Shown in pieces: positions 1-64,000 of a stretch of 64,000 nucleotides of DNA. A program made the translations under genes and the position numbers. The notes below the pieces were generated by a model that was not told the DNA's origin, searched no databases, and saw only the letters and a list, made by a program, of their open reading frames with translations. The DNA lies in assembly GCA_029254745.1 (NCBI GenBank), contig JAQWWZ010000031.1:46391-110390 (forward strand), given 5' to 3'. Numbering within the stretch: position 1 is the stretch's first letter; every line of letters begins with the position of its first letter. The stretch is from Opitutales bacterium (lineage in GTDB: Bacteria > Verrucomicrobiota > Verrucomicrobiia > Opitutales > Seribacteraceae).

Positions 1-549
1 TTCCTTGAGTCTTTAAAAGTCGAAAAACTTGAAGACTTAAAAGACAAAATAAAAAAAGACTTAGAAACAAGAAAAGGTCATGAAAACGAAAATTCTAAAC
101 GTCAACAGGTGACTCAGAAGATTCTAGAAATGCCCGACTTCCCTCTTCCACAACAAGCTGTCGAGGACGAGTCGAAAAATATTTTTCAAAACAATGTCCA
201 GCGTGCCCTCCAAGGAGGTACAAAACAGGAACAGATTGAAGAAAAAAGGGATGAACTTTGGAAGCAGTCTCAAACTCAGGCAGAAGCAAGAGTCAAACTG
301 ACCCTAACCTTAGGAAAAGTTGCAGAACAAGAAAAAGTCGAGGTAAGCAATGAAGATCTTGCCCAAGCAGCAACTAGAGAAGCAATGATGATGAGGAAGG
401 ACCCTTCCGAGTACGTCAAGGCATTGTCACAGGACCGTGTAAGGCTAAATCGCTTTAGGCAAGACATCTTGCACGACAAAGCCCTAGAACTTGTTGTAGC
501 AAAAGGTATTGAGAAAGTTTGTGAAATTGACGAAGAGCATACAGACTAA
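1..549 (+). CDS. tig: Trigger factor, C-terminal part (truncated by window start)
   Basis: Frame 1 is open from base 1 ([26 protein letters not shown]...) into the listed ORF; trigger-factor-like C-terminal domain; directly upstream of clpP-clpX, the classical order. Confidence 0.85.
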
Positions 550-562
550 GTATTATTTTATT

Positions 563-1162
563 ATGGGAGCTTATTTGCCACTACCGCATGTTTATGAACG
601 AGAAGGTCGCCAGGAGCGATCTTGGGATATTTACAGCCGATTGCTAAGAGACCGAATTGTTTTTATCGGCACACCAATAGACGATTTTGTTGCAAACTCG
701 ATTATCGCACAGTTACTTTTCCTGCAAATGGAAGATCCTAAAAAAGACATCCATGTCTACATTAACTCCCCAGGAGGAAGTGTATCCGACGGAATGGCTA
801 TCTACGACACCTTGAACTTTATGCAGTGTGATATTGTAACCTACTGCATTGGAATGACGGCAAGCATGAGCACAGTGCTGCTGGCTGCGGGAACGCCCGG
901 AAAAAGATTTGCCCTTCCTAATAGTCGAGTAATGATTCACCAACCAAGTGGTGGTGCAGGGGGGCAAACTTCAGATATCACAATTGCAGCCAAAGAAATT
1001 CTTAGGTGGAGAAAGACGATCAATGAGATTTTATCCAAACACAGTGGTAAAGAAGTTAAACAAATTGAGCAAGATTCCGACCGTGATTATTACATGACCG
1101 CTGATGAAGCACAGTCTTATGGTCTCGTAGACGAAGTTATTTCTCAGAAACCCAGTAAGTAA
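563..1162 (+). CDS. clpP: ATP-dependent Clp protease proteolytic subunit
   Basis: Catalytic motifs [19 protein letters not shown] and [12 protein letters not shown] at 563 ([12 protein letters not shown]) preferred over the ORF-track start at 509. Confidence 0.95.
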
Positions 1163-2467
1163 TTGGCTAAACCCTCTAAAATAAATTTTTGTTCTTTTTG
1201 CGGAAAACCTCAGCAAGAAGTAAAAAAAATGATAGCTGGTCCTGCCAGCGTATTCATTTGTGATTCATGTGTTCGTGTCTGCAAAACTATTGTTGACCGT
1301 GAACTTGGAGAGCAAGATAAAAAAGAGAAAGAAAAAAAAGGTTCAACAAAGCCCTTCTTCAATCTCCAAAAACCAAGGGATATAAAAGCCCATCTGGATG
1401 ATCACATTATTGGTCAGGAACACGCGAAAAAGGTTTTATCTGTAGCTGTACATAACCATTACAAACGACTTTCATCTGAGTTGGGTATTAATCCAAGCAT
1501 TGACTCTAAACAATTTATGGTCCCTGAGCTGGAAGATGTGGAAATTGAAAAGAGTAATGTTTTACTCATTGGACCGACAGGCAGTGGTAAAACGTTTCTG
1601 GCACGGACATTGGCCAAGATGCTTGATGTACCTTTTGCTATTGCAGACGCCACTACCCTCACTGAAGCCGGCTACGTTGGAGATGATGTAGAAAATATAG
1701 TTCTTCGACTTTTGCAGTCTGCAGATCAAGATGTAGAAAAAGCTCAGTGTGGCATCATTTATGTCGATGAGATTGATAAAATTGGTCGCAAAACAGACAA
1801 TGTTTCTATCACCCGCGATGTTTCAGGGGAAGGCGTGCAGCAAGCGTTACTCAAGATTCTTGAAGGTACGGTTTGTAATGTCCCGCCTCAGGGAGGCAGA
1901 AAGCATCCAAATCAAGAATATATCCAACTAGATACTTCGAATATCTTATTTATTTGTGGTGGAGCATTTATAGATCTAGATCAAATTGTTGAACAACGAA
2001 CAGGTTCGAAAACAGTAGGTTACTCTGCAACTGCTCACAAGGACTCTGCTGAATTACTTTCTGAAGTTAGACCGGAAGATTTGGTTAAATATGGTCTAAT
2101 CCCCGAATTCATCGGACGATTGCCAGTACTCTCCCTGCTTGAAGAACTGAGTCGCGATGAACTCGTAAAAGTTTTAAGAGACACCCAAAACTCTCTTCTT
2201 AAGCAATACCAAAAGCTGTTTATTATGGAGGGTGCTGAATTACGATTTACTAAAGAGGCAGTGCATGCCATCGCTGACAAAGCTATCCTGATGAAGACAG
2301 GTGCTCGTGCACTTCGATCGATCATGGAAGATATCATGTTAGATATAATGTACAATCTGCCAAATATAGATCACCCCGTTGAGGTAGTTATTTCTGCCGG
2401 CGTTGTTAAAGGAAAGTCGAAGGCTAAGGTTACCGATATTGCTGTCAGAAAAAAAGACGCAGCCTGA
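1163..2467 (+). CDS. clpX: Clp protease ATP-binding subunit ClpX (TTG start abutting the clpP stop)
   Basis: N-terminal zinc finger CSFCGK...CDSCVRVC, Walker A GPTGSGKT, Walker [11 protein letters not shown]. Confidence 0.95.
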
Positions 2468-2474
2468 CACCTTT

Positions 2475-4106
2475 TCACCGAGGAATAGTTAATACACTAT
2501 TCCTGAAGTTATTATCAGGGTTTAGGTCCTTGTTTCCAACCAGCTTTAATCTACTCGTAATCTGAACCCCTTCTATTGCACTAGAACTTTCCAAGTATAG
2601 CTTTTCACTCCTGGTTTGGCCCGGTTCCATATTGGTAAAAAGAAATTTTCTTTTGATTCCCTTGTAACTAACATCTAAAGTCATCTCATTAATCCAAGAT
2701 GAGCCTTGATTTTGGACAGTCACCAAAAATGGCACCGTACCACTACCTGATATACGAGATAATGTTTCAGGATCAAAATAATAACCGACGAATGCAGCAT
2801 CATAATATTTCTTATTGTTTCTGTTTATGATTCTTTCCAAATTTAGGGCACCGTGACCGCTTCGCTCATCAAAACCAGGTTTCTCCGTTTCATTTGCATA
2901 GTTGAAGAGAAGCTCTTTCATTTGCTCCGGAGACAAAAAAGGATGCTTAGAAAGCTCGGACAAGATAGCACCTGAAACAAATGCAGTTGCCGAAGATGTA
3001 CCATTTAAAACTGCATATTCGTTACCTTCATATGCGCCAATCACATCAACACCTGGAGCCGCAATATCCACTCCCTCACCAAAGTTGGAAAAAGTGGCAA
3101 CACTGCCAGTGGAGTTTAAAGCTGAAACACCAATTACATCATGGTATTTGGCCGGATATGAAACCTGTGAAAAACCATCATTCCCTGACGCGGCTACAAG
3201 AAAAACATCTTTATTTTTAGCATAACTTATTGCATTCTCTAGCATTCTACTGGGTCTATTCCCGCCCAGGCTCAGATTAATTACATCCACTCCCATATCA
3301 ACTGCTGTAACGATGGCCTCAGATAAAGTGAACACATTACCCTCCCCTTTTTCACTAAGCACCTCAATCGAAATGATTTTTGTACCAGGTGCAATTCCTT
3401 GAAAATCATCCGTAGAAGCAGCAACGATAGATGCAATAGCGGTACCATGACCAGAGCTCTCAACCCTGTGAGGCTCATCTAGGAATGAAACAACCTCTCT
3501 TTCTACATGAGCTAGAGATGGATGAGAAAAGTCTATAACAGAATCAATTATTGCAAGGGTAGTTCCCTGCCCCCATGCACTTCGATCTTCATATAAACTT
3601 AGCCACTGATCTACAGTCTTAGGTTTATGTAAGGTTAGATCATTTTCCAACACTTTTGGCTTTTGTGGCCTGTAGACAGAATGGTTGATCTCAAGATCAT
3701 TAAGAACTTTTTTGGCACTTAGCGCCTTGGATGCCTGGACTGGATCAATGACTCGCATACGGGCAGTTAAAATCTGAGGAATAGAAGATCGCAACTCAAG
3801 CCCCTTAGAGTCCAAATCCTGAAGGAAACTAGACATTGCTTGAAGTGAGGTGAAGCTGAGTGCAAAATCATTAAACTTTTTATTCTCGAGCAATTGCCTC
3901 AAGGAATGAGAAGTTGGGAAAGTTGGAAGCAAGCCCTTATTTTCTTTAAGATAAGGGCTCTGCAAGCCTTCAATCGATGGAGAGATAGGTGCTTTAACCT
4001 GAAGTAACTTATCTATGACAAGATCCCATTTAGATTGATAAATGAAACTTGCTAAAAATAAAAAAAATGAAACTAAAATAAAAAAAACGATAAAGCGTCT
4101 TCTCAT
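2475..4106 (-). CDS. Subtilase-family (S8) serine protease with N-terminal membrane anchor/signal and C-terminal CARDB-like domain
   Basis: Catalytic Asp (AIIDSVIDFSHPS), His (SSGHGTAIASIVAA), Ser (LNGTSSATAFVSGAI); hydrophobic N-terminus. Confidence 0.88.
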   Translation of the reverse strand: MRRRFIVFFILVSFFLFLASFIYQSKWDLVIDKLLQVKAPISPSIEGLQSPYLKENKGLLPTFPTSHSLRQLLENKKFNDFALSFTSLQAMSSFLQDLDSKGLELRSSIPQILTARMRVIDPVQASKALSAKKVLNDLEINHSVYRPQKPKVLENDLTLHKPKTVDQWLSLYEDRSAWGQGTTLAIIDSVIDFSHPSLAHVEREVVSFLDEPHRVESSGHGTAIASIVAASTDDFQGIAPGTKIISIEVLSEKGEGNVFTLSEAIVTAVDMGVDVINLSLGGNRPSRMLENAISYAKNKDVFLVAASGNDGFSQVSYPAKYHDVIGVSALNSTGSVATFSNFGEGVDIAAPGVDVIGAYEGNEYAVLNGTSSATAFVSGAILSELSKHPFLSPEQMKELLFNYANETEKPGFDERSGHGALNLERIINRNNKKYYDAAFVGYYFDPETLSRISGSGTVPFLVTVQNQGSSWINEMTLDVSYKGIKRKFLFTNMEPGQTRSEKLYLESSSAIEGVQITSRLKLVGNKDLNPDNNFRNSVLTIPR

Positions 4107-4170
4107 AACATTCGACTCTCGCTTATCTGTAGAAACCGAGCAAGATGAAAGATATTTCTGATATTTTATT

Positions 4171-5193
4171 TTGAAAAATAGGATTCTTATTGTCGGCCAC
4201 GGCTTATCAGGTGCACTGCTCGCTCAAGCTTTTCTGAAAAAAAACCAAATGGTTGATGTATGTGAAGCGAACCTACCATATCATGCGAGTAAGGTAGCTG
4301 CAGGGTTAGTAAACCCTTTGATTGGTCCAAAACTCAATCCTCCAACAGATCTTGATGAATGCCTAACTGAAATAAATAACTTCACCAATTATTTTCAGCA
4401 AATATGTGGAGTGCAGTTTTATGAACCCATCCCATTGTTTAGGGTATTTAAGACTCAAAAACAGTCTGACTTATGGAAAAAGAGATCAATAACCTACCCT
4501 GATTTATGCGTTCAGCAGAAAATTTTAGATCAAAAAGAAGCTGCTCATCACCATATAAACGCTCCGTATGGGGTGGGTGTGACTAATTGTACAAGGCTCC
4601 ACATTTCTTCTTTCCTTGCATACTCAGAGCATCTGCTAAAAGAGGCAGATCATTGGATAACTGGACTTAACGCCTATGAAGAAAAAAACTATGACAAAAT
4701 TATTTTTTGCGAAGGCTTTAGGGTGATGTACAATCCATGGTTTTCAAATATTCCAATCGCACCGGTTAGAGGTGAAATACTTGGAGTCGATTCATCCCTG
4801 GATACGAGTGTAAGTAACGGAACATGGGCGATACCCATTGCCGACAACCATTTCCTCGCAGGCTCCACCTGGGACCACAAAGTCATTGAAGCTGGGCCTA
4901 GCGCTGAGGGAAAAGCACAAATTTTGAAAGCACTAGATTTTATTTCCGTTGATACTAAGAAGGTTTCAAAACAATTTAGTGGTGTGCGAACTGGAACACT
5001 TGACCGAAATCCTATTCTCGGTTGTCATCAAGAAAATAAGAAATTCTATATTTTTAACGGATTTGGATCAAGGGGCTCCACAACCATACCCCTGTATGCA
5101 AAACAAATGGTCGAATATGTTCTCAATTGTACGCCCCTTCCTACAAGAGTGGACATGACAAGGTTCAATAAATTGAATCATCTAGCTCAATGA
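4171..5193 (+). CDS. FAD-dependent oxidoreductase (DAO-like)
   Basis: N-terminal dinucleotide-binding ILIVGHGLSGALLAQAF; DAO-type C-terminal FSGVRTGTLDRNPILG and FNGFGSRGSTTIPLYA. Confidence 0.8.
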   Translation: MKNRILIVGHGLSGALLAQAFLKKNQMVDVCEANLPYHASKVAAGLVNPLIGPKLNPPTDLDECLTEINNFTNYFQQICGVQFYEPIPLFRVFKTQKQSDLWKKRSITYPDLCVQQKILDQKEAAHHHINAPYGVGVTNCTRLHISSFLAYSEHLLKEADHWITGLNAYEEKNYDKIIFCEGFRVMYNPWFSNIPIAPVRGEILGVDSSLDTSVSNGTWAIPIADNHFLAGSTWDHKVIEAGPSAEGKAQILKALDFISVDTKKVSKQFSGVRTGTLDRNPILGCHQENKKFYIFNGFGSRGSTTIPLYAKQMVEYVLNCTPLPTRVDMTRFNKLNHLAQ

Positions 5194-5753
5194 AATTAAC
5201 CGAACTAGCTCATGAAATTTTATTTCCGCATCTCTTATTCGGGGATTGTGCCGTAGATATGACCGCGGGTAATGGCTTGGATACTCTATTCCTATCCAAA
5301 TTGGTTGGCGAAAGCGGACATATATTCAGCTTCGACATCCAAAAAGCAGCAATCGAGCAAACCAATAAATTAATGTCTGAAAACCAGCAAATATCCAATT
5401 ACAGATTAATTCATTCCTGCCACACCAAGATTGAGGAGAAAATTCCACATTCCTTTTTTCAAAAAATTAAAGCGATTACTTTTAATCTCGGATACCTGCC
5501 AACATCAAACAAAACAATTATCACTACACCCCAGTCTACTCGTTATGCGGTAGAAAAATCATATGAATGGATGGCCCATGATGGAGTGATGACTATCCTT
5601 GCATACCGAGGCCATGCAGGCGGTGCAGATGAAACAGAAACTATAACTGATTGGGCAAATAGAGTGCCTGTACATCATGAAATGATTACAGGAAATAATT
5701 CGCCAGAATCACCTGTTCTATTTGTTATAAAAAAATCAGAAAGGTTTAATTAA
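5190..5753 (+). CDS. Class I SAM-dependent methyltransferase (YtqB/rRNA-methylase-like)
   Basis: VDMTAGNGLDTLFLSKLVGESGHIFSFDIQ motif I; ITFNLGYLPTSNKTI; overlaps the preceding stop by 4 nt. Confidence 0.8.
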   Translation: MKLTELAHEILFPHLLFGDCAVDMTAGNGLDTLFLSKLVGESGHIFSFDIQKAAIEQTNKLMSENQQISNYRLIHSCHTKIEEKIPHSFFQKIKAITFNLGYLPTSNKTIITTPQSTRYAVEKSYEWMAHDGVMTILAYRGHAGGADETETITDWANRVPVHHEMITGNNSPESPVLFVIKKSERFN

Positions 5754-6923
5754 GTCGATGTCCTCTTGATAGTCCACTCTAGGGTGAGCAAATCCAAACA
5801 ATTTAAGGAATTCTGTTTGGTATTCTTCAAAGGCTGTTAAATCATTCAAATTAGACGATTCAACTTGCGGCCATAACTTAATAATTTCTTGCTGTATATC
5901 ATCCTTCATTTCCAAGTCATCCAGTCGGATACGCCCTGATGAATCTACTTTAACTTGATCAGTCTCAGAGAAAAGAAAATCACTAAACAATCGAGCAGTC
6001 TGCTCTATACACCCTTCATGAGAACCTGCTGCTCTCATGATCTTAAAAAGAATGGAGACATACAAGGGAACAACAGGAATTGCAGAACTGGCCTGGGTAA
6101 CGACAGCTTTATTTACTGACACAAAAGATCGCCCCGCCACTTTATTCTTAAGAAGTAAGTTTAAGTCGTGGGCACTATTCTCGAGATGTTCCTTCGCACG
6201 ACCGATTGTACCATTGCGGTAAATGGGTTGGGTTACCTGTGGTCCGATGTAGGAGTAGGCAATATTTACGCAACCTGGAGCTAATAAATCCTCTTTGAGA
6301 AGCCTCTTGGTCCAAAGGGTCCAGTCATCTCCTCCCATTACTTTCTCAGTGCTTTCAATCTCAGCATCAGATGCGGGATTTATAACCACTTCCTTAACTT
6401 CTTTTTTGTCGGTATCGAGAGTCTTATTTTTGTAGACAGAACCAATAGGTTTCAGACATGCACGGTATGTCTGCCCATCGGTTGGGTCTGTCCGGCGAGG
6501 AGAAGCAAGACTATAAATAACGAGGTCAAACTTCCCCATTTCTTTTGCTTTTTGTATCACCTCATCCTTACAGGCTTGGGAAAAGGCATCCCCATTGACA
6601 TCTACAGCACGAATTCCCGCTTCACAAGAGAGCTTCTGAAACGCCATGGAATTATAAAACCCAGCACTCGCTGGTTTATCTTCCTTGGGCGGGCGCTCAA
6701 AATAAACTCCTAAGGTTTCAGCTCCAGCAGAAAAGGCGGCAGATACACGACTGGAAAGCCCGTAGCCAGTGGAAGCACCAATTACCAATACTCGTTTTGG
6801 TTTTTTGGGGCCTGAAATTAGATTCTCTTTAGCATGATTGATTTGATCACGAATATTCTCCAGGCAACCCATCGGGTGTGAAGTTATACAAACGAATCCT
6901 TTAATTCTTGGCTTAATAATCAT
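5736..6923 (-). CDS. fabV: Enoyl-ACP / trans-2-enoyl-CoA reductase, FabV type
   Basis: MIIKPRIKGFVCITSHPMGCLENI, VLVIGASTGYGLSSRVSAAFSAGAETLGVYFERPP, YSYIGPQVTQPIYRNGTIGRAK. Confidence 0.93.
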   Translation of the reverse strand: MIIKPRIKGFVCITSHPMGCLENIRDQINHAKENLISGPKKPKRVLVIGASTGYGLSSRVSAAFSAGAETLGVYFERPPKEDKPASAGFYNSMAFQKLSCEAGIRAVDVNGDAFSQACKDEVIQKAKEMGKFDLVIYSLASPRRTDPTDGQTYRACLKPIGSVYKNKTLDTDKKEVKEVVINPASDAEIESTEKVMGGDDWTLWTKRLLKEDLLAPGCVNIAYSYIGPQVTQPIYRNGTIGRAKEHLENSAHDLNLLLKNKVAGRSFVSVNKAVVTQASSAIPVVPLYVSILFKIMRAAGSHEGCIEQTARLFSDFLFSETDQVKVDSSGRIRLDDLEMKDDIQQEIIKLWPQVESSNLNDLTAFEEYQTEFLKLFGFAHPRVDYQEDIDLIKPF

Positions 6924-6966
6924 GATTCTTTTTTATCACTATTGACTAAATTAAAGAAGTATAATT

Positions 6967-7362
6967 TTGCTAAGTGGATCATCCATGGCATATCCAAAAA
7001 AAAAGAAATACATCGAGACTGATTTAATTGCTAATTTCATGGGACTACCGAGTGCCGATAAAACTATGTTTTTATCCCCACCGAAATCAATTAATGCAGT
7101 CATTGAAAAAGCCTGGAGTGATTGGTCAATTGGAAGTAAAATTTCTCCAGAACAAGTCATCTCTCAACATTGGAATAAGGTTGTTGGAAATTCATTATCA
7201 ACAAAATGTGCTCCCGATAGAATCGACAAGAGTGGCAAGCTGTATATTCGGTCGGCAAGTGGACCGATCAAGCAAGAATTGTCTTTTATAAAAAAGCAGA
7301 TTCATTCAAGAATCTCTAAATTAAAAGGGTGCGAAATGATCAAGGAAATCAAAATTTGCTAA
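6967..7362 (+). CDS. DUF721/DciA-like protein
   Basis: EQVISQHWNKVVGNSLSTKCAPDRIDKSGKLYIRSASGPIKQELSFIKKQI matches the DUF721 pattern (W..VVG, L.I...S..w.qEL). Confidence 0.65.
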   Translation: MLSGSSMAYPKKKKYIETDLIANFMGLPSADKTMFLSPPKSINAVIEKAWSDWSIGSKISPEQVISQHWNKVVGNSLSTKCAPDRIDKSGKLYIRSASGPIKQELSFIKKQIHSRISKLKGCEMIKEIKIC

Positions 7363-7363
7363 C

Positions 7364-8803
7364 TCAGTGGAAATAGTCGACCGTTTTGTAACGGGATGCA
7401 ACCAACCTAAAAAGCAAGGCAGAAAGGCACACCAGAATCGTCCAAAACCAAAATTCTGATGCTCCTGGAAGTAATGAGTTTCCATTCTGGTCTATAAGAA
7501 AAAACTTAACACCCGAAGCTACATAGTTCCCGAAAGAAACTGTTAAGAGAAAGAGTGCCATCACTACTGACTTCAAGGATTTTGGTGCTTGAGTATATGC
7601 AAACTCTAAGCAAGTGATTGAAACTAATATCTCAGAGATAGTTAAGACAAGACAGGCTAGAACTTGCCACATCACACTTGGCTGCAATCCATCGTCTACC
7701 TTCATCTGAATCCATGAGACCATAGCAAAAGATAACCCCATAACCCATAAGCCAAATCGCATCTTACCAAGGGGATTGATCGTAAAATATTTTTCAAAAA
7801 AAGGATAAACAAAAGAAGAAAAACAAGGAATAAGAATTAAAATAAATAGCGGATTCCAAACTGCAGAGACTTGGGATGCCAGCATTTCCATTCCACCAAC
7901 CCAAGGTATCCAATCTGGAATCGTCCGATCAAGGCTTCTCGCTTGGACTTGCCACAATGTACCAATTTGATCAAAGAGTGCCCAAAACAAAATAACGAAA
8001 GAAAATATAAGCGAAAGCCTCAGCAATATTTTGATATTTTCTGGGGAAAAAGTTTCACGAAATAAAGAAATACCTCTCGGCGGGATATGGGTAAAATCTT
8101 TTCTACCTAGCCAAAAAATTAAAGTAGCAACAGCCATTAACACGCCGGGTAAACCAAATGCATAATGATGACCGAATATAACATCACCCATATCTCTTGG
8201 TCCGACGAACCATGAAGTATAAGGGTAAATTGTTTCCCCAAGAGAACCTTCAACTCTTCTGGCTTCAAGCAAGAAAGGGGTCAACAATCCTGAAGCAAAT
8301 GCACCAAGGTTAATGGAGAAATAAAACCACCCAAAAACCTTTGTAATGAGATGCTTATTCCGATCGCAGAACTGATCACCAACATGAGATGAAACACAGG
8401 GTTTTATCCCCCCCGATCCAATCGCTATCAGCAAAAGGCCTCCCAGTAGCCACAGCCTTGTATCTCCCCAAATACCCATGAAAGCAAGGCAACCATGCCC
8501 CAGGCAGTAACAAAGTGACAGAATTATGATGGTTTTATATTTGCCCCAAAATGCATCAGCAACAAAGCCCCCTATAATCGGGAAAAAATAGGCTGAACCC
8601 ACAAATAAATGTACCCATGCTTCGGCTGATTTTTCACCCAAAACTCCGAGCGTTCCATCTGGTTGGGTAAGGTACAATGTCATGTAAGCCAACAAAATGC
8701 TACGCATTCCATAAAAAGAAAACCGCTCGGCTACTTCATTACCAATAATGAATGGTATACCAGGGGGAAGGCGACTGGTAATAAGTGGTGAATGCCTGGA
8801 CAT
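7364..8803 (-). CDS. POT-family (MFS) peptide transporter
   Basis: ERFSFYGMRSILLAYMTLYL and GSGGIKPCVSSHVGDQF typical of POT/PTR; about 12 TM segments. Confidence 0.9.
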   Translation of the reverse strand: MSRHSPLITSRLPPGIPFIIGNEVAERFSFYGMRSILLAYMTLYLTQPDGTLGVLGEKSAEAWVHLFVGSAYFFPIIGGFVADAFWGKYKTIIILSLCYCLGHGCLAFMGIWGDTRLWLLGGLLLIAIGSGGIKPCVSSHVGDQFCDRNKHLITKVFGWFYFSINLGAFASGLLTPFLLEARRVEGSLGETIYPYTSWFVGPRDMGDVIFGHHYAFGLPGVLMAVATLIFWLGRKDFTHIPPRGISLFRETFSPENIKILLRLSLIFSFVILFWALFDQIGTLWQVQARSLDRTIPDWIPWVGGMEMLASQVSAVWNPLFILILIPCFSSFVYPFFEKYFTINPLGKMRFGLWVMGLSFAMVSWIQMKVDDGLQPSVMWQVLACLVLTISEILVSITCLEFAYTQAPKSLKSVVMALFLLTVSFGNYVASGVKFFLIDQNGNSLLPGASEFWFWTILVCLSALLFRLVASRYKTVDYFH

Positions 8804-8804
8804 T

Positions 8805-9077
8805 CTAGTTGCGAAGAAAATCGTCTTCTTTTTTTCGCCTTTTTAATTCATCATCTAGATCGTTTAAAATTGCATTTTTTTCATTCATTGAAGAGTCTTT
8901 ATCTGAGTCGAATGGTGAAGGATCCATTTCTTTAAAAAAGTTTAAATAAACATTAAAGGCTATACCTACAGAACATAAAGCTACTGTTATAACAAAATAT
9001 TCATCTTGAAAAAAAGACAGAATAAAAAGAAAAACAAATAAAATTAAATTTATAAATTCTAATTTTTGGATAGACAT
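8805..9077 (-). CDS. Small hypothetical membrane protein
   Basis: ORF abutting the POT gene on the same strand; two hydrophobic N-terminal segments then a charged tail. Confidence 0.5.
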   Translation of the reverse strand: MSIQKLEFINLILFVFLFILSFFQDEYFVITVALCSVGIAFNVYLNFFKEMDPSPFDSDKDSSMNEKNAILNDLDDELKRRKKEDDFLRN

Positions 9078-9162
9078 AATTTTTTCTTTTTTCTTGTCTT
9101 ATAATTTTGAAGATTTACAAAATGCTCTTTGCATTACCTGTGGGTTTCATTAAATCACTGCT

Positions 9163-9930
9163 ATGAAAATATATACATTATTTGTCGCTCTAATTCTTTC
9201 AGGGTTTACTGGTTGTGAAATTCAAAACGCAACAGAATCTTTTGTAGATGAGAATTCAACAAGCAAGCTTTTATCTACTGAAAACACTGAATTTATTGAC
9301 ACAAAAGCTGCTCCAAGTAAAGAAACTCTAGCTTCAGAACGGAAACAAATACAGCACATCCCTGAAAAAATCACTAAGATACCCAAGGTCCCAATCGTAT
9401 CTCCCCCTTCCTCAGATTTGGTAAAGCCTGTCATTAAACCAAAATTTTCAAAAGAATTACTCCAAGCTGTCGACCATTGGAAGAAAATTCCAAAGTCTGT
9501 GTTCCCTCTTAAAAATGTGGGTATTCAGGAATCCATAACGTTTGAGCTACGTGGAAAGAGTGGAAAAATTATGGCAACACTTCCTTTCCCTGCAGGCAAA
9601 GAAGTTGTGGTGAAATCGATCTTGGGGGAAAAACTCCTTATTTCTCCAACGATTTCCTCAAACCTTGTAGCCAAGATAAATATTGAAGATACTGATTTTA
9701 AGGAATGCGTGGCTTTTCGCTTTGAAATGGGAAAGAAAATTATTGAAAAGAGGGAAATGACCAAAAAGAAAGCTCAAAGCACTGCAACTAACATTACGTA
9801 TAAGGTTGAAAAGGTAGTAACTCCCGAAACTGATCAATTCTTAGTACCCGGTGATTTTGGCCATGGTAAGTTCTGTGTCTGCTCTGACTGTAGGCAAAAA
9901 AGATTGGCAATAACAGGATCTATAAAATAA
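9163..9930 (+). CDS. Hypothetical exported/lipoprotein-like protein with C-terminal CxCxxC motif
   Basis: N-terminus MKIYTLFVALILSGFTGCEI is lipobox-like; C-terminus HGKFCVCSDCRQKRL. Confidence 0.65.
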   Translation: MKIYTLFVALILSGFTGCEIQNATESFVDENSTSKLLSTENTEFIDTKAAPSKETLASERKQIQHIPEKITKIPKVPIVSPPSSDLVKPVIKPKFSKELLQAVDHWKKIPKSVFPLKNVGIQESITFELRGKSGKIMATLPFPAGKEVVVKSILGEKLLISPTISSNLVAKINIEDTDFKECVAFRFEMGKKIIEKREMTKKKAQSTATNITYKVEKVVTPETDQFLVPGDFGHGKFCVCSDCRQKRLAITGSIK

Positions 9931-9938
9931 CATAAATT

Positions 9939-10523
9939 ATGAGCATTTCATCTACAAAAAAGAAAAGAAATAAAGACATCGAAATTGGAGATTTCGTTAA
10001 GGAAACCGTAACTGCCAAAGGCAAGAAGAGGTGCGGTGAAGTCCTAATGATTCTTGCTGATAATCCCGGCGACCCCACAATTGAGTGCGTTGAGGTACAC
10101 CCCGACGAACTTACTCCTTTGGAAAAAGGATCGGACGGTATGAGAAATTTTAGAACTAAAAGATCAAAATTAAAGCCTTACACTCCAAGAAAAGCCTTAT
10201 TTTCCAAGAAAACTTTTGAAAAAGGTGATGTTATTCGTCACAAAAGAGGTGGCACCATCCGTTATGGTAGAATCGTTTGTTTTGTACATCCTGATGGTCT
10301 ATACTCCACTTCTCACGAGGAAGGATACAATGGAAAAGATCTTCTTGAGTGTGTAGAAATTGAGAAGAAACCCGGACTGCTTCAGAAAATCGGGCCAGAT
10401 GGTGAACCCAAACGTTTTCAGGGGCAAGGAAAGGATTGTAAAATCATTAAAGTTATCACTAAAAACGCTAAAGGTGAGGATACCACAATGCACAAGCTTG
10501 ATATCCCTGATGATGAGACCTAA
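9939..10523 (+). CDS. Hypothetical protein with two copies of a KOW/SH3-like barrel-type repeat
   Basis: Internal similarity: EIGDFVKETVTAKGKKRCGEVLMI...IECVEV and EKGDVIRHKRGGTIRYGRIVCF...LECVEI. Confidence 0.6.
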   Translation: MSISSTKKKRNKDIEIGDFVKETVTAKGKKRCGEVLMILADNPGDPTIECVEVHPDELTPLEKGSDGMRNFRTKRSKLKPYTPRKALFSKKTFEKGDVIRHKRGGTIRYGRIVCFVHPDGLYSTSHEEGYNGKDLLECVEIEKKPGLLQKIGPDGEPKRFQGQGKDCKIIKVITKNAKGEDTTMHKLDIPDDET

Positions 10524-10542
10524 TTTTAATTAGATAGTCATT

Positions 10543-10785
10543 CTACCTAAATCCTAGAAACAACACATCCAATTCATTTTTGTTAACTCTTACTACTCGT
10601 GAATTTTGTATTTTGTATGTATTCACACGGTAGGAATGCAGGATACCGTTTTCATCCTGACAGGATATTCTTATACGACCTGTCGTCCACTTCGTATTAC
10701 ACCAGCGAAGTGAATATGCCGCTATGAGGTATTCAATAGCCTCCGCACGATTAAGGTAGTATTCATCATTTACTTTCCGTACCAC
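10543..10785 (-). CDS. Small hypothetical protein
   Basis: 80-codon ORF in the intergenic space on the same strand as 10815..11216. Confidence 0.4.
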   Translation of the reverse strand: MVRKVNDEYYLNRAEAIEYLIAAYSLRWCNTKWTTGRIRISCQDENGILHSYRVNTYKIQNSRVVRVNKNELDVLFLGFR

Positions 10786-10814
10786 CTTAAAATGGGATAA
10801 AGGTAAATTAAATC

Positions 10815-11216
10815 TTACCCGTCATAGTCACCACTTTTAATTTTTTGGCAGCTTGCGATAGATACACCAGATAATTCAGATGATTCTTTTAATGTCTTAC
10901 CTTCAGCAAGAGAATCTTTTACCTGGGATACAACCTCTGATGTAATTTTTTTGCGAGAAGATGAAATACCGTACCTATTATTAAACTCGGCTTTCGCGAT
11001 AGGAGGTAGTCCATTAATATAACATTCTAAATAATCAACGACGCTGCGAAATAATTTTCTACCATCTGAACGAAGGTGATTTTTATGATCATTTTTTATA
11101 AGGCCATAGTAATTCTCTTTTAGAGATTTCGTGGTTTTCTTTGCCTTTATTTGTTTCTCAATTTTTTTCTTCAAACGCTCAAGATCTTTTATACTGGTAT
11201 CACTAGAAATATTCAT
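10815..11216 (-). CDS. Small hypothetical protein with possible C-terminal helix-turn-helix
   Basis: SEVVSQVKDSLAEGKTLKESSELSGVSIASCQKIKSG looks HTH-like; basic N-terminus. Confidence 0.5.
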   Translation of the reverse strand: MNISSDTSIKDLERLKKKIEKQIKAKKTTKSLKENYYGLIKNDHKNHLRSDGRKLFRSVVDYLECYINGLPPIAKAEFNNRYGISSSRKKITSEVVSQVKDSLAEGKTLKESSELSGVSIASCQKIKSGDYDG

Positions 11217-11276
11217 AATAAGTGGAGATTAATAATTTCAAAACATCATTATAAAACTAGTTTTAAATGTAAAGTT

Positions 11277-12818
11277 TTAATACAGAGAACGATCCAAACT
11301 TCTGTATTGAATAGCTTCTAATAAATGCTCTTTCTCAATGTTATCTGCTCCTCCCATATCAGCAATTGTTCGGGATACTTTTAGAATTCTACTGTATGCA
11401 CGAGCAGAGAGTGACATTCGATCCATAGCTAAAGATAATAGCTCCATATTTGCAGAAGAAATATTACAAAATTTGTCGACTAAATTTTCTGACATATTGG
11501 CATTAGTTTTCGTACGAGTTTTTAATTGCTTAAATCTTTGAACTTGTATTTCACGACAAATCGAAACTCTATCTCTAATATCACAAGAATTTTCTCCCTT
11601 TCCTTGTGACTTTAAATCTGAAATACGAACTGCGGGTGCTTCCACGTGTAAATCAATACGATCAAGTAAAGGACCGCTAATTTTATTGCGATACTTTTGA
11701 ACCTGGGGAATTGAACATCGGCAGTTATTTTTCTCATCCCCCAAATATCCGCACGGGCAAGGGTTCATTGCGGCAACGAGCATAAACTGACATGGGAGGG
11801 TGATTTTACCAGCACTCCTAGAGATGGTAACAATTCCGTCTTCTATGGGTTGCCGCAGAACCTCCAGAGCAGACCTCTTAAATTCAGGTAATTCATCCAT
11901 GAATAATACGCCATTATGAGCCAATGAAACTTCTCCAGGTCCAGGTTTAGCTCCACCTCCAAGTAATCCTACATCACTTATCGTATGGTGAGGTGTCCGA
12001 ATGGGACGCGACATCGCCTCGCCTTCAAGGGATGATGAAAGGCCTCCGATTGAGAAAACATTAACTATTTCTAAATATTCATCGAGGGATGGTGTCGGCA
12101 GAATTGTTGGGATTCTTTTTGCAACCATAGATTTCCCAGATCCTGGGGGTCCAATAATCAACATATTGTGGCCCCCAGATACGGAAATCTCGACCGCTCG
12201 TTTCAAATTAAGCTGACCTTTTATTTCATTAAAATCAAAATCAAAGGACTCCGCATTGGTTGACAAATAAGGAGAATTTTCTGTAACCAAGGGTGAGATA
12301 TTGTATTTACCTAAAAGAAAATCAACGGTTTCAGCTAACGATTTGACCGGGTATACTGATAATCCCTCGACTAGAGAAGCTTCCCATGCTGAATCGTGAG
12401 GAAGAATGATCCCTTTTTTTCCTAATTTTCGAGCTAAAACAGCCATGGCGAGGCTTCCCCTAATTCCGCGAACTTCACCAGAAAGACCAAGCTCCCCTGC
12501 AATTAAAAAATCTGCAAGGTCAGATCCTTGAAAGTTGCCACTCGCTGCAAGCAAAGCTAAAGCAATGGGTAAATCAAAGGATGCACCTTCTTTTTTTAAA
12601 TCTCCAGGAGCAAGATTTATAGTAACCTTGGTCCTGGGCAGTGCAAAGCCAGAATTAGAGATACTAGAATAAATTCGGTCTAACGCTTCCTTTACAGCAG
12701 CATCAGGTAGACCTACTAACACACAACGAGGTTCTCCTTTCTCACCTCCATTAGCTTCAACAGTGACTGATATGGCGTCAACTCCCTGAAGGGCGGCAGA
12801 TGTAGTTGAGGCAAGCAT
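11277..12818 (-). CDS. YifB/ComM-type Mg-chelatase-like AAA+ ATPase
   Basis: [79 protein letters not shown]. Confidence 0.95.
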
Positions 12819-12835
12819 GCTGATAAAATCTTTGA

Positions 12836-13420
12836 CTACTTGCTCCTAGACTTAACCAAGTTCGATACCTTTTTAAATGCGGGGTGCTCAGAGGATCCCA
12901 GTAAGGAATACAAAACTGACTCAAGGCTTAAGATTGAGGCTCCTGCCTTTGAAACCTCTTTGAGTGCAACAATGCCGTCCTGCTCCCTCCGTGAGAAAAC
13001 ACAATCTGAAAGTATAGTTACTCCAATGCCGCGCCTTAAAGCATCTATAGCTGTCAAGTAGACGCAAATGGATGTTTCTATACCAGACAATAAAAGATGG
13101 TTAAATTCATTACATTCCACCCATTTGCAAAAAATATCATCACCAAAAGCAGAGAAAGAATTCTTATGGATCATCTTAGAATCTGATAGCTTGGACGATA
13201 ATGGGATTAAAGTAGCACCAAGTTTTTCCGGGGCTTGTTCAGTAAACGCAATGGGGATAGAAAAACAAGTCATTGTGTCGATTAAAAGCTCGAGTGATTC
13301 CAACAGTGATTTTAATTTCTCATCCTTTATATTTGCTGTTAACTTGGGCTGTATATCCATCACGATAGCAGACAAACCTTTTGTATCTTTTAAAAACGAT
13401 AATTCCTCGCACTTATTCAT
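12836..13420 (-). CDS. Isochorismatase-family hydrolase
   Basis: [47 protein letters not shown]. Confidence 0.85.
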
Positions 13421-13488
13421 AGATTACATTAATAAAAAATTTGTTTTCTTTAGATTTCCCTTTGGATGCACAAAATACTTTAAAAAAG

Positions 13489-13968
13489 ATGATAAAAACT
13501 TTAGTTGTTTACTGCATTGTTATCTCAACATGCTTGATATCCCATTCTTGCCAAAAGAGAAAGATTGATCAATCAAAGATTACAATGAGACCCAAGATTT
13601 TCCTTGAAGGTGCCTCCCCTATCCCCCTTTTTGACGAATATGACATTAGAACTGCTCAAATTGGTACAGTTGAAAATATTTTCTCCAAAGATGAAAATGA
13701 CCGAGTCTATACAATTTGGCTGACTTTGGACCGAAGAAGTTCATTTTATCTACAAAAAGAAACTGCGACAAGGCCTGGTGGCCGCTTGCAGTTAGTTTCC
13801 AATGGTCAAGTCCTAGGTATACACCCTATTGAGGCTACCATTAGTAATGGAGTTTTACCTTTCATCTTGTCTACGAGAATGACGGAGCAAGGGGCAAGAA
13901 TCCTTTATGACCAAATGGGGCAATCCCTTATTCACATCCAAGCTGAGCTTGCAAATGAGAGAAAATGA
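13489..13968 (+). CDS. Putative lipoprotein resembling a stand-alone SecD/SecF P1-head-like subdomain
   Basis: MIKTLVVYCIVISTCLISHSCQKR signal/lipobox (in-frame ATG inside ORF 13441..13968); FYLQKETATRPGGRLQLVSNGQVLGIHPIEATISNGVLPFILSTRMTEQGARILYDQM resembles the SecD head. Confidence 0.55.
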   Translation: MIKTLVVYCIVISTCLISHSCQKRKIDQSKITMRPKIFLEGASPIPLFDEYDIRTAQIGTVENIFSKDENDRVYTIWLTLDRRSSFYLQKETATRPGGRLQLVSNGQVLGIHPIEATISNGVLPFILSTRMTEQGARILYDQMGQSLIHIQAELANERK

Positions 13969-14963
13969 GATTCACCCTACTACTTTCTCTCCTATATCCT
14001 GTATTTTTTTCAGCAAACTCATCTGCTGAAAGCTATCGATTATCTTGGCCGACTCCCAACCCATCATTTGCGCAAGGATTGGGATATTCAACTTTCCTTC
14101 AAAAAACTGGGCCCGATAAAGCTTACTCTTCTGGAGCATTTGGCTGTGTTCGTAATAATGGCTATAAATTTCATGAAGGCGTTGATTTATTTCCTCTACG
14201 GAGGGATAAAGAGGGAAAAGCTGAAGACAGTATTTTTGCGTCGATGGACGGAATTGTTGTCCACATAAATAAAACATCTTCATACAGTGCGTACGGAAAG
14301 TATATCGTGTTGGAGCATTCCAATTGCAGACCAGCCCTGTACTCATTGTATGCACACCTATCAAATATTTCTCCTAAGCTTAAAGTTGGTACTTCGGTGG
14401 CTGTTGCCGAAGAAATAGGAGTCATGGGTAACTCATCTTCCTTTCGTATTCCAATCAGTCGCTCACATTTACACTTTGAAATTGGTCTTAGGCTTTCAGA
14501 TAGTTTCCAGCAATGGTTTAACACCAAAAAATTCAAAACTCAGAACAGACATGGGAATTACAGTGGTTTTAATTTAGTCGGAATTGATCCCCTTCATTTC
14601 TTCGCTGAATACCAAAAGAAATCTTTTAAGCAACCTCTTGAATTTATCAAAACCTTGCCTGTAATAGTAAAGGTTAGAGTAAAAAGTTCAAAAACCGTCG
14701 ACTTTGCCATAAGGTACCCTGAACTTTGCCCAAATTATGACCCTCGGGCTAAAATTTGGGACTGCTCTATGGGGCCTTATGGAATACCCCTTATCATTGA
14801 GCCTGTAAAAACCATTACGTCTCAAAACAAAAAAATTCAAATTTTGAGCTATGACCTTCACGGAAATAAGAAACCATGCAGGAGCTTAGTGGTCCGTAAG
14901 GGAGCCGACTACCTTCCCTCTGAACAGCTTAAAACATATATCGAGCTCTTATTCGGCCAATAA
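13965..14963 (+). CDS. M23-family metallopeptidase (LytM-like)
   Basis: FHEGVDLFP, SLYAHLSNISPKLKVGTSVAVAEEIGVMGNSS, SHLHFEI; N-terminal signal peptide. Confidence 0.85.
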   Translation: MRFTLLLSLLYPVFFSANSSAESYRLSWPTPNPSFAQGLGYSTFLQKTGPDKAYSSGAFGCVRNNGYKFHEGVDLFPLRRDKEGKAEDSIFASMDGIVVHINKTSSYSAYGKYIVLEHSNCRPALYSLYAHLSNISPKLKVGTSVAVAEEIGVMGNSSSFRIPISRSHLHFEIGLRLSDSFQQWFNTKKFKTQNRHGNYSGFNLVGIDPLHFFAEYQKKSFKQPLEFIKTLPVIVKVRVKSSKTVDFAIRYPELCPNYDPRAKIWDCSMGPYGIPLIIEPVKTITSQNKKIQILSYDLHGNKKPCRSLVVRKGADYLPSEQLKTYIELLFGQ

Positions 14964-14979
14964 ATTACTGCCTTCAGCT

Positions 14980-16068
14980 TTGCAAACCATCGCTTATTTT
15001 GTGTCTTCCCATGGTCTTGGTCACGCAACAAGAACAGCATCAGTAATTGAGGAGATACACGCATCTAGAAAAGACATCCATTTTCTCATTATTAGCGATC
15101 TACCTTCTTTGTTTTGGCAAAAGAATTTAGACCAAGCCATTCCCTTCACGACTTATCGGCTAAAAACAGACATTGGTCTATTCCAAACAGATCCATTACA
15201 ATTTGATCTTATCAAAAGTGTTGATTTGATCAACCAATACCTGAGTAAGCCTGCAGATCAATATGGTGAGTTGTTGAAGACCATGGAAAAATATAACCTG
15301 TGCCATGTCGCTTGTGACATTTCTCCACTTGGTATAATCATTGCAAATTATCTTGGAATAAAAAAAACTCTTATCGAAAATTTCACTTGGGACTGGATTT
15401 ACCAGCCATATATCAAAGCTTTTCCCTCACTAAAAAATATTTGCACTACCTTACAAGAAATTTTTGCATCTGTTACCTTGCGGATACAGGTGACCCCTTT
15501 TTGTGAAAAAGTACATGGCGCTATTGCGGTAAAACCAATTCACCGCTCATTCCGAATGGATCCTGGGTTGATTCGTAAGAAACTGAATATTAAAGATTCC
15601 AAAAAATTAATCCTTGTGGCTGCTAATGGGATTGATTGCTACAGTAATCTCAAAGGATTAATCAAACATTCCCCTTATCATTTTATTTTTTGCGGAGAAA
15701 ATAAAAAGGTAGAGATCAATAAAAATATTACATTGGTTCCATTAAATAGTTCCCTCCACTTCCCTGATTTGATTCGTGCATCCTCTGCAGTCGTTGGGAA
15801 GGTGGGTTATGGGATGACCGTAGAATGTTGGGCAGCCGAGACACATTTTTTTGGTATAATGAGAGAGAATTTTCGAGAGAGTGAGGTTTTAAAAAAATTT
15901 ATTATAAATCAACAAATAGGAAAAGGTTTAACTCTTGATGAAGCTACAAGCTTAGATTGGAGCATCCACTTTAATGAACAACTTAAAGAATCTGAAAAAG
16001 TAATATCGCCCAGAGAAAATGGAAATCGAATGGTAGCCCAAACGATGATACAATTTGCGGATGGATAA
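14980..16068 (+). CDS. Glycosyltransferase-like protein (MurG-type fold)
   Basis: TTG start; IAYFVSSHGLGHATRTASVIEEI; AVVGKVGYGMTVECWAAETHFFGI C-terminal nucleotide-sugar-site-like. Confidence 0.7.
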   Translation: MQTIAYFVSSHGLGHATRTASVIEEIHASRKDIHFLIISDLPSLFWQKNLDQAIPFTTYRLKTDIGLFQTDPLQFDLIKSVDLINQYLSKPADQYGELLKTMEKYNLCHVACDISPLGIIIANYLGIKKTLIENFTWDWIYQPYIKAFPSLKNICTTLQEIFASVTLRIQVTPFCEKVHGAIAVKPIHRSFRMDPGLIRKKLNIKDSKKLILVAANGIDCYSNLKGLIKHSPYHFIFCGENKKVEINKNITLVPLNSSLHFPDLIRASSAVVGKVGYGMTVECWAAETHFFGIMRENFRESEVLKKFIINQQIGKGLTLDEATSLDWSIHFNEQLKESEKVISPRENGNRMVAQTMIQFADG

Positions 16069-16094
16069 AATTTCACTTTAACCCATATACAGTT

Positions 16095-17165
16095 TTGCAA
16101 CCCAAGCTATATCCAAGCCCATCGACAGGAGGAATATTTCCAAATTCTTTAGGAATAGTCTGTTCTGTATCTCTAGTGTGTTTATTTTTTAAATTCGTAA
16201 CTGGTATATGGGATAATCACATAAAATTCGCAGTTAATGAACCAAACATTACTGAAATTTATTGGGAAATAGCCCCCCCTCTCCTTCCCATTGCCGACAA
16301 ACAATATGTTGAAGCGAACCCAAATATCCCGATTAATAAGCCTGATGAAACTAATTTCTTTTCATTTCGCGACCAACAAGCCGCTAACCTACTTGTGCAT
16401 AATGAGTTTCAAAATTCCAGCATTCCATTTTCTAGAGGTGATAGTGAAAATCTTAAACTTATTAAGAATCAAGATCCAAGGTTGAGAGAAAAACATACCC
16501 CCTCGAATAGAAAAATAAATGAGGTGCAAACCAAAAATTCATCGAAAACAAAAAATGATAGTAACTTTCCCAGTAATCAGTTAAGCCCTTCAAAACCCGA
16601 AATTAAGAAAAAAAATCTGCCTGAAAGTTTTTACTCAGTAAAAGAGAAAACCGAGAATCAAGAAAAAATCATTAAGCTTGGAGCAAAAGGTCAAAAGAAT
16701 CCCGTGGGCACGAAAAATAATCAACAAAATTTCAACCTAGATCAAAAACAAATAAAGAATCGACCAAGAATCTCTGCCCACTTATTGAATGGTCCAATTC
16801 TTAAGTCAAAAAGTAAAAACCTAAGTGTTGGGGAGGTAGCGATTGATTGCAAACTGCACCCATACGGCGTGTATGTACAGCAAATGCTACAGGCTATTGA
16901 AGCTCAGTGGCAACAACTTGTTACCGGCTCAATTCCCTATATCAAAAGAGACAGATTACCGAGTAATATTACTTTCAGTTTTGAGCTAACTCATAACGGT
17001 AAAGTAAAGAACCTCAAAAAACTAGGTTCCTCAGATGATAGTTTGGCTACTGATTTATGCCGACAATCAATTTCATCCAGGGCACCATTTGGTAAGTGGA
17101 CTGGTGAAATGATAAAGGAGCTCGGTAAATCAGATATTATTACAATCAAGTTTTCATATCATTGA
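16095..17165 (+). CDS. TonB-like energy transducer
   Basis: One N-terminal TM, long Pro/Lys/Asn-rich linker, C-terminal TonB-like YVQQMLQAIEAQWQQL...ITFSFELTHNGKVKNLKKLGSS. Confidence 0.6.
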   Translation: MQPKLYPSPSTGGIFPNSLGIVCSVSLVCLFFKFVTGIWDNHIKFAVNEPNITEIYWEIAPPLLPIADKQYVEANPNIPINKPDETNFFSFRDQQAANLLVHNEFQNSSIPFSRGDSENLKLIKNQDPRLREKHTPSNRKINEVQTKNSSKTKNDSNFPSNQLSPSKPEIKKKNLPESFYSVKEKTENQEKIIKLGAKGQKNPVGTKNNQQNFNLDQKQIKNRPRISAHLLNGPILKSKSKNLSVGEVAIDCKLHPYGVYVQQMLQAIEAQWQQLVTGSIPYIKRDRLPSNITFSFELTHNGKVKNLKKLGSSDDSLATDLCRQSISSRAPFGKWTGEMIKELGKSDIITIKFSYH

Positions 17166-17908
17166 ACGAAAACATTTACAGTCTCCCTTGGGGAAAAGAT
17201 TGCAAGATCATTCACAGCGACCCAGTTGGTCTTATTGTTATAGACAAAGCTGCAGGTATATTATCTCACCCAAACAAGAAGAATCATCAAGGAAACCCAA
17301 AAAAACAATTCAGTTTATTAAACCTAGATTACAACCAAACAGATGAGTCGTACTTAACTGTAAATGGAAACAAGCTTTTTTTATTGCACAGACTTGATTC
17401 ACCAACCTCAGGACTGATTATGGTCGCAACAAGCAAAACACTGGCGATTGCAATGAAAAATCTCTTTCGAAAGAATATGATACATAAAACTTATCATGCT
17501 GTCATTGCACAAAAACAGAGACTTCAGGTTGGTAATTGGATCGACTCATTAACTGAGATAAAAAATAAGGGGAACATTAGAATGGCTCGTGGCAAAGGGG
17601 TACCCGCAAAAACTTTCTGTAAACTAGAAAAGTACCTAGGGGGGAAATATAAATTAGCATTATTAAAATTGTGCCCAGAAACAGGGCGAACTCACCAAAT
17701 ACGAGTACAAGCAGCATCCAGAAAAATGCCGATCATAGGAGATAACTCATACGGTGACTTTGCAATCAATCGCCAAATCAAAAAAGAAATAAAAATAAGC
17801 AGAATGCTTTTACATGCCTCAAATATAGAGTTTCAGCTCGGCACTAAGACATACAAATTTAAGAGCCCTTTGCCAGAACCTTTCGGTAAACTAACCAATC
17901 AAAGTTAA
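17162..17908 (+). CDS. RluA-family pseudouridine synthase
   Basis: LLHRLDSPTSGLIMVATS active site, ETGRTHQIRVQAA motif. Confidence 0.9.
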   Translation: MNENIYSLPWGKDCKIIHSDPVGLIVIDKAAGILSHPNKKNHQGNPKKQFSLLNLDYNQTDESYLTVNGNKLFLLHRLDSPTSGLIMVATSKTLAIAMKNLFRKNMIHKTYHAVIAQKQRLQVGNWIDSLTEIKNKGNIRMARGKGVPAKTFCKLEKYLGGKYKLALLKLCPETGRTHQIRVQAASRKMPIIGDNSYGDFAINRQIKKEIKISRMLLHASNIEFQLGTKTYKFKSPLPEPFGKLTNQS

Positions 17909-18828
17909 AGCATAAAATTAGCTGATAACAAAATACAATGAGCGGAGATACGATCATATTCATTATTTGCAGCTGAAAGGTAGTATTTATAATCAAAGTT
18001 TACGGCCAAGCTATCAGAAAGATTGTAACCAAATCCTACTAGAAAATCATAAGCAAACCCAACATCGCTTGGCTCACTCAGTCCACCTCCTTCAATACTT
18101 ATAAAGCCAAAGCCCATACCGAGCCCAGCACGAAGGTCTACGGCTTCGCCAACCTCTTTTTCAAGAATTATGCGTGCCAATAAATTATTAACTCCAACCG
18201 AGATTCCACCTGTTCCATCAGCACCAAAATATGAGTATTCAGCCTCAACGCTCACGGGTCCGAAATCCTTACCTAAGTTAAAACCAAGAAGATAGCCGGT
18301 ATCAGCTTTATAAGGAATGATGCCTCCACCACCAGTTCTAACTGAGCCATCATCTGGTAGAACGATACCAATAAGAGGTCCAAAGTAGTAACCTGTTCCC
18401 CTTTGCTCTAGATCTTCTTCGTAAAGCTCGTCGTAAGAATCTTCAATGATTGTTTCTTTAAGTTCTGATTGATAAGACTGAGATCCCTCTACAGGGGCAG
18501 GTTGGGGAGAACTAGTAACAACATCCTCCGATGAATAATCGGGTTCATAAACTTCGATCTCATCATTATACTCGGGAACAGGTATGTAGGGAACATCAAC
18601 TTCGGAAGCACCTGGATCGAAGTCCGGGGAGACTGACTGCACTTCAACAGGAAAATTTAAATTCCCTTTATTTACAGGAGCCTTTGAAAGCAGGGAGGCA
18701 ACCAGAGAACTATGAGAAGTGGAACGAGCCATGATATCTTGAAATCTTGACTCCAACAACGAAGAGGAGGCGTCCGAAGTAAAGACTGACGCAAATAAAA
18801 GATTTAATATAAGAATTGGGCACTTCAT
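17905..18828 (-). CDS. Outer-membrane beta-barrel protein
   Basis: Signal-like N-terminus; acidic linker; C-terminal alternating beta pattern (GYNLSDSLAVNFDYKYYLSA...CILLSANFML). Confidence 0.65.
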   Translation of the reverse strand: MKCPILILNLLFASVFTSDASSSLLESRFQDIMARSTSHSSLVASLLSKAPVNKGNLNFPVEVQSVSPDFDPGASEVDVPYIPVPEYNDEIEVYEPDYSSEDVVTSSPQPAPVEGSQSYQSELKETIIEDSYDELYEEDLEQRGTGYYFGPLIGIVLPDDGSVRTGGGGIIPYKADTGYLLGFNLGKDFGPVSVEAEYSYFGADGTGGISVGVNNLLARIILEKEVGEAVDLRAGLGMGFGFISIEGGGLSEPSDVGFAYDFLVGFGYNLSDSLAVNFDYKYYLSAANNEYDRISAHCILLSANFML

Positions 18829-18880
18829 AATAAAAGAACTAACTCTCGTAAATTTCCAAAAAAAAGGGAAGATAAAACCA

Positions 18881-18925
18881 AATAAAAAAGCGCCGGGCGG
18901 TAGATTGGCGGGAACCGCCCGGCGC
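18881..18925 (-). terminator. Rho-independent terminator for the 18971..20404 transcript
   Basis: Perfect 11-bp stem gcgccgggcgg (18890-18900) / ccgcccggcgc (18915-18925), 14-nt loop, followed on the minus strand by cTTTTTTATTTGG. Confidence 0.85.
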
Positions 18926-18970
18926 GGGTGTGGTGGATGGGAAATAAGTTATTAACAATGAAGTTAATTT

Positions 18971-20404
18971 CTACTCAATGCAATATAAATTTTTGTTGGT
19001 ACGAATGAACAAGTTTCCTTTGCTAATTGATACAGAAGAGCGAACATTGTCTTCATATTCTTCTCCCATTTTCGCTAAGTTGAGGATCTTGCCAGTTTCG
19101 GAAGCGACAACCAAAATACTTGCATTATGGTTCATTACAAAAATCATTCCATTCCCAGCACTTGGGGAAGAACGCCATTTATATTTCCCGGGCAAATCGA
19201 TGCACCACTCAACCTCACCTGTAGAGGGGTCCACTCGAGATAAGGATTTCTTGAGGTCGCTTAATATAAAAAATTTATTCTCATAAAATAATGGAGTTGG
19301 CACATCAGATGTTAGATCATCCTTGTCACTACTATTCCATATAAGCCCTGACTTGGGTCCGTGATTTCCCACGAGACCTGACCGGATTGCATAGACTGGG
19401 GCTCTTTTAGGTGCACATACTAACAGTACCCCATCTCCGTAAACAGGAGATGGCACCAAGCGCCACCACTCTTGCCTGTGACCTGGATTCCAGGTACCCC
19501 ATCTCCACATTTCCACACCATTCAAAGGATCATGTCCAGTAAGAACATCACCTCCAGCGATAACAAGTTGGCCATTTACTGGAATGATTGTCCCAAAGGC
19601 TTCCAGGGACTCTTTCTTTGCACTCGAGGGGCGTATAACTTTCCAGATCGTTTTACCATTTTCAGGATTAATACATAAAATATATGAATCTGCTCCTTTG
19701 ATTCCCCTACCATGGACGGGCTCATCTCGTTGCAAAACGGCAAGATACAGCCTGTCCTGATAAAAAGTGGGGGATGCCGAAAAAGTCCATTGAAAGCAAA
19801 AATTGCCATAATCCTTCTGAATATTCCGGCTCCATACTCGAGTTCCATCCATTTTAAAGCACGCCAAATCTCCATTTCCGTAAAAAAACACAACAAACTT
19901 GCCATTGCTTACAGGAGATGGACTTGCATAGTTAGATTTTGAATCAAGCTTGTAATCAAAACCATCTCCACTTGGACGATATCCGCTTCCAGCATTATGA
20001 CTCCATGCCAAGCCTCCATCATTTCTATTATAACAGAGTGCCATCAACTCCCCTATCGCAGGAGAGGATCCACTTGAATCAATCGCAATAGAGGAAACAA
20101 AAACATTTTCTCCGACAACGATTGGTGTGGCGGCGGAAGGACCCGGAAGTTGGGCTTTCCACTTAACCCCCTTTGACTTGCTAAAATCATGTGGCAAGTA
20201 GTGTGATGTAATCATTGAACCGTTGTAAGCAGGACCTCTCCAATTTGGCCAATCATCGGAACTTAAGCTTTCGGCTGCTAGGTTTGCCAGATGTACTATA
20301 GAAAATAGGAGAAGAAATTTCTTTTTAAAAATACATTTCATTAAATCTTTAGAGTAATATTTACAGGAGAGCATTAGATTTTGAGTATTTATTTTTCTAT
20401 CCAT
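18971..20404 (-). CDS. PQQ-type beta-propeller repeat protein, secreted
   Basis: DWPNWRGPAYNG, KGVKWKAQLPGPSAATPIVVGENVFVSS, repeated blades; start probably internal (MKCIFKKKFLLLFSIVHLANLAAES). Confidence 0.8.
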   Translation of the reverse strand: MDRKINTQNLMLSCKYYSKDLMKCIFKKKFLLLFSIVHLANLAAESLSSDDWPNWRGPAYNGSMITSHYLPHDFSKSKGVKWKAQLPGPSAATPIVVGENVFVSSIAIDSSGSSPAIGELMALCYNRNDGGLAWSHNAGSGYRPSGDGFDYKLDSKSNYASPSPVSNGKFVVFFYGNGDLACFKMDGTRVWSRNIQKDYGNFCFQWTFSASPTFYQDRLYLAVLQRDEPVHGRGIKGADSYILCINPENGKTIWKVIRPSSAKKESLEAFGTIIPVNGQLVIAGGDVLTGHDPLNGVEMWRWGTWNPGHRQEWWRLVPSPVYGDGVLLVCAPKRAPVYAIRSGLVGNHGPKSGLIWNSSDKDDLTSDVPTPLFYENKFFILSDLKKSLSRVDPSTGEVEWCIDLPGKYKWRSSPSAGNGMIFVMNHNASILVVASETGKILNLAKMGEEYEDNVRSSVSISKGNLFIRTNKNLYCIE

Positions 20405-20583
20405 TCAACTAAATTCTCTATCCTACGATCTTTATTATCACCCAATAAATCATCTTCAAAGTCAGTGTCTATTTCATCTGAAAGTTTGATTTGATCCTCA
20501 GTCGATGCTTTTTCCCTTAAATAAAAAATAATAATTAGAGAGAAAACTAATAAAACAAAACAAAATAATACACTTGCTAGCAC
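20389..20583 (-). CDS. Small single-TM hypothetical protein
   Basis: MLASVLFCFVLLVFSLIIIFYLREK then acidic tail; between the Mla-like operon and the PQQ gene. Confidence 0.4.
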   Translation of the reverse strand: MLASVLFCFVLLVFSLIIIFYLREKASTEDQIKLSDEIDTDFEDDLLGDNKDRRIENLVEWIEK

Positions 20584-20607
20584 TGGTAATCGCCCTCCCC
20601 TTAAATA

Positions 20608-21189
20608 CTAAAAATCTAGTGCAATTTCTTCAGACAATTTTAAAAGCAATTGGCTTAAAGCACGAACCTCATTTTGAACTTGGATACCTTCTAGCATATG
20701 AGTTCCTTCAAAAACATTTCTATGCTTTTGACCGTCTTGACCATTAACCTCCCAGAATGCTTTCACTTTAACAACGCCTCCAGATATCATTTCAAACCGC
20801 TCAATCGTAAGTTCTATTTCCGAAAAGTATTCAAACTTTCTGCGTTGTGGATATACACCATACTCGAGAGTATTAAGTAAGGCGCTTAAATTCTGCCCCA
20901 AAACTCTGCTTATGCCCATCTCCAACGGTTCTCCCCACCTAACATTTTCACGAAAGACAATCGTGTCATCCGTTGGTCGAGAAACAAGCCTCTTGTCTTG
21001 CAAGTATTGGGGGAGACGAACTTCTTTGATGTAAAAGCTAAGTTCGTTGGTATTGGCACTTTTATTTGAGTCCGTGGCTCGACTAGTCAGTAGAAAATAA
21101 TCGGGCACGAAATGATTTGTTTCTGGAATCAGGCAAGAAGTGAAACAACCGATCAAGAGTAAAAAAATAGCAGAGGTTAAAAACTTCAT
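20608..21189 (-). CDS. ABC-type transport auxiliary lipoprotein (PqiC/LptE-like)
   Basis: Lipobox LIGCFTSC; YFLLTSRATDSN...FYIKEVRLPQYLQDKRLVSRP...VRWGEPLEMGISRVLGQNLSALL; overlaps the MCE gene. Confidence 0.75.
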   Translation of the reverse strand: MKFLTSAIFLLLIGCFTSCLIPETNHFVPDYFLLTSRATDSNKSANTNELSFYIKEVRLPQYLQDKRLVSRPTDDTIVFRENVRWGEPLEMGISRVLGQNLSALLNTLEYGVYPQRRKFEYFSEIELTIERFEMISGGVVKVKAFWEVNGQDGQKHRNVFEGTHMLEGIQVQNEVRALSQLLLKLSEEIALDF

Positions 21190-22091
21190 TCTTCAGATTT
21201 TGGTTTGCCAATAATAAAAGCTTGGGGATTTTGCTCCAATAAATCCGCTAGATTTTGGAGAGAGCGTGCCATATTGGAAATATCTCTAAGCGTGTCATCT
21301 AACTCGAACCGAAACTCAGAATTCGGCTGCAACACACCTTTAAAGTTTTCAGCAAGCTCATGGATAACAACAAGAGTTTTCCGGGACTGATCCGATGTTT
21401 TGGTCAAACTAGGACCTAGTGGAGAAAAAGCTGTTGCAAGATTGCCTAGAGCATCCCGTAGTTTTTGACTGGTAGCCAAGTAGTCTGTTGAAAGCTTCTC
21501 AATATTTAATTCCGCCAATCGTTGGGTGGCCACCCCGATTAAGTCATTGATCTGCTTACTGAGTTTTTCCAGGTTTATACTCTCACTCAACTCTGCAAAC
21601 ATGGAGCCCTTGGTATTGATGGAGGGGAAGCCATGCTGATGTGTAATATAACTTTCATTAGAGTCAGAATCTTGAACTGTTAAATTGATGTATAATATTC
21701 CTGTAACAAAGCTTTCCTGGTTTAATTGACCCAGTAAATGAGGAACAATTGTTTTTTTAAAATTTCCATCAGTGTCAAAAATTTCATTATCACTTTCGAC
21801 CATATGCCGTAAAACCAACCTTCGATTCACCTCAATTTGGACTGGCACTGGCCCCTCTTGCCTAGCATCACCAATAAAAAATCGCTCAACCCGACCAATT
21901 CGAACACCATTCAGCGTGACCTTACTACCTTCATGCAGTCCATATACGTTCTCATGAAAGACTAAGACAAACCGTTCATTATCCTGCCTAAGGAAAGAGA
22001 AACTTCCCGTAAAAAAACCGAACGCTAGAAGCAATAAAATTGCACCGATGCAAAAGAAACCAACCAATAATCTGTTTATTTGTTTATTCAA
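21186..22091 (-). CDS. MCE/MlaD-domain protein
   Basis: N-terminal TM; VYGLHEGSKVTLNGVRIGRVERFFI; coiled C-terminus. Confidence 0.88.
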   Translation of the reverse strand: MNKQINRLLVGFFCIGAILLLLAFGFFTGSFSFLRQDNERFVLVFHENVYGLHEGSKVTLNGVRIGRVERFFIGDARQEGPVPVQIEVNRRLVLRHMVESDNEIFDTDGNFKKTIVPHLLGQLNQESFVTGILYINLTVQDSDSNESYITHQHGFPSINTKGSMFAELSESINLEKLSKQINDLIGVATQRLAELNIEKLSTDYLATSQKLRDALGNLATAFSPLGPSLTKTSDQSRKTLVVIHELAENFKGVLQPNSEFRFELDDTLRDISNMARSLQNLADLLEQNPQAFIIGKPKSEE

Positions 22092-22137
22092 TAAACTAAC
22101 TTATTTACTAAATGAGAGATCGTCGCAATAAAAGTTT

Positions 22138-22893
22138 TCATCCCTCCCTTTTTAGAAATGATTGCACTTCGCTACTTTCACAGTTTTGAAGTAAGTTTGA
22201 AGGAGAGCCCTTGGCGATTATGGATTTAGTTCTAGAATCCAAAAATATGGAATGGTCACCAATTTCAAAAATACTCGCTAACTCATGGGTAACCACAACG
22301 AAAGTTACCCCTAGGCTTTGCTTTAATTCGATAATTAAATCATCTAACCTTCTTGCGTTTACAGGGTCAAGTCCTGCAGATGGCTCATCCAGGAATATGA
22401 TACTTGGGTCTAAGATCATTGCCCTGGCAATTCCTGCCCGTTTTCTCATACCTCCGCTGATTTCAGATGGGTAAAACGTCTCGAAACCTGAAAGGCCTAC
22501 CAAGCTAAGTTTATAGTACGCTAATTCTTTAATCTCTTGCTCAGAGAGGGATGTGTGAGTTTGAAGAGGAAGGGCTAAGTTTTCTAAAATATTTAAAGAA
22601 CTCCACAATGCACCTCCTTGAAAGAGTACTCCAAATTTTCTTAATAAATTTTGTTTCTCCGAATTTGAAGCATGCCAAAGGTCGGATTCTTCTATATAAA
22701 TATGACCAGCCTTGGGCTTGAGTAAACCAATCAAAGATTTGAGCAAGGTACTTTTACCACAACCGCTACCCCCCATAATAATGGTGCAAGACCCTTTGGT
22801 GACATCAAAACTCACTTGATTTAAAACTTTAAAATTTCCGTAAGCCAAGCATAGATCAGAAACAGAAATTACCTTTTCACATAACTTATCCAT
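22138..22893 (-). CDS. ABC transporter ATP-binding protein (MlaF-like)
   Basis: Walker A GGSGCGKS, signature ISGGMRKRAGIARAM, Walker B IIFLDEPSAGLDP. Confidence 0.92.
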   Translation of the reverse strand: MDKLCEKVISVSDLCLAYGNFKVLNQVSFDVTKGSCTIIMGGSGCGKSTLLKSLIGLLKPKAGHIYIEESDLWHASNSEKQNLLRKFGVLFQGGALWSSLNILENLALPLQTHTSLSEQEIKELAYYKLSLVGLSGFETFYPSEISGGMRKRAGIARAMILDPSIIFLDEPSAGLDPVNARRLDDLIIELKQSLGVTFVVVTHELASIFEIGDHSIFLDSRTKSIIAKGSPSNLLQNCESSEVQSFLKREG

Positions 22894-22898
22894 CTAAC

Positions 22899-24068
22899 TT
22901 ACCTAAGTTCCAAGGCGTTAAAAATTACCTCAAATAAAGCATCTGCAACAACAATAAAAGTAACGGACATCACGACCGCTGAAGTTACAGATTTTCCAAG
23001 TGCCGTTGAATCGTTCCCAGAATGAAGACCTTTATAGCAACCTACGAGCCCAATAATTACCCCAAAAACTACACTTTTCAATAAACCTGAGAAAACCTCC
23101 CACATGCCAGAAACAGCTGATTGTGTTTGCTCGATGTAATGGCTCACAGAAAAATCCATAATTTGAACGCCGACTGTTAAGCCGCCTAAGACCCCAACAA
23201 TATCAGCATAAACAACGAGCATGGGAACCATTACAATTAAAGCTAGGGTACGCGGTAGCACTAAGAATTCCATCGGGCGAATTCCAAAAGTCCGCAACGC
23301 GTCCAGTTCTTCATTTAATTTCATGTTCCCCAGTTCTGCCGCAAATGAGGCACCAGTTCTACCTGCCATGATAATCCCGACCATTAAAGCACCCATTTCT
23401 CTCACCATGGCCAAGCAAACTAAATCGGCTATGTAAATTTTAGCATTGAACTTCTCGAGCTGTACACTTCCAACAAATGCCATGGTTAGACCTGTCAAAA
23501 AGCTTATCAAAGTAACGATCGGCAAAGCAGATGCACCAGCAAGTCTACAAGCTTGAATGAAGTCACCAATTCGCATTTGAGTTTTCAGGGTAGGAATCGA
23601 TAAGAGCGATATAACCCAAGCACCGAGGAAATTAAGCGGCCTCGACACAATCAACATTACATTGGTCAACAAAGCAGACAATGTATGTCCTTTTTCTGTT
23701 GATAGTTTTGCTTGAATCTCTCTAGCAGAATGTAGAGAAATAAGCTGATTTAACTTTGCTGGAAAATCGTCCACAAATACTAGTTCCATCATATCCAGCT
23801 CGGTTCTTTTTAAAATTAAAAAACTGACCAAGCGTGAATCCCAATTAAGGTCTGAATCGACCTTTAAAACTATCCGCTTTATGTTAGAATTTTGCTTAAA
23901 AAAGGTTACCCAATCGTTGGTAACTGTCCGCAGGGAACCACCAACCACAATCCTCCAGTCGCCAACAAAATGACAGGTAACCTCAGAAGAATTGAGTTCA
24001 AAATGTAAACCAGGCAAGCTAACTTGCTCTTGCCTGTGATACATTTTTCCGTTTGCATTCCCACTCAT
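22899..24068 (-). CDS. MlaE-family ABC permease with N-terminal STAS-like domain
   Basis: VREMGALMVGIIMAGRTGASFAAELGNMKLNEELDALRTFGI is the MlaE hallmark; about 110-residue soluble N-terminus. Confidence 0.9.
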   Translation of the reverse strand: MSGNANGKMYHRQEQVSLPGLHFELNSSEVTCHFVGDWRIVVGGSLRTVTNDWVTFFKQNSNIKRIVLKVDSDLNWDSRLVSFLILKRTELDMMELVFVDDFPAKLNQLISLHSAREIQAKLSTEKGHTLSALLTNVMLIVSRPLNFLGAWVISLLSIPTLKTQMRIGDFIQACRLAGASALPIVTLISFLTGLTMAFVGSVQLEKFNAKIYIADLVCLAMVREMGALMVGIIMAGRTGASFAAELGNMKLNEELDALRTFGIRPMEFLVLPRTLALIVMVPMLVVYADIVGVLGGLTVGVQIMDFSVSHYIEQTQSAVSGMWEVFSGLLKSVVFGVIIGLVGCYKGLHSGNDSTALGKSVTSAVVMSVTFIVVADALFEVIFNALELR

Positions 24069-24104
24069 ACATTCAACTTATTTACTAAATTTACAGGAAT
24101 CACA

Positions 24105-24761
24105 ATGCCAATTAGAGCAATCATGTTTGATCTGGACGGGACCTTAATAGATCAGTTCGAAGCAATACACAGAGCTTTCAGTCGTGTACTCGTTTCCATG
24201 AACTTCCCGAAACCATCTTATGAAAAAGTTAAACGTGCTGTGGGCGGAGCATCTGACACCACAATGGCGAAGCTTGTTGGACCAGAAAACTCAGCAGAAG
24301 CAGTTAAACGCTTGCGTCCAATTTTTGAAGAAGAAATGCTTACAGGACTCCACGCACTACCTGGCGCTGAATCAGTATTAAAACTTTGCCATAAACATGA
24401 AATAACCGCAGCCGTGCTCACCAATAAACATGGTCCGCACGCCCGAACTGTCTGCGACTACCTAAAACTTAGCCAGTTTCTAACCTTTATTATCGGTGCA
24501 AACGATACAGAATGGAAAAAGCCTGATCCGATGCTTACAAACTTTGCTCTGTCCAGGCTTGGCTTTCATGCATCTGAAACCCTCTATGTCGGTGATTCTC
24601 CGTACGATTTTAAAACTGCTGAGCTTGGAGGTATGGAATGTGCCTTAATCGCGACTGGTACTCATTCAAAGGGGGAATTAAAGGACCTTGGGTGCCCCAC
24701 AGTATCGGATGACATCAACGAGTTTATTGAAACGCGTTTCTCCACGATCATACATTCCTAA
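24105..24761 (+). CDS. HAD-family hydrolase (phosphoglycolate-phosphatase-like)
   Basis: MFDLDGTLIDQF, LTNKHGP, KPDPMLTNFAL, YVGDSPYDFKTAELGGM; ATG 24105. Confidence 0.88.
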   Translation: MPIRAIMFDLDGTLIDQFEAIHRAFSRVLVSMNFPKPSYEKVKRAVGGASDTTMAKLVGPENSAEAVKRLRPIFEEEMLTGLHALPGAESVLKLCHKHEITAAVLTNKHGPHARTVCDYLKLSQFLTFIIGANDTEWKKPDPMLTNFALSRLGFHASETLYVGDSPYDFKTAELGGMECALIATGTHSKGELKDLGCPTVSDDINEFIETRFSTIIHS

Positions 24762-24853
24762 AAGTTAGGTAATCCATCCTTGGGCAAGGAGATTAAGAAT
24801 CATTTATACTATTGACTAAAAAACGAAATCATAGAGCCTAAATTAACCCCCCT

Positions 24854-25489
24854 ATGATTACTTACTCGCCCCCTTCAAAACATACAGAGAAGTTGCGTAC
24901 CTTTGATGATCAAGTATTAGAAAATCTGACTAAATCAATCATCAATGAGTCTCAAGTTCTTAAGTCCGCCTCGATAATATCTCCAAGCAGTTCATTTTGC
25001 GACCGCTGGACAAAAAAAACAGAAATGTCAGGTCTTGCCTACCACCGGTCAGAGTCTTGCCATAATTTGCTAAGGTCCCCCCAACTACTCAGTAACCACT
25101 TATTTATTATTGGTGGGGAATTGCCCGAGTGTAGTGTCGATATGTTACAACAACTCATTGGCAATCGTCTTGCGGCTCCCTTTTCGTTATTTAATGTACA
25201 GCTTGATTTTCGCGATATTGACATCGACCGATTTAACTCCGTAAAGGTTGATTTAGATCTCATGATGAGAATAAACAAAATTACGAATGCATACTTAGGT
25301 GATGAAACTTCGGACATAACATATGATTTCACATCTTCCAACCGCGTGCATACCTTTGAACATCACACTCGAAAGCTTAAGATAAAAAAAGATTTGATAG
25401 ATAATTTAAAAGACCGATTGTCAATATCACCTGAAGATTTCCTCGAATCGGCCATCCAAGAAATAAAAACTACAAAACGAGGTACTTAA
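24854..25489 (+). CDS. Hypothetical protein upstream of the histidine kinase
   Basis: ORF of 211 aa with no recognised motif. Confidence 0.5.
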   Translation: MITYSPPSKHTEKLRTFDDQVLENLTKSIINESQVLKSASIISPSSSFCDRWTKKTEMSGLAYHRSESCHNLLRSPQLLSNHLFIIGGELPECSVDMLQQLIGNRLAAPFSLFNVQLDFRDIDIDRFNSVKVDLDLMMRINKITNAYLGDETSDITYDFTSSNRVHTFEHHTRKLKIKKDLIDNLKDRLSISPEDFLESAIQEIKTTKRGT

Positions 25490-27050
25490 ACATCTAATTC
25501 GAGAGTACCTAGCCGTCATTAAGTCAATTCTAGCGAAATACGGTAAACCTTGGTCATTTAGGACCAAGTTTTTACTATCAACTCTTTTAATATCGCTTTT
25601 CTTCCCAACAACAGGTGGCTATCTTATGTTCAAAGGGGAACTGGATTTCTCTAAGCAACTCGTTCACAAAAACTTGATTGAGCAAATAAATGCTTACAAA
25701 GACACGCTTACTCCCACCCTCCTGTTTGATGATTCCACTACCGCAAATGAAATCATTACTTCCCTTTCATACAACCCGTTAATATCCAAAGCCTCTGTAT
25801 GGAAGCTTTCAAAAGAGAAACCCATTCTTTTTGCGTCACTCAGTGATAAATCCACTCCCCTCTCTCATACAGAGGAAGAAATATGGAGCGAGAAAAGTCT
25901 CACGATCAACACAGTCATAAAATCGAATAGTAATGTCCTAGGGTATTTCTCCATCACTCGTTCCCTGGACGATTTGATTACTAAAAAAGATCAATTTATT
26001 GGTTTCGGCCTTCTTTCGTGGTCTTTGATTATCTTCGTTATACTTCTTATCACCCTCTGGTATCAAAGTTCTTTGACCATGCCGATCCAAGAATTGATGA
26101 AAGTGTCCGAAAGAATTTCTATCGAAAAAAATTACAATATTAGAGCCAAAGAAATTTCCAGAGATGAATTTGGAAGGCTGACCAAAATTTTCAATCAAAT
26201 GATGGATTCATTGAATTCCGCAGATCAAAAGCTCCGTAATTACAACAGTGAAATGGAAACCCAGGTGAAAGCTCGTACTGATGAACTTACAACTACAAAC
26301 CAGCGATTGGTAAAGGAAATGAAACTGAAAGAAAAAACTTACAGTGAATTACTTCAAACGAGAGAAAGATTAAACCGGCAGGAAAAACTCGCAAACGTCG
26401 GCCAAGTTTCCTCCAATATTGCCCATGAGCTCCGTAACCCCATGGCTGCCATAAGAAATTCAGTATACTTCCTGCGAAGAAGATCCTCAATGGATGAAAA
26501 AAACCTTCAACACTTGAATCTTATCGATAGTGAATTAAGTCAAAGCGACCAAGTAATAGAACGGTTACTGGAACTCACAAAAGGAAAAAAACTAAAGCTT
26601 GGGAAGACAGATCTTGAAAAATTGATCATTGACTCCTTCAATTTATCGAAAATTTCTGGCAACACCTTTTTGGATATTAACATTCAAAAAGAGGTTAAAT
26701 TTGTAAACATCGATTCTCTTTTATTTCGCCAGATTTTCTCAAATCTGACGACGAATGCTATACAGGCGATGCCTCTGGGTGGAGTGATTCAAGCAAACGC
26801 TACATCCGATAAATCAAATAACAACGAAATTCAAATCCGTTTCATCGACTCCGGTACCGGAATAGCGAAGTATGAAAATGATAAAATATTTGACCCCCTA
26901 TACACCAGCAAAGAGGATGGGATCGGACTTGGTCTTTCTTTATGCAAAGACTTGATCGAAAGGCATGGAGGGGCCATAGTCGTAGAATTTAGCTCGATAA
27001 ATGGCACAGGTTTTTTAATAACATTACCATCCTCATGCCTATATATTTAA
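25467..27050 (+). CDS. Membrane sensor histidine kinase (TM-extracytoplasmic-TM-HAMP-HisKA-HATPase); start uncertain, track ORF begins at 25626
   Basis: H-box NIAHELRNPMAAIRNSVYFLRRR, N-box FSNLTTNAIQAMP, G boxes DSGTGIAKYE and GIGLGLSLCKDLIERHGG; frame open from 25467 and encodes an N-terminal TM (PWSFRTKFLLSTLLISLFFPTTGGYLM). Confidence 0.85.
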   Translation, partial: KLQNEVLKHLIREYLAVIKSILAKYGKPWSFRTKFLLSTLLISLFFPTTGGYLMFKGELDFSKQLVHKNLIEQINAYKDTLTPTLLFDDSTTANEIITSLSYNPLISKASVWKLSKEKPILFASLSDKSTPLSHTEEEIWSEKSLTINTVIKSNSNVLGYFSITRSLDDLITKKDQFIGFGLLSWSLIIFVILLITLWYQSSLTMPIQELMKVSERISIEKNYNIRAKEISRDEFGRLTKIFNQMMDSLNSADQKLRNYNSEMETQVKARTDELTTTNQRLVKEMKLKEKTYSELLQTRERLNRQEKLANVGQVSSNIAHELRNPMAAIRNSVYFLRRRSSMDEKNLQHLNLIDSELSQSDQVIERLLELTKGKKLKLGKTDLEKLIIDSFNLSKISGNTFLDINIQKEVKFVNIDSLLFRQIFSNLTTNAIQAMPLGGVIQANATSDKSNNNEIQIRFIDSGTGIAKYENDKIFDPLYTSKEDGIGLGLSLCKDLIERHGGAIVVEFSSINGTGFLITLPSSCLYI

Positions 27051-27064
27051 TCATGCTATAACTT

Positions 27065-27751
27065 GTGAAAAACACCAATAAACCAAACCGTATTCTTGTT
27101 GTTGACGATCATCCCGCTATCCGAGCTACAATGAATGAGATTCTTATAGACGAAGGGTTTCAAACTGAAGTTGCTGAAAATGGTAAAGAGGCTCTAGAAC
27201 TTTGCCTGTCTCAAGAGTTCAATTTCGTACTCATGGATATCCAAATGCCAGAAATGAATGGAGTTGAAGTCTTCAAGAAGCTCAAAGAAAAAAACAAGAG
27301 GCTACCCAAGTTCATCTTTTTTAGTGCCTACTCTACCCCCGAACTCCAAGAACAGGCAGTCTCCCTCGGAGCGTATGCTTTTTTAACAAAACCCATTAAG
27401 GTAGAAAAGATATTGGAATTATTACGCCTAAAAAGAGCTATTTCTATCCTGGTCCACTTAGCAGATGATCACATGCGTAATTGTATCTCTAGTTTACTCA
27501 CGGAAAACGGTTACACTGTAAATAAAGCGGTAAGTCACGATGATGCCCTTATTCAGCTCCGTCAAATAAACTACAACGCAATAGTTTTTGACACGGATTC
27601 ACCAAGCCTCGAACAAGAGGCTATTAAAAATACGATTCGGTCTGCTAAAACGAAAACCATTTGCGTAGAAACCAACGAAGATGAAAGCCCAAGGGAAGTG
27701 TTAAAAAGTCTTTCTTATTTCCTTGATACAGAATCTCAGATTTTCAATTAA
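27065..27751 (+). CDS. Response regulator with receiver domain and second degenerate receiver-like domain
   Basis: ILVVDDHPAIRATMNEIL, FVLMDIQMPEMNGVEVF, AFLTKPI; second half ISILVHLADDHMRNCISSLLTENGY...IVFDTDSPS. Confidence 0.85.
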   Translation: MKNTNKPNRILVVDDHPAIRATMNEILIDEGFQTEVAENGKEALELCLSQEFNFVLMDIQMPEMNGVEVFKKLKEKNKRLPKFIFFSAYSTPELQEQAVSLGAYAFLTKPIKVEKILELLRLKRAISILVHLADDHMRNCISSLLTENGYTVNKAVSHDDALIQLRQINYNAIVFDTDSPSLEQEAIKNTIRSAKTKTICVETNEDESPREVLKSLSYFLDTESQIFN

Positions 27752-27775
27752 AACTCTAGATATAGCCATTTTAGC

Positions 27776-28318
27776 TCACAGAAGTATAAGAAGGTGACTG
27801 CCTGGTGGCACATTTTCAGAAATCTCGAGGGCTTCCGTGTTTGACACCTGCAAGCAACCTGAACTTGCAGGGGTGCCCAAGTTTTCCTCATGATTAGTGC
27901 CATGGATGTAAACATAGCGTTTATAAGTATCAACATCTCCCCCCTTATTCACCCCTTCTTCAAGACCAAGCAAGCGAAGGATCCTTGAAGTGATTAAGTT
28001 TTTCTTTTGCTTCTCACTCGAGCACTCCCAATACCTTAAACCGATAGGTTGCCTCCCTTCAAAAACCATTCCAATGGGTTGGTTTGTGCCAATTGTCTCA
28101 CAAACCTCGTGCAGTCCCCAAGGAGTGCCCAAAGAATTCTCAACACATGATGGAGGCTTCCTGGAACTTGACATTTTGTAAACCTGGTCGCTTTTCCCAT
28201 TATTAAATACCACAATAATTTGCCATTTAATCGAAGCAACCATTACTGTGCTCGACTCATTCAAACCTAAAGCATTTACTGCTTTTACATACTCTATATA
28301 TAAACCTTCTAAATTCAT
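27776..28318 (-). CDS. L,D-transpeptidase (YkuD-type) catalytic-domain protein
   Basis: YVYIHGTNHEENLGTPASSGCLQVSNTEALEI (HGT...SSGC motif); likely ATG at 28318. Confidence 0.82.
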   Translation of the reverse strand: MNLEGLYIEYVKAVNALGLNESSTVMVASIKWQIIVVFNNGKSDQVYKMSSSRKPPSCVENSLGTPWGLHEVCETIGTNQPIGMVFEGRQPIGLRYWECSSEKQKKNLITSRILRLLGLEEGVNKGGDVDTYKRYVYIHGTNHEENLGTPASSGCLQVSNTEALEISENVPPGSHLLILL

Positions 28319-29346
28319 TGAAAAAATATCGTATCGGAATCGTAGGTGCAACAGGTGCTGTTGGCCAAGAAATTATTCATCTTCTTGAAAAAAGAAATTT
28401 TCCTGTGATTGAAGCTAGGTTGCTTGCGTCCAACCGATCGGCTGGAAGAGAAATTCTAGCCTGTGGAAATAAAGAAAAAGTCATGGAGACCACCGCTGAA
28501 TCTTTTAAAGGTCTTGATCTGGCTATTTTCAGCTCCGGTTCCAAGGTTTCTCTGGAATTTGCTGACATGGCCCGAAAGCAAGGCTGCGTGGTTATTGATA
28601 ACAGCTCTGCTTTCCGCATGGACCCACAGGTGCCTTTGGTTATCCCGGAAATAAACCCCCAAGAACTCGACAATCATCGGGGTATCATCGCCAACCCAAA
28701 TTGCTCAACAGCTGTAACATTAATGGGGCTTTATCCACTACACAAAAGGTTCGGACTAAAGCGCCTGATCACATCCACATATCAGGCTGTTTCAGGAGCA
28801 GGGGCGGCAGGAGCTAACGCCTTACTTAACGAGATTAGTACAGACTCATCAAATATCCAAAATAATCAGGATTCTCCCTTTCCTTACCCTATTGCCTTCA
28901 ACCTAATTCCTCACATTGATGACTTTCGGGAAGATGGTTACACCAAGGAAGAAATAAAGATGAGGAACGAAAGTAGAAAAATTCTTGATCTGCCTAAAGT
29001 TCATGTTTCTTGCACCTGTGTTCGCGTGCCGGTGATGAGAGCCCATTCTATATCTGTCAATGCAGAGTTTGAATCCCCCGTTAATGTGCCAGATGCACGA
29101 AACGCAATTGAAAGCTTTGACGGAGCGGAACTCTATGACCTGCCAAGCTCAGGAAGTTACCCAATGCCCTTAGACTTTGCTGAAAAAGAAGCTTGCGGCG
29201 TTGGCCGCCTCCGCATCGACCATGCCCTCCCCAATGGCCTTGCCTTTTGGGTAGTAGGAGACCAACTGTGGAAAGGTGCAGCGTTAAATGCAATTCAGAT
29301 TGCAGAATCTTTGGTGGAGAGAAAGTGCATGGAATTCATTAGCTAA
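28318..29346 (+). CDS. asd: Aspartate-semialdehyde dehydrogenase (TTG start)
   Basis: YRIGIVGATGAVGQEIIHLLEKRNFP, IIANPNCSTAVTLMGLYPLHKRFGLKR, TYQAVSGAG. Confidence 0.95.
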   Translation: MKKYRIGIVGATGAVGQEIIHLLEKRNFPVIEARLLASNRSAGREILACGNKEKVMETTAESFKGLDLAIFSSGSKVSLEFADMARKQGCVVIDNSSAFRMDPQVPLVIPEINPQELDNHRGIIANPNCSTAVTLMGLYPLHKRFGLKRLITSTYQAVSGAGAAGANALLNEISTDSSNIQNNQDSPFPYPIAFNLIPHIDDFREDGYTKEEIKMRNESRKILDLPKVHVSCTCVRVPVMRAHSISVNAEFESPVNVPDARNAIESFDGAELYDLPSSGSYPMPLDFAEKEACGVGRLRIDHALPNGLAFWVVGDQLWKGAALNAIQIAESLVERKCMEFIS

Positions 29347-29378
29347 AAGTTGGCAAACATCCTGCTTATTCTTCTAGC

Positions 29379-29786
29379 ATGAATACAGTTCTTGCTAGCG
29401 GTTTGCTTAATGTAGGTAAAAATTTGATCGACAACTTTTCGACTCCTACCCCAGTTCAATTCCAAAAAAGTACCCGAGCATTCTCGACCGAACTTGAAGA
29501 TGCCACATCCCTGTCCCAGAGCAGCAAACCCATTTCTTCTCTTAGGCATGATTTATTACAAGACCCATCCATTCAATCTTTTATGTCGGCGAATGCTGGA
29601 AATGAGATTTACCTGCAAAAACGAGCAGATGGTAGCTCACAAATTCTTTCTTCTTCCGGGGACACCATGGTGATTGGACAAAATACAAAAACCAATGCTC
29701 TCTTGCACCACTACTTTGACAAGTGTGAGCAAGAAGGTGCCTTCCTTTCTCCACACAGACCGAACAGCGTTTTACTCCAGGAGTAA
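29379..29786 (+). CDS. Hypothetical protein
   Basis: 135-codon ORF in a gap between same-strand genes. Confidence 0.45.
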   Translation: MNTVLASGLLNVGKNLIDNFSTPTPVQFQKSTRAFSTELEDATSLSQSSKPISSLRHDLLQDPSIQSFMSANAGNEIYLQKRADGSSQILSSSGDTMVIGQNTKTNALLHHYFDKCEQEGAFLSPHRPNSVLLQE

Positions 29787-29846
29787 AGCTAAGGAGTATT
29801 GAAACTCAGGTTTGTGATCCGTATCCTGAATAAGATCGTAAACTAA

Positions 29847-30737
29847 ATGAATAAACCTTCTGATTTCCTCCTCATCGAAAGGATTAATCAGTGCCCAAAA
29901 TTAGCATCACTCAAAAGCATCAATGATACATTGCGGGACCTGTTGGATTCAGAAGATAGTTTTGTTGGACAAATCGCAGAAGTCATTCGACTAGACCCCT
30001 CCTTAACCACGCGTATTCTTGATTTGGTCAATTCGATCTTTTTTGGAAGTAAAGAAAGTGACCGCATTTCTGGTGTTGAGGAAGCCTCTATCTTTTTAGG
30101 TCTCAACCGTATTAAAGACTTGATTGCAGCAACTCCTGTTATTGAGGAAATCTTTAAGCTTGGTAAAAAGAGTTCCTCCTTCCCATGGGTAGATTTTTGG
30201 AAGCATAGTATCGGGACAGCTATGCTTACTCGTGAAATCTTATCTTTTGCAGAAGAGGAATTTGAACAAGAAGCAGATTATGTAGCCGGACTTCTTCACA
30301 ATCTTGGCATCCTCATACTTGCGATCACTTTCCCTGAACACTTTTCTGATGTTTACAAAAAAGAGTATAATTCTGACCAAGAACTTCTTGAGTACGAAAG
30401 AAAAATCGTTGGGTGGGACCATGGAAAAATTGGGGCTTACTATTTATGGAACCACCACATTTCTGAAGAAGTTGTAGATTCTATTCATTGGCATAATCAG
30501 CCAAGTATGGCAAAAACCAATCCCAAACTAGCCTCAGCGATTCAAGTGGCCGACCATATTGTAAGGCAATTGGGGACCCATGGCATGGAAAACTACTCGA
30601 AAGGTCAAGATAGTGCATATTTAAAACTGGAAGGCTGGAGTATTTTATTTGGAGAACACCCAGAAGAAGATGATATCAAGGAAAAATTGAATTCTAGCTT
30701 GGAGAGGCTGAACCAAACCTTGAATGGTGTTTTATGA
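29847..30737 (+). CDS. HDOD-domain protein
   Basis: VIRLDPSLTTRILDLVNSIFFG, EEASIFLGLNRIKDLIAA, EADYVAGLLHNLGILIL. Confidence 0.88.
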   Translation: MNKPSDFLLIERINQCPKLASLKSINDTLRDLLDSEDSFVGQIAEVIRLDPSLTTRILDLVNSIFFGSKESDRISGVEEASIFLGLNRIKDLIAATPVIEEIFKLGKKSSSFPWVDFWKHSIGTAMLTREILSFAEEEFEQEADYVAGLLHNLGILILAITFPEHFSDVYKKEYNSDQELLEYERKIVGWDHGKIGAYYLWNHHISEEVVDSIHWHNQPSMAKTNPKLASAIQVADHIVRQLGTHGMENYSKGQDSAYLKLEGWSILFGEHPEEDDIKEKLNSSLERLNQTLNGVL

Positions 30738-30750
30738 AAAATTGCTTCCT

Positions 30751-31854
30751 TTAGGGTTTAACCCACTGGTCTTCACGTGCAGCCTTGGCTACTTTCAAGG
30801 CACCAATAGCAACAAAGGGTTTAAGCTCTCTTGAGGAAAGCCTTACCTCTGGATTTTCATAGTCATCATCTACCAACATCCGTTGAAGTTCTTGATCTAT
30901 ATTCCTTATACGACTTCCACCTCCTGTCAAAATTATGTTCTGCAACATGGCAAATACAGACTGGGCTGAAGCAACAGCTATGATTTCTTTGATTGAGGTA
31001 AAGATTTCTTGAAGTAATTGGTTACAGGATTCTCCTACCTGCTTGCCTATCTCAATCTTTCGTGGTTTTCCTTCTACCGGCACCTTAACTCTTGCACCCG
31101 CTTCTATTTCACCGACATAAGAGTAAGTTTCCTTGAATTTTCTTATCATTGACAAGGGAACATCCACCTCTGGGTAAGCTTCACGGATAGATTTATCTAT
31201 AGAAACATCGACCTCGTTACCAGCGTACGGAATACTAAGCAGGTCTTCCGGTTTTGGGAAATATCCCTGAACAATACAAAAATCCGTGGTACCTGCCCCA
31301 ATATCTACAAATAAAGAATTGCTCACGGGGTCTTTGTAATCGGGGTCCTCCAGCTTACTTTCATCTCTCATACCTAACGCCGCTAAAAAAGGTTCAGGAA
31401 TAAACAAAATTCCTTCAAAAGCCCCCTTCGCCGCCCTTTGCAAATTTTCTTTGGCTTCTACATCCGCAGCAGCAGGTAAACCGATCACACAATGAACCGA
31501 ATGCTTGCGCTCAGGGTCAATTTTTTCGCGAAGGTAGCACAGAAAAGAGTTGGTTGCTTCTACATCTTGAATAACGCCATCGTTTAACGGATGTACCAAA
31601 CGCAGGTGTAACTCATTAGCCAAGGCTTCATTACCGTGAAGCATCCTGGAACTGCCTGGAAGAATGCCGGCTAAAATCCCCTCTTCTGGATAGCCAACAA
31701 CCGTGGGAACCAGAATGCCCTCGCTTTCATTAGAGCTTTCTTTGCTAAGTTTTGTGAGTAGGTAAGAATTTAGGGTACCCAGATCTAGACCAATGTACAT
31801 TTTTCTTTTTTTGGGCGTGCTTCCCGCTGCTTCTTCTGTGGACTCTTCTGTCAT
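30751..31854 (-). CDS. Actin/Hsp70-fold ATPase, MamK-like bacterial actin
   Basis: Phosphate-1 YIGLDLGTLNSYLL, phosphate-2 SLFVDIGAGTTDFCIVQG, adenosine motif LQNIILTGGGSRIRNID; also VVGYPEE, LVHPLNDGVIQD and CVIGLPAAADVEAK, as in MamK-family proteins. Confidence 0.78.
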   Translation of the reverse strand: MTEESTEEAAGSTPKKRKMYIGLDLGTLNSYLLTKLSKESSNESEGILVPTVVGYPEEGILAGILPGSSRMLHGNEALANELHLRLVHPLNDGVIQDVEATNSFLCYLREKIDPERKHSVHCVIGLPAAADVEAKENLQRAAKGAFEGILFIPEPFLAALGMRDESKLEDPDYKDPVSNSLFVDIGAGTTDFCIVQGYFPKPEDLLSIPYAGNEVDVSIDKSIREAYPEVDVPLSMIRKFKETYSYVGEIEAGARVKVPVEGKPRKIEIGKQVGESCNQLLQEIFTSIKEIIAVASAQSVFAMLQNIILTGGGSRIRNIDQELQRMLVDDDYENPEVRLSSRELKPFVAIGALKVAKAAREDQWVKP

Positions 31855-31931
31855 GTTAGGTCAAAAATTTATAGGTTCTGATTAGAAATTAAAGTTTATT
31901 AATGGGGTAAAACTTGCAGGGGCAAAAAAAG

Positions 31932-32483
31932 TTAAGATTCAAATGCCAGGACTTCATCAATCATTTTCTCTATTTCATCAAATTTCAACCCCATTCCTCT
32001 TGGAGGATCAAGATTATTATCCTTTTCTGGTTCAGCTTCAATGGGAGTTTGATTTTCAGGGATAACCACTGGTTTTTTTTCAGTCGTTTGGACCTCTGTT
32101 TTTTTCGGTTTTTCCTTGGAAGAAACATGAGGAGCTAGCGAAACCTCTTCCAACAGTGACTTCATGTGTGAAACCATATTACCAAGTTCTTCTCGCATCA
32201 CCCCAGCAAGGCGAGCTTCAAAACGCCCAGCAAACAAATCAAAGGCTGTGGCCAACTCGTCTGCTCTGCCTGACTCGTCATCAAACATCTCCTTCAACTT
32301 GGCTTTTTTCTCCGCAGGCTCTAAACGACTAACCTTCGCCCAACTGACAACAAGCACTGGGATTTCTTCTTTGAGTACCTGAATAGCACCTGGTTCATCC
32401 CCCACCAATCGTCGCACGCAAGCTCTGCGGAATCCCGCCTTTAGGGCTTCTAGTGGGGAAAGGGCATTGGAGGAACTACTCAT
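31932..32483 (-). CDS. Hypothetical protein (candidate partner of the actin-like protein)
   Basis: Same strand, 77 nt upstream of the actin-like gene; helical N-domain, Lys/Glu/Pro-rich linker, short C-terminal motif GLKFDEIEKMIDEVLAFES. Confidence 0.6.
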   Translation of the reverse strand: MSSSSNALSPLEALKAGFRRACVRRLVGDEPGAIQVLKEEIPVLVVSWAKVSRLEPAEKKAKLKEMFDDESGRADELATAFDLFAGRFEARLAGVMREELGNMVSHMKSLLEEVSLAPHVSSKEKPKKTEVQTTEKKPVVIPENQTPIEAEPEKDNNLDPPRGMGLKFDEIEKMIDEVLAFES

Positions 32484-32563
32484 GTCAAAGATTTCGAATA
32501 ATCATTCCCTAGCAAGCAGACAACAAAATAGTCTTTTCAAAGAATCTAAATCGAGCTTAATTT

Positions 32564-33358
32564 TCATTTTAGTAAAGCCTCGAGCTCATTTCCCTCCACT
32601 TCAAGTTCATTTTGGAGGTAAGAAATCATATCATCCGGCATTATTGCAGAAAAACACTCTCCTCCTTCCTCCTCGAACCCAAGCCATTGACCATGCAATG
32701 CCTGCCGCTTCATGCCGAGAGATTCCATCCATTCATTTTTCCACCCCTCCTCACAAAATTTCAGATAAATATTTTCATCCGAACCATAAAGTTTCTCCCC
32801 GACTAAAGGATGCCCAATCCATTGAGCATGTGCCCGAATCTGATGTTTTCTTCCCGTGTGAGTACGCACTTTACAAAAAGTATGCTCATTTTTTGTAAGA
32901 ACCGGAATAAACTGGGTTTCCGCCTTTTTTGCCTTGTTAGTTTTTTGTTCCAAAACCCGTTGTTTTACGAACACATTACTATCAGGATCATTTCCTAAAA
33001 AATTTGAAACGGTTACCTCCTCAGTCAATACTCCTTTTATAATGGCCAAGTATCGTCGCTTGACCCGCTTTTCTTCAATCGCTTTTTGCCAGTGGCTCGC
33101 AGCTTTTCTATGTTTTGCGAATAAAACAACCCCACTAGTTTCACGATCTAAACGGCTTGCCAAATGAATGGACTCTAGTCTGAGGTACTCCTTTGCAGCC
33201 CCCACTAAACTAGACCATGGTCCATTTTTTGAAGGGTGACAAACTAACCAACCAGGTTTGTTAAGCACTAGTATATGGTCATCTTCATGAAGAATCCAAT
33301 CCTTGAATTCATCAAGCAGTACCATGGGTGCTGAGTCGGGTTCATTTAACATAATCAA
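32564..33358 (-). CDS. RluA-family pseudouridine synthase (second paralog)
   Basis: LASRLDRETSGVVLFAKH, CKVRTHTGRKHQIRAHAQWIGHPLVGEKLYG. Confidence 0.9.
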   Translation of the reverse strand: MIMLNEPDSAPMVLLDEFKDWILHEDDHILVLNKPGWLVCHPSKNGPWSSLVGAAKEYLRLESIHLASRLDRETSGVVLFAKHRKAASHWQKAIEEKRVKRRYLAIIKGVLTEEVTVSNFLGNDPDSNVFVKQRVLEQKTNKAKKAETQFIPVLTKNEHTFCKVRTHTGRKHQIRAHAQWIGHPLVGEKLYGSDENIYLKFCEEGWKNEWMESLGMKRQALHGQWLGFEEEGGECFSAIMPDDMISYLQNELEVEGNELEALLK

Positions 33359-33497
33359 CCCTCACACACCTAAACTTTTCTGCTTCAATAAAAAAAACTT
33401 AACTTTTTTTGGCGTTCCCATCATTTATGTGTAAAGTTGAGATAGTTTGTTAAAAGCAAGCAACCAAAATCATTAACCAAAATAACAATTAACGCAT

Positions 33498-33848
33498 ATG
33501 AAGAATAGTTTAATTCTCTCCGGTGTTCACTTCGAACTAAAAGAAGGTCACAAAAATCTAGTTTCTGAAAAAATGGAAAAGATTTTTAAACACGAGGAAA
33601 AAATTATTCGTGCTCGAGTTGAATTGGAACATGATACCAAATCATCCTCTCATGAAAAAGAATATGTGGCCAAAGGTCATTTAGAGATGAAAGGTACAAC
33701 CATCACAATTTCGGCCGCAAGCCATACCATCAACAAAGCTATAGACGAGCTTGTTGAAAAATTAGACCGAGGTCTTCGTCGGCGATCCCGCCTGCATCGT
33801 GTTAAAAGGAAACAAAATTCCCTGCACGAACTAAAGAACGCTGCCTGA
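33498..33848 (+). CDS. hpf: Ribosome hibernation promoting factor (short HPF/RaiA)
   Basis: SGVHFELKEGHKNLVSEKMEKIFKHEEKIIRARVELEHD...HTINKAIDELVEKLDRGLRRR. Confidence 0.85.
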   Translation: MKNSLILSGVHFELKEGHKNLVSEKMEKIFKHEEKIIRARVELEHDTKSSSHEKEYVAKGHLEMKGTTITISAASHTINKAIDELVEKLDRGLRRRSRLHRVKRKQNSLHELKNAA

Positions 33849-33871
33849 TTTCACCCCAATTTTTACTGTTG

Positions 33872-33906
33872 AAAACGCTTGGTTGCCGAACCAAGCGTTT
33901 TTTTTT
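33872..33906 (+). terminator. Rho-independent terminator after hpf
   Basis: 13-bp stem aaaacgcttggtt / aaccaagcgtttt with gccg loop followed by a T run. Confidence 0.92.
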
Positions 33907-34135
33907 ACAAAATCGTCTCGTTCTACTTATCCCAAATATCATACCTACAGGAACAGCTCCTGTACCCGCATTTTCAATATTTTAAAGAAGTCTTGCTACG
34001 GAAGGAGGCCGAGGAAATCATTATTTTATTGAGTGATTTAAAAATATAAAAGCCGAGTTATAATAATCCATTTACCCCCCTAGATCAGGGCTGTAAAATT
34101 AGATGAACACGATTACCCAAGCATTAGAGTATAGG

Positions 34136-34705
34136 TTACCCGCATACTGAAATTACCCGTTCTGCAATAACCTCAAAGGAAGCAAGCTTCCCAATTCCTT
34201 CGTACCCACAAGCAAGTTCGCCGACCACAGGTTCAATGATCTCGACTCCCCTGCCCTTCAATACAGTAATATTCTGTTGCACGGCTTCATGCTCGTACAT
34301 TTTACCATTCATCGCAGGGGCCAACATCACCGGGGCTTTGGTCGCCAAATAAATTGCACCCAATAGATCACTGGCAAAGCCGTGAGCATAGTTGCCTATC
34401 TGTTGGGCGGTTGCGGGGGCAACGAGAAAAAGATCAATCTTGTCCGCTAGTTCAATGTGCCCAGGTTGCCAGCCTTTCTCGTCCCAGAAGGAAGTAAGCA
34501 CGGGATTACGGGATAGTGTCTCCAAGGTCAACGCAGTGATAAACTTAGTGGCAGATTCGGTCATTACCACATGAACATCAGCTCCAGACTTTCTCAATTC
34601 ACCGATTAAATCCGTAGATTTATACGCAGCAATGGAACCAGAAACCCCGAGGGCAATGGTCTTACCCGAAAGTGGACCGGATGAGAATGGAGCCAAATAT
34701 GACAT
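34136..34705 (-). CDS. Phosphopantothenoylcysteine decarboxylase-like flavoprotein (CoaC domain only)
   Basis: ALGVSGSIAAYKSTDLIGELRKSGADVHVVMTESATKFI, LAPAMNGKMYEH, GELACGYEGIGKLA. Confidence 0.88.
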   Translation of the reverse strand: MSYLAPFSSGPLSGKTIALGVSGSIAAYKSTDLIGELRKSGADVHVVMTESATKFITALTLETLSRNPVLTSFWDEKGWQPGHIELADKIDLFLVAPATAQQIGNYAHGFASDLLGAIYLATKAPVMLAPAMNGKMYEHEAVQQNITVLKGRGVEIIEPVVGELACGYEGIGKLASFEVIAERVISVCG

Positions 34706-34807
34706 GACTTTTAGTAATACACGCTATACTTAAAAACATCAACCCAATGCTTAGCGAGGGTTTCCGCTTTTCATCCTCTGATGAAAAGAGTAAAGTGGAA
34801 ATATTGT

Positions 34808-36481
34808 ATGCAAAAAAGTAAGATTACTAAATACAAACCATGGGGAACCATTGACTTACCCGATCGTGAATGGCCAAACAAAACGATCGATCGAGTTCCT
34901 GATTGGTGCAGTGTGGATTTACGGGACGGGAATCAATCACTCCCAGTTCCAATGGGAGTGGATGGAAAATTAGAATTATTTACCCTTCTCTGCTCGATTG
35001 GATTTAAGCAGATCGAGATTGGGTTCCCGTCTGCTGCCCAGACAGAATTTGATTTTGCCCGAAAACTAATTGATGAAAAGCTTGTTCCTGAAGGCGTCGC
35101 CCTGCAGGTACTTACCCAAGCACGCGAACATCTTATCCAGCGCAGTTTTGAGAGCCTACATGGTGCCCAAAAAGCAATCCTCCATCTTTATAATTCAACC
35201 TCTCCACTCCAACGTCGGATAACTTTTGGGAAATCTAAAGAAGAAATTAAAACTATAGCGGTGAATGGAGTAAAAATGGTCAAAAAGTTTCTGACCGAAC
35301 TACCTGACACCGAAGTCCAGCTTGAATATTCGCCAGAAAGTTTTTCCGATACCGAAGTGGAATATTCGCTCGAAGTTTGCGAAGCAGTCATGGATGCATG
35401 GGAACCGACCGAGCAAAGCCCAATTATTCTAAATCTTCCCGCCACGGTTGAACTCTTCACTCCGAATGTACACGCCGATCAGATTGAGTGGTTTTGTCGG
35501 AACATGAAAGAGAGAAACAAGGCAATTATCAGTTTGCACACCCACAATGATCGGGGTACCGGGACGGCAGCCACTGAGCTTGGCCTACTTGCCGGGGCTG
35601 ACCGCGTGGAGGGCACTCTGTTTGGAAATGGTGAAAGGACTGGTAACCTAGATATTGTAACTGTGGCCTTGAACATGTACGCCCAAGGGTTAAACCCACA
35701 CTTAAACTTTGAAAACATTGATAAGATACGAGAAGTGTACGAGCGCACTACAGGTATGACTGTGCACGATCGCCATCCCTACGGAGGAGATTTGGTATTT
35801 ACTGCTTTTTCCGGTTCCCATCAGGATGCGATCAAAAAAGGAATGGATTTGCGTGAGAAGCAGGGTGATTGCGGTGAAACCCTGTGGCAGGTGCCCTACC
35901 TTTCTATCGATCCCCGTGACATTGGCAGAACTTATGAAGAAATCATTCGGATAAATAGCCAAAGCGGTAAAGGTGGAGTCGCTTATATATTGTCCCGTGA
36001 ATTTGGACTGGATTTACCCAAATCAATGCACCCAGAAGTAGGGATTTTGGTAAACCACAAAGCAGACTCCGAATCCCGAGAACTTACGGCCGATGAAATC
36101 TATGCTACCTTCAAGGAGGAATACTTGGAGAAAAGGAGCCCACTTGAACTTCTTTCGTATGACACAAGCAAGGAACCCGGGCAGGACGACATTTCTTGCA
36201 TCGCATCCATTCGCTTTCATGGAAAAGAGAAAAAAATCACGGGCGTTGGCAATGGACCGATCAATGCTTTTGTAAACGCTTTGGATCAAGAAGACTTAAA
36301 AGATTTTAAGCTTATTGATTACCGGCAGCATTCTATAGGTGGTGGCTCGGCCACAGAATCCGCTGCATTTGTACAGCTTCAGTCAAAGGTTGGCCGAGTT
36401 GCTTATGGGTGCGGGATAGACTCGAGTATTGAAAAGAGTGGTTTACTTGCCCTCATCAGTGCCTACAACCGAACCAGATAG
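34808..36481 (+). CDS. leuA: 2-isopropylmalate synthase
   Basis: KYKPWGTIDLPDREWPNKTIDRVPDWCSVDLRDGNQSL, SLHTHNDRGTGTAATELGLLAGADRVEGTLFGNGERTGN; ATG 34808 preferred. Confidence 0.95.
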   Translation: MQKSKITKYKPWGTIDLPDREWPNKTIDRVPDWCSVDLRDGNQSLPVPMGVDGKLELFTLLCSIGFKQIEIGFPSAAQTEFDFARKLIDEKLVPEGVALQVLTQAREHLIQRSFESLHGAQKAILHLYNSTSPLQRRITFGKSKEEIKTIAVNGVKMVKKFLTELPDTEVQLEYSPESFSDTEVEYSLEVCEAVMDAWEPTEQSPIILNLPATVELFTPNVHADQIEWFCRNMKERNKAIISLHTHNDRGTGTAATELGLLAGADRVEGTLFGNGERTGNLDIVTVALNMYAQGLNPHLNFENIDKIREVYERTTGMTVHDRHPYGGDLVFTAFSGSHQDAIKKGMDLREKQGDCGETLWQVPYLSIDPRDIGRTYEEIIRINSQSGKGGVAYILSREFGLDLPKSMHPEVGILVNHKADSESRELTADEIYATFKEEYLEKRSPLELLSYDTSKEPGQDDISCIASIRFHGKEKKITGVGNGPINAFVNALDQEDLKDFKLIDYRQHSIGGGSATESAAFVQLQSKVGRVAYGCGIDSSIEKSGLLALISAYNRTR

Positions 36482-36483
36482 CC

Positions 36484-38685
36484 TTGTCTACCAGCAAATC
36501 GAGTTCCTCCACCAGTCACCTCGAAGGGGTTCTCGAACGCATCACTTTTTACAATGAAGAAAATGGTTTTCTTATTGGTAAATTAAAAGGAAATGATAAA
36601 ACTGCAGAAATTGCAGTCGTGGGGAAAGCCCCCAAGGTCCAATGCGGAGAAACACTTGAATTACGAGGGAAATGGGTAAATCATCCGAAGCACGGCCGAC
36701 AATTTTCATTTGATTCTTTTGAGAGTAAATTACCAGCTTCTGCCTACGGCATCAGGAAATACCTGGCCAGTGGATTGATTCACGGAATTGGCAAAACCTA
36801 TGCCAATAAGATCGTGGACAAGTTTGGAGCAGACACCCTAAAAATCATCTCTGAAGAATCTGCCCGCTTACAGGAAATTGAGGGGATTGGAAAGAAGCGG
36901 ATTAAAAGCATACGGGAAGCATGGGAAGAGCAAAAAGCTGTCAGGGAAGTTATGATGTTTCTTCAAACATACGGCGTTACCGATGCCCTCTGCCTTCGAC
37001 TGGTTCGCAAATATGGCAATTCAGCCAAAACTATCCTCGAAACTGATCCCTACCGGATTATTCGAGAAGTAAAGGGCATTGGTTTTAAAACCGCTGATAA
37101 GATTGCTCTCAACCTTGGCTTGTCCAATAACGGGCCAGAAAGAATAGAGGCTGGGGTATTACATACGGTACAGGAAGCTGAGGACCAGGGACACAACCAT
37201 ATAGAAAGACGAGAATTGGTGATTCAGGCTGCCAATTTGCTTGAAGCTGATTCTAATGAAGTTGATAAACGAATTGATTGCCTGCTGCAAAGTACCAACC
37301 TTGTACCCTCAACCGAAGAATGGCTCCAGTTGCCCGCTTCTGCGCGTGCAGAGCAAACTTTAGCTCGGTGTATAACCACTCTCTCACAAACAAGATCTTC
37401 CCTACCTCCCATCCAAGAAGAAAAAGCAATTGTTTGGGCACAGGATAAGGCAGGCTTTGGCTTTGCCGAAGCTCAGATGGAGGGAATCAGGCAAGCCCTT
37501 TTGTCCAAAGTCTCGATTTTAACCGGAGGTCCGGGCACGGGAAAAACGACCATTCTCCAAGCCCTTGTGTCTATTTTAAGAGCTAAAAAGGCAAAAGTAT
37601 TACTTGCAGCACCCACTGGGCGAGCAGCCCGTCGCATGGCTGAAAGCTGTTCCTATTTCGCCCAGACTGTTCATCGCTTACTGAAGTTCGACCCAAGCCA
37701 AGGTGGCTTTACCATGAACGAAAAAAGTCCACTGATTTGTGATTTCATTATCATGGATGAAGCCAGTATGCTCGACTTAAGATTGGCTGCGGCCATGGTC
37801 CGTGCTATCCCACCTCAAGCCCACCTTCTCCTTGTTGGAGATGCGGATCAACTGCCATCGGTGGGATCTGGAAATGTCTTAAAAGATTTAATTGATTCCA
37901 AGCTGCTTACAGTAACCCGCTTAGCCGTGACCTTCCGTCAAGCAGAGGATAGTGGCATCGTTGGCCTGGCTCATGGTATTCTCAGTGGAAAAGCAAAGCC
38001 ACCCACTCCTGTTGATCATCCGAGTACCCTAAACCCTCAGCAGGATGTTCACTTTGTAAAAGCAGAAACACCTGAAGATTGTGTCTCCCATGTTTCCCTG
38101 CTTTGCCGAGAAGTTATTCCCCGCAAGTTTTCCGTGAATGTAAAAACCGATGTTCAAATCCTTGCACCTTTACATCGAGGAATTGGAGGAATTGGAAATT
38201 TGAATGATCAAATAAGAGATGCAATTAACCCCACTGGAGCCACTCAAGTCATGGGACCCTTCTTATTTCGGGAGGGAGATAAAGTCATCCAAACCCGAAA
38301 TAATTATGACAAAGATGTATTTAACGGAGATATGGGTATTATTGATTCCGTTGATACGCTCAATGGAAAGGTTGAGATTCTTTTTGAAGACCGGCGGATT
38401 ACTTATGAACGCATGGAGGTTACTGACCTGCAACCAGCCTATGCAATCTCTGTCCATAAGAGCCAGGGAAGCGAATACCCCATCGTTATATTCCCCCTGT
38501 TAAAACAGCATTTTATGATGCTTCAACGCAACCTCGTTTATACCGGTCTTACCCGGGCCAAGAAGAAAGTTATTTTTGTGGGAGATCCGGCCGCCTATGC
38601 GATGGCGATCAGGAATGATAAAACATTAATTAGGCAAACAGATCTGATTCGAAAACTAACTCTTTGCCAAGAAGCCAAAAACTAG
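36484..38685 (+). CDS. RecD2-like ATP-dependent DNA helicase
   Basis: LEGVLERITFYNEENGFLIGKLKG, tandem HhH region, Walker A LTGGPGTGKTTILQA, AISVHKSQGSEYPIVIFPL. Confidence 0.93.
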   Translation: MSTSKSSSSTSHLEGVLERITFYNEENGFLIGKLKGNDKTAEIAVVGKAPKVQCGETLELRGKWVNHPKHGRQFSFDSFESKLPASAYGIRKYLASGLIHGIGKTYANKIVDKFGADTLKIISEESARLQEIEGIGKKRIKSIREAWEEQKAVREVMMFLQTYGVTDALCLRLVRKYGNSAKTILETDPYRIIREVKGIGFKTADKIALNLGLSNNGPERIEAGVLHTVQEAEDQGHNHIERRELVIQAANLLEADSNEVDKRIDCLLQSTNLVPSTEEWLQLPASARAEQTLARCITTLSQTRSSLPPIQEEKAIVWAQDKAGFGFAEAQMEGIRQALLSKVSILTGGPGTGKTTILQALVSILRAKKAKVLLAAPTGRAARRMAESCSYFAQTVHRLLKFDPSQGGFTMNEKSPLICDFIIMDEASMLDLRLAAAMVRAIPPQAHLLLVGDADQLPSVGSGNVLKDLIDSKLLTVTRLAVTFRQAEDSGIVGLAHGILSGKAKPPTPVDHPSTLNPQQDVHFVKAETPEDCVSHVSLLCREVIPRKFSVNVKTDVQILAPLHRGIGGIGNLNDQIRDAINPTGATQVMGPFLFREGDKVIQTRNNYDKDVFNGDMGIIDSVDTLNGKVEILFEDRRITYERMEVTDLQPAYAISVHKSQGSEYPIVIFPLLKQHFMMLQRNLVYTGLTRAKKKVIFVGDPAAYAMAIRNDKTLIRQTDLIRKLTLCQEAKN

Positions 38686-38709
38686 ACGATCGCAGGATAA
38701 CTCATCATC

Positions 38710-39099
38710 TTAATCGAGGATGAGAAAAATATTGAAAGAAAGAAGTAAGTAAGCAGGCAGGACCTTGATCAAAGGGTCACGGTGAAGCTTCAAGTGCATC
38801 ATGACCGCAACAAACATAATTATAGTTAAAACAACGGCTATTGGTTTAACCACGATTGGGAAAAAATAACCGAAGAGTAACCCCACGGCTAAACTTATTT
38901 TGACAACCCTTATGACTACCACCAACCACTCAGGAAGTCCATAAGCTGCAAATTCTTCCTTCATGCTTCGGGCGTTGCCCCCCCGAAACTTCGATGCCCG
39001 ATTGTAACCTATTGTCCAAGCGTAAAGGATTCCAAACGAGATAGCTCCTTTAAACACGAAAGATGCAATGGCATCCATCGGATCGGGTTCAGTAAACAT
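38710..39099 (-). CDS. DoxX-like membrane protein
   Basis: Four hydrophobic segments; KEEFAAYGLPEWLVVVIRVVKISLAVGLLFG pattern. Confidence 0.6.
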   Translation of the reverse strand: MFTEPDPMDAIASFVFKGAISFGILYAWTIGYNRASKFRGGNARSMKEEFAAYGLPEWLVVVIRVVKISLAVGLLFGYFFPIVVKPIAVVLTIIMFVAVMMHLKLHRDPLIKVLPAYLLLSFNIFLILD

Positions 39100-39106
39100 A
39101 TTTCTC

Positions 39107-39337
39107 TTAGTTATCTAAACCGCAGCGTCCACAGTTGCTGGGTAAACCAGAACAAGCGGAGATGTCAGGGACAGATGGAGAAAACTCAGAAGTAGAGGCT
39201 GTAAAAACCGAGAGATTTTTCTCAAGATTGAAAGACCCACAGTCCGGGCAATTTATGTGACCCTGCCAGTTTGATGATCTGGCTAGGATTTCTGAGTCCT
39301 CACTACAATCACCGCAGGTGAATTCGTAAATGGGCAT
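39107..39337 (-). CDS. FmdB-type zinc-ribbon protein
   Basis: MPIYEFTCGDCSEDSEILARSS...INCPDCGS; CxxC pairs. Confidence 0.8.
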   Translation of the reverse strand: MPIYEFTCGDCSEDSEILARSSNWQGHINCPDCGSFNLEKNLSVFTASTSEFSPSVPDISACSGLPSNCGRCGLDN

Positions 39338-39342
39338 TCGGC

Positions 39343-39576
39343 TTAGTAGTTACCAAGTAATTCGACAAAGCGTAAGATCATGTAATAACATGAATAAATC
39401 ATGCCAAGGCCGAATACACCAATGATGGCCCAATCAAACAACTTTTGGGCTCCTCCACCTTCTAAAAACTTTGGTTGCTTTTCCATCGACCCAACCATAA
39501 CGATTATGTAAACCGCGATTGCAAAAATTGGCATTGTTACCATGAACCAGTCAAATTCAGAACTCATGTATCCCAT
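39343..39576 (-). CDS. Small hypothetical membrane protein
   Basis: Two TM segments; clustered with the two genes above. Confidence 0.5.
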   Translation of the reverse strand: MGYMSSEFDWFMVTMPIFAIAVYIIVMVGSMEKQPKFLEGGGAQKLFDWAIIGVFGLGMIYSCYYMILRFVELLGNY

Positions 39577-39763
39577 GATGGTAACGATCCCCTCCGAGTC
39601 AAGAAAGCGTTACTCAATTTGGAAGGATTCGGAAAAGAATTCGGGTATTTTTCCGAAATTTAGATTGTAAATCCATTATGAAAAGTAAATTTACATTTAC
39701 ACCTACATCTTGGGAGTAAAGTTTCATTCCTTATTTATTACACTCTTACACCAAGCCAAATTC

Positions 39764-40096
39764 ATGAAAACATCAGAAAAAGCCATAATCAACAACGAGA
39801 TCATCCGTCATGTCGTATGCTTTAAGTTTAAGGAAACAACAAACTTGGATCAAATTATTGAAGTTGAAAAAGAATTTTCTGCTCTGTCGCATAAAATCTC
39901 TGGTATTATTTCCTTGGAATGGGGTAAAAATAATAGCAAGGAAGGATTGCACAAAGATTTCAGCCATTGCTTTATCGTAAGCTTCGAAAGTGAGGAAGCT
40001 CGCGAGGCATACCTCCCCCACCGAGACCATCAGTTGTTTGTATCACTTTTAGAACCACTCCTGGATGATGTATTTGTGATCGACTTCACCCCCTAA
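39764..40096 (+). CDS. Dabb (stress-responsive alpha/beta barrel) domain protein
   Basis: IRHVVCFKFKETTNLDQIIEVEKEFSALSHKISGIISLEWGKNNSKEGLHKDFSHCFIVSFES...YLPHRDHQLF. Confidence 0.85.
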   Translation: MKTSEKAIINNEIIRHVVCFKFKETTNLDQIIEVEKEFSALSHKISGIISLEWGKNNSKEGLHKDFSHCFIVSFESEEAREAYLPHRDHQLFVSLLEPLLDDVFVIDFTP

Positions 40097-40110
40097 TAAT
40101 AATTTTTAAA

Positions 40111-41676
40111 ATGTATAATTTAAAACTTACCTACTTTCATATCATGCACTTTTTACTCCTGTCTTGGGCAACAGGAGAGATTCGTACCCCAGCGGTTATT
40201 GGTAACCACATGGTTCTTCAACAAAACCATCCAAATCCAATATGGGGATGGGATAAACCTGGCCAATCCATTGAAGTAACGATTTCTGGACAAAACCATA
40301 AAGCAGTGGCGAACAGCAAAGGCTATTGGCGCGTAGTTCTCAGCCCCATGAAATCATCAAATTCTCCCAAAGAAATGATCATTCAAGGTAGTGCTGACCT
40401 AAAGTATAAAAATATTCTTGTGGGAGAAGTGTGGCTGTGCTCAGGACAGTCGAATATGGGCTGGGGCTTAGGGCAGGCAGATGACAGCGACCTCGAATCT
40501 ATGAGTGCCAAACTTCCCAATCTTCGGCTCATCAGTGTCCCTCAGTTGGGCACGCAGAAACCACAGGATGACTTTATCGGAAAGTGGGAGCAAACCACGC
40601 CTGAGTCTGTAATCAATTTTTCTGCCATTGGTTACCTATTCGGTAGAAGACTTCACCAGGTTTTAGATGTACCCGTTGGTTTGATTGATAATGCATGGGG
40701 GGGCTCTGCCTGCGAAGCATGGATACCACGGCACAGGCTCAATCAATTAGCTGTCGCTAAACCATACCTGGAAACATGGAGGAAAACCGAGGCAGAATTC
40801 GATTTTGAAAAACTTCAAGTAGCCTACGAGAAAAATATGAAAGCATGGAAAGCGAAAGCTTCTGTTCGAAAAGAGGGAATAGCCCTGAAAAGAAAGCCAA
40901 GAGCTCCTCGCAATCAACTCACCGGCCAGCATCGTCCTGCCAACTTGTACAACGGTATGCTAAACCCGATCATTGGGTATGGAATCAAGGGAGCTATTTG
41001 GTACCAGGGCGAAAGTAACACAGGGCGCGGCCATGCTTACCGCGAAGTATTTCCGCTTATGATTCAATCATGGAGAGATGCCTGGCAACAGGGTGATTTT
41101 CCTTTTTACTGGGTACAGCTGGCAGATTATATGAACGAAGCACCCGAACCTTCGACTGAGCAAACCTGGCCTGAATTACGAGAAGCTCAGACCTTTACCC
41201 TCAACAAACTTAAGAATGTGGGAGAGGCTGTCATCATCGATGTCGGTGAAGGACGCAACATTCATCCTCGCAACAAGCAAATTGTAGCGAATCGTCTCGT
41301 ACGCTCTGCCTTGGCCAAAGATTACGGCAGAGAAATCCCCCACCAAAGCCCTCGTTATCAATCGATGGAGATTAAAGGAAATAAGATAATTCTTACCTTT
41401 GATCATGTCGGTGAAGGCTTGTATTGCTTTGATATTCCCGAAGCAAAAGGCTTCGCCATTTGCGGAGAAGATCAGGATTTCGTATGGGCCAAGGCTAAAC
41501 TTTTGGGCAGAGGTAAAGTCGAAGTCTGGGCCCAAAGCATCAAAAAGCCAATAGCAGTCAGATATGGGTGGGCGGATAATCCAGTTTGCAATCTTTACCG
41601 TAGGGATGGTTCAGTTACCCTGCCAATGACACCATTTCGTACGGATGATTTTGCGATGATTACTTTTGGTCAGTGA
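40111..41676 (+). CDS. Sialate O-acetylesterase-like protein
   Basis: VWLCSGQSNMGWGL, IDNAWGGSACEAW, GAIWYQGESNTGRGHAY. Confidence 0.9.
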   Translation: MYNLKLTYFHIMHFLLLSWATGEIRTPAVIGNHMVLQQNHPNPIWGWDKPGQSIEVTISGQNHKAVANSKGYWRVVLSPMKSSNSPKEMIIQGSADLKYKNILVGEVWLCSGQSNMGWGLGQADDSDLESMSAKLPNLRLISVPQLGTQKPQDDFIGKWEQTTPESVINFSAIGYLFGRRLHQVLDVPVGLIDNAWGGSACEAWIPRHRLNQLAVAKPYLETWRKTEAEFDFEKLQVAYEKNMKAWKAKASVRKEGIALKRKPRAPRNQLTGQHRPANLYNGMLNPIIGYGIKGAIWYQGESNTGRGHAYREVFPLMIQSWRDAWQQGDFPFYWVQLADYMNEAPEPSTEQTWPELREAQTFTLNKLKNVGEAVIIDVGEGRNIHPRNKQIVANRLVRSALAKDYGREIPHQSPRYQSMEIKGNKIILTFDHVGEGLYCFDIPEAKGFAICGEDQDFVWAKAKLLGRGKVEVWAQSIKKPIAVRYGWADNPVCNLYRRDGSVTLPMTPFRTDDFAMITFGQ

Positions 41677-41700
41677 GTAGCCAACACAGGAAAATTTAAT

Positions 41701-43065
41701 TTAAACAGCTGGAAATAAGCTGCCATCTTTCATGCCGTGAATAATTTTTTTATCAGCAGGGCAGAAGGCAGCCAGTGTACCGTGCCAGTGCATCGAGTTC
41801 TTATAGAAAAAGTAGTAAGGAGACAAACGCACCCGGCCTCGTTCTTTAACTATCTTGCCGTTCTCCTGAAAGATATCATGCTCGAATGCTCTCGGTTTCC
41901 TATATTGCTGTAAAACGTACAGGGGCTGAGGATAATTGGTAAGGGCATCACTCAAAGCCTGAGCCCAATCATCTGCGGATACATCATCTCCAATGACTAC
42001 GCTTCTTGCACCCCATGCTGTTTCATGAAAACCACTGGCCTTAAGCACAAGGGATCTCTCCTTTTTACTTGCCCGGCTTAAACTCATCCATTCTGTGAGC
42101 GGTTTCTCCTTAACGAAAGGACCATCAAGATATGCTCCAGCAGGGATTGGTGATGGATCGATTATCCAAGTCTGCGGGATAGCTGCACTTAAGATTTGAC
42201 GGTCTTTTTTACTTAAAAATTCAGCCCAAAAAGAAGTGAGACGAGGGTGGTGAAAAAGGGCAAGGGACAGTTTTTCCTCATGCACAGGTTTCATGGGGGG
42301 GGTAACCACAAGGCTTCCACTTTCAACCAAACCAGCCATGTCCTGAATCAGCTTAATGTTCTCGTAGTCAAATAACTCCCAGAATCGGTAGACAACCTGT
42401 ATTTGTTTCCCATTATGCAAAAGAGCATTTCCTTGGATAACCAGTTCATTCGGATTGCAAACTTCGACGGAGAGCCCTTTTTTGCATAATTCTGTGGATA
42501 ACCATTTCATCTCCGGCAAATAAGTATCTGCTTCTTCACTTACAGCAATAACCATGCTCGCATCGATACCGCCGAAATCTTGGGCTGCCTCAAGCAGCGC
42601 CGTAGCAAACGCATCCACCATGGTCTGATCACGGGAGATCTCATAAACTTCCTCCAAGTTAGCCGTAAGCCCTATCCCTCCTGGAACCGCGTCCCACTCG
42701 GTCAGAATGATTCCATCTTGGGTGGGAAGAAGGTCTGGGCGAAGGACTAAGGGTAAAGATGTGCGAACGGCATCGGAACGCATATGCTGGATGAGCCATT
42801 CGGGTTTTCCCGCGTCATAATATTCCGCAACCCAGGGAACTTGAAAGTCCTGGTTGCGCAGGATGGATTGACCGGTCCACGACTTTCTGTAGAGAAGGTC
42901 CACCGCTCGGTAGAAAGAAAGAGCAGCTTGCCCTAAATCTTCAATCCATTCCTTGGCAGAATCAATCAAAGGCCAAGGGTATGGTGACCACTTCCATGTC
43001 TTGCCAGCAAATAATTCCTGGTCTTGTATTTGCTTAGCCCGCTGAGCCGACAAGTTAGGACTCAT
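41701..43065 (-). CDS. Hypothetical protein (possible ATP-grasp-like fold)
   Basis: 454-aa ORF; VLRPDLLPTQDGIILTEWDAVPGGIG, VLQQYRKPRAFEHDIF...GRVRLSPYYFF. Confidence 0.6.
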   Translation of the reverse strand: MSPNLSAQRAKQIQDQELFAGKTWKWSPYPWPLIDSAKEWIEDLGQAALSFYRAVDLLYRKSWTGQSILRNQDFQVPWVAEYYDAGKPEWLIQHMRSDAVRTSLPLVLRPDLLPTQDGIILTEWDAVPGGIGLTANLEEVYEISRDQTMVDAFATALLEAAQDFGGIDASMVIAVSEEADTYLPEMKWLSTELCKKGLSVEVCNPNELVIQGNALLHNGKQIQVVYRFWELFDYENIKLIQDMAGLVESGSLVVTPPMKPVHEEKLSLALFHHPRLTSFWAEFLSKKDRQILSAAIPQTWIIDPSPIPAGAYLDGPFVKEKPLTEWMSLSRASKKERSLVLKASGFHETAWGARSVVIGDDVSADDWAQALSDALTNYPQPLYVLQQYRKPRAFEHDIFQENGKIVKERGRVRLSPYYFFYKNSMHWHGTLAAFCPADKKIIHGMKDGSLFPAV

Positions 43066-43074
43066 GGTAAACCC

Positions 43075-44232
43075 TTAGTCTTCTACCTGTATTTCTTTGT
43101 TGCGTTGCCGGGGACAGCCCGCGCGCAACCAGCCATTAACGAAAGGATCCAGTTCTCCATCCATGACGGCTTGGACTCCAGAGGTTTCCACCCCTGTCCT
43201 TAAATCCTTTACCATTTGATAGGGCTGAAATACATAGCTTCGGATTTGATTGCCCCACCCCATCTCTCCTTTATCACCATAAAATTTTTCCATCTCCGCT
43301 CTCTTTTCATCTTGTTGCTTTTCATAGATTCGGGATTTTAAAACCTTCATCGCCGTTTGCTTATTTTTCAACTGTGAACGTTGATTCTGACATTGGACGA
43401 CGATGTTTGTGGGAATATGAGTTAAGCGAACAGCGGAGTCTGTTTTATTTACATGTTGCCCACCCTTTCCACTCGAACGATAAGTATCGATCCGTAAATC
43501 ATCATCAGGAATATCCATATTAATATCATCGTCTTCCACCTCAGCAATGACATCAACGGAGCAAAAAGAGGTGTGCCTTCTTTTATTAGAATCAAATGGA
43601 CTGATACGGACGAGGCGATGAACTCCACGTTCTGCCTTGGCATACCCATAAGCATTTAAGCCATCGATCCGGATTGAACAACGGCTGATACCCGCTTCTT
43701 CACCGGGTTGTAAATCCTGCATTTCAACATCGTACCCTCTTCTCTCAGCCCAGCGAATATACATTCGCATGAGCATATCTGCCCAGTCACAGGATTCTGT
43801 TCCACCTGCACCAGCATGAATACTCAATAAGGCAGGGCGGGCATCGAAGGGTTCGTTTAAAAAGCTTGCCACTTCTAAGTCCTCAATTTTGGAAAGCAAA
43901 GCTTCTAAGCTTACCACAAACTCCTTGGACATTTCTTCCTCTTCTTCATCTTCTTCGCAAAGCTCACAAAGAGCTTCAAGGTCTTCTACCTTGGACCGAA
44001 AATTCTCCACTTTGGAAACGGTCTGCTTGAGCCTATTGTTTTCGGAGCCAACTTTTCGGGCTTGGGCCTGGTCATCCCAAAAAGCAGGAGCTGTCATCTC
44101 CTGCTCTAGTTCCGCAATTTTTGCCTTCTTTTCATCACACTCCAAAAACTTCCAAAGGTGATTGGTTCGTTTTATCAATTCTTGGAGGCGGGTTTTATCT
44201 TCGGGCAATATCATAATGTTTGGGTCATACAT
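43075..44232 (-). CDS. prfB: Peptide chain release factor 2
   Basis: [56 protein letters not shown] (GGQ); start at ATG 44232 or 44214 rather than the track start. Confidence 0.92.
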
Positions 44233-44947
44233 TAAAGTCCAATCCTTCTGGTAAATCAACATGAAGCCCGCATTCTCGTCCATGACCGCCATGCCTGGCA
44301 TCATCAACTGAATCGACCTCAGAAATCTTTTTCGTACTGTGCCAATCACCAAGAGAGTCATAACCGACTCCTTCCAGAGGATGATAAGGTAAAGCATTCT
44401 GGGGTAAGTATTGGTAGGTCTTTCGATCATCCCAATCAAGAATGGGGTAAATCTTCGTGATCCCTTTCTGGTCTTCAACGAAGGGTAAATTTTGCCTTGT
44501 GGAAGATTGTCCCCGCCTCAAACCTGCGAGCCATGAAGTTGCACCTAATTCTTTGAGGGCCCGATCCATCGGTTCTTTCTTATTCATTAGGTTGTACTTC
44601 GCCATTTCCTCCGGGCCCTGCTCCCATAGTTTCCCAAATTGAATTTCCTGGAAAGCTGGAGACTTTGCTGCCGAATAGATACTCGCTCTAAAGCCCAATT
44701 CTTGCTGCAAGGTAAAAGCATACTGATATGTCCCGGGAAACAAGTACCCTGTATCAACAAAGATAATCGGGATTTCATGGCTAACCTGACGAACTAAGTG
44801 AATCATGACTGCACTCTGCAAACCAAAGCTGGTAGAGGTGACAAGTCCGCTTCCAAATTTTTCCCATGCCCATCTGATCCTGCCCAAAGCGTCCAAAACT
44901 TCGAGATCGTCATTCCACTGTTTAATATCGTTCAAATTTGCTTTCAT
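44225..44947 (-). CDS. cysH: Phosphoadenosine/adenosine phosphosulfate reductase
   Basis: [48 protein letters not shown]-terminus; ATG 44947 (MKANLND). Confidence 0.9.
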
Positions 44948-45069
44948 CCGATGTGCAGGTGTCACTATGTCAAAAATTATCTCAAGAGTAAAGAGTATGC
45001 ACAACTATGACAGGATCTTAGGTATAAATTACATTGTCGAAGCTTCCCACATCTATTAATTTTCAATAT

Positions 45070-45678
45070 ATGGATGAAATTGATAATCTCCTTGCCCGAA
45101 AACCTGAACTCACAACCTGCCAGTCGGTTATGCGGGAAGCCGCTCAAAAACTTGTAGAGTGTTTTCAAAAGGGAAATAAGCTCCTTCTCTGCGGAAATGG
45201 AGGGAGTTGTGCAGATTGCGAACATATTGCAGGTGAATTAGTGAAGCAGTTTTCCCGGCCTCGTCCCCTTTCTTTAGAGCTGCAACAGAAACTCGGCTCA
45301 GAACTTTCCAGGGAGCTCCATGGTGGACTACCTGCGCTTTCCCTTCCGTCAATGATTGGTTTCCACACCGCTTTTAATAATGATGACAAGCCAGAATATG
45401 CCTTTGCTCAACAAGTGGTCGCTTTTGGAAAACCAGGCGACCTGTTACTCGGCATTAGTACATCAGGTAATTCTGCCAACATCATACATGCCGCCCGGGC
45501 AGCCAAAGCCTTGGATCTTGGCGTCATCAGCTTAACCGGAGAAGGAGGTGGCACCCTGGGCACCATTGCAGATTATCCCATTTGTGCTCCGGCAAAAGAG
45601 ACTCCTCGCATCCAAGAGTTACACCTTCCCATATATCATGCCCTCTGCCAGATCGTAGAAGACACCCTGTTCTCGTAA
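45070..45678 (+). CDS. SIS-domain phosphoheptose isomerase-like protein
   Basis: LLLCGNGGSCADCEHIAGELVKQF, LLLGISTSGNSANIIHAARAAK; ATG 45070 (MDEIDNLL) or TTG 45034. Confidence 0.85.
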   Translation: MDEIDNLLARKPELTTCQSVMREAAQKLVECFQKGNKLLLCGNGGSCADCEHIAGELVKQFSRPRPLSLELQQKLGSELSRELHGGLPALSLPSMIGFHTAFNNDDKPEYAFAQQVVAFGKPGDLLLGISTSGNSANIIHAARAAKALDLGVISLTGEGGGTLGTIADYPICAPAKETPRIQELHLPIYHALCQIVEDTLFS

Positions 45679-45683
45679 ATCCT

Positions 45684-47078
45684 ATGTCGGCTGCTTCCGG
45701 CTTACTTGCCCACCTCGCCCCCCCTCTTGCACAAGTCGGAAAAGACTTGTCTCGACTCGTTGATCAAGCAGGTGGAAGGTTGATTATGGTGGGAGGCTCG
45801 GTTCGGGACTTACTCGGAAAAATCAGTCCGCAAGAATTGGACCTCGAAGTGCAAGGGGTAACGCTTCCAAAAATCAAGGTGATCCTCGAAAAAAAATATC
45901 GACTTGATGAAGTGGGAAAAGCGTTTGGCGTTATCCGGCTGAAAGGCTTACCTGTTGAAATCGCCCTCCCCCGCACCGAACTAAAAACAGGACAGGGTCA
46001 TAAAGGGTTTAATGTAACCATGGACCCTGATCTTCCCTTTGAAAAAGCCGTCATGCGCAGAGATTTCACCATTAACGCCATGGGAATAGACTTGATCCAG
46101 GAAAAATTACTGGATCCTTGCCATGGGGTAAAAGATTGGGAAAAGCGTATAATAAAACATGTGGGCCCCGCTTTTATTGAAGATCCGCTCCGGGTTTTGC
46201 GAGCCATGCAATTTACAGCCCGCTTTGATTTCTCTGTCCATGAAGATACTCTACGAGTTTGCCAAGCCATGAGCATGGAGCAACTACCTCCTGAAAGAAT
46301 CTACTTGGAATGGAAGAAATTACTCCTCAAGGGAAAAAACATCACCGCCGGATTGCAATTCTTAAAAAAAACAGGCTGGCTGCGATATTTCCCAGAAATT
46401 CAGGCTCTAGATGGTTGCCCACAAGAACCAGAATGGCATCCAGAGGGAGATGTATGGATTCATACTTTGCATTGCTTAGATGCTTTTGCCCAAGCTAGAA
46501 TTGGAGATGACTGGGAGGATTTGGTCGTAGGGTTTGCGGTTTTGTGTCATGACTTAGGTAAACCGTTAACCACTACGGTCGGAGAGGACGGTCGGATACG
46601 ATCCCCCATGCATGAACCAGAGGGAGAAGCTCCAACCCGGTCATTTCTCTCTCGCCTAACCAACCAGGTCGATTTGCATGAGCAAGTCGTGCCTTTGGTC
46701 AGAAGGCATCTAACACCCCGTATATTTTACAAAGACCAAGCTAGCGATGGTGCCATCCGCCGTCTTGCTGGTAAGGTAAAAAGAATCGATCGCTTAGTCA
46801 GAGTAGCCGCTGCTGATATTGCCGGTCGTCCGCCCCGAAAAGATGAGTTTCCCGAAGGCCCATGGTTGCTCAAACGAGCCCAAGAATTAAGCGTCAAGGA
46901 TTCGGAACCCAAGCCAATCATCCTCGGTCGTCATCTTATAGAACGAGGATTACAGCCTAGCCCTGCATTTGGCCCCTTACTCAATCAATGCTTCGAAGCC
47001 CAGTTAGAAGGAGAATTTCATGAGTTAGCTGATGGACTCAGCTTTCTGGACCAAGCTATTTTCCTGAGTAAGAAGTAG
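45684..47078 (+). CDS. CCA tRNA nucleotidyltransferase / poly(A) polymerase family with HD domain
   Basis: IMVGGSVRDLLGKISPQELDLEVQG, RRDFTINAMGIDL, DPLRVLRAMQFTARF, VLCHDLGKPLTT. Confidence 0.92.
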   Translation: MSAASGLLAHLAPPLAQVGKDLSRLVDQAGGRLIMVGGSVRDLLGKISPQELDLEVQGVTLPKIKVILEKKYRLDEVGKAFGVIRLKGLPVEIALPRTELKTGQGHKGFNVTMDPDLPFEKAVMRRDFTINAMGIDLIQEKLLDPCHGVKDWEKRIIKHVGPAFIEDPLRVLRAMQFTARFDFSVHEDTLRVCQAMSMEQLPPERIYLEWKKLLLKGKNITAGLQFLKKTGWLRYFPEIQALDGCPQEPEWHPEGDVWIHTLHCLDAFAQARIGDDWEDLVVGFAVLCHDLGKPLTTTVGEDGRIRSPMHEPEGEAPTRSFLSRLTNQVDLHEQVVPLVRRHLTPRIFYKDQASDGAIRRLAGKVKRIDRLVRVAAADIAGRPPRKDEFPEGPWLLKRAQELSVKDSEPKPIILGRHLIERGLQPSPAFGPLLNQCFEAQLEGEFHELADGLSFLDQAIFLSKK

Positions 47079-48570
47079 AACCTCGCTCTTCTAGCACCCA
47101 TTTTTTTAAGGTTCTTTGATCCACCCCAATCCGTTTGGCCGCTTCTCGATAACTTCCAAAATTCTCGTAAGCTTGGTTGGCATAGATCGAGATCCACTGG
47201 TCCATGGAAAGCGTGCTATGCTCATAATCATTGGAAATCCCTTGGTTTTGCGAAAGTGATTTCGGCGGATGATATTGTCCGGTTACAACCACGTTGCGAA
47301 CCGCCTGTTCAAGTTCACGAAAATTACCGGGCCATGGGTAATCCTCAGGCAAAGAATCAGCCAATACAGTCGAAATTCTTGGGCGTAGTTCCTCGCCACC
47401 TTTCTTACCAAATAACTTTTGGCTAATAAAAGATATAAAAACATTCATTTCTTTGGGTGAATCATCCAAAATTTCCCGCAAGGAAACAGTTTTTATCTGA
47501 TCTCCGCACAGACGATAGAAAAAATCTTCACGCATCTTACCCGAATGCATGCGTTCATTGAGGTTGCGATGAGTAGCTGCAATTACCTTCCCCTGAAAAA
47601 AACTTTTTTGCTCCGCTCCTATTGGCTGAAATTCACCCGATTGCAAAATCCGTAACAGTTTTACCTGCACCGCTTCCGGCACTTCCCCAATTTCATCCAA
47701 AAATACGCTTCCATGCTTGCCTGCAGTCTGAAAAACTCCTTTGTGATCACGGATGGCTCCGGTAAAAGAGCCTTCCTTGTGACCAAACAATTCAGACTCA
47801 AGTAAAGTCTCAGATAAGGAGGATAAATGAACAGGGTGAAAGACCAGATCAGGCTTGGCACTAAACTCTCCTTTTTTTTCGTCATACGGAATAAACCGGG
47901 AGCGGGCTATCGCATCTGCTACTACTTCCTTACCAGATCCCGAGGGCCCCAAAATAATTGTGGGAAACCTCCCCACTACCTCATGCATCCATTGCTGATA
48001 GGATAACATATCCCTAGTGAAAATGCTTTGCCATACTCTCGATCTCAAATCTTGGATGGGCCGGCTCTGCCCCCTAATTCCTGAGGAAACATAAAGATAG
48101 GACCTCCTCAACTGATAGAAACAGGCAAAAAGATGAGCCGGACTCTTCCACAATGAATTGGCATCGTTCTCAATTATTTTTTTTCTCTTTTGAATCCCTT
48201 TTTCCAAAAAACGAAAAACCGAACGGGTTCGGGCACCGCTTGATTCACGGCCAAAGCATAAAGAATCAAGCTCGGGCAACATTTCATGAAAAAGACAAAA
48301 ATAAGCAAGGGCACTTTTTCTTTTTGACCATTTATCAGACTTTAAAATTTCACTCGATCCCGCAAGTAATGAATCCTCGGCACGGGAAAACCAATAAAGA
48401 ACCTGATCGAAGTGTTTATCAATTTTAACAAATCGTGGATTCCTTTTCTTCGTCTGACCAAAATGATCTATAACCTTCTGCTCCAAAAGAGTACGCTGAT
48501 TGACAAAGGGATTGGCAAAAGCAAGGCCTTCTGCCAATTCAAGAGTAAAACATAAATCCAGTTCATTCAT
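47056..48570 (-). CDS. Sigma-54-dependent transcriptional activator (AAA+, C-terminal Fis-type HTH)
   Basis: Walker A GPSGSGKE, ELFGHKEGSFTGA (GAFTGA variant), GSVFLDEIGEV, R-finger region FFYRLCG, HTH SYREAAKRIGVDQRTLKKWV. Confidence 0.93.
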   Translation of the reverse strand: MNELDLCFTLELAEGLAFANPFVNQRTLLEQKVIDHFGQTKKRNPRFVKIDKHFDQVLYWFSRAEDSLLAGSSEILKSDKWSKRKSALAYFCLFHEMLPELDSLCFGRESSGARTRSVFRFLEKGIQKRKKIIENDANSLWKSPAHLFACFYQLRRSYLYVSSGIRGQSRPIQDLRSRVWQSIFTRDMLSYQQWMHEVVGRFPTIILGPSGSGKEVVADAIARSRFIPYDEKKGEFSAKPDLVFHPVHLSSLSETLLESELFGHKEGSFTGAIRDHKGVFQTAGKHGSVFLDEIGEVPEAVQVKLLRILQSGEFQPIGAEQKSFFQGKVIAATHRNLNERMHSGKMREDFFYRLCGDQIKTVSLREILDDSPKEMNVFISFISQKLFGKKGGEELRPRISTVLADSLPEDYPWPGNFRELEQAVRNVVVTGQYHPPKSLSQNQGISNDYEHSTLSMDQWISIYANQAYENFGSYREAAKRIGVDQRTLKKWVLEERGSTSYSGK

Positions 48571-48695
48571 ATTACAAAAATAGTAATAGTAGTTTCATAT
48601 ATTGTATCATTCAATTATATTAAATATGACTACAAAGCTAAACACAATAAATGCAAGTAACTGGATGACATATACTTATGAAAAAATATCGTAAT

Positions 48696-48711
48696 TGGCA
48701 CAAGGTATGCA
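48696..48711 (+). promoter_or_regulatory. Candidate sigma-54 (-24/-12) promoter
   Basis: TGGCACaaggtATGCA; GG and GC separated by exactly 10 nt; consensus TGGCACN5TTGCA with one mismatch. Confidence 0.55.
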
Positions 48712-48785
48712 AAACCAATCATAACAAGCAACCAATCAAGAAAATTAAAATTTTAGCTCATCCGATCGTGAAAACTTTTATCCAA

Positions 48786-49613
48786 ATGCCAACACTCATA
48801 AGTGTTCTATTTATCAGCGTAAATTTATCCGCCGAGAAACTCATCAATCAGCAGATTGAATCAAATAAAACACACTTGAGTCAGCTGAATAAATCAAGAG
48901 AGGATTACCAATTAGACAAAACCGCTCTTGCTGAAATAAGCGAAAGCAGTAGAGATATCCACTGGTTAACTGCCTTTCAAAACTCTAAAAAAAGCCACGA
49001 AAAATATTTATCAAAACTAGTGGAAGTATTTGTAAGACACCCTGGCACTGATTCTGAATTCCAAAAAATTCACGAGGAACTCCTCAATCAACACCCCGAC
49101 CGGTGCAAAAATCATCCGACTGAGTCTTATCGCAATCAACTAAACTTACTTGCCAATGCCTGTAGCCCCCACCTCATCACCAATAAAGTTAGCAAAGAGA
49201 AAGCAATCATCGTTGCAAACTTGCTCAAACCACCGAGCTCGATCAAGTTCGAAGATAAAATGCACCTAATTGGAATCACAACCGAATCACAAAACTGGAA
49301 CATTCAAGCAGATTATTCCATTGCCCAGTTACGGGCTGGGAATATTTCGATCGCGAGAAATGAAAATGCGAAACTTCTAAGAAAAGCAGCAAGTCTTTCC
49401 AAAAAAAGAAAGGGCATAAATTACAGAAAAGAAGGCAATGAACGAACTTCTCAATCGCTTTACCGCGAGTACCTACTTCACCGGGCATTAATTGAATCTC
49501 ATGCAAATGATAAAGAAATCGCTAAAAAATACCTGACACAGGGTCAAAAGATCGAGGAAGAAAGTAAGAATAAGCAGAATCTAATTATCCAAGAAATTAA
49601 TTCCCTTCATTAA
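48786..49613 (+). CDS. Hypothetical exported protein
   Basis: Internal ATG at 48786 gives signal peptide MPTLISVLFISVNLSAEK; track start 48678 would place the candidate promoter inside the gene. Confidence 0.6.
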   Translation: MPTLISVLFISVNLSAEKLINQQIESNKTHLSQLNKSREDYQLDKTALAEISESSRDIHWLTAFQNSKKSHEKYLSKLVEVFVRHPGTDSEFQKIHEELLNQHPDRCKNHPTESYRNQLNLLANACSPHLITNKVSKEKAIIVANLLKPPSSIKFEDKMHLIGITTESQNWNIQADYSIAQLRAGNISIARNENAKLLRKAASLSKKRKGINYRKEGNERTSQSLYREYLLHRALIESHANDKEIAKKYLTQGQKIEEESKNKQNLIIQEINSLH

Positions 49614-49920
49614 GTAACCCGTAACCACATAATTGATTGTTCCCCATGATCCTGACAATAGCACCACTCCTGACCTTATTCCTAGGCTTTGGGTCTTACG
49701 CCATTAACCTGAAAAAATTTATATCACACAGATGTAACTACCCACTTGACTGGCAATACTAAACCCACGGTACTGGGACTGAAATTACCCGATAAAAACA
49801 GCGCCGATATCAAGCAAACGCCCCGGGCTTATCCAACAGGGGTAAAACTTTCAAAAAAACAAAACCATTGAAGTCATATCCATTCGTTACCTATCGATTT
49901 TCAAAACTCTTTCGATCTTT

Positions 49921-52806
49921 ATGAAATTTAAAATACTGCTCCTTTCACTCCTTCCTTATTTTTTGCACGCTGACAGTTTCCTGACACTTAACATCTCTGA
50001 CCTTTCGTTTAGGAATGGGGAAAAGCCGCCCGTAAAAGTCGATAACACTACACCTTATGCTCTGCAATATTCTCGAAGCATCGGAAGGTACATACCCAGC
50101 AATCTTCCCTATTGTAGAACTAAGGATGCTTCTGAGGCATTTATATCCTTCCGAAAAAAAGAAAGTTCTTCCAGCAATCGAGATAGTTTTTCATCTAACG
50201 ACCTCGTTGTTTGCTTTCGAAACCCGAAACCCAAAGTTGAGGGTCATCTCTTTCTTTATCACGAGCCAGATGGATGGAAGCCCATCTATTTCACTTTTGA
50301 AAAAAAGAATGATAAAAACCTGATGCATGAACAAAAAAGTGAAGATGAATATCTAAGCTACAGAGTCATTCGATATGAATGGCTGCAGGAACTTAGAGTT
50401 CCAGGGACAGCCTGGTACAGGCATCAAATCACCAAAGATCGTAACCGACTTGCACAAATTCGAAAAGAGCCAAGACCCACCAAACATACTCACAGCAATC
50501 GAGCAACCTTACGCCCCCCTCATAATACTGAATTAGAGAATAGTATGGACCTTTTTTCTGGGGGTCGTGCCATAAGTGAAAACTTACAACTGAACCGCGA
50601 ATTACGCTTATCCTCTGACGAACAAAATCGTTCCATCTCTTTATCTTCCCTGCCAGAAATCACCATCGATGAAATTCCATGGAAAGAATGGATAAAAGAA
50701 GAACAAAAGCCCACCCTTGATCCAATTGCTTCCCTTTTACCGCACGATCAACATGCTGTAATCTTCTCCTCTTACACGAGTATGCTTAAAATCCTGGACG
50801 AAGCAACCGCACGCGGCACTCCGCTGCTTCGGCTTGGCGAAAATCGAGCAGAGAGTGCCCGGTCAAAAGAAAAGTACTCCAGGCAGCTTTGCCTTCCGAT
50901 CGATAATCTATCCCGAATGCTCGGTCCAAAATTGATTTCATCCGTCGCAATTACCGGAAGTGATCCATTTTTTCGTACCGGCACTTCCCTTACCCTGATT
51001 TTTGAAACAGAGCAAAAGCAAGGTCTGCTCGCAGCCCTCAAGTTGAGAAGAATGGAAGCCCAAAAAAAATTCCCAAAAGCTCAAGCAGTGAAAGGATCTA
51101 TCCCTCAAGCAAACAAACATAAATACGTGGGAATAAATACCCAAGATCGTTTGATTCAAAGTTTTGTTTGTTCCTTTGGAAACTTTGTTGTCGTAACCAA
51201 TTCGATAAACCAGCTTTCCCGCCTAGCCCGGGTATTTGATAAAAAGGAAATCAATTTAGCTTCGCTGGAAGAGTATCATTTCTTTCGTCAGCGGTACCGC
51301 ATAACGCCTCAAGTGAAAGAGGATGCATTCCTTATGATTACAGATGCCACAATACGAAGATGGTGTGGAGCGGAATGGCGAATTGGAGCTTCAAGGCGGA
51401 CTCGGGCAGCATCCGCTATCGCCGAATTACAAGCACGAAATGAAAGTGGAACCCCACTGAATGCCAAGGAATTCCCAGAACTGGGCAAAGTTTCAGTGAT
51501 AGATGGTCTCGTCCAGAGCGAAAAGTTTGGGAATCTTGCATTTTTAAAATCCGTCGAAGAACTTAATATAAAAAAAATTACGCCGGCAGAAAAAAAAGCC
51601 TACGAATTTTTTCGGGACCGCTATCAAAGCCATTGGTCAAAATACTTCGATCCTATCTCTGCTCAACTCAGTATTCATGAAGGAAAAATTAAAGGTGATC
51701 TTTCAGTCCTTCCACTCATTGGGGGCACAGATTACCGTAACATAATTCAAACGGTTGGGGATGTAAAACTAAAGCCAGAATCAGGAGATCCTCACCCAGA
51801 AGCAAGTTTACACTGGATCAGTGCGATCGACATGAATTCACCCCGGTTTAAAAAAGCAAGTAATTTTGCCGCCATCATGGCACCCTCCCTCGGAGCGGGT
51901 GCTTTTAGCTGGATTGGAGAATCCTTTTCTTTCTTTCTTGATGAATCTGTATTCCTTACGGAAGCTCAGGATGTATTCGTTCTCGATGGTCAGGAAGCAG
52001 GCGAAAATTTTATCGAAGAAAACTTCGGACGGATCCCTCTTGGGTTTAATATTGAAGTGCGCAACCCCTTTAAGCTCACTGCCTTTTTGACAGGTCTGCG
52101 GGCCTGGATCGAACAGACCGCACCAGGCATGACCCATTGGAGCAGCAAATCATACAGGAAACAGGGCTATGTAAAGATTGCCCCCGGAAAAGATATGGAG
52201 GTCGACCTGATCATGGAAGGCTCCTCTCCTGTTGCCCTTTATTATGTACCCGCCCCTACATTATTTACGGTAAGCCTGAGCGAAGACATCATCAAGCGGG
52301 CAATCGATCGTAATTTAGATAGACGCGAAAAAAGATCGCAAAGAAAGATGGTACAACCAGAAGAGAAAATGCAGACCCAGGGAAACACCCATTCCCCTAC
52401 CCTTCCGGAAGTGGACTGGGCGGGTATGAGTTCGGCATTTCATTTATCTTCATCCACCCTGTCGCTGTTCTACTTATCTTTGAGCGAAAAACTAAACCGG
52501 GTACTCCAAAAGAAGTCATGGAATAATTTATATGCCCTCAATGAATGGAAGCTTTTGCTCAAGCAGAATGATCCCCTCGCTTATCATCAGGCGATTTGGC
52601 AGACCGATTTACATTGCCCAGGAAGAGGGAAATATGTCTGGAACCAAAAATTCCAGACTTTTGAATCCACTGCGTTCGGTCATCCCGCCAAGCCCAAAGA
52701 ACCCAAAAGTTTGAACCCCCTGAGTAACTGGAAATCAATTAATTTCGGAATTAATTTTGAAAAAGATGGCCTGCGAGCAAAGGCTACGGCCCGCAGAAAA
52801 AAATAG
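49921..52806 (+). CDS. Large exported hypothetical protein (961 aa)
   Basis: Signal peptide MKFKILLLSLLPYFLHADS; long uninterrupted ORF; no confident domain. Confidence 0.8.
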   Translation: MKFKILLLSLLPYFLHADSFLTLNISDLSFRNGEKPPVKVDNTTPYALQYSRSIGRYIPSNLPYCRTKDASEAFISFRKKESSSSNRDSFSSNDLVVCFRNPKPKVEGHLFLYHEPDGWKPIYFTFEKKNDKNLMHEQKSEDEYLSYRVIRYEWLQELRVPGTAWYRHQITKDRNRLAQIRKEPRPTKHTHSNRATLRPPHNTELENSMDLFSGGRAISENLQLNRELRLSSDEQNRSISLSSLPEITIDEIPWKEWIKEEQKPTLDPIASLLPHDQHAVIFSSYTSMLKILDEATARGTPLLRLGENRAESARSKEKYSRQLCLPIDNLSRMLGPKLISSVAITGSDPFFRTGTSLTLIFETEQKQGLLAALKLRRMEAQKKFPKAQAVKGSIPQANKHKYVGINTQDRLIQSFVCSFGNFVVVTNSINQLSRLARVFDKKEINLASLEEYHFFRQRYRITPQVKEDAFLMITDATIRRWCGAEWRIGASRRTRAASAIAELQARNESGTPLNAKEFPELGKVSVIDGLVQSEKFGNLAFLKSVEELNIKKITPAEKKAYEFFRDRYQSHWSKYFDPISAQLSIHEGKIKGDLSVLPLIGGTDYRNIIQTVGDVKLKPESGDPHPEASLHWISAIDMNSPRFKKASNFAAIMAPSLGAGAFSWIGESFSFFLDESVFLTEAQDVFVLDGQEAGENFIEENFGRIPLGFNIEVRNPFKLTAFLTGLRAWIEQTAPGMTHWSSKSYRKQGYVKIAPGKDMEVDLIMEGSSPVALYYVPAPTLFTVSLSEDIIKRAIDRNLDRREKRSQRKMVQPEEKMQTQGNTHSPTLPEVDWAGMSSAFHLSSSTLSLFYLSLSEKLNRVLQKKSWNNLYALNEWKLLLKQNDPLAYHQAIWQTDLHCPGRGKYVWNQKFQTFESTAFGHPAKPKEPKSLNPLSNWKSINFGINFEKDGLRAKATARRKK

Positions 52807-52812
52807 CAGGGG

Positions 52813-53277
52813 TTACTCTTTTTTTCTCTGCCTAAATTCCCTGAGCCTTGCCTCCACCATCTTTTCCTCGTCAGGTGTGAGGGCTTTATAACCCCGGCCT
52901 AAAGGCCAGCCATAGCCCCAGCGATACCAGGTGGGAAAATGAGGTTTTCCTCCTGCCCTAACTGCTTGGTACATGAGCAGTGCCAAGTGAGAGTTTTTGG
53001 TTTTTTTCTCCACACAATTCCTGAAGGTAAGGTCCGCCTGCTCTCTTTCCTCTCTGGTCCCCCCCCGCCAATAGGCCAGATCATGCAAATGGCAGCATTC
53101 CTTCCACAATTCAGGCTGTTCAAAAGTACCATCCATAAACAAACTGCACCCATCACTGGTGAAAGCACTCAACTCCATGGGTTTGGGTGTGCAGCCCACC
53201 CCCAAAAAAAACAGACAACAGAGTCCGATTCCCCAAGGAATGAGTTTACTTTTTTCCAAGGTGGGCAAGGCTGGCAT
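52813..53277 (-). CDS. Putative lipoprotein with phospholipase A2-like CCxxHD motif
   Basis: LFFLGVGCTPKP lipobox; SDGCSLFMDGTFEQPELWKECCHLHDLAYWRGGT; start chosen at MPALPTLEK. Confidence 0.65.
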   Translation of the reverse strand: MPALPTLEKSKLIPWGIGLCCLFFLGVGCTPKPMELSAFTSDGCSLFMDGTFEQPELWKECCHLHDLAYWRGGTREEREQADLTFRNCVEKKTKNSHLALLMYQAVRAGGKPHFPTWYRWGYGWPLGRGYKALTPDEEKMVEARLREFRQRKKE

Positions 53278-54577
53278 CGCTTGGAAACTGAAATGCCCGA
53301 AGGCCGAAAATTGGCAGCGAGGCAAGCAGGTGATCAAATATATCAGACTGAATGCCTTCGTACTCCACCCAGCGCACATCATTTACAAAAACATAGATTT
53401 CAATGGGTAACCCTTTTTCTGTCGTGGCCAGTTGACGGACCAGGAATGTCATACCTTTCTTATGTATACTTGGATGAGCCCGTAAGTATTCAATACAATA
53501 TGCCCGAAAAGTTCCGGAGTTTGTAAGATTCCGCCCATTGAGCAGAGGGGCGGCAAGACCGTGCTTTTCTAAGTCTAACCCACGAGCCCCAATGTCTGAC
53601 CTCTTTTTCTGTAAGTACTCCTTCAAGAGTTCGATATCTTCAAAGCTTTTTACCTCTTTCTCATTCAGAAATCGAACACTTGAAAGATCAAGATGAATAC
53701 TTCTTTTAATCCGGCGCCCACCTGATTCACTCATGGAACGCCAATTTTTAAATGCATCACTTACAAAAGCATGGGCAGGGATAGTGGTTATGGTTTTATC
53801 CCAATTCTGAATTTTGATCGTGGTCAGGGCCACATCAATCACATCCCCATCTGCTCCGTACTTGGGCATCTCCACCCAGTCACCTTTGCGTACCATATTG
53901 TTGGCCGTGAGTTGAATACCTGCGACCAAGCCGAGGATGACATCTTTAAAGACCAAAAGTAAAACCGCGGTCAGGGCACCCAAGCCTGAAAAGAAATACA
54001 AGGGAGATTTATCCAATAAAATCGAAAGAATAAAAATAATCCCTGTAACATTGACCACAATCTTCACCGCTTGGCAGATACCCTTTAAAGGGAGCTTGGA
54101 AGATATTTTGCTCTCCTCATAAAGCTTGTACAAGGTGTCAATGATCGCATCAATCACCCAAAGGACAATGATGACCAAGTATAAATTAACCAGCACGGCA
54201 ATCAACCCGCCAAAGACTTCATACTTCACAAATACCAATTCGGACAAGGAACTGATAACAAAAGCAGGAGCAAGGTGAGAGAGGCGGAGAAAAAAGCTTT
54301 CCTGAAGAAGGTACTCAGCCAGCTTGGTCTTGGTCTTTTTGGCAAGAGAGCGTAAAATTTCTAACAGAAATCTTTTGACCACAAGGTTCGCGACCCATCC
54401 CAATATCAGGATCGTTAGAAATGCGAGTCCCACATAAGCGTAAACTCCATATTCTTCAACAAGACCGGTAAGTTTCAAACTTTCAATAACCCGATGTTCA
54501 ATTTTTGTTATTAAATCCATACTCCAAAAAAAACTATTTCCCTGAGTTCTGACAACTTTATTACTTGATCTTTTCAA
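53246..54577 (-). CDS. MscS-family mechanosensitive channel (YbdG-like)
   Basis: GLGALTAVLLLVFKDVILGLVAGIQLTANNMVRKGDWVEMPKYGADGDVIDVALTTIKIQNWDKTITTIP. Confidence 0.92.
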   Translation of the reverse strand: MKRSSNKVVRTQGNSFFWSMDLITKIEHRVIESLKLTGLVEEYGVYAYVGLAFLTILILGWVANLVVKRFLLEILRSLAKKTKTKLAEYLLQESFFLRLSHLAPAFVISSLSELVFVKYEVFGGLIAVLVNLYLVIIVLWVIDAIIDTLYKLYEESKISSKLPLKGICQAVKIVVNVTGIIFILSILLDKSPLYFFSGLGALTAVLLLVFKDVILGLVAGIQLTANNMVRKGDWVEMPKYGADGDVIDVALTTIKIQNWDKTITTIPAHAFVSDAFKNWRSMSESGGRRIKRSIHLDLSSVRFLNEKEVKSFEDIELLKEYLQKKRSDIGARGLDLEKHGLAAPLLNGRNLTNSGTFRAYCIEYLRAHPSIHKKGMTFLVRQLATTEKGLPIEIYVFVNDVRWVEYEGIQSDIFDHLLASLPIFGLRAFQFPSDASLAHLGKK

Positions 54578-54660
54578 GGACGGGTCGAAACCATAAATTA
54601 AATTCAGACTCCGATATGGTTTTCGTTGTTAAAGATACTTTATACAATAATAAGTGTTAT

Positions 54661-55524
54661 ATGCCTAAAATATCTTTTCTATTACTTTTCACATATCTTA
54701 TTTCACTTGGGGCCCTGTCCAATTTATCCGGTGCAAAAACCAAAATCGTTTTAATTGCCGGCAAAGACAGTCATGGTGCCGGCGCTCACGACTGGGGAGA
54801 TGGAGTAGATTTGCTATCTCATGCTCTAACCGAAGAATCAGGACTGCCAATTGTGACCGCGGTTCACAAGGGAGGGTGGCCCACTGACGCCTCTATTTTC
54901 ACAGACGCCGCAACTGTGGTTATCCTGTCTGACGGTGGTGGAAGGCATCCGATCAATAAAAGCCTTAGGCAATATGATGCCTTGGCTGAAAAAGGGGTTG
55001 GTTTGGTCTGTGTTCATTATGCGGTTGAGGTACCGAAGGGGGCTCCTGGAGATATGATGAAGAAATGGCTCGGTGGATACTTTGAAGTTTTTTGGTCTAT
55101 AAACCCTCACTGGACTGCCGAATTCAAAACACTTCCCAAACACCCGATTACCCGTGGAGTAAAACCATTTTCTCTATCAGATGAATGGTATTACCATATG
55201 AAATTCCGGGAGAATATGAAGGGGGTAACACCAATACTCAGTGCCCTTCCACCCGAGAGCACATTGAAACGTGGGGATGGTCCCCACAGCAATAACCCCC
55301 ATGTCAGAAAAGCAGTCCTGGAAAGAAAAGAAAAGCAACATGTGGGCTGGGCTGCGGAGAGAGAAAATGGGCAACGGGCTTTTGGGGTCACCGGAGCACA
55401 CCATCACAAATCCTGGGATCAAGATGATTTCCGCACCTGTGTGCTCAATGCAATCGTATGGACAGCTAAAGTTGAAGTTCCCAAAGATGGAGTAAAATCT
55501 TTACCGAATCCAGCCACTCGGTAA
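54661..55524 (+). CDS. ThuA-domain protein, secreted
   Basis: KIVLIAGKDSHGAGAHDWGDGVDLL, VGLVCVHYAVEVPKG, DEWYYHMKF, AFGVTGAHHHKSW; signal peptide from ATG 54661. Confidence 0.85.
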   Translation: MPKISFLLLFTYLISLGALSNLSGAKTKIVLIAGKDSHGAGAHDWGDGVDLLSHALTEESGLPIVTAVHKGGWPTDASIFTDAATVVILSDGGGRHPINKSLRQYDALAEKGVGLVCVHYAVEVPKGAPGDMMKKWLGGYFEVFWSINPHWTAEFKTLPKHPITRGVKPFSLSDEWYYHMKFRENMKGVTPILSALPPESTLKRGDGPHSNNPHVRKAVLERKEKQHVGWAAERENGQRAFGVTGAHHHKSWDQDDFRTCVLNAIVWTAKVEVPKDGVKSLPNPATR

Positions 55525-55701
55525 AAGCCTCTCCCTCTCACACTCCATTCATTCTAATACGCAGTCTTACCGACATCATTACACAGTTCACTTTCGAAAC
55601 AAACGAAACTGAAAGCAGTTGCGGTTTCATGGTAAGATGAGCCATTACCAAACCAAATGTGTAAAAAAACGCGGAATTAATTTCTCACCTTCTGAAGTAA
55701 T

Positions 55702-57156
55702 ATGCCTGTATTCGACATTAAACTAGAAAATACTTACGCACTTCTACCAAGCGTACTTTTCTCTCCATCATTACCTGTTCCAGTCAGTGATCCGAGCACT
55801 GTAATCTTTAATCAAAAACTAGCTGATGAGATTGGGTTTTCTCTTTCTGACCTAAGCGAAGAGCAAGCTAATAACCTTCTTTCTGGAAATCATATTCCTG
55901 CCCATGCTCAACCCTTGGCTCAAGCTTACGCCGGTCATCAATTCGGAAATTTCAGCGTACTCGGAGATGGGCGAGCTATCTTACTGGGTGAACTAGTAAC
56001 TCCATCCGGTCAGCGACTTGACTGGCAATTCAAAGGCTCTGGCAGAACATCATACTCCCGAGGTGGAGACGGGCGAGCTGCTCTCGGACCGATGCTGCGT
56101 GAATATATTATCAGCGAAGCCATGCACCATCTCGGGATACCCACGACCCGAAGCTTGGCTGTGGTTACGACCGGAGAAAAAGTTTACAGGGAAACCAAAT
56201 TACCAGGTGCCATCCTAAGCCGGATCGCAGGCTCGCACATCAGGGTTGGAACTTTCGAATTTGCATCTATGCAAGGGGATCGAAGCATTACTCAAGCCCT
56301 TTTAAGCTACCTAATCGATCGGCATTTCCCAGAGATTAAGAAAAAAGATAACCAACCACTCGCTTTACTGGAAGCAGTTATCCACCAACAGGCAGAACTG
56401 ATTACCCACTGGATGAGAGTGGGCTTTATCCATGGAGTGATGAATACGGATAATATGGCACTGTCCGGAGAAACAATTGATTATGGTCCCTGTGCCTTCA
56501 TGGATACCTTTGCTCCGGACACTGTATTTAGTTCAATTGATAAAAAGGGAAGATATGCCTATGCAAACCAGCCCTATATCGCACAATGGAACCTCGCCCG
56601 GTTTGCTGAAAGTATATTGCCTCTGATCGAAGGAAAAAGAGAAGGAGCGATTGAAAAAGCTGAAGATTTATTACATTCATTTGAACAGGTTTATAAGCAC
56701 AAGTGGATCACGATGATGAACGCCAAGCTTGGATTTATTACCTCTCACAAGGAAGACGAAAAGCTCATTACCGACCTGCTTGATTGGATGCACCTTGTGA
56801 AAGCCGATTATACGAATACTTTTCGCGAACTTAGTAAACCTGAACTTCCGAGGAACGAACGATACAAGTCTGAAGAATTCAAATATTGGCACAACCGCTG
56901 GCAGGAACGTCTCAAGCAAGAGACACAGGAAATGGCCTCGTCTTTCGCTTTAATGAGATCGGTCAACCCGGCAGTCATTCCCCGCAATCACAAAGTAGAA
57001 GAAGCTCTGAGTGCTGCGGAGGCTGGCGATATCGCTCCCTTTCATCGTCTCCTCCAGGCAGTTGAAAATCCATACAAAGACAGTGAGAACTTACGCCCCT
57101 ACCAAACTCCCCCAAAACAAACAGATAAAGCCTACCAGACATTTTGCGGAACCTAA
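55702..57156 (+). CDS. selO: SelO/YdiU-family protein (pseudokinase AMPylator family)
   Basis: YAGHQFGNFSVLGDGRAILLGE, KGSGRTSYSRGGDGRAALGPMLREYIISEAM, GFIHGVMNTDNMALSGETIDYGPCAFMD. Confidence 0.95.
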   Translation: MPVFDIKLENTYALLPSVLFSPSLPVPVSDPSTVIFNQKLADEIGFSLSDLSEEQANNLLSGNHIPAHAQPLAQAYAGHQFGNFSVLGDGRAILLGELVTPSGQRLDWQFKGSGRTSYSRGGDGRAALGPMLREYIISEAMHHLGIPTTRSLAVVTTGEKVYRETKLPGAILSRIAGSHIRVGTFEFASMQGDRSITQALLSYLIDRHFPEIKKKDNQPLALLEAVIHQQAELITHWMRVGFIHGVMNTDNMALSGETIDYGPCAFMDTFAPDTVFSSIDKKGRYAYANQPYIAQWNLARFAESILPLIEGKREGAIEKAEDLLHSFEQVYKHKWITMMNAKLGFITSHKEDEKLITDLLDWMHLVKADYTNTFRELSKPELPRNERYKSEEFKYWHNRWQERLKQETQEMASSFALMRSVNPAVIPRNHKVEEALSAAEAGDIAPFHRLLQAVENPYKDSENLRPYQTPPKQTDKAYQTFCGT

Positions 57157-57322
57157 GAAATCCCTCCAAAATTTGGCTGACCTTGGCGGTACACATATTC
57201 ATCTGTAATTTCTATCTCAGAACAGAACCTGAGATTCGCCTGCTTCAACCTTAGCCAAAAAGGTTTTGTCTCACTATCGTGAATCACTTGACGAGAATCT
57301 GTGGTTGAGTTTTGATAAATTA

Positions 57323-58894
57323 ATGAAATTTATCGCCTTTTTCATGATCTTTTCGGCCCTTGGTTTATGGGCTAAAAAAAAGCCAAATATCCTTTTCATT
57401 TTTACGGATGATCATGCCTATCAGGCAATAGGTGCTTATAACTCCTGGCTCAAGGATTACTGCCCCACCCCCCATATCGATTCTCTCGCCCGGGATGGCA
57501 TGCTTTTCGAGCAGTGTTATGTAACCAATTCAATTTGTGGACCAATGCGGGCCGCGATTCAGACCGGTAAATATTCTCATGCGAATGGATTTCTCGTAAA
57601 CGGAAATAAGTTCGACGGTACTCAGCAGACTTTTCCTAAAATACTCCGTAAGGCTGGATATACCACCGCAGTCGTAGGAAAGTGGCACCTGGGTACACAC
57701 ATGTCGCCACAGGGGTATGACTATTCTGAAGTACTCATCGGGCAAGGGCCTTACTACAACCCCCCAATGCGCGTCGATAAAGACGGGGATGGCAAGCATG
57801 ATGAGGTAGTCAAACATGTTGGCTACACCACGGATATCATAACCAACCGTGCCCTCAATTGGATGAAAAACAAACGGGACAAAGAAAAGCCATTCATGCT
57901 CATGTACCAGCACAAGGCACCGCACCGCAACTGGCAACCAGGTCCCAAGTACCTCAATAAGTATGATGATATAACCCTACCCGAACCAGAAACTCTTTTT
58001 GACAATTACAAGGGTCGTACCCTGGCCGCCTACCAGCAGGATATGACCATTGCTGAAACCATGAACGATGGGGACTTAAAACTGGACGCTCCAGGAAACC
58101 TAACCCCCGAACAAAGAAAAGTTTGGGATGCCGCCTATAACCCAAAAAACGAGGCTCTCAAAAAAGCAAACTTACAGGGTAAAGACTTGGTTCGTTGGAA
58201 ACACCAAAGATATGTAAAAGACTATCTGCGCTGTATCGCATCGGTCGATGATGGTGTGGGACGCATGCTCGATTACCTCAAGGAAGCAGGCTTGGAAAAA
58301 GATACCATCGTAATTTACTGCTCGGACCAGGGATTTTACCTTGGCGAACACGGCTGGTTCGATAAGCGCTGGATGTACGAGGAGTCGTTGCGTACTCCCA
58401 TGCTGGTGCGCTGGCCAGGAGTGGTCAAACCAGGGAGCCGAAATAATGACATCGTATCTCCAATTGATTTTGCCAGCACCTTCTGCGATTTGGCAGGTAT
58501 CCAAGCCCCTCGTGATCAGCATGGCCGCTCCATGGCCACATTACTCAAAGGAAAAACGCCAAAAGATTGGAGGGAAAGTTTCTACTATCACTATTACGAG
58601 TACCCCGGCTATCACTATGTGAGAAGGCACTACGGAGTCGCAGACGGACGCTATAAATTAATTCATTTTTATGAAAAAGATGTCGACCAATGGGAGCTAT
58701 TTGACCTCAAAAGTGATCCCAAGGAAATGACCAGTGTTTATGGTTCGGCCAAATATGCGGTCATACAGAATCGGCTCTCTAGGCAACTTGCCAGGCATCG
58801 AAAAGTATTAGCTGTGCCCACAACTGACCCCCCTCAATCAATCATTAAAAGACCACCACATAGGAGAAGAACACCGACGACTCCCCCCCTTTAG
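57323..58894 (+). CDS. Sulfatase-family hydrolase, secreted
   Basis: [89 protein letters not shown]. Confidence 0.93.
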
Positions 58895-58937
58895 TTGATT
58901 GGGTCAGTTATCTCAATGAGGGCTCAAGGGCCTCAAC

Positions 58938-59702
58938 TTATCTTTTCCCATAGACGCTAACCAAGAGTACAAAAAAACAAAGGGTTAGATTAAATAAAGG
59001 TATCTGCAAGGGAGAAGGAAGTGAATAGACAATTGCAGTTGCGGGGGTCCACACCATCCAAGTCGTAAGGTTAAACAGGATCATCCTGTCAATAAAGTCC
59101 TTAAACTTCCATTGGGCACGCCAACGACTCCAGGAGTACCCCACCTCTTTCCAACCGTAAAACAAGGCGGTCACTGGAGTTGCCCAGATTACACAGTAAA
59201 CAAATTGATCCACCAAGACCTTGCAGGCTATCGTTTTCCAACCCACTCCACTTCCAAACACCCAAGCTTGTAAACGATAAAAGGCATCGACATCCATTCC
59301 ACGCACCCCCCAGTAGCTCACAAAAACCAAGCCCATCAACCAGGCACCACCCCCACTTTCCCGCCCACTCAAGCGCATGAAGACATAAGGAATCAAGCCG
59401 CCAAACAAAGCAGTTGAGATAGCGGAGTAAGCATAACCATATGTTATTTTTAACCGGATTATCTCTTCAAACCACACATGAGAGAAATCCAGGTAATAAT
59501 AGGAAAGTACTACACCCAACCCAAAGATCCACAGAATGAATCCGGGAATAAGGTTTTGACGAAATGCCAAATAAATTCGGTCCTTCATTTTTTGAAGTAA
59601 GTTAGCTGGGTTCCTTTGCATTTCACTTTTCGAACCATAGCAAAACAAGCAAGAACTTCCATGTAAATCGCATGGTAATGTATCTCTTCCACTGCGGGGC
59701 AC
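58938..59702 (-). CDS. Hypothetical membrane protein
   Basis: Multiple hydrophobic segments; start probably internal. Confidence 0.55.
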   Translation of the reverse strand: MPRSGRDTLPCDLHGSSCLFCYGSKSEMQRNPANLLQKMKDRIYLAFRQNLIPGFILWIFGLGVVLSYYYLDFSHVWFEEIIRLKITYGYAYSAISTALFGGLIPYVFMRLSGRESGGGAWLMGLVFVSYWGVRGMDVDAFYRLQAWVFGSGVGWKTIACKVLVDQFVYCVIWATPVTALFYGWKEVGYSWSRWRAQWKFKDFIDRMILFNLTTWMVWTPATAIVYSLPSPLQIPLFNLTLCFFVLLVSVYGKR

Positions 59703-59788
59703 TCAAAAACCTTCGCTATCTTAATTCTTGATCGATGCACTCAATTAACTTTTAGTAAAAACGTATAGTAATTCCAGCCCAAGCTCCC

Positions 59789-61873
59789 ATGAATATTTAC
59801 ATCCACAAAGATGGAACCCAATATGGTCCCTACACCCTCGAACAGGTAAACGAGTACTTACAACAAGGATCCTTCACCCCTCAGGATCAAGCCTGTCATG
59901 ATGGACAAAACTGGACGCCCCTTTCCCAAGTTCCCGGTATCACTCAGCCAGTTCCCGTACAACCAGTAGCCGCACCCGCCCAGACACAACCTGGTAAAAA
60001 GTCCAAAAGTAAGCAGGTGCAAGCAACCAGCCCTGCCCAACCTGCACCGGCCACCAAGAGTAAGAAAAAAATTATAATTTGGGGTTCTGTTGGAGCCGTT
60101 GTATTGATCGGCCTGATTGTCACTCTCATTGCAATCTTTTCCGGAGATGATGATGCTGGTACAAAAGTTTCAGGCAATGCTTCAGTATCTGAGCAGAATG
60201 AAGTAACAACCAATTCCGAGTCTGCCCCATCGGTACCAGCTGAAAAGAAGAGTAAGAAGCTCACCCTCCTTGAAAGAATCCCACCAGATTCAGGTGCCGT
60301 GATTTTCATTAGAGCCAATGACCTGTTGGAAAAAGGAAGGGACGATATCGCGGCTCTTTTGCCTCCGCCTCCCGGCATAACACCGATGGTGAAAAAAGCC
60401 TTGGAAGATCCAGCCTCTTTGGGCATCGATGTTTCCGTGCCTGTGCAAATTCACCTTATTCCCAACGAGAATACAAATTTGAGCCCAAGTGGTGGTTTAG
60501 CCGGGAAATTATCTGACAAAGAAAAGTTCATGACTACTTTGGAATTACTTGGAGGTCTTGAAGCACCTGTACAAAAAGATGGCTACCTGCTCTACAAAGG
60601 GCTCGGAGGGGCCAATAGTTCTGACCCCCAGATTGCAGTCGGTTCAGATTTCTTTTTTGTGGGAGGGACCGACATACCATCACAGAGAGAACAATGCATT
60701 GAAAAATTTATGACGGCTGATAAATACGATGGCTTGCTCAATACCGACAAATCCTTTGCCGGTTTTAGTAAGGAGGAACACGATATCAGTGTCTGGTTTG
60801 GTGGGGATTCTATCTTTGAAAAGCTGGGATCAGACATTGAGGAGCTGAACTTGGACGCCCTCAAAGGAGGAAGTGGCAACCTTACTCTCAATTTTGAAAA
60901 TGGAGAGATGGTGGGCAAGATAAATATTGAAGCACCCAGTAATGAAATGATTTACGGAAAAGGCGGATTTTCCGAGGAAATCCTCGCCTTGGCTCCTTCC
61001 GATGCCATTCTTGCCTTCGGCTTTGCTTTTGATCTTTCCAAATTTATGGAGATGGCGGAAAAGGAAATTCTTTCCGAATTTGGAGATGAAATAAACTTGG
61101 ATGAACCAATGCCTGAACTTGGTGATTTAACCATGAGAGATGCAATCAGTGCGTTTACCGGGGAATTCCTTGCCTCTATTACAGACATCAATATGCCAGA
61201 CCTTACTGCGATAGGAGGTGCTCCAGGAGTGCCTGATATGGATGCCGCCAAAGAAAACCCATTTGGCGATGTTGATATGGATGCGGTTGATGCCCCCTTC
61301 CCAGGTCCTGATGGTCCGGGCGAAAACCCTCCTATTGAGATAGACCCAGCATCCATGCTTATGGGAGCCATGCCCAAACCTGAATTTATTGTGGCAGCCT
61401 CCATAGACTCCACAAAATGGCTCAAACTGAAAGCAGCCCCTCCTCTGGCCATGGGCATTGGCCTTGCGATGATGCAAGGCTACACCATTGCAGAAAAAAA
61501 TAATTTCCTGGTCATTGCCAGTAAAGACCATACAGAGGCGGTAGCATCCGGTTCGGTGTCCAGCCCGGTTTCCGGACCCGCCAAAGCTTCATTTAAAGAA
61601 AATGATTTTATATTAAAAATGAATATGGCACCGATATTGGAATTGGGACTTCCCATCCCCAGCGGGGGCCCCAAGGAAATGTTGGAAGGAATTTCACACC
61701 TCGAAATCGCATCCAATTCCGGAAAGACCCAGGGGACTGGTACCTTCCGGCTTGTACTGAACGACAAAAATAAGAATTCTCTCGGTATTCTTCTGCAAAT
61801 GGCTAAAATGATTATGGTAATAGAGCAAAAAAGCAGCCTTTTGGATAATGGCATTGAAACGGAAGGTGAATAA
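59789..61873 (+). CDS. GYF_2-domain membrane-anchored protein with large exported domain
   Basis: MNIYIHKDGTQYGPYTLEQVNEYLQQGSFTPQDQACHDGQNWTPLSQVPGI; TM KKIIIWGSVGAVVLIGLIVTLIAIF. Confidence 0.8.
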   Translation: MNIYIHKDGTQYGPYTLEQVNEYLQQGSFTPQDQACHDGQNWTPLSQVPGITQPVPVQPVAAPAQTQPGKKSKSKQVQATSPAQPAPATKSKKKIIIWGSVGAVVLIGLIVTLIAIFSGDDDAGTKVSGNASVSEQNEVTTNSESAPSVPAEKKSKKLTLLERIPPDSGAVIFIRANDLLEKGRDDIAALLPPPPGITPMVKKALEDPASLGIDVSVPVQIHLIPNENTNLSPSGGLAGKLSDKEKFMTTLELLGGLEAPVQKDGYLLYKGLGGANSSDPQIAVGSDFFFVGGTDIPSQREQCIEKFMTADKYDGLLNTDKSFAGFSKEEHDISVWFGGDSIFEKLGSDIEELNLDALKGGSGNLTLNFENGEMVGKINIEAPSNEMIYGKGGFSEEILALAPSDAILAFGFAFDLSKFMEMAEKEILSEFGDEINLDEPMPELGDLTMRDAISAFTGEFLASITDINMPDLTAIGGAPGVPDMDAAKENPFGDVDMDAVDAPFPGPDGPGENPPIEIDPASMLMGAMPKPEFIVAASIDSTKWLKLKAAPPLAMGIGLAMMQGYTIAEKNNFLVIASKDHTEAVASGSVSSPVSGPAKASFKENDFILKMNMAPILELGLPIPSGGPKEMLEGISHLEIASNSGKTQGTGTFRLVLNDKNKNSLGILLQMAKMIMVIEQKSSLLDNGIETEGE

Positions 61874-61876
61874 AAG

Positions 61877-62329
61877 TTGAATGGTTCGGTGGAAGATGAC
61901 ATCGAAGACTTAGAGAAAACAAGCTCTACTGACCAACCGGAAGAACCATGGTGTTCAACCTGTCACCAGTTCACTGATTACCGGAGAAAGTGGGATACAA
62001 TTAACCGTTCAGATTTGGACGGTCGCTCCTATTCTGAAAACATTGAAGTTCCTCATTGTATTGATTGTGGAAACCCAATGCTCCTGCTTTCAACTGCCAA
62101 AAAACTGGTATGGTCAGTTTATACCCTCTCCGTCCTGGCCTGGATAGTTGGCCTACTTTTTGTGGGTACCTTGTTTGGTTTTAACCTACAAACCATACTT
62201 GTTTTTTTAATCTTCACTGGCTTTTGTTTTTTATGCAGCCGATTGCCCCAAAAATCCAGGTTGCTTTTAAGAAGTAGGATGCAGGCAAAAAAGGAACAAG
62301 GGCTCAGGGAGCTCCTGCAAAAACTGTAG
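61877..62329 (+). CDS. Hypothetical protein: zinc-ribbon-like CxxC pairs plus two TM segments
   Basis: TTG start; WCSTCHQF...HCIDCGNPM; TM LSVLAWIVGLLFVGTLFGF and TILVFLIFTGFCFLC. Confidence 0.55.
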   Translation: MNGSVEDDIEDLEKTSSTDQPEEPWCSTCHQFTDYRRKWDTINRSDLDGRSYSENIEVPHCIDCGNPMLLLSTAKKLVWSVYTLSVLAWIVGLLFVGTLFGFNLQTILVFLIFTGFCFLCSRLPQKSRLLLRSRMQAKKEQGLRELLQKL

Positions 62330-62356
62330 CCCATCTCCATAAAAAAGATTATCCCG

Positions 62357-63315
62357 ATGTTGCTTGATGGTCATGTTCATTTTGTAGGAGACGGATGAAA
62401 CGGTAGCGAATGCTGGCTCCGGCACAGCACCCTGCTCGACCGCATTAGTAAACCTGTGGTAAAAGCCCAGGCAGGGATTTCAAAAAGAAGTAAGGATGTG
62501 GGCGTGGATCAAGCCTATGAGGAAAAACTAATCCAATTGATTGACCTGTCCTCCCTCGATGCGGTCCTTCTTTTGGCCATGGATTTTCCCTACGATCAAG
62601 AAGGAAACTGTTTAAAGCAAAAGGCTAAATTCTATGTTCCCAATGATCATGTTCTCCACCTTGACAAAAAATATGCCCAGATTCTTCCCGCCTGTTCCAT
62701 TCACCCAGGCAAAAAAGATGCCATCGGTGAACTTGAACACAGTGCAAACGCGGGTGCCAAAGTGTTAAAGATCTGCCCAACTGCCACAATGTAGACTGTT
62801 CGGATACTTCTTACCGGCCTTTCTGGGAAAAGCAGGCTAAGCTTGGTCTACCCTTCCTAGCCCACACCGGAGGTGAATTTTCTGTCCCCGTGCTCAATGC
62901 CAGCGATGCCGATCCTCGCAACCTTCGTCTCCCCCTGGAGTGCGGAGTCTCCGTCATTGCCGCCCATGAAGCTGGTAAGTCCGGACTTTGGGACCCTGAT
63001 TACACCAGGGTTCTGCTAGAGATGATGGATACATTCCCCAAGCTCTTCACCGATAATAGTGCCCTCGCGGGCCCAAACCGTTGGCGTACAATATCCGCCC
63101 TCCTCGATCCGAAAATTCAGCAACGGGTGATTCATGGTAGTGATTTCCCCATCCCATCCTGTGGCTTAGGCCCGTGGATCGGAAAACTTCTTAGTGGAGC
63201 GGATTATTTCCAATCACAAAAAATAAACAACCCCCTGGAAACGGATGTCTTCATCAAGCAAGCGATCGGGTTCAAGCAAAGCACCTTTTCCCGACTTGCG
63301 GATGTAATCAGCTAA
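62357..63315 (+). pseudogene. Amidohydrolase-family (TIM-barrel) gene with in-frame TGA and a 1-nt frameshift
   Basis: MLLDGHVHFVGDG-TGA(62396-62398)-NGSECWLRHSTLLDR... continues in frame to ...GAKVLKI, then switches at about 62773 to LPNCHNVDCSDTSYRPFWEKQAKLGLPFLAHTGGEF...VIHGSDFP. Confidence 0.85.
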
Positions 63316-63324
63316 TCGTTACTC

Positions 63325-63654
63325 TCATGTTGGGATTAATTTAAAGCTGTTTACCAAAGTCACCCCGACCACGATCAAGAACAGCCCAACAATTCCTTGC
63401 CAAGGAAGAGATTCCTCAAACAGGAAATAACTTACTATAGACACCAAAAAAACACCCACGCCACACCAGGTGGCATAAACAATCGTCAGTGCAATTTCCT
63501 TCACTGCAAAAGATAGAAGGATTAAAGCGAATATATAAAATACCATTAAAGATACGCTGGGGTACAATTTGGTGAAATTCTTGGAATAAGGAAGTAGCAT
63601 TGTCCCTATCACCTCACATATGATTGCACCCGCTAAATAAAGATAGCTTGTCAT
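63325..63654 (-). CDS. SMR-family small multidrug resistance transporter
   Basis: YLAGAIICEVIGTMLLPYSKNFTKLYPS...TIVYATWCGVGVFLVSIVSYFLFEESLPWQGIVGLFLIVVGV. Confidence 0.92.
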   Translation of the reverse strand: MTSYLYLAGAIICEVIGTMLLPYSKNFTKLYPSVSLMVFYIFALILLSFAVKEIALTIVYATWCGVGVFLVSIVSYFLFEESLPWQGIVGLFLIVVGVTLVNSFKLIPT

Positions 63655-63786
63655 AATTTCGAAAAAACCTAAATAAGGTCAGCCCACTTCTCAAAGGAAA
63701 TAATTCACTTTATTTTAAAGATCACTTTTTTCATTGCTATTGTAATTGCCAGCTGCTCACAAAAGCGGAGGACTCGGCAATCCATC

Positions 63787-63883
63787 GTATCACAGGGTGG
63801 GCGTCTGACTTGTCTCTTTGCTTGCTGGCCCACAGTGGATCACTACGGGCTTTCAGCCCACGCTATCACTATTTGTGTGATAC
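63787..63883. repeat. Fold-back noncoding element with nested inverted repeats
   Basis: gtatcaca (63787-63794) / tgtgatac (63876-63883); nested gtgggc (63797-63802) / gcccac (63856-63861). Confidence 0.4.
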
Positions 63884-64000
63884 AATAATCTAGGATGCGA
63901 ACTTACGCCGGGGCTCCGCGTGCCTGGCATGGCCCTTTTGGGCTGCCGCCCCTTTGGTCCAAGCCCGCCCCGCTCCGCCTTCCCTTTCCGCCATGTCCGT

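Follow-up and report, generated by a model that had tools for sequence, protein, structure and literature searches.

BeeR, described by Bergeron et al. (2025, PNAS; PMC11929497), is a MamK-related actin of Verrucomicrobiota found in non-magnetotactic bacteria. It polymerises with ATP into a three-stranded tube, its cellular function is stated as unknown, and its disordered N-terminal extension is given as 30-50 aa (PMC11929497). The O. terrae protein is available as UniProt B1ZZL4 and PDB 8R2N, and the residues making cross-strand contacts in 8r2n, including Leu385, are named in the same paper (PMC11929497). Among actins with a small partner protein, the C-terminal helix of arcadin-2 binds the hydrophobic groove of crenactin between subdomains IA and IIA and depolymerises crenactin, and ParR uses the equivalent groove of ParM (PMC5173319). 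Besides the 2025 paper, its supplement aside, we found no report of a BeeR partner and no BeeR follow-up in the open-access literature.

Here we analyse a two-gene locus within a 64,000-nucleotide stretch of DNA from an Opitutales bacterium, referred to as the window and numbered from its first letter. The actin of this locus is itself already known; what is new is its conserved partner, together with the tail and contact differences that set the window protein apart from the published BeeR. We consider it probable that the pair constitutes a dedicated cytoskeletal module of Verrucomicrobiota, in which a BeeR-lineage actin is bound by the conserved C-terminal helix of its partner. The observations behind this proposal are the identity of the actin, the conservation, operon-like adjacency, co-occurrence and co-decay of the two genes, the predicted domain layout and the selection acting on both.

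Results

An actin of the BeeR lineage

The actin gene, beeR (30751..31854, minus strand), encodes 367 aa, and the gene of the 183-aa partner (31932..32483, minus strand) lies 77 nt upstream on the same strand, as in the initial annotation of this DNA. The actin consists of a disordered N-terminal tail of ~17-19 aa followed by an actin core ending in QW-VKP. It contains the motifs GLDLGT, VDIGAGTTDF and LTGGGSRIR and stops after the actin core, without the C-terminal domain of DnaK. AlphaFold predicted an actin fold (mean pLDDT 88.6), for which Foldseek returned 8r2n as the top match (E 1.3e-45), so that sequence, model and structural search agree with the actin fold that had been read from the motifs and the missing DnaK domain.

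The best-scoring NCBIfam model for the window actin was that of BeeR (NF053558; 503.5 bits, E 2.7e-151, profile cut-off 530), with MamK (NF040964) at 217.7 bits against a cut-off of 400 and MreB at 67.2 bits against a cut-off of 293. Matches in Pfam were to MreB_Mbl, Salactin and Actin, and HSP70 scored 16.2 bits, below its cut-off of 20.6. A search of PDB sequences gave the same order (8r2n, E 4.5e-98; MamK, 2.3e-38; MreB, 3.5e-13), and the protein is 44% identical to O. terrae BeeR over 351 aa and 33% identical to MamK over 290 aa. In addition, it has the 12-residue insertion of BeeRs (MRDESKLEDPDY in the window protein) that is missing from MamK. The nearest named relatives are Opitutia/Opitutales MAGs, placing the actin in Verrucomicrobiota hosts as described for BeeR, and the actin fold and the ATP-binding and hydrolysis motifs of a BeeR are present. 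The tree set the MreB clade apart from the window actin with support of 100/100, and a separate MreB gene is present in the window's genome. The single MamK included in this tree has a very long branch (4.17) and was placed inside BeeR, a placement that we do not trust; a single BeeR clade was not rejected in an AU test (p-AU 0.28).

The window actin thus is a member of the verrucomicrobial BeeR lineage and not a MamK, an identity rejected on the profile scores, the PDB search and the 12-residue insertion. DnaK and MreB were likewise rejected, on the Pfam and NCBIfam profiles, the tree and the absence of a DnaK substrate-binding domain. The initial annotation had ranked MamK ahead of MreB and DnaK in likeness to the protein, which the profile and PDB scores bear out, but the MamK-family filament that it proposed gives way to the related BeeR lineage (PMC11929497). 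Because the BeeR profile score lies below the cut-off and the N-terminal tail is shorter than the stated range, we use the label BeeR-lineage actin. No MamK-type or magnetosome family was found among the ~40 window ORFs scanned with NCBIfam, in line with the earlier remark that the gene stands outside any magnetosome context; since BeeR was published as MamK-related and from non-magnetotactic hosts, a MamK-like actin without magnetosomes is already explained.

The pair sits among chromosomal housekeeping genes. Elsewhere in the window, a CoaBC-like ORF of 189 aa (34136-34705, minus strand) corresponds to the decarboxylase half, the ligase half falling outside the ORF, and two large ORFs on the plus strand (49921-52806, 961 aa; 59789-61873, 694 aa) had no NCBIfam match at 1e-10.

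Departures from the O. terrae filament

The window protein shares with O. terrae BeeR its fold, nucleotide motifs, phylum and 12-aa insertion relative to MamK. Its N-terminal tail of ~19 aa compares with 37 aa in O. terrae BeeR by the same measure, and over all loci these tails range from 19 to more than 40 aa. Of the 8r2n contact residues, the window protein retains E153 and R157 and has V260/I267 in place of the hydrophobic pair I277/L284, whereas five others are changed (E149V, R242E, N246E, T307E, Q310A). The window protein also terminates at QW-VKP, before the Leu385 contact, whereas Opitutaceae BeeRs terminate in QWQ.LL. With the cross-strand contacts only partly kept and the Leu385 position absent, a three-stranded filament cannot be taken for granted in the window clade.

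A partner with a conserved tail

AlphaFold models of 47 partners, combined with conservation and pN/pS, divide the partner into three parts. An N-terminal three-helix domain (residues 10-115; 32139..32456, minus strand) has helices at 10-26, 30-51 and 56-115, predicted at pLDDT 97-98. It is followed by a disordered, fast-evolving linker (about residues 116-163; 31995..32138, minus strand) and by a C-terminal region, MGLKFDEIEKMIDEVLAFES (residues 164-183; 31935..31994, minus strand), that is conserved and amphipathic and is modelled as a helix over 168-182 at pLDDT ~88; the C-terminal sequence of the 183-aa protein is GLKFDEIEKMIDEVLAFES. This is the layout of helical domain, linker and conserved C-terminal peptide that had first been suggested for the ORF. 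In the N-terminal domain, R19 is invariant, as is W48 wherever it could be aligned, and C22, R25, E70 and R73 are near-invariant. The tail follows the consensus F-D-x-I-x-x-M-I-D-x-x-L, with D176 conserved in 100% and I171 in 98%, and is amphipathic (shuffle p 0.03).

Purifying selection acts on both ORFs, with pN far below pS outside the partner linker, and neither is therefore a chance ORF. Within the partner, pN/pS against near relatives is about 0-0.2 for the N-terminal domain and tail and about 0.5-0.75 for the linker. We found no match for the 47 partner members in Pfam, for their HMM among PDB sequences, or for the window copy in NCBIfam. Foldseek identified no significant relative of the partner (best E 1.4); the weak MIT-domain lookalikes all had E >=1.4, and we do not believe this likeness. 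Sites in a promoter and terminator scan were no more frequent than in shuffles.

The partner and beeR stay together

Searched against 99 relatives, the partner was found beside beeR across the family, with conserved N- and C-termini and a linker of variable length. We then assembled a set of 80 named loci from genome contigs and 22 class-level loci. An iterated partner HMM, whose seeds, like the tail pattern, were picked by inspecting ORFs upstream of beeR, gave 86 matches among the 3840 ORFs of the BeeR loci, every one of which immediately precedes a beeR gene in the same orientation. Of 85 partners, 56 carry the tail pattern, compared with 1 of 3755 other ORFs, a contrast that is partly post hoc. 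Partner and beeR are separated by a median of 49 nt, and in several genomes they overlap by 4 nt. The genes flanking the pair vary by clade (RluA-type synthase, citramalate-synthase-like gene, rplU), and the partner and beeR stay together. In one genome (G181), the BeeR shares 100% identity with 8r2n across 351 aa and has a 153-aa partner 47 nt upstream, and the experimentally studied O. terrae BeeR thus appears to have a partner too.

A recognised adjacent partner was found in 85 of the 98 testable BeeR loci and is missing in 13. The latter include a BeeR clade (L114-L116, L126, L128, L131, L141, L171 and L173), the loci L137, L139 and L143, and L112 (genome G055), where partner and BeeR are on different contigs. 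As the clade and the other three loci show no recognisable adjacent partner, BeeR can exist without one. The BeeRs of this clade share a conserved N-terminal tail beginning MRTT[YF]VxPxT, and this tail may replace the role of the partner. The two checks named in the initial annotation, for placement with DnaK or MreB and for conservation of the neighbour, accordingly left the pair standing: neither profiles nor tree support such a placement, and most loci keep the partner beside the actin.

Two further features of these loci were noted. Convergent to beeR (29379-30737, plus strand) are the genes of an HDOD-domain protein and of a second, small and uncharacterised protein; they are conserved in this position throughout the family, a conservation that does not extend to more distant beeR loci. 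In addition, three loci with Opitutia-like BeeR surroundings carry the labels Klebsiella pneumoniae (L118), Akkermansia muciniphila (L122) and Gammaproteobacteria (L156); L118 and L156 are probably mislabelled MAGs, and L122 perhaps is.

Across 291 genomes of the class, 19 have both BeeR and the partner, 4 BeeR only and 3 the partner only (Fisher 4e-23, a test that ignores shared ancestry). Two of the four BeeR-only genomes (G066 and G225) hold a divergent partner on closer look, and the partner-only genomes lack BeeR, with just MreB-level matches. Among the latter, G340 (L198; G340:C2:127627-128085 and downstream) carries a partner gene interrupted by four stops and, after it, what is left of the beeR N-terminus; the pair has decayed together in this genome. 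G232 retains the partner N-terminal domain, has lost the C-terminal motif and lacks BeeR, and G355 is a weak match of motif length only. A phylum-wide sample gave a similar picture of co-occurrence, with BeeR patchily distributed (18 of 394 genomes).

Discussion

The arrangement of a domain, a linker and a terminal helix encoded beside an actin gene is that of ParR and arcadin-2, and suggests that the partner docks on BeeR through its tail. Most likely, the partner serves BeeR specifically, as a regulator or adaptor that would place its C-terminal helix on the actin, a reading for which conservation, co-occurrence, co-decay and predicted architecture lend support to the earlier guess of a filament adaptor or nucleator. 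In such a module, the partner is encoded first and the actin second, and the actin would polymerise on ATP, as judged by homology to O. terrae BeeR. The helical N-terminal domain of the partner may bind cargo or self-associate, and the flexible linker would connect it to the amphipathic helix, for which the hydrophobic groove between BeeR subdomains IA and IIA is the likeliest docking site. Once docked, the partner could act on filament ends by capping or nucleation, sequester monomers, or serve as a tether for cargo. Within this same explanation, it is possible, if clearly not the favoured case, that the partner sequesters or depolymerises BeeR rather than tethering cargo: the layout matches that of arcadin-2, in which the C-terminal helix is sufficient to depolymerise crenactin (PMC5173319), whereas the conservation of a folded domain, in which R19 and W48 are invariant, points to a role for more than the tail. 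More speculative still is the idea that BeeR and its partner form a bacterial cytoskeletal system of two proteins, not described before and using an adaptor fold of its own; in the window clade, where BeeR has lost the C-terminal leucine that helps to hold the 8r2n strands together, the partner helix may fill the lateral pocket and set the number of strands.

Other explanations are less probable. It is unlikely that the two genes are merely syntenic and functionally unconnected; the 13 loci without a recognised adjacent partner and the separate contigs of G055 are compatible with this, but all HMM matches adjoin beeR while the flanks turn over, the two genes co-occur genome-wide, and the partner has decayed in two genomes that no longer have BeeR, G340 and G232. 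We similarly doubt that the two genes segregate DNA in the manner of ParMRC, with the partner as a ParR-like DNA adaptor. Systems of that kind are likewise two-gene units of an actin and a small protein with a C-terminal helix of the actin-binding kind, but the N-terminal domain of the partner is modelled as all-helical with no beta strand, and is thus not ribbon-helix-helix; no iteron-like direct repeats or centromere-like repeat family were found in 31800-33400 around the pair, which lies among chromosomal housekeeping genes. The adaptor-then-actin order is also the reverse of that of parMR, which we count against this reading, and the ParMRC identity was rejected on the lack of an RHH domain and of repeats. 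Least probable, to the point of being barely credible, is that a non-magnetotactic bacterium here makes a genuine MamK filament: MamK ranks second among the known relatives of the window actin and its single long branch fell inside BeeR, yet the BeeR profile and 8r2n outscore MamK by wide amounts, the MamK cut-off is not reached, the MRDESKLEDPDY insertion is missing in MamK, and a single BeeR clade was not rejected.

The dedicated module that we prefer can be set beside three known systems. MamK is the family nearest to BeeR outside BeeR itself, and both are non-MreB bacterial actins; the window protein differs in being 33% identical, far under the MamK profile cut-off and in a window without magnetosome families. 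The likeness to ParM/ParR lies in an actin with a small partner whose C-terminal helix would work on the actin in a similar way, but the BeeR partner has an N-terminal domain that is not ribbon-helix-helix, is without centromere-like repeats and is encoded in the reversed gene order. In the archaeal crenactin/arcadin-2 system, a small protein encoded in the same cluster places its C-terminal helix on the actin groove (PMC5173319), as we propose for the BeeR partner; the two are set side by side by layout and not by sequence comparison, and the F-D-x-I-x-x-M-I-D tail of the BeeR partner lacks the tryptophan reported in the arcadin-2 peptide. A co-inherited, dedicated partner, also present upstream of a BeeR identical to the solved one, offers a handle on the binding mode, regulation and cargo of BeeR, and would be a further, bacterial example of an actin paired with a C-terminal helix, beside ParR and arcadin-2, its partner domain having no match in the sequence-family and structure libraries searched.
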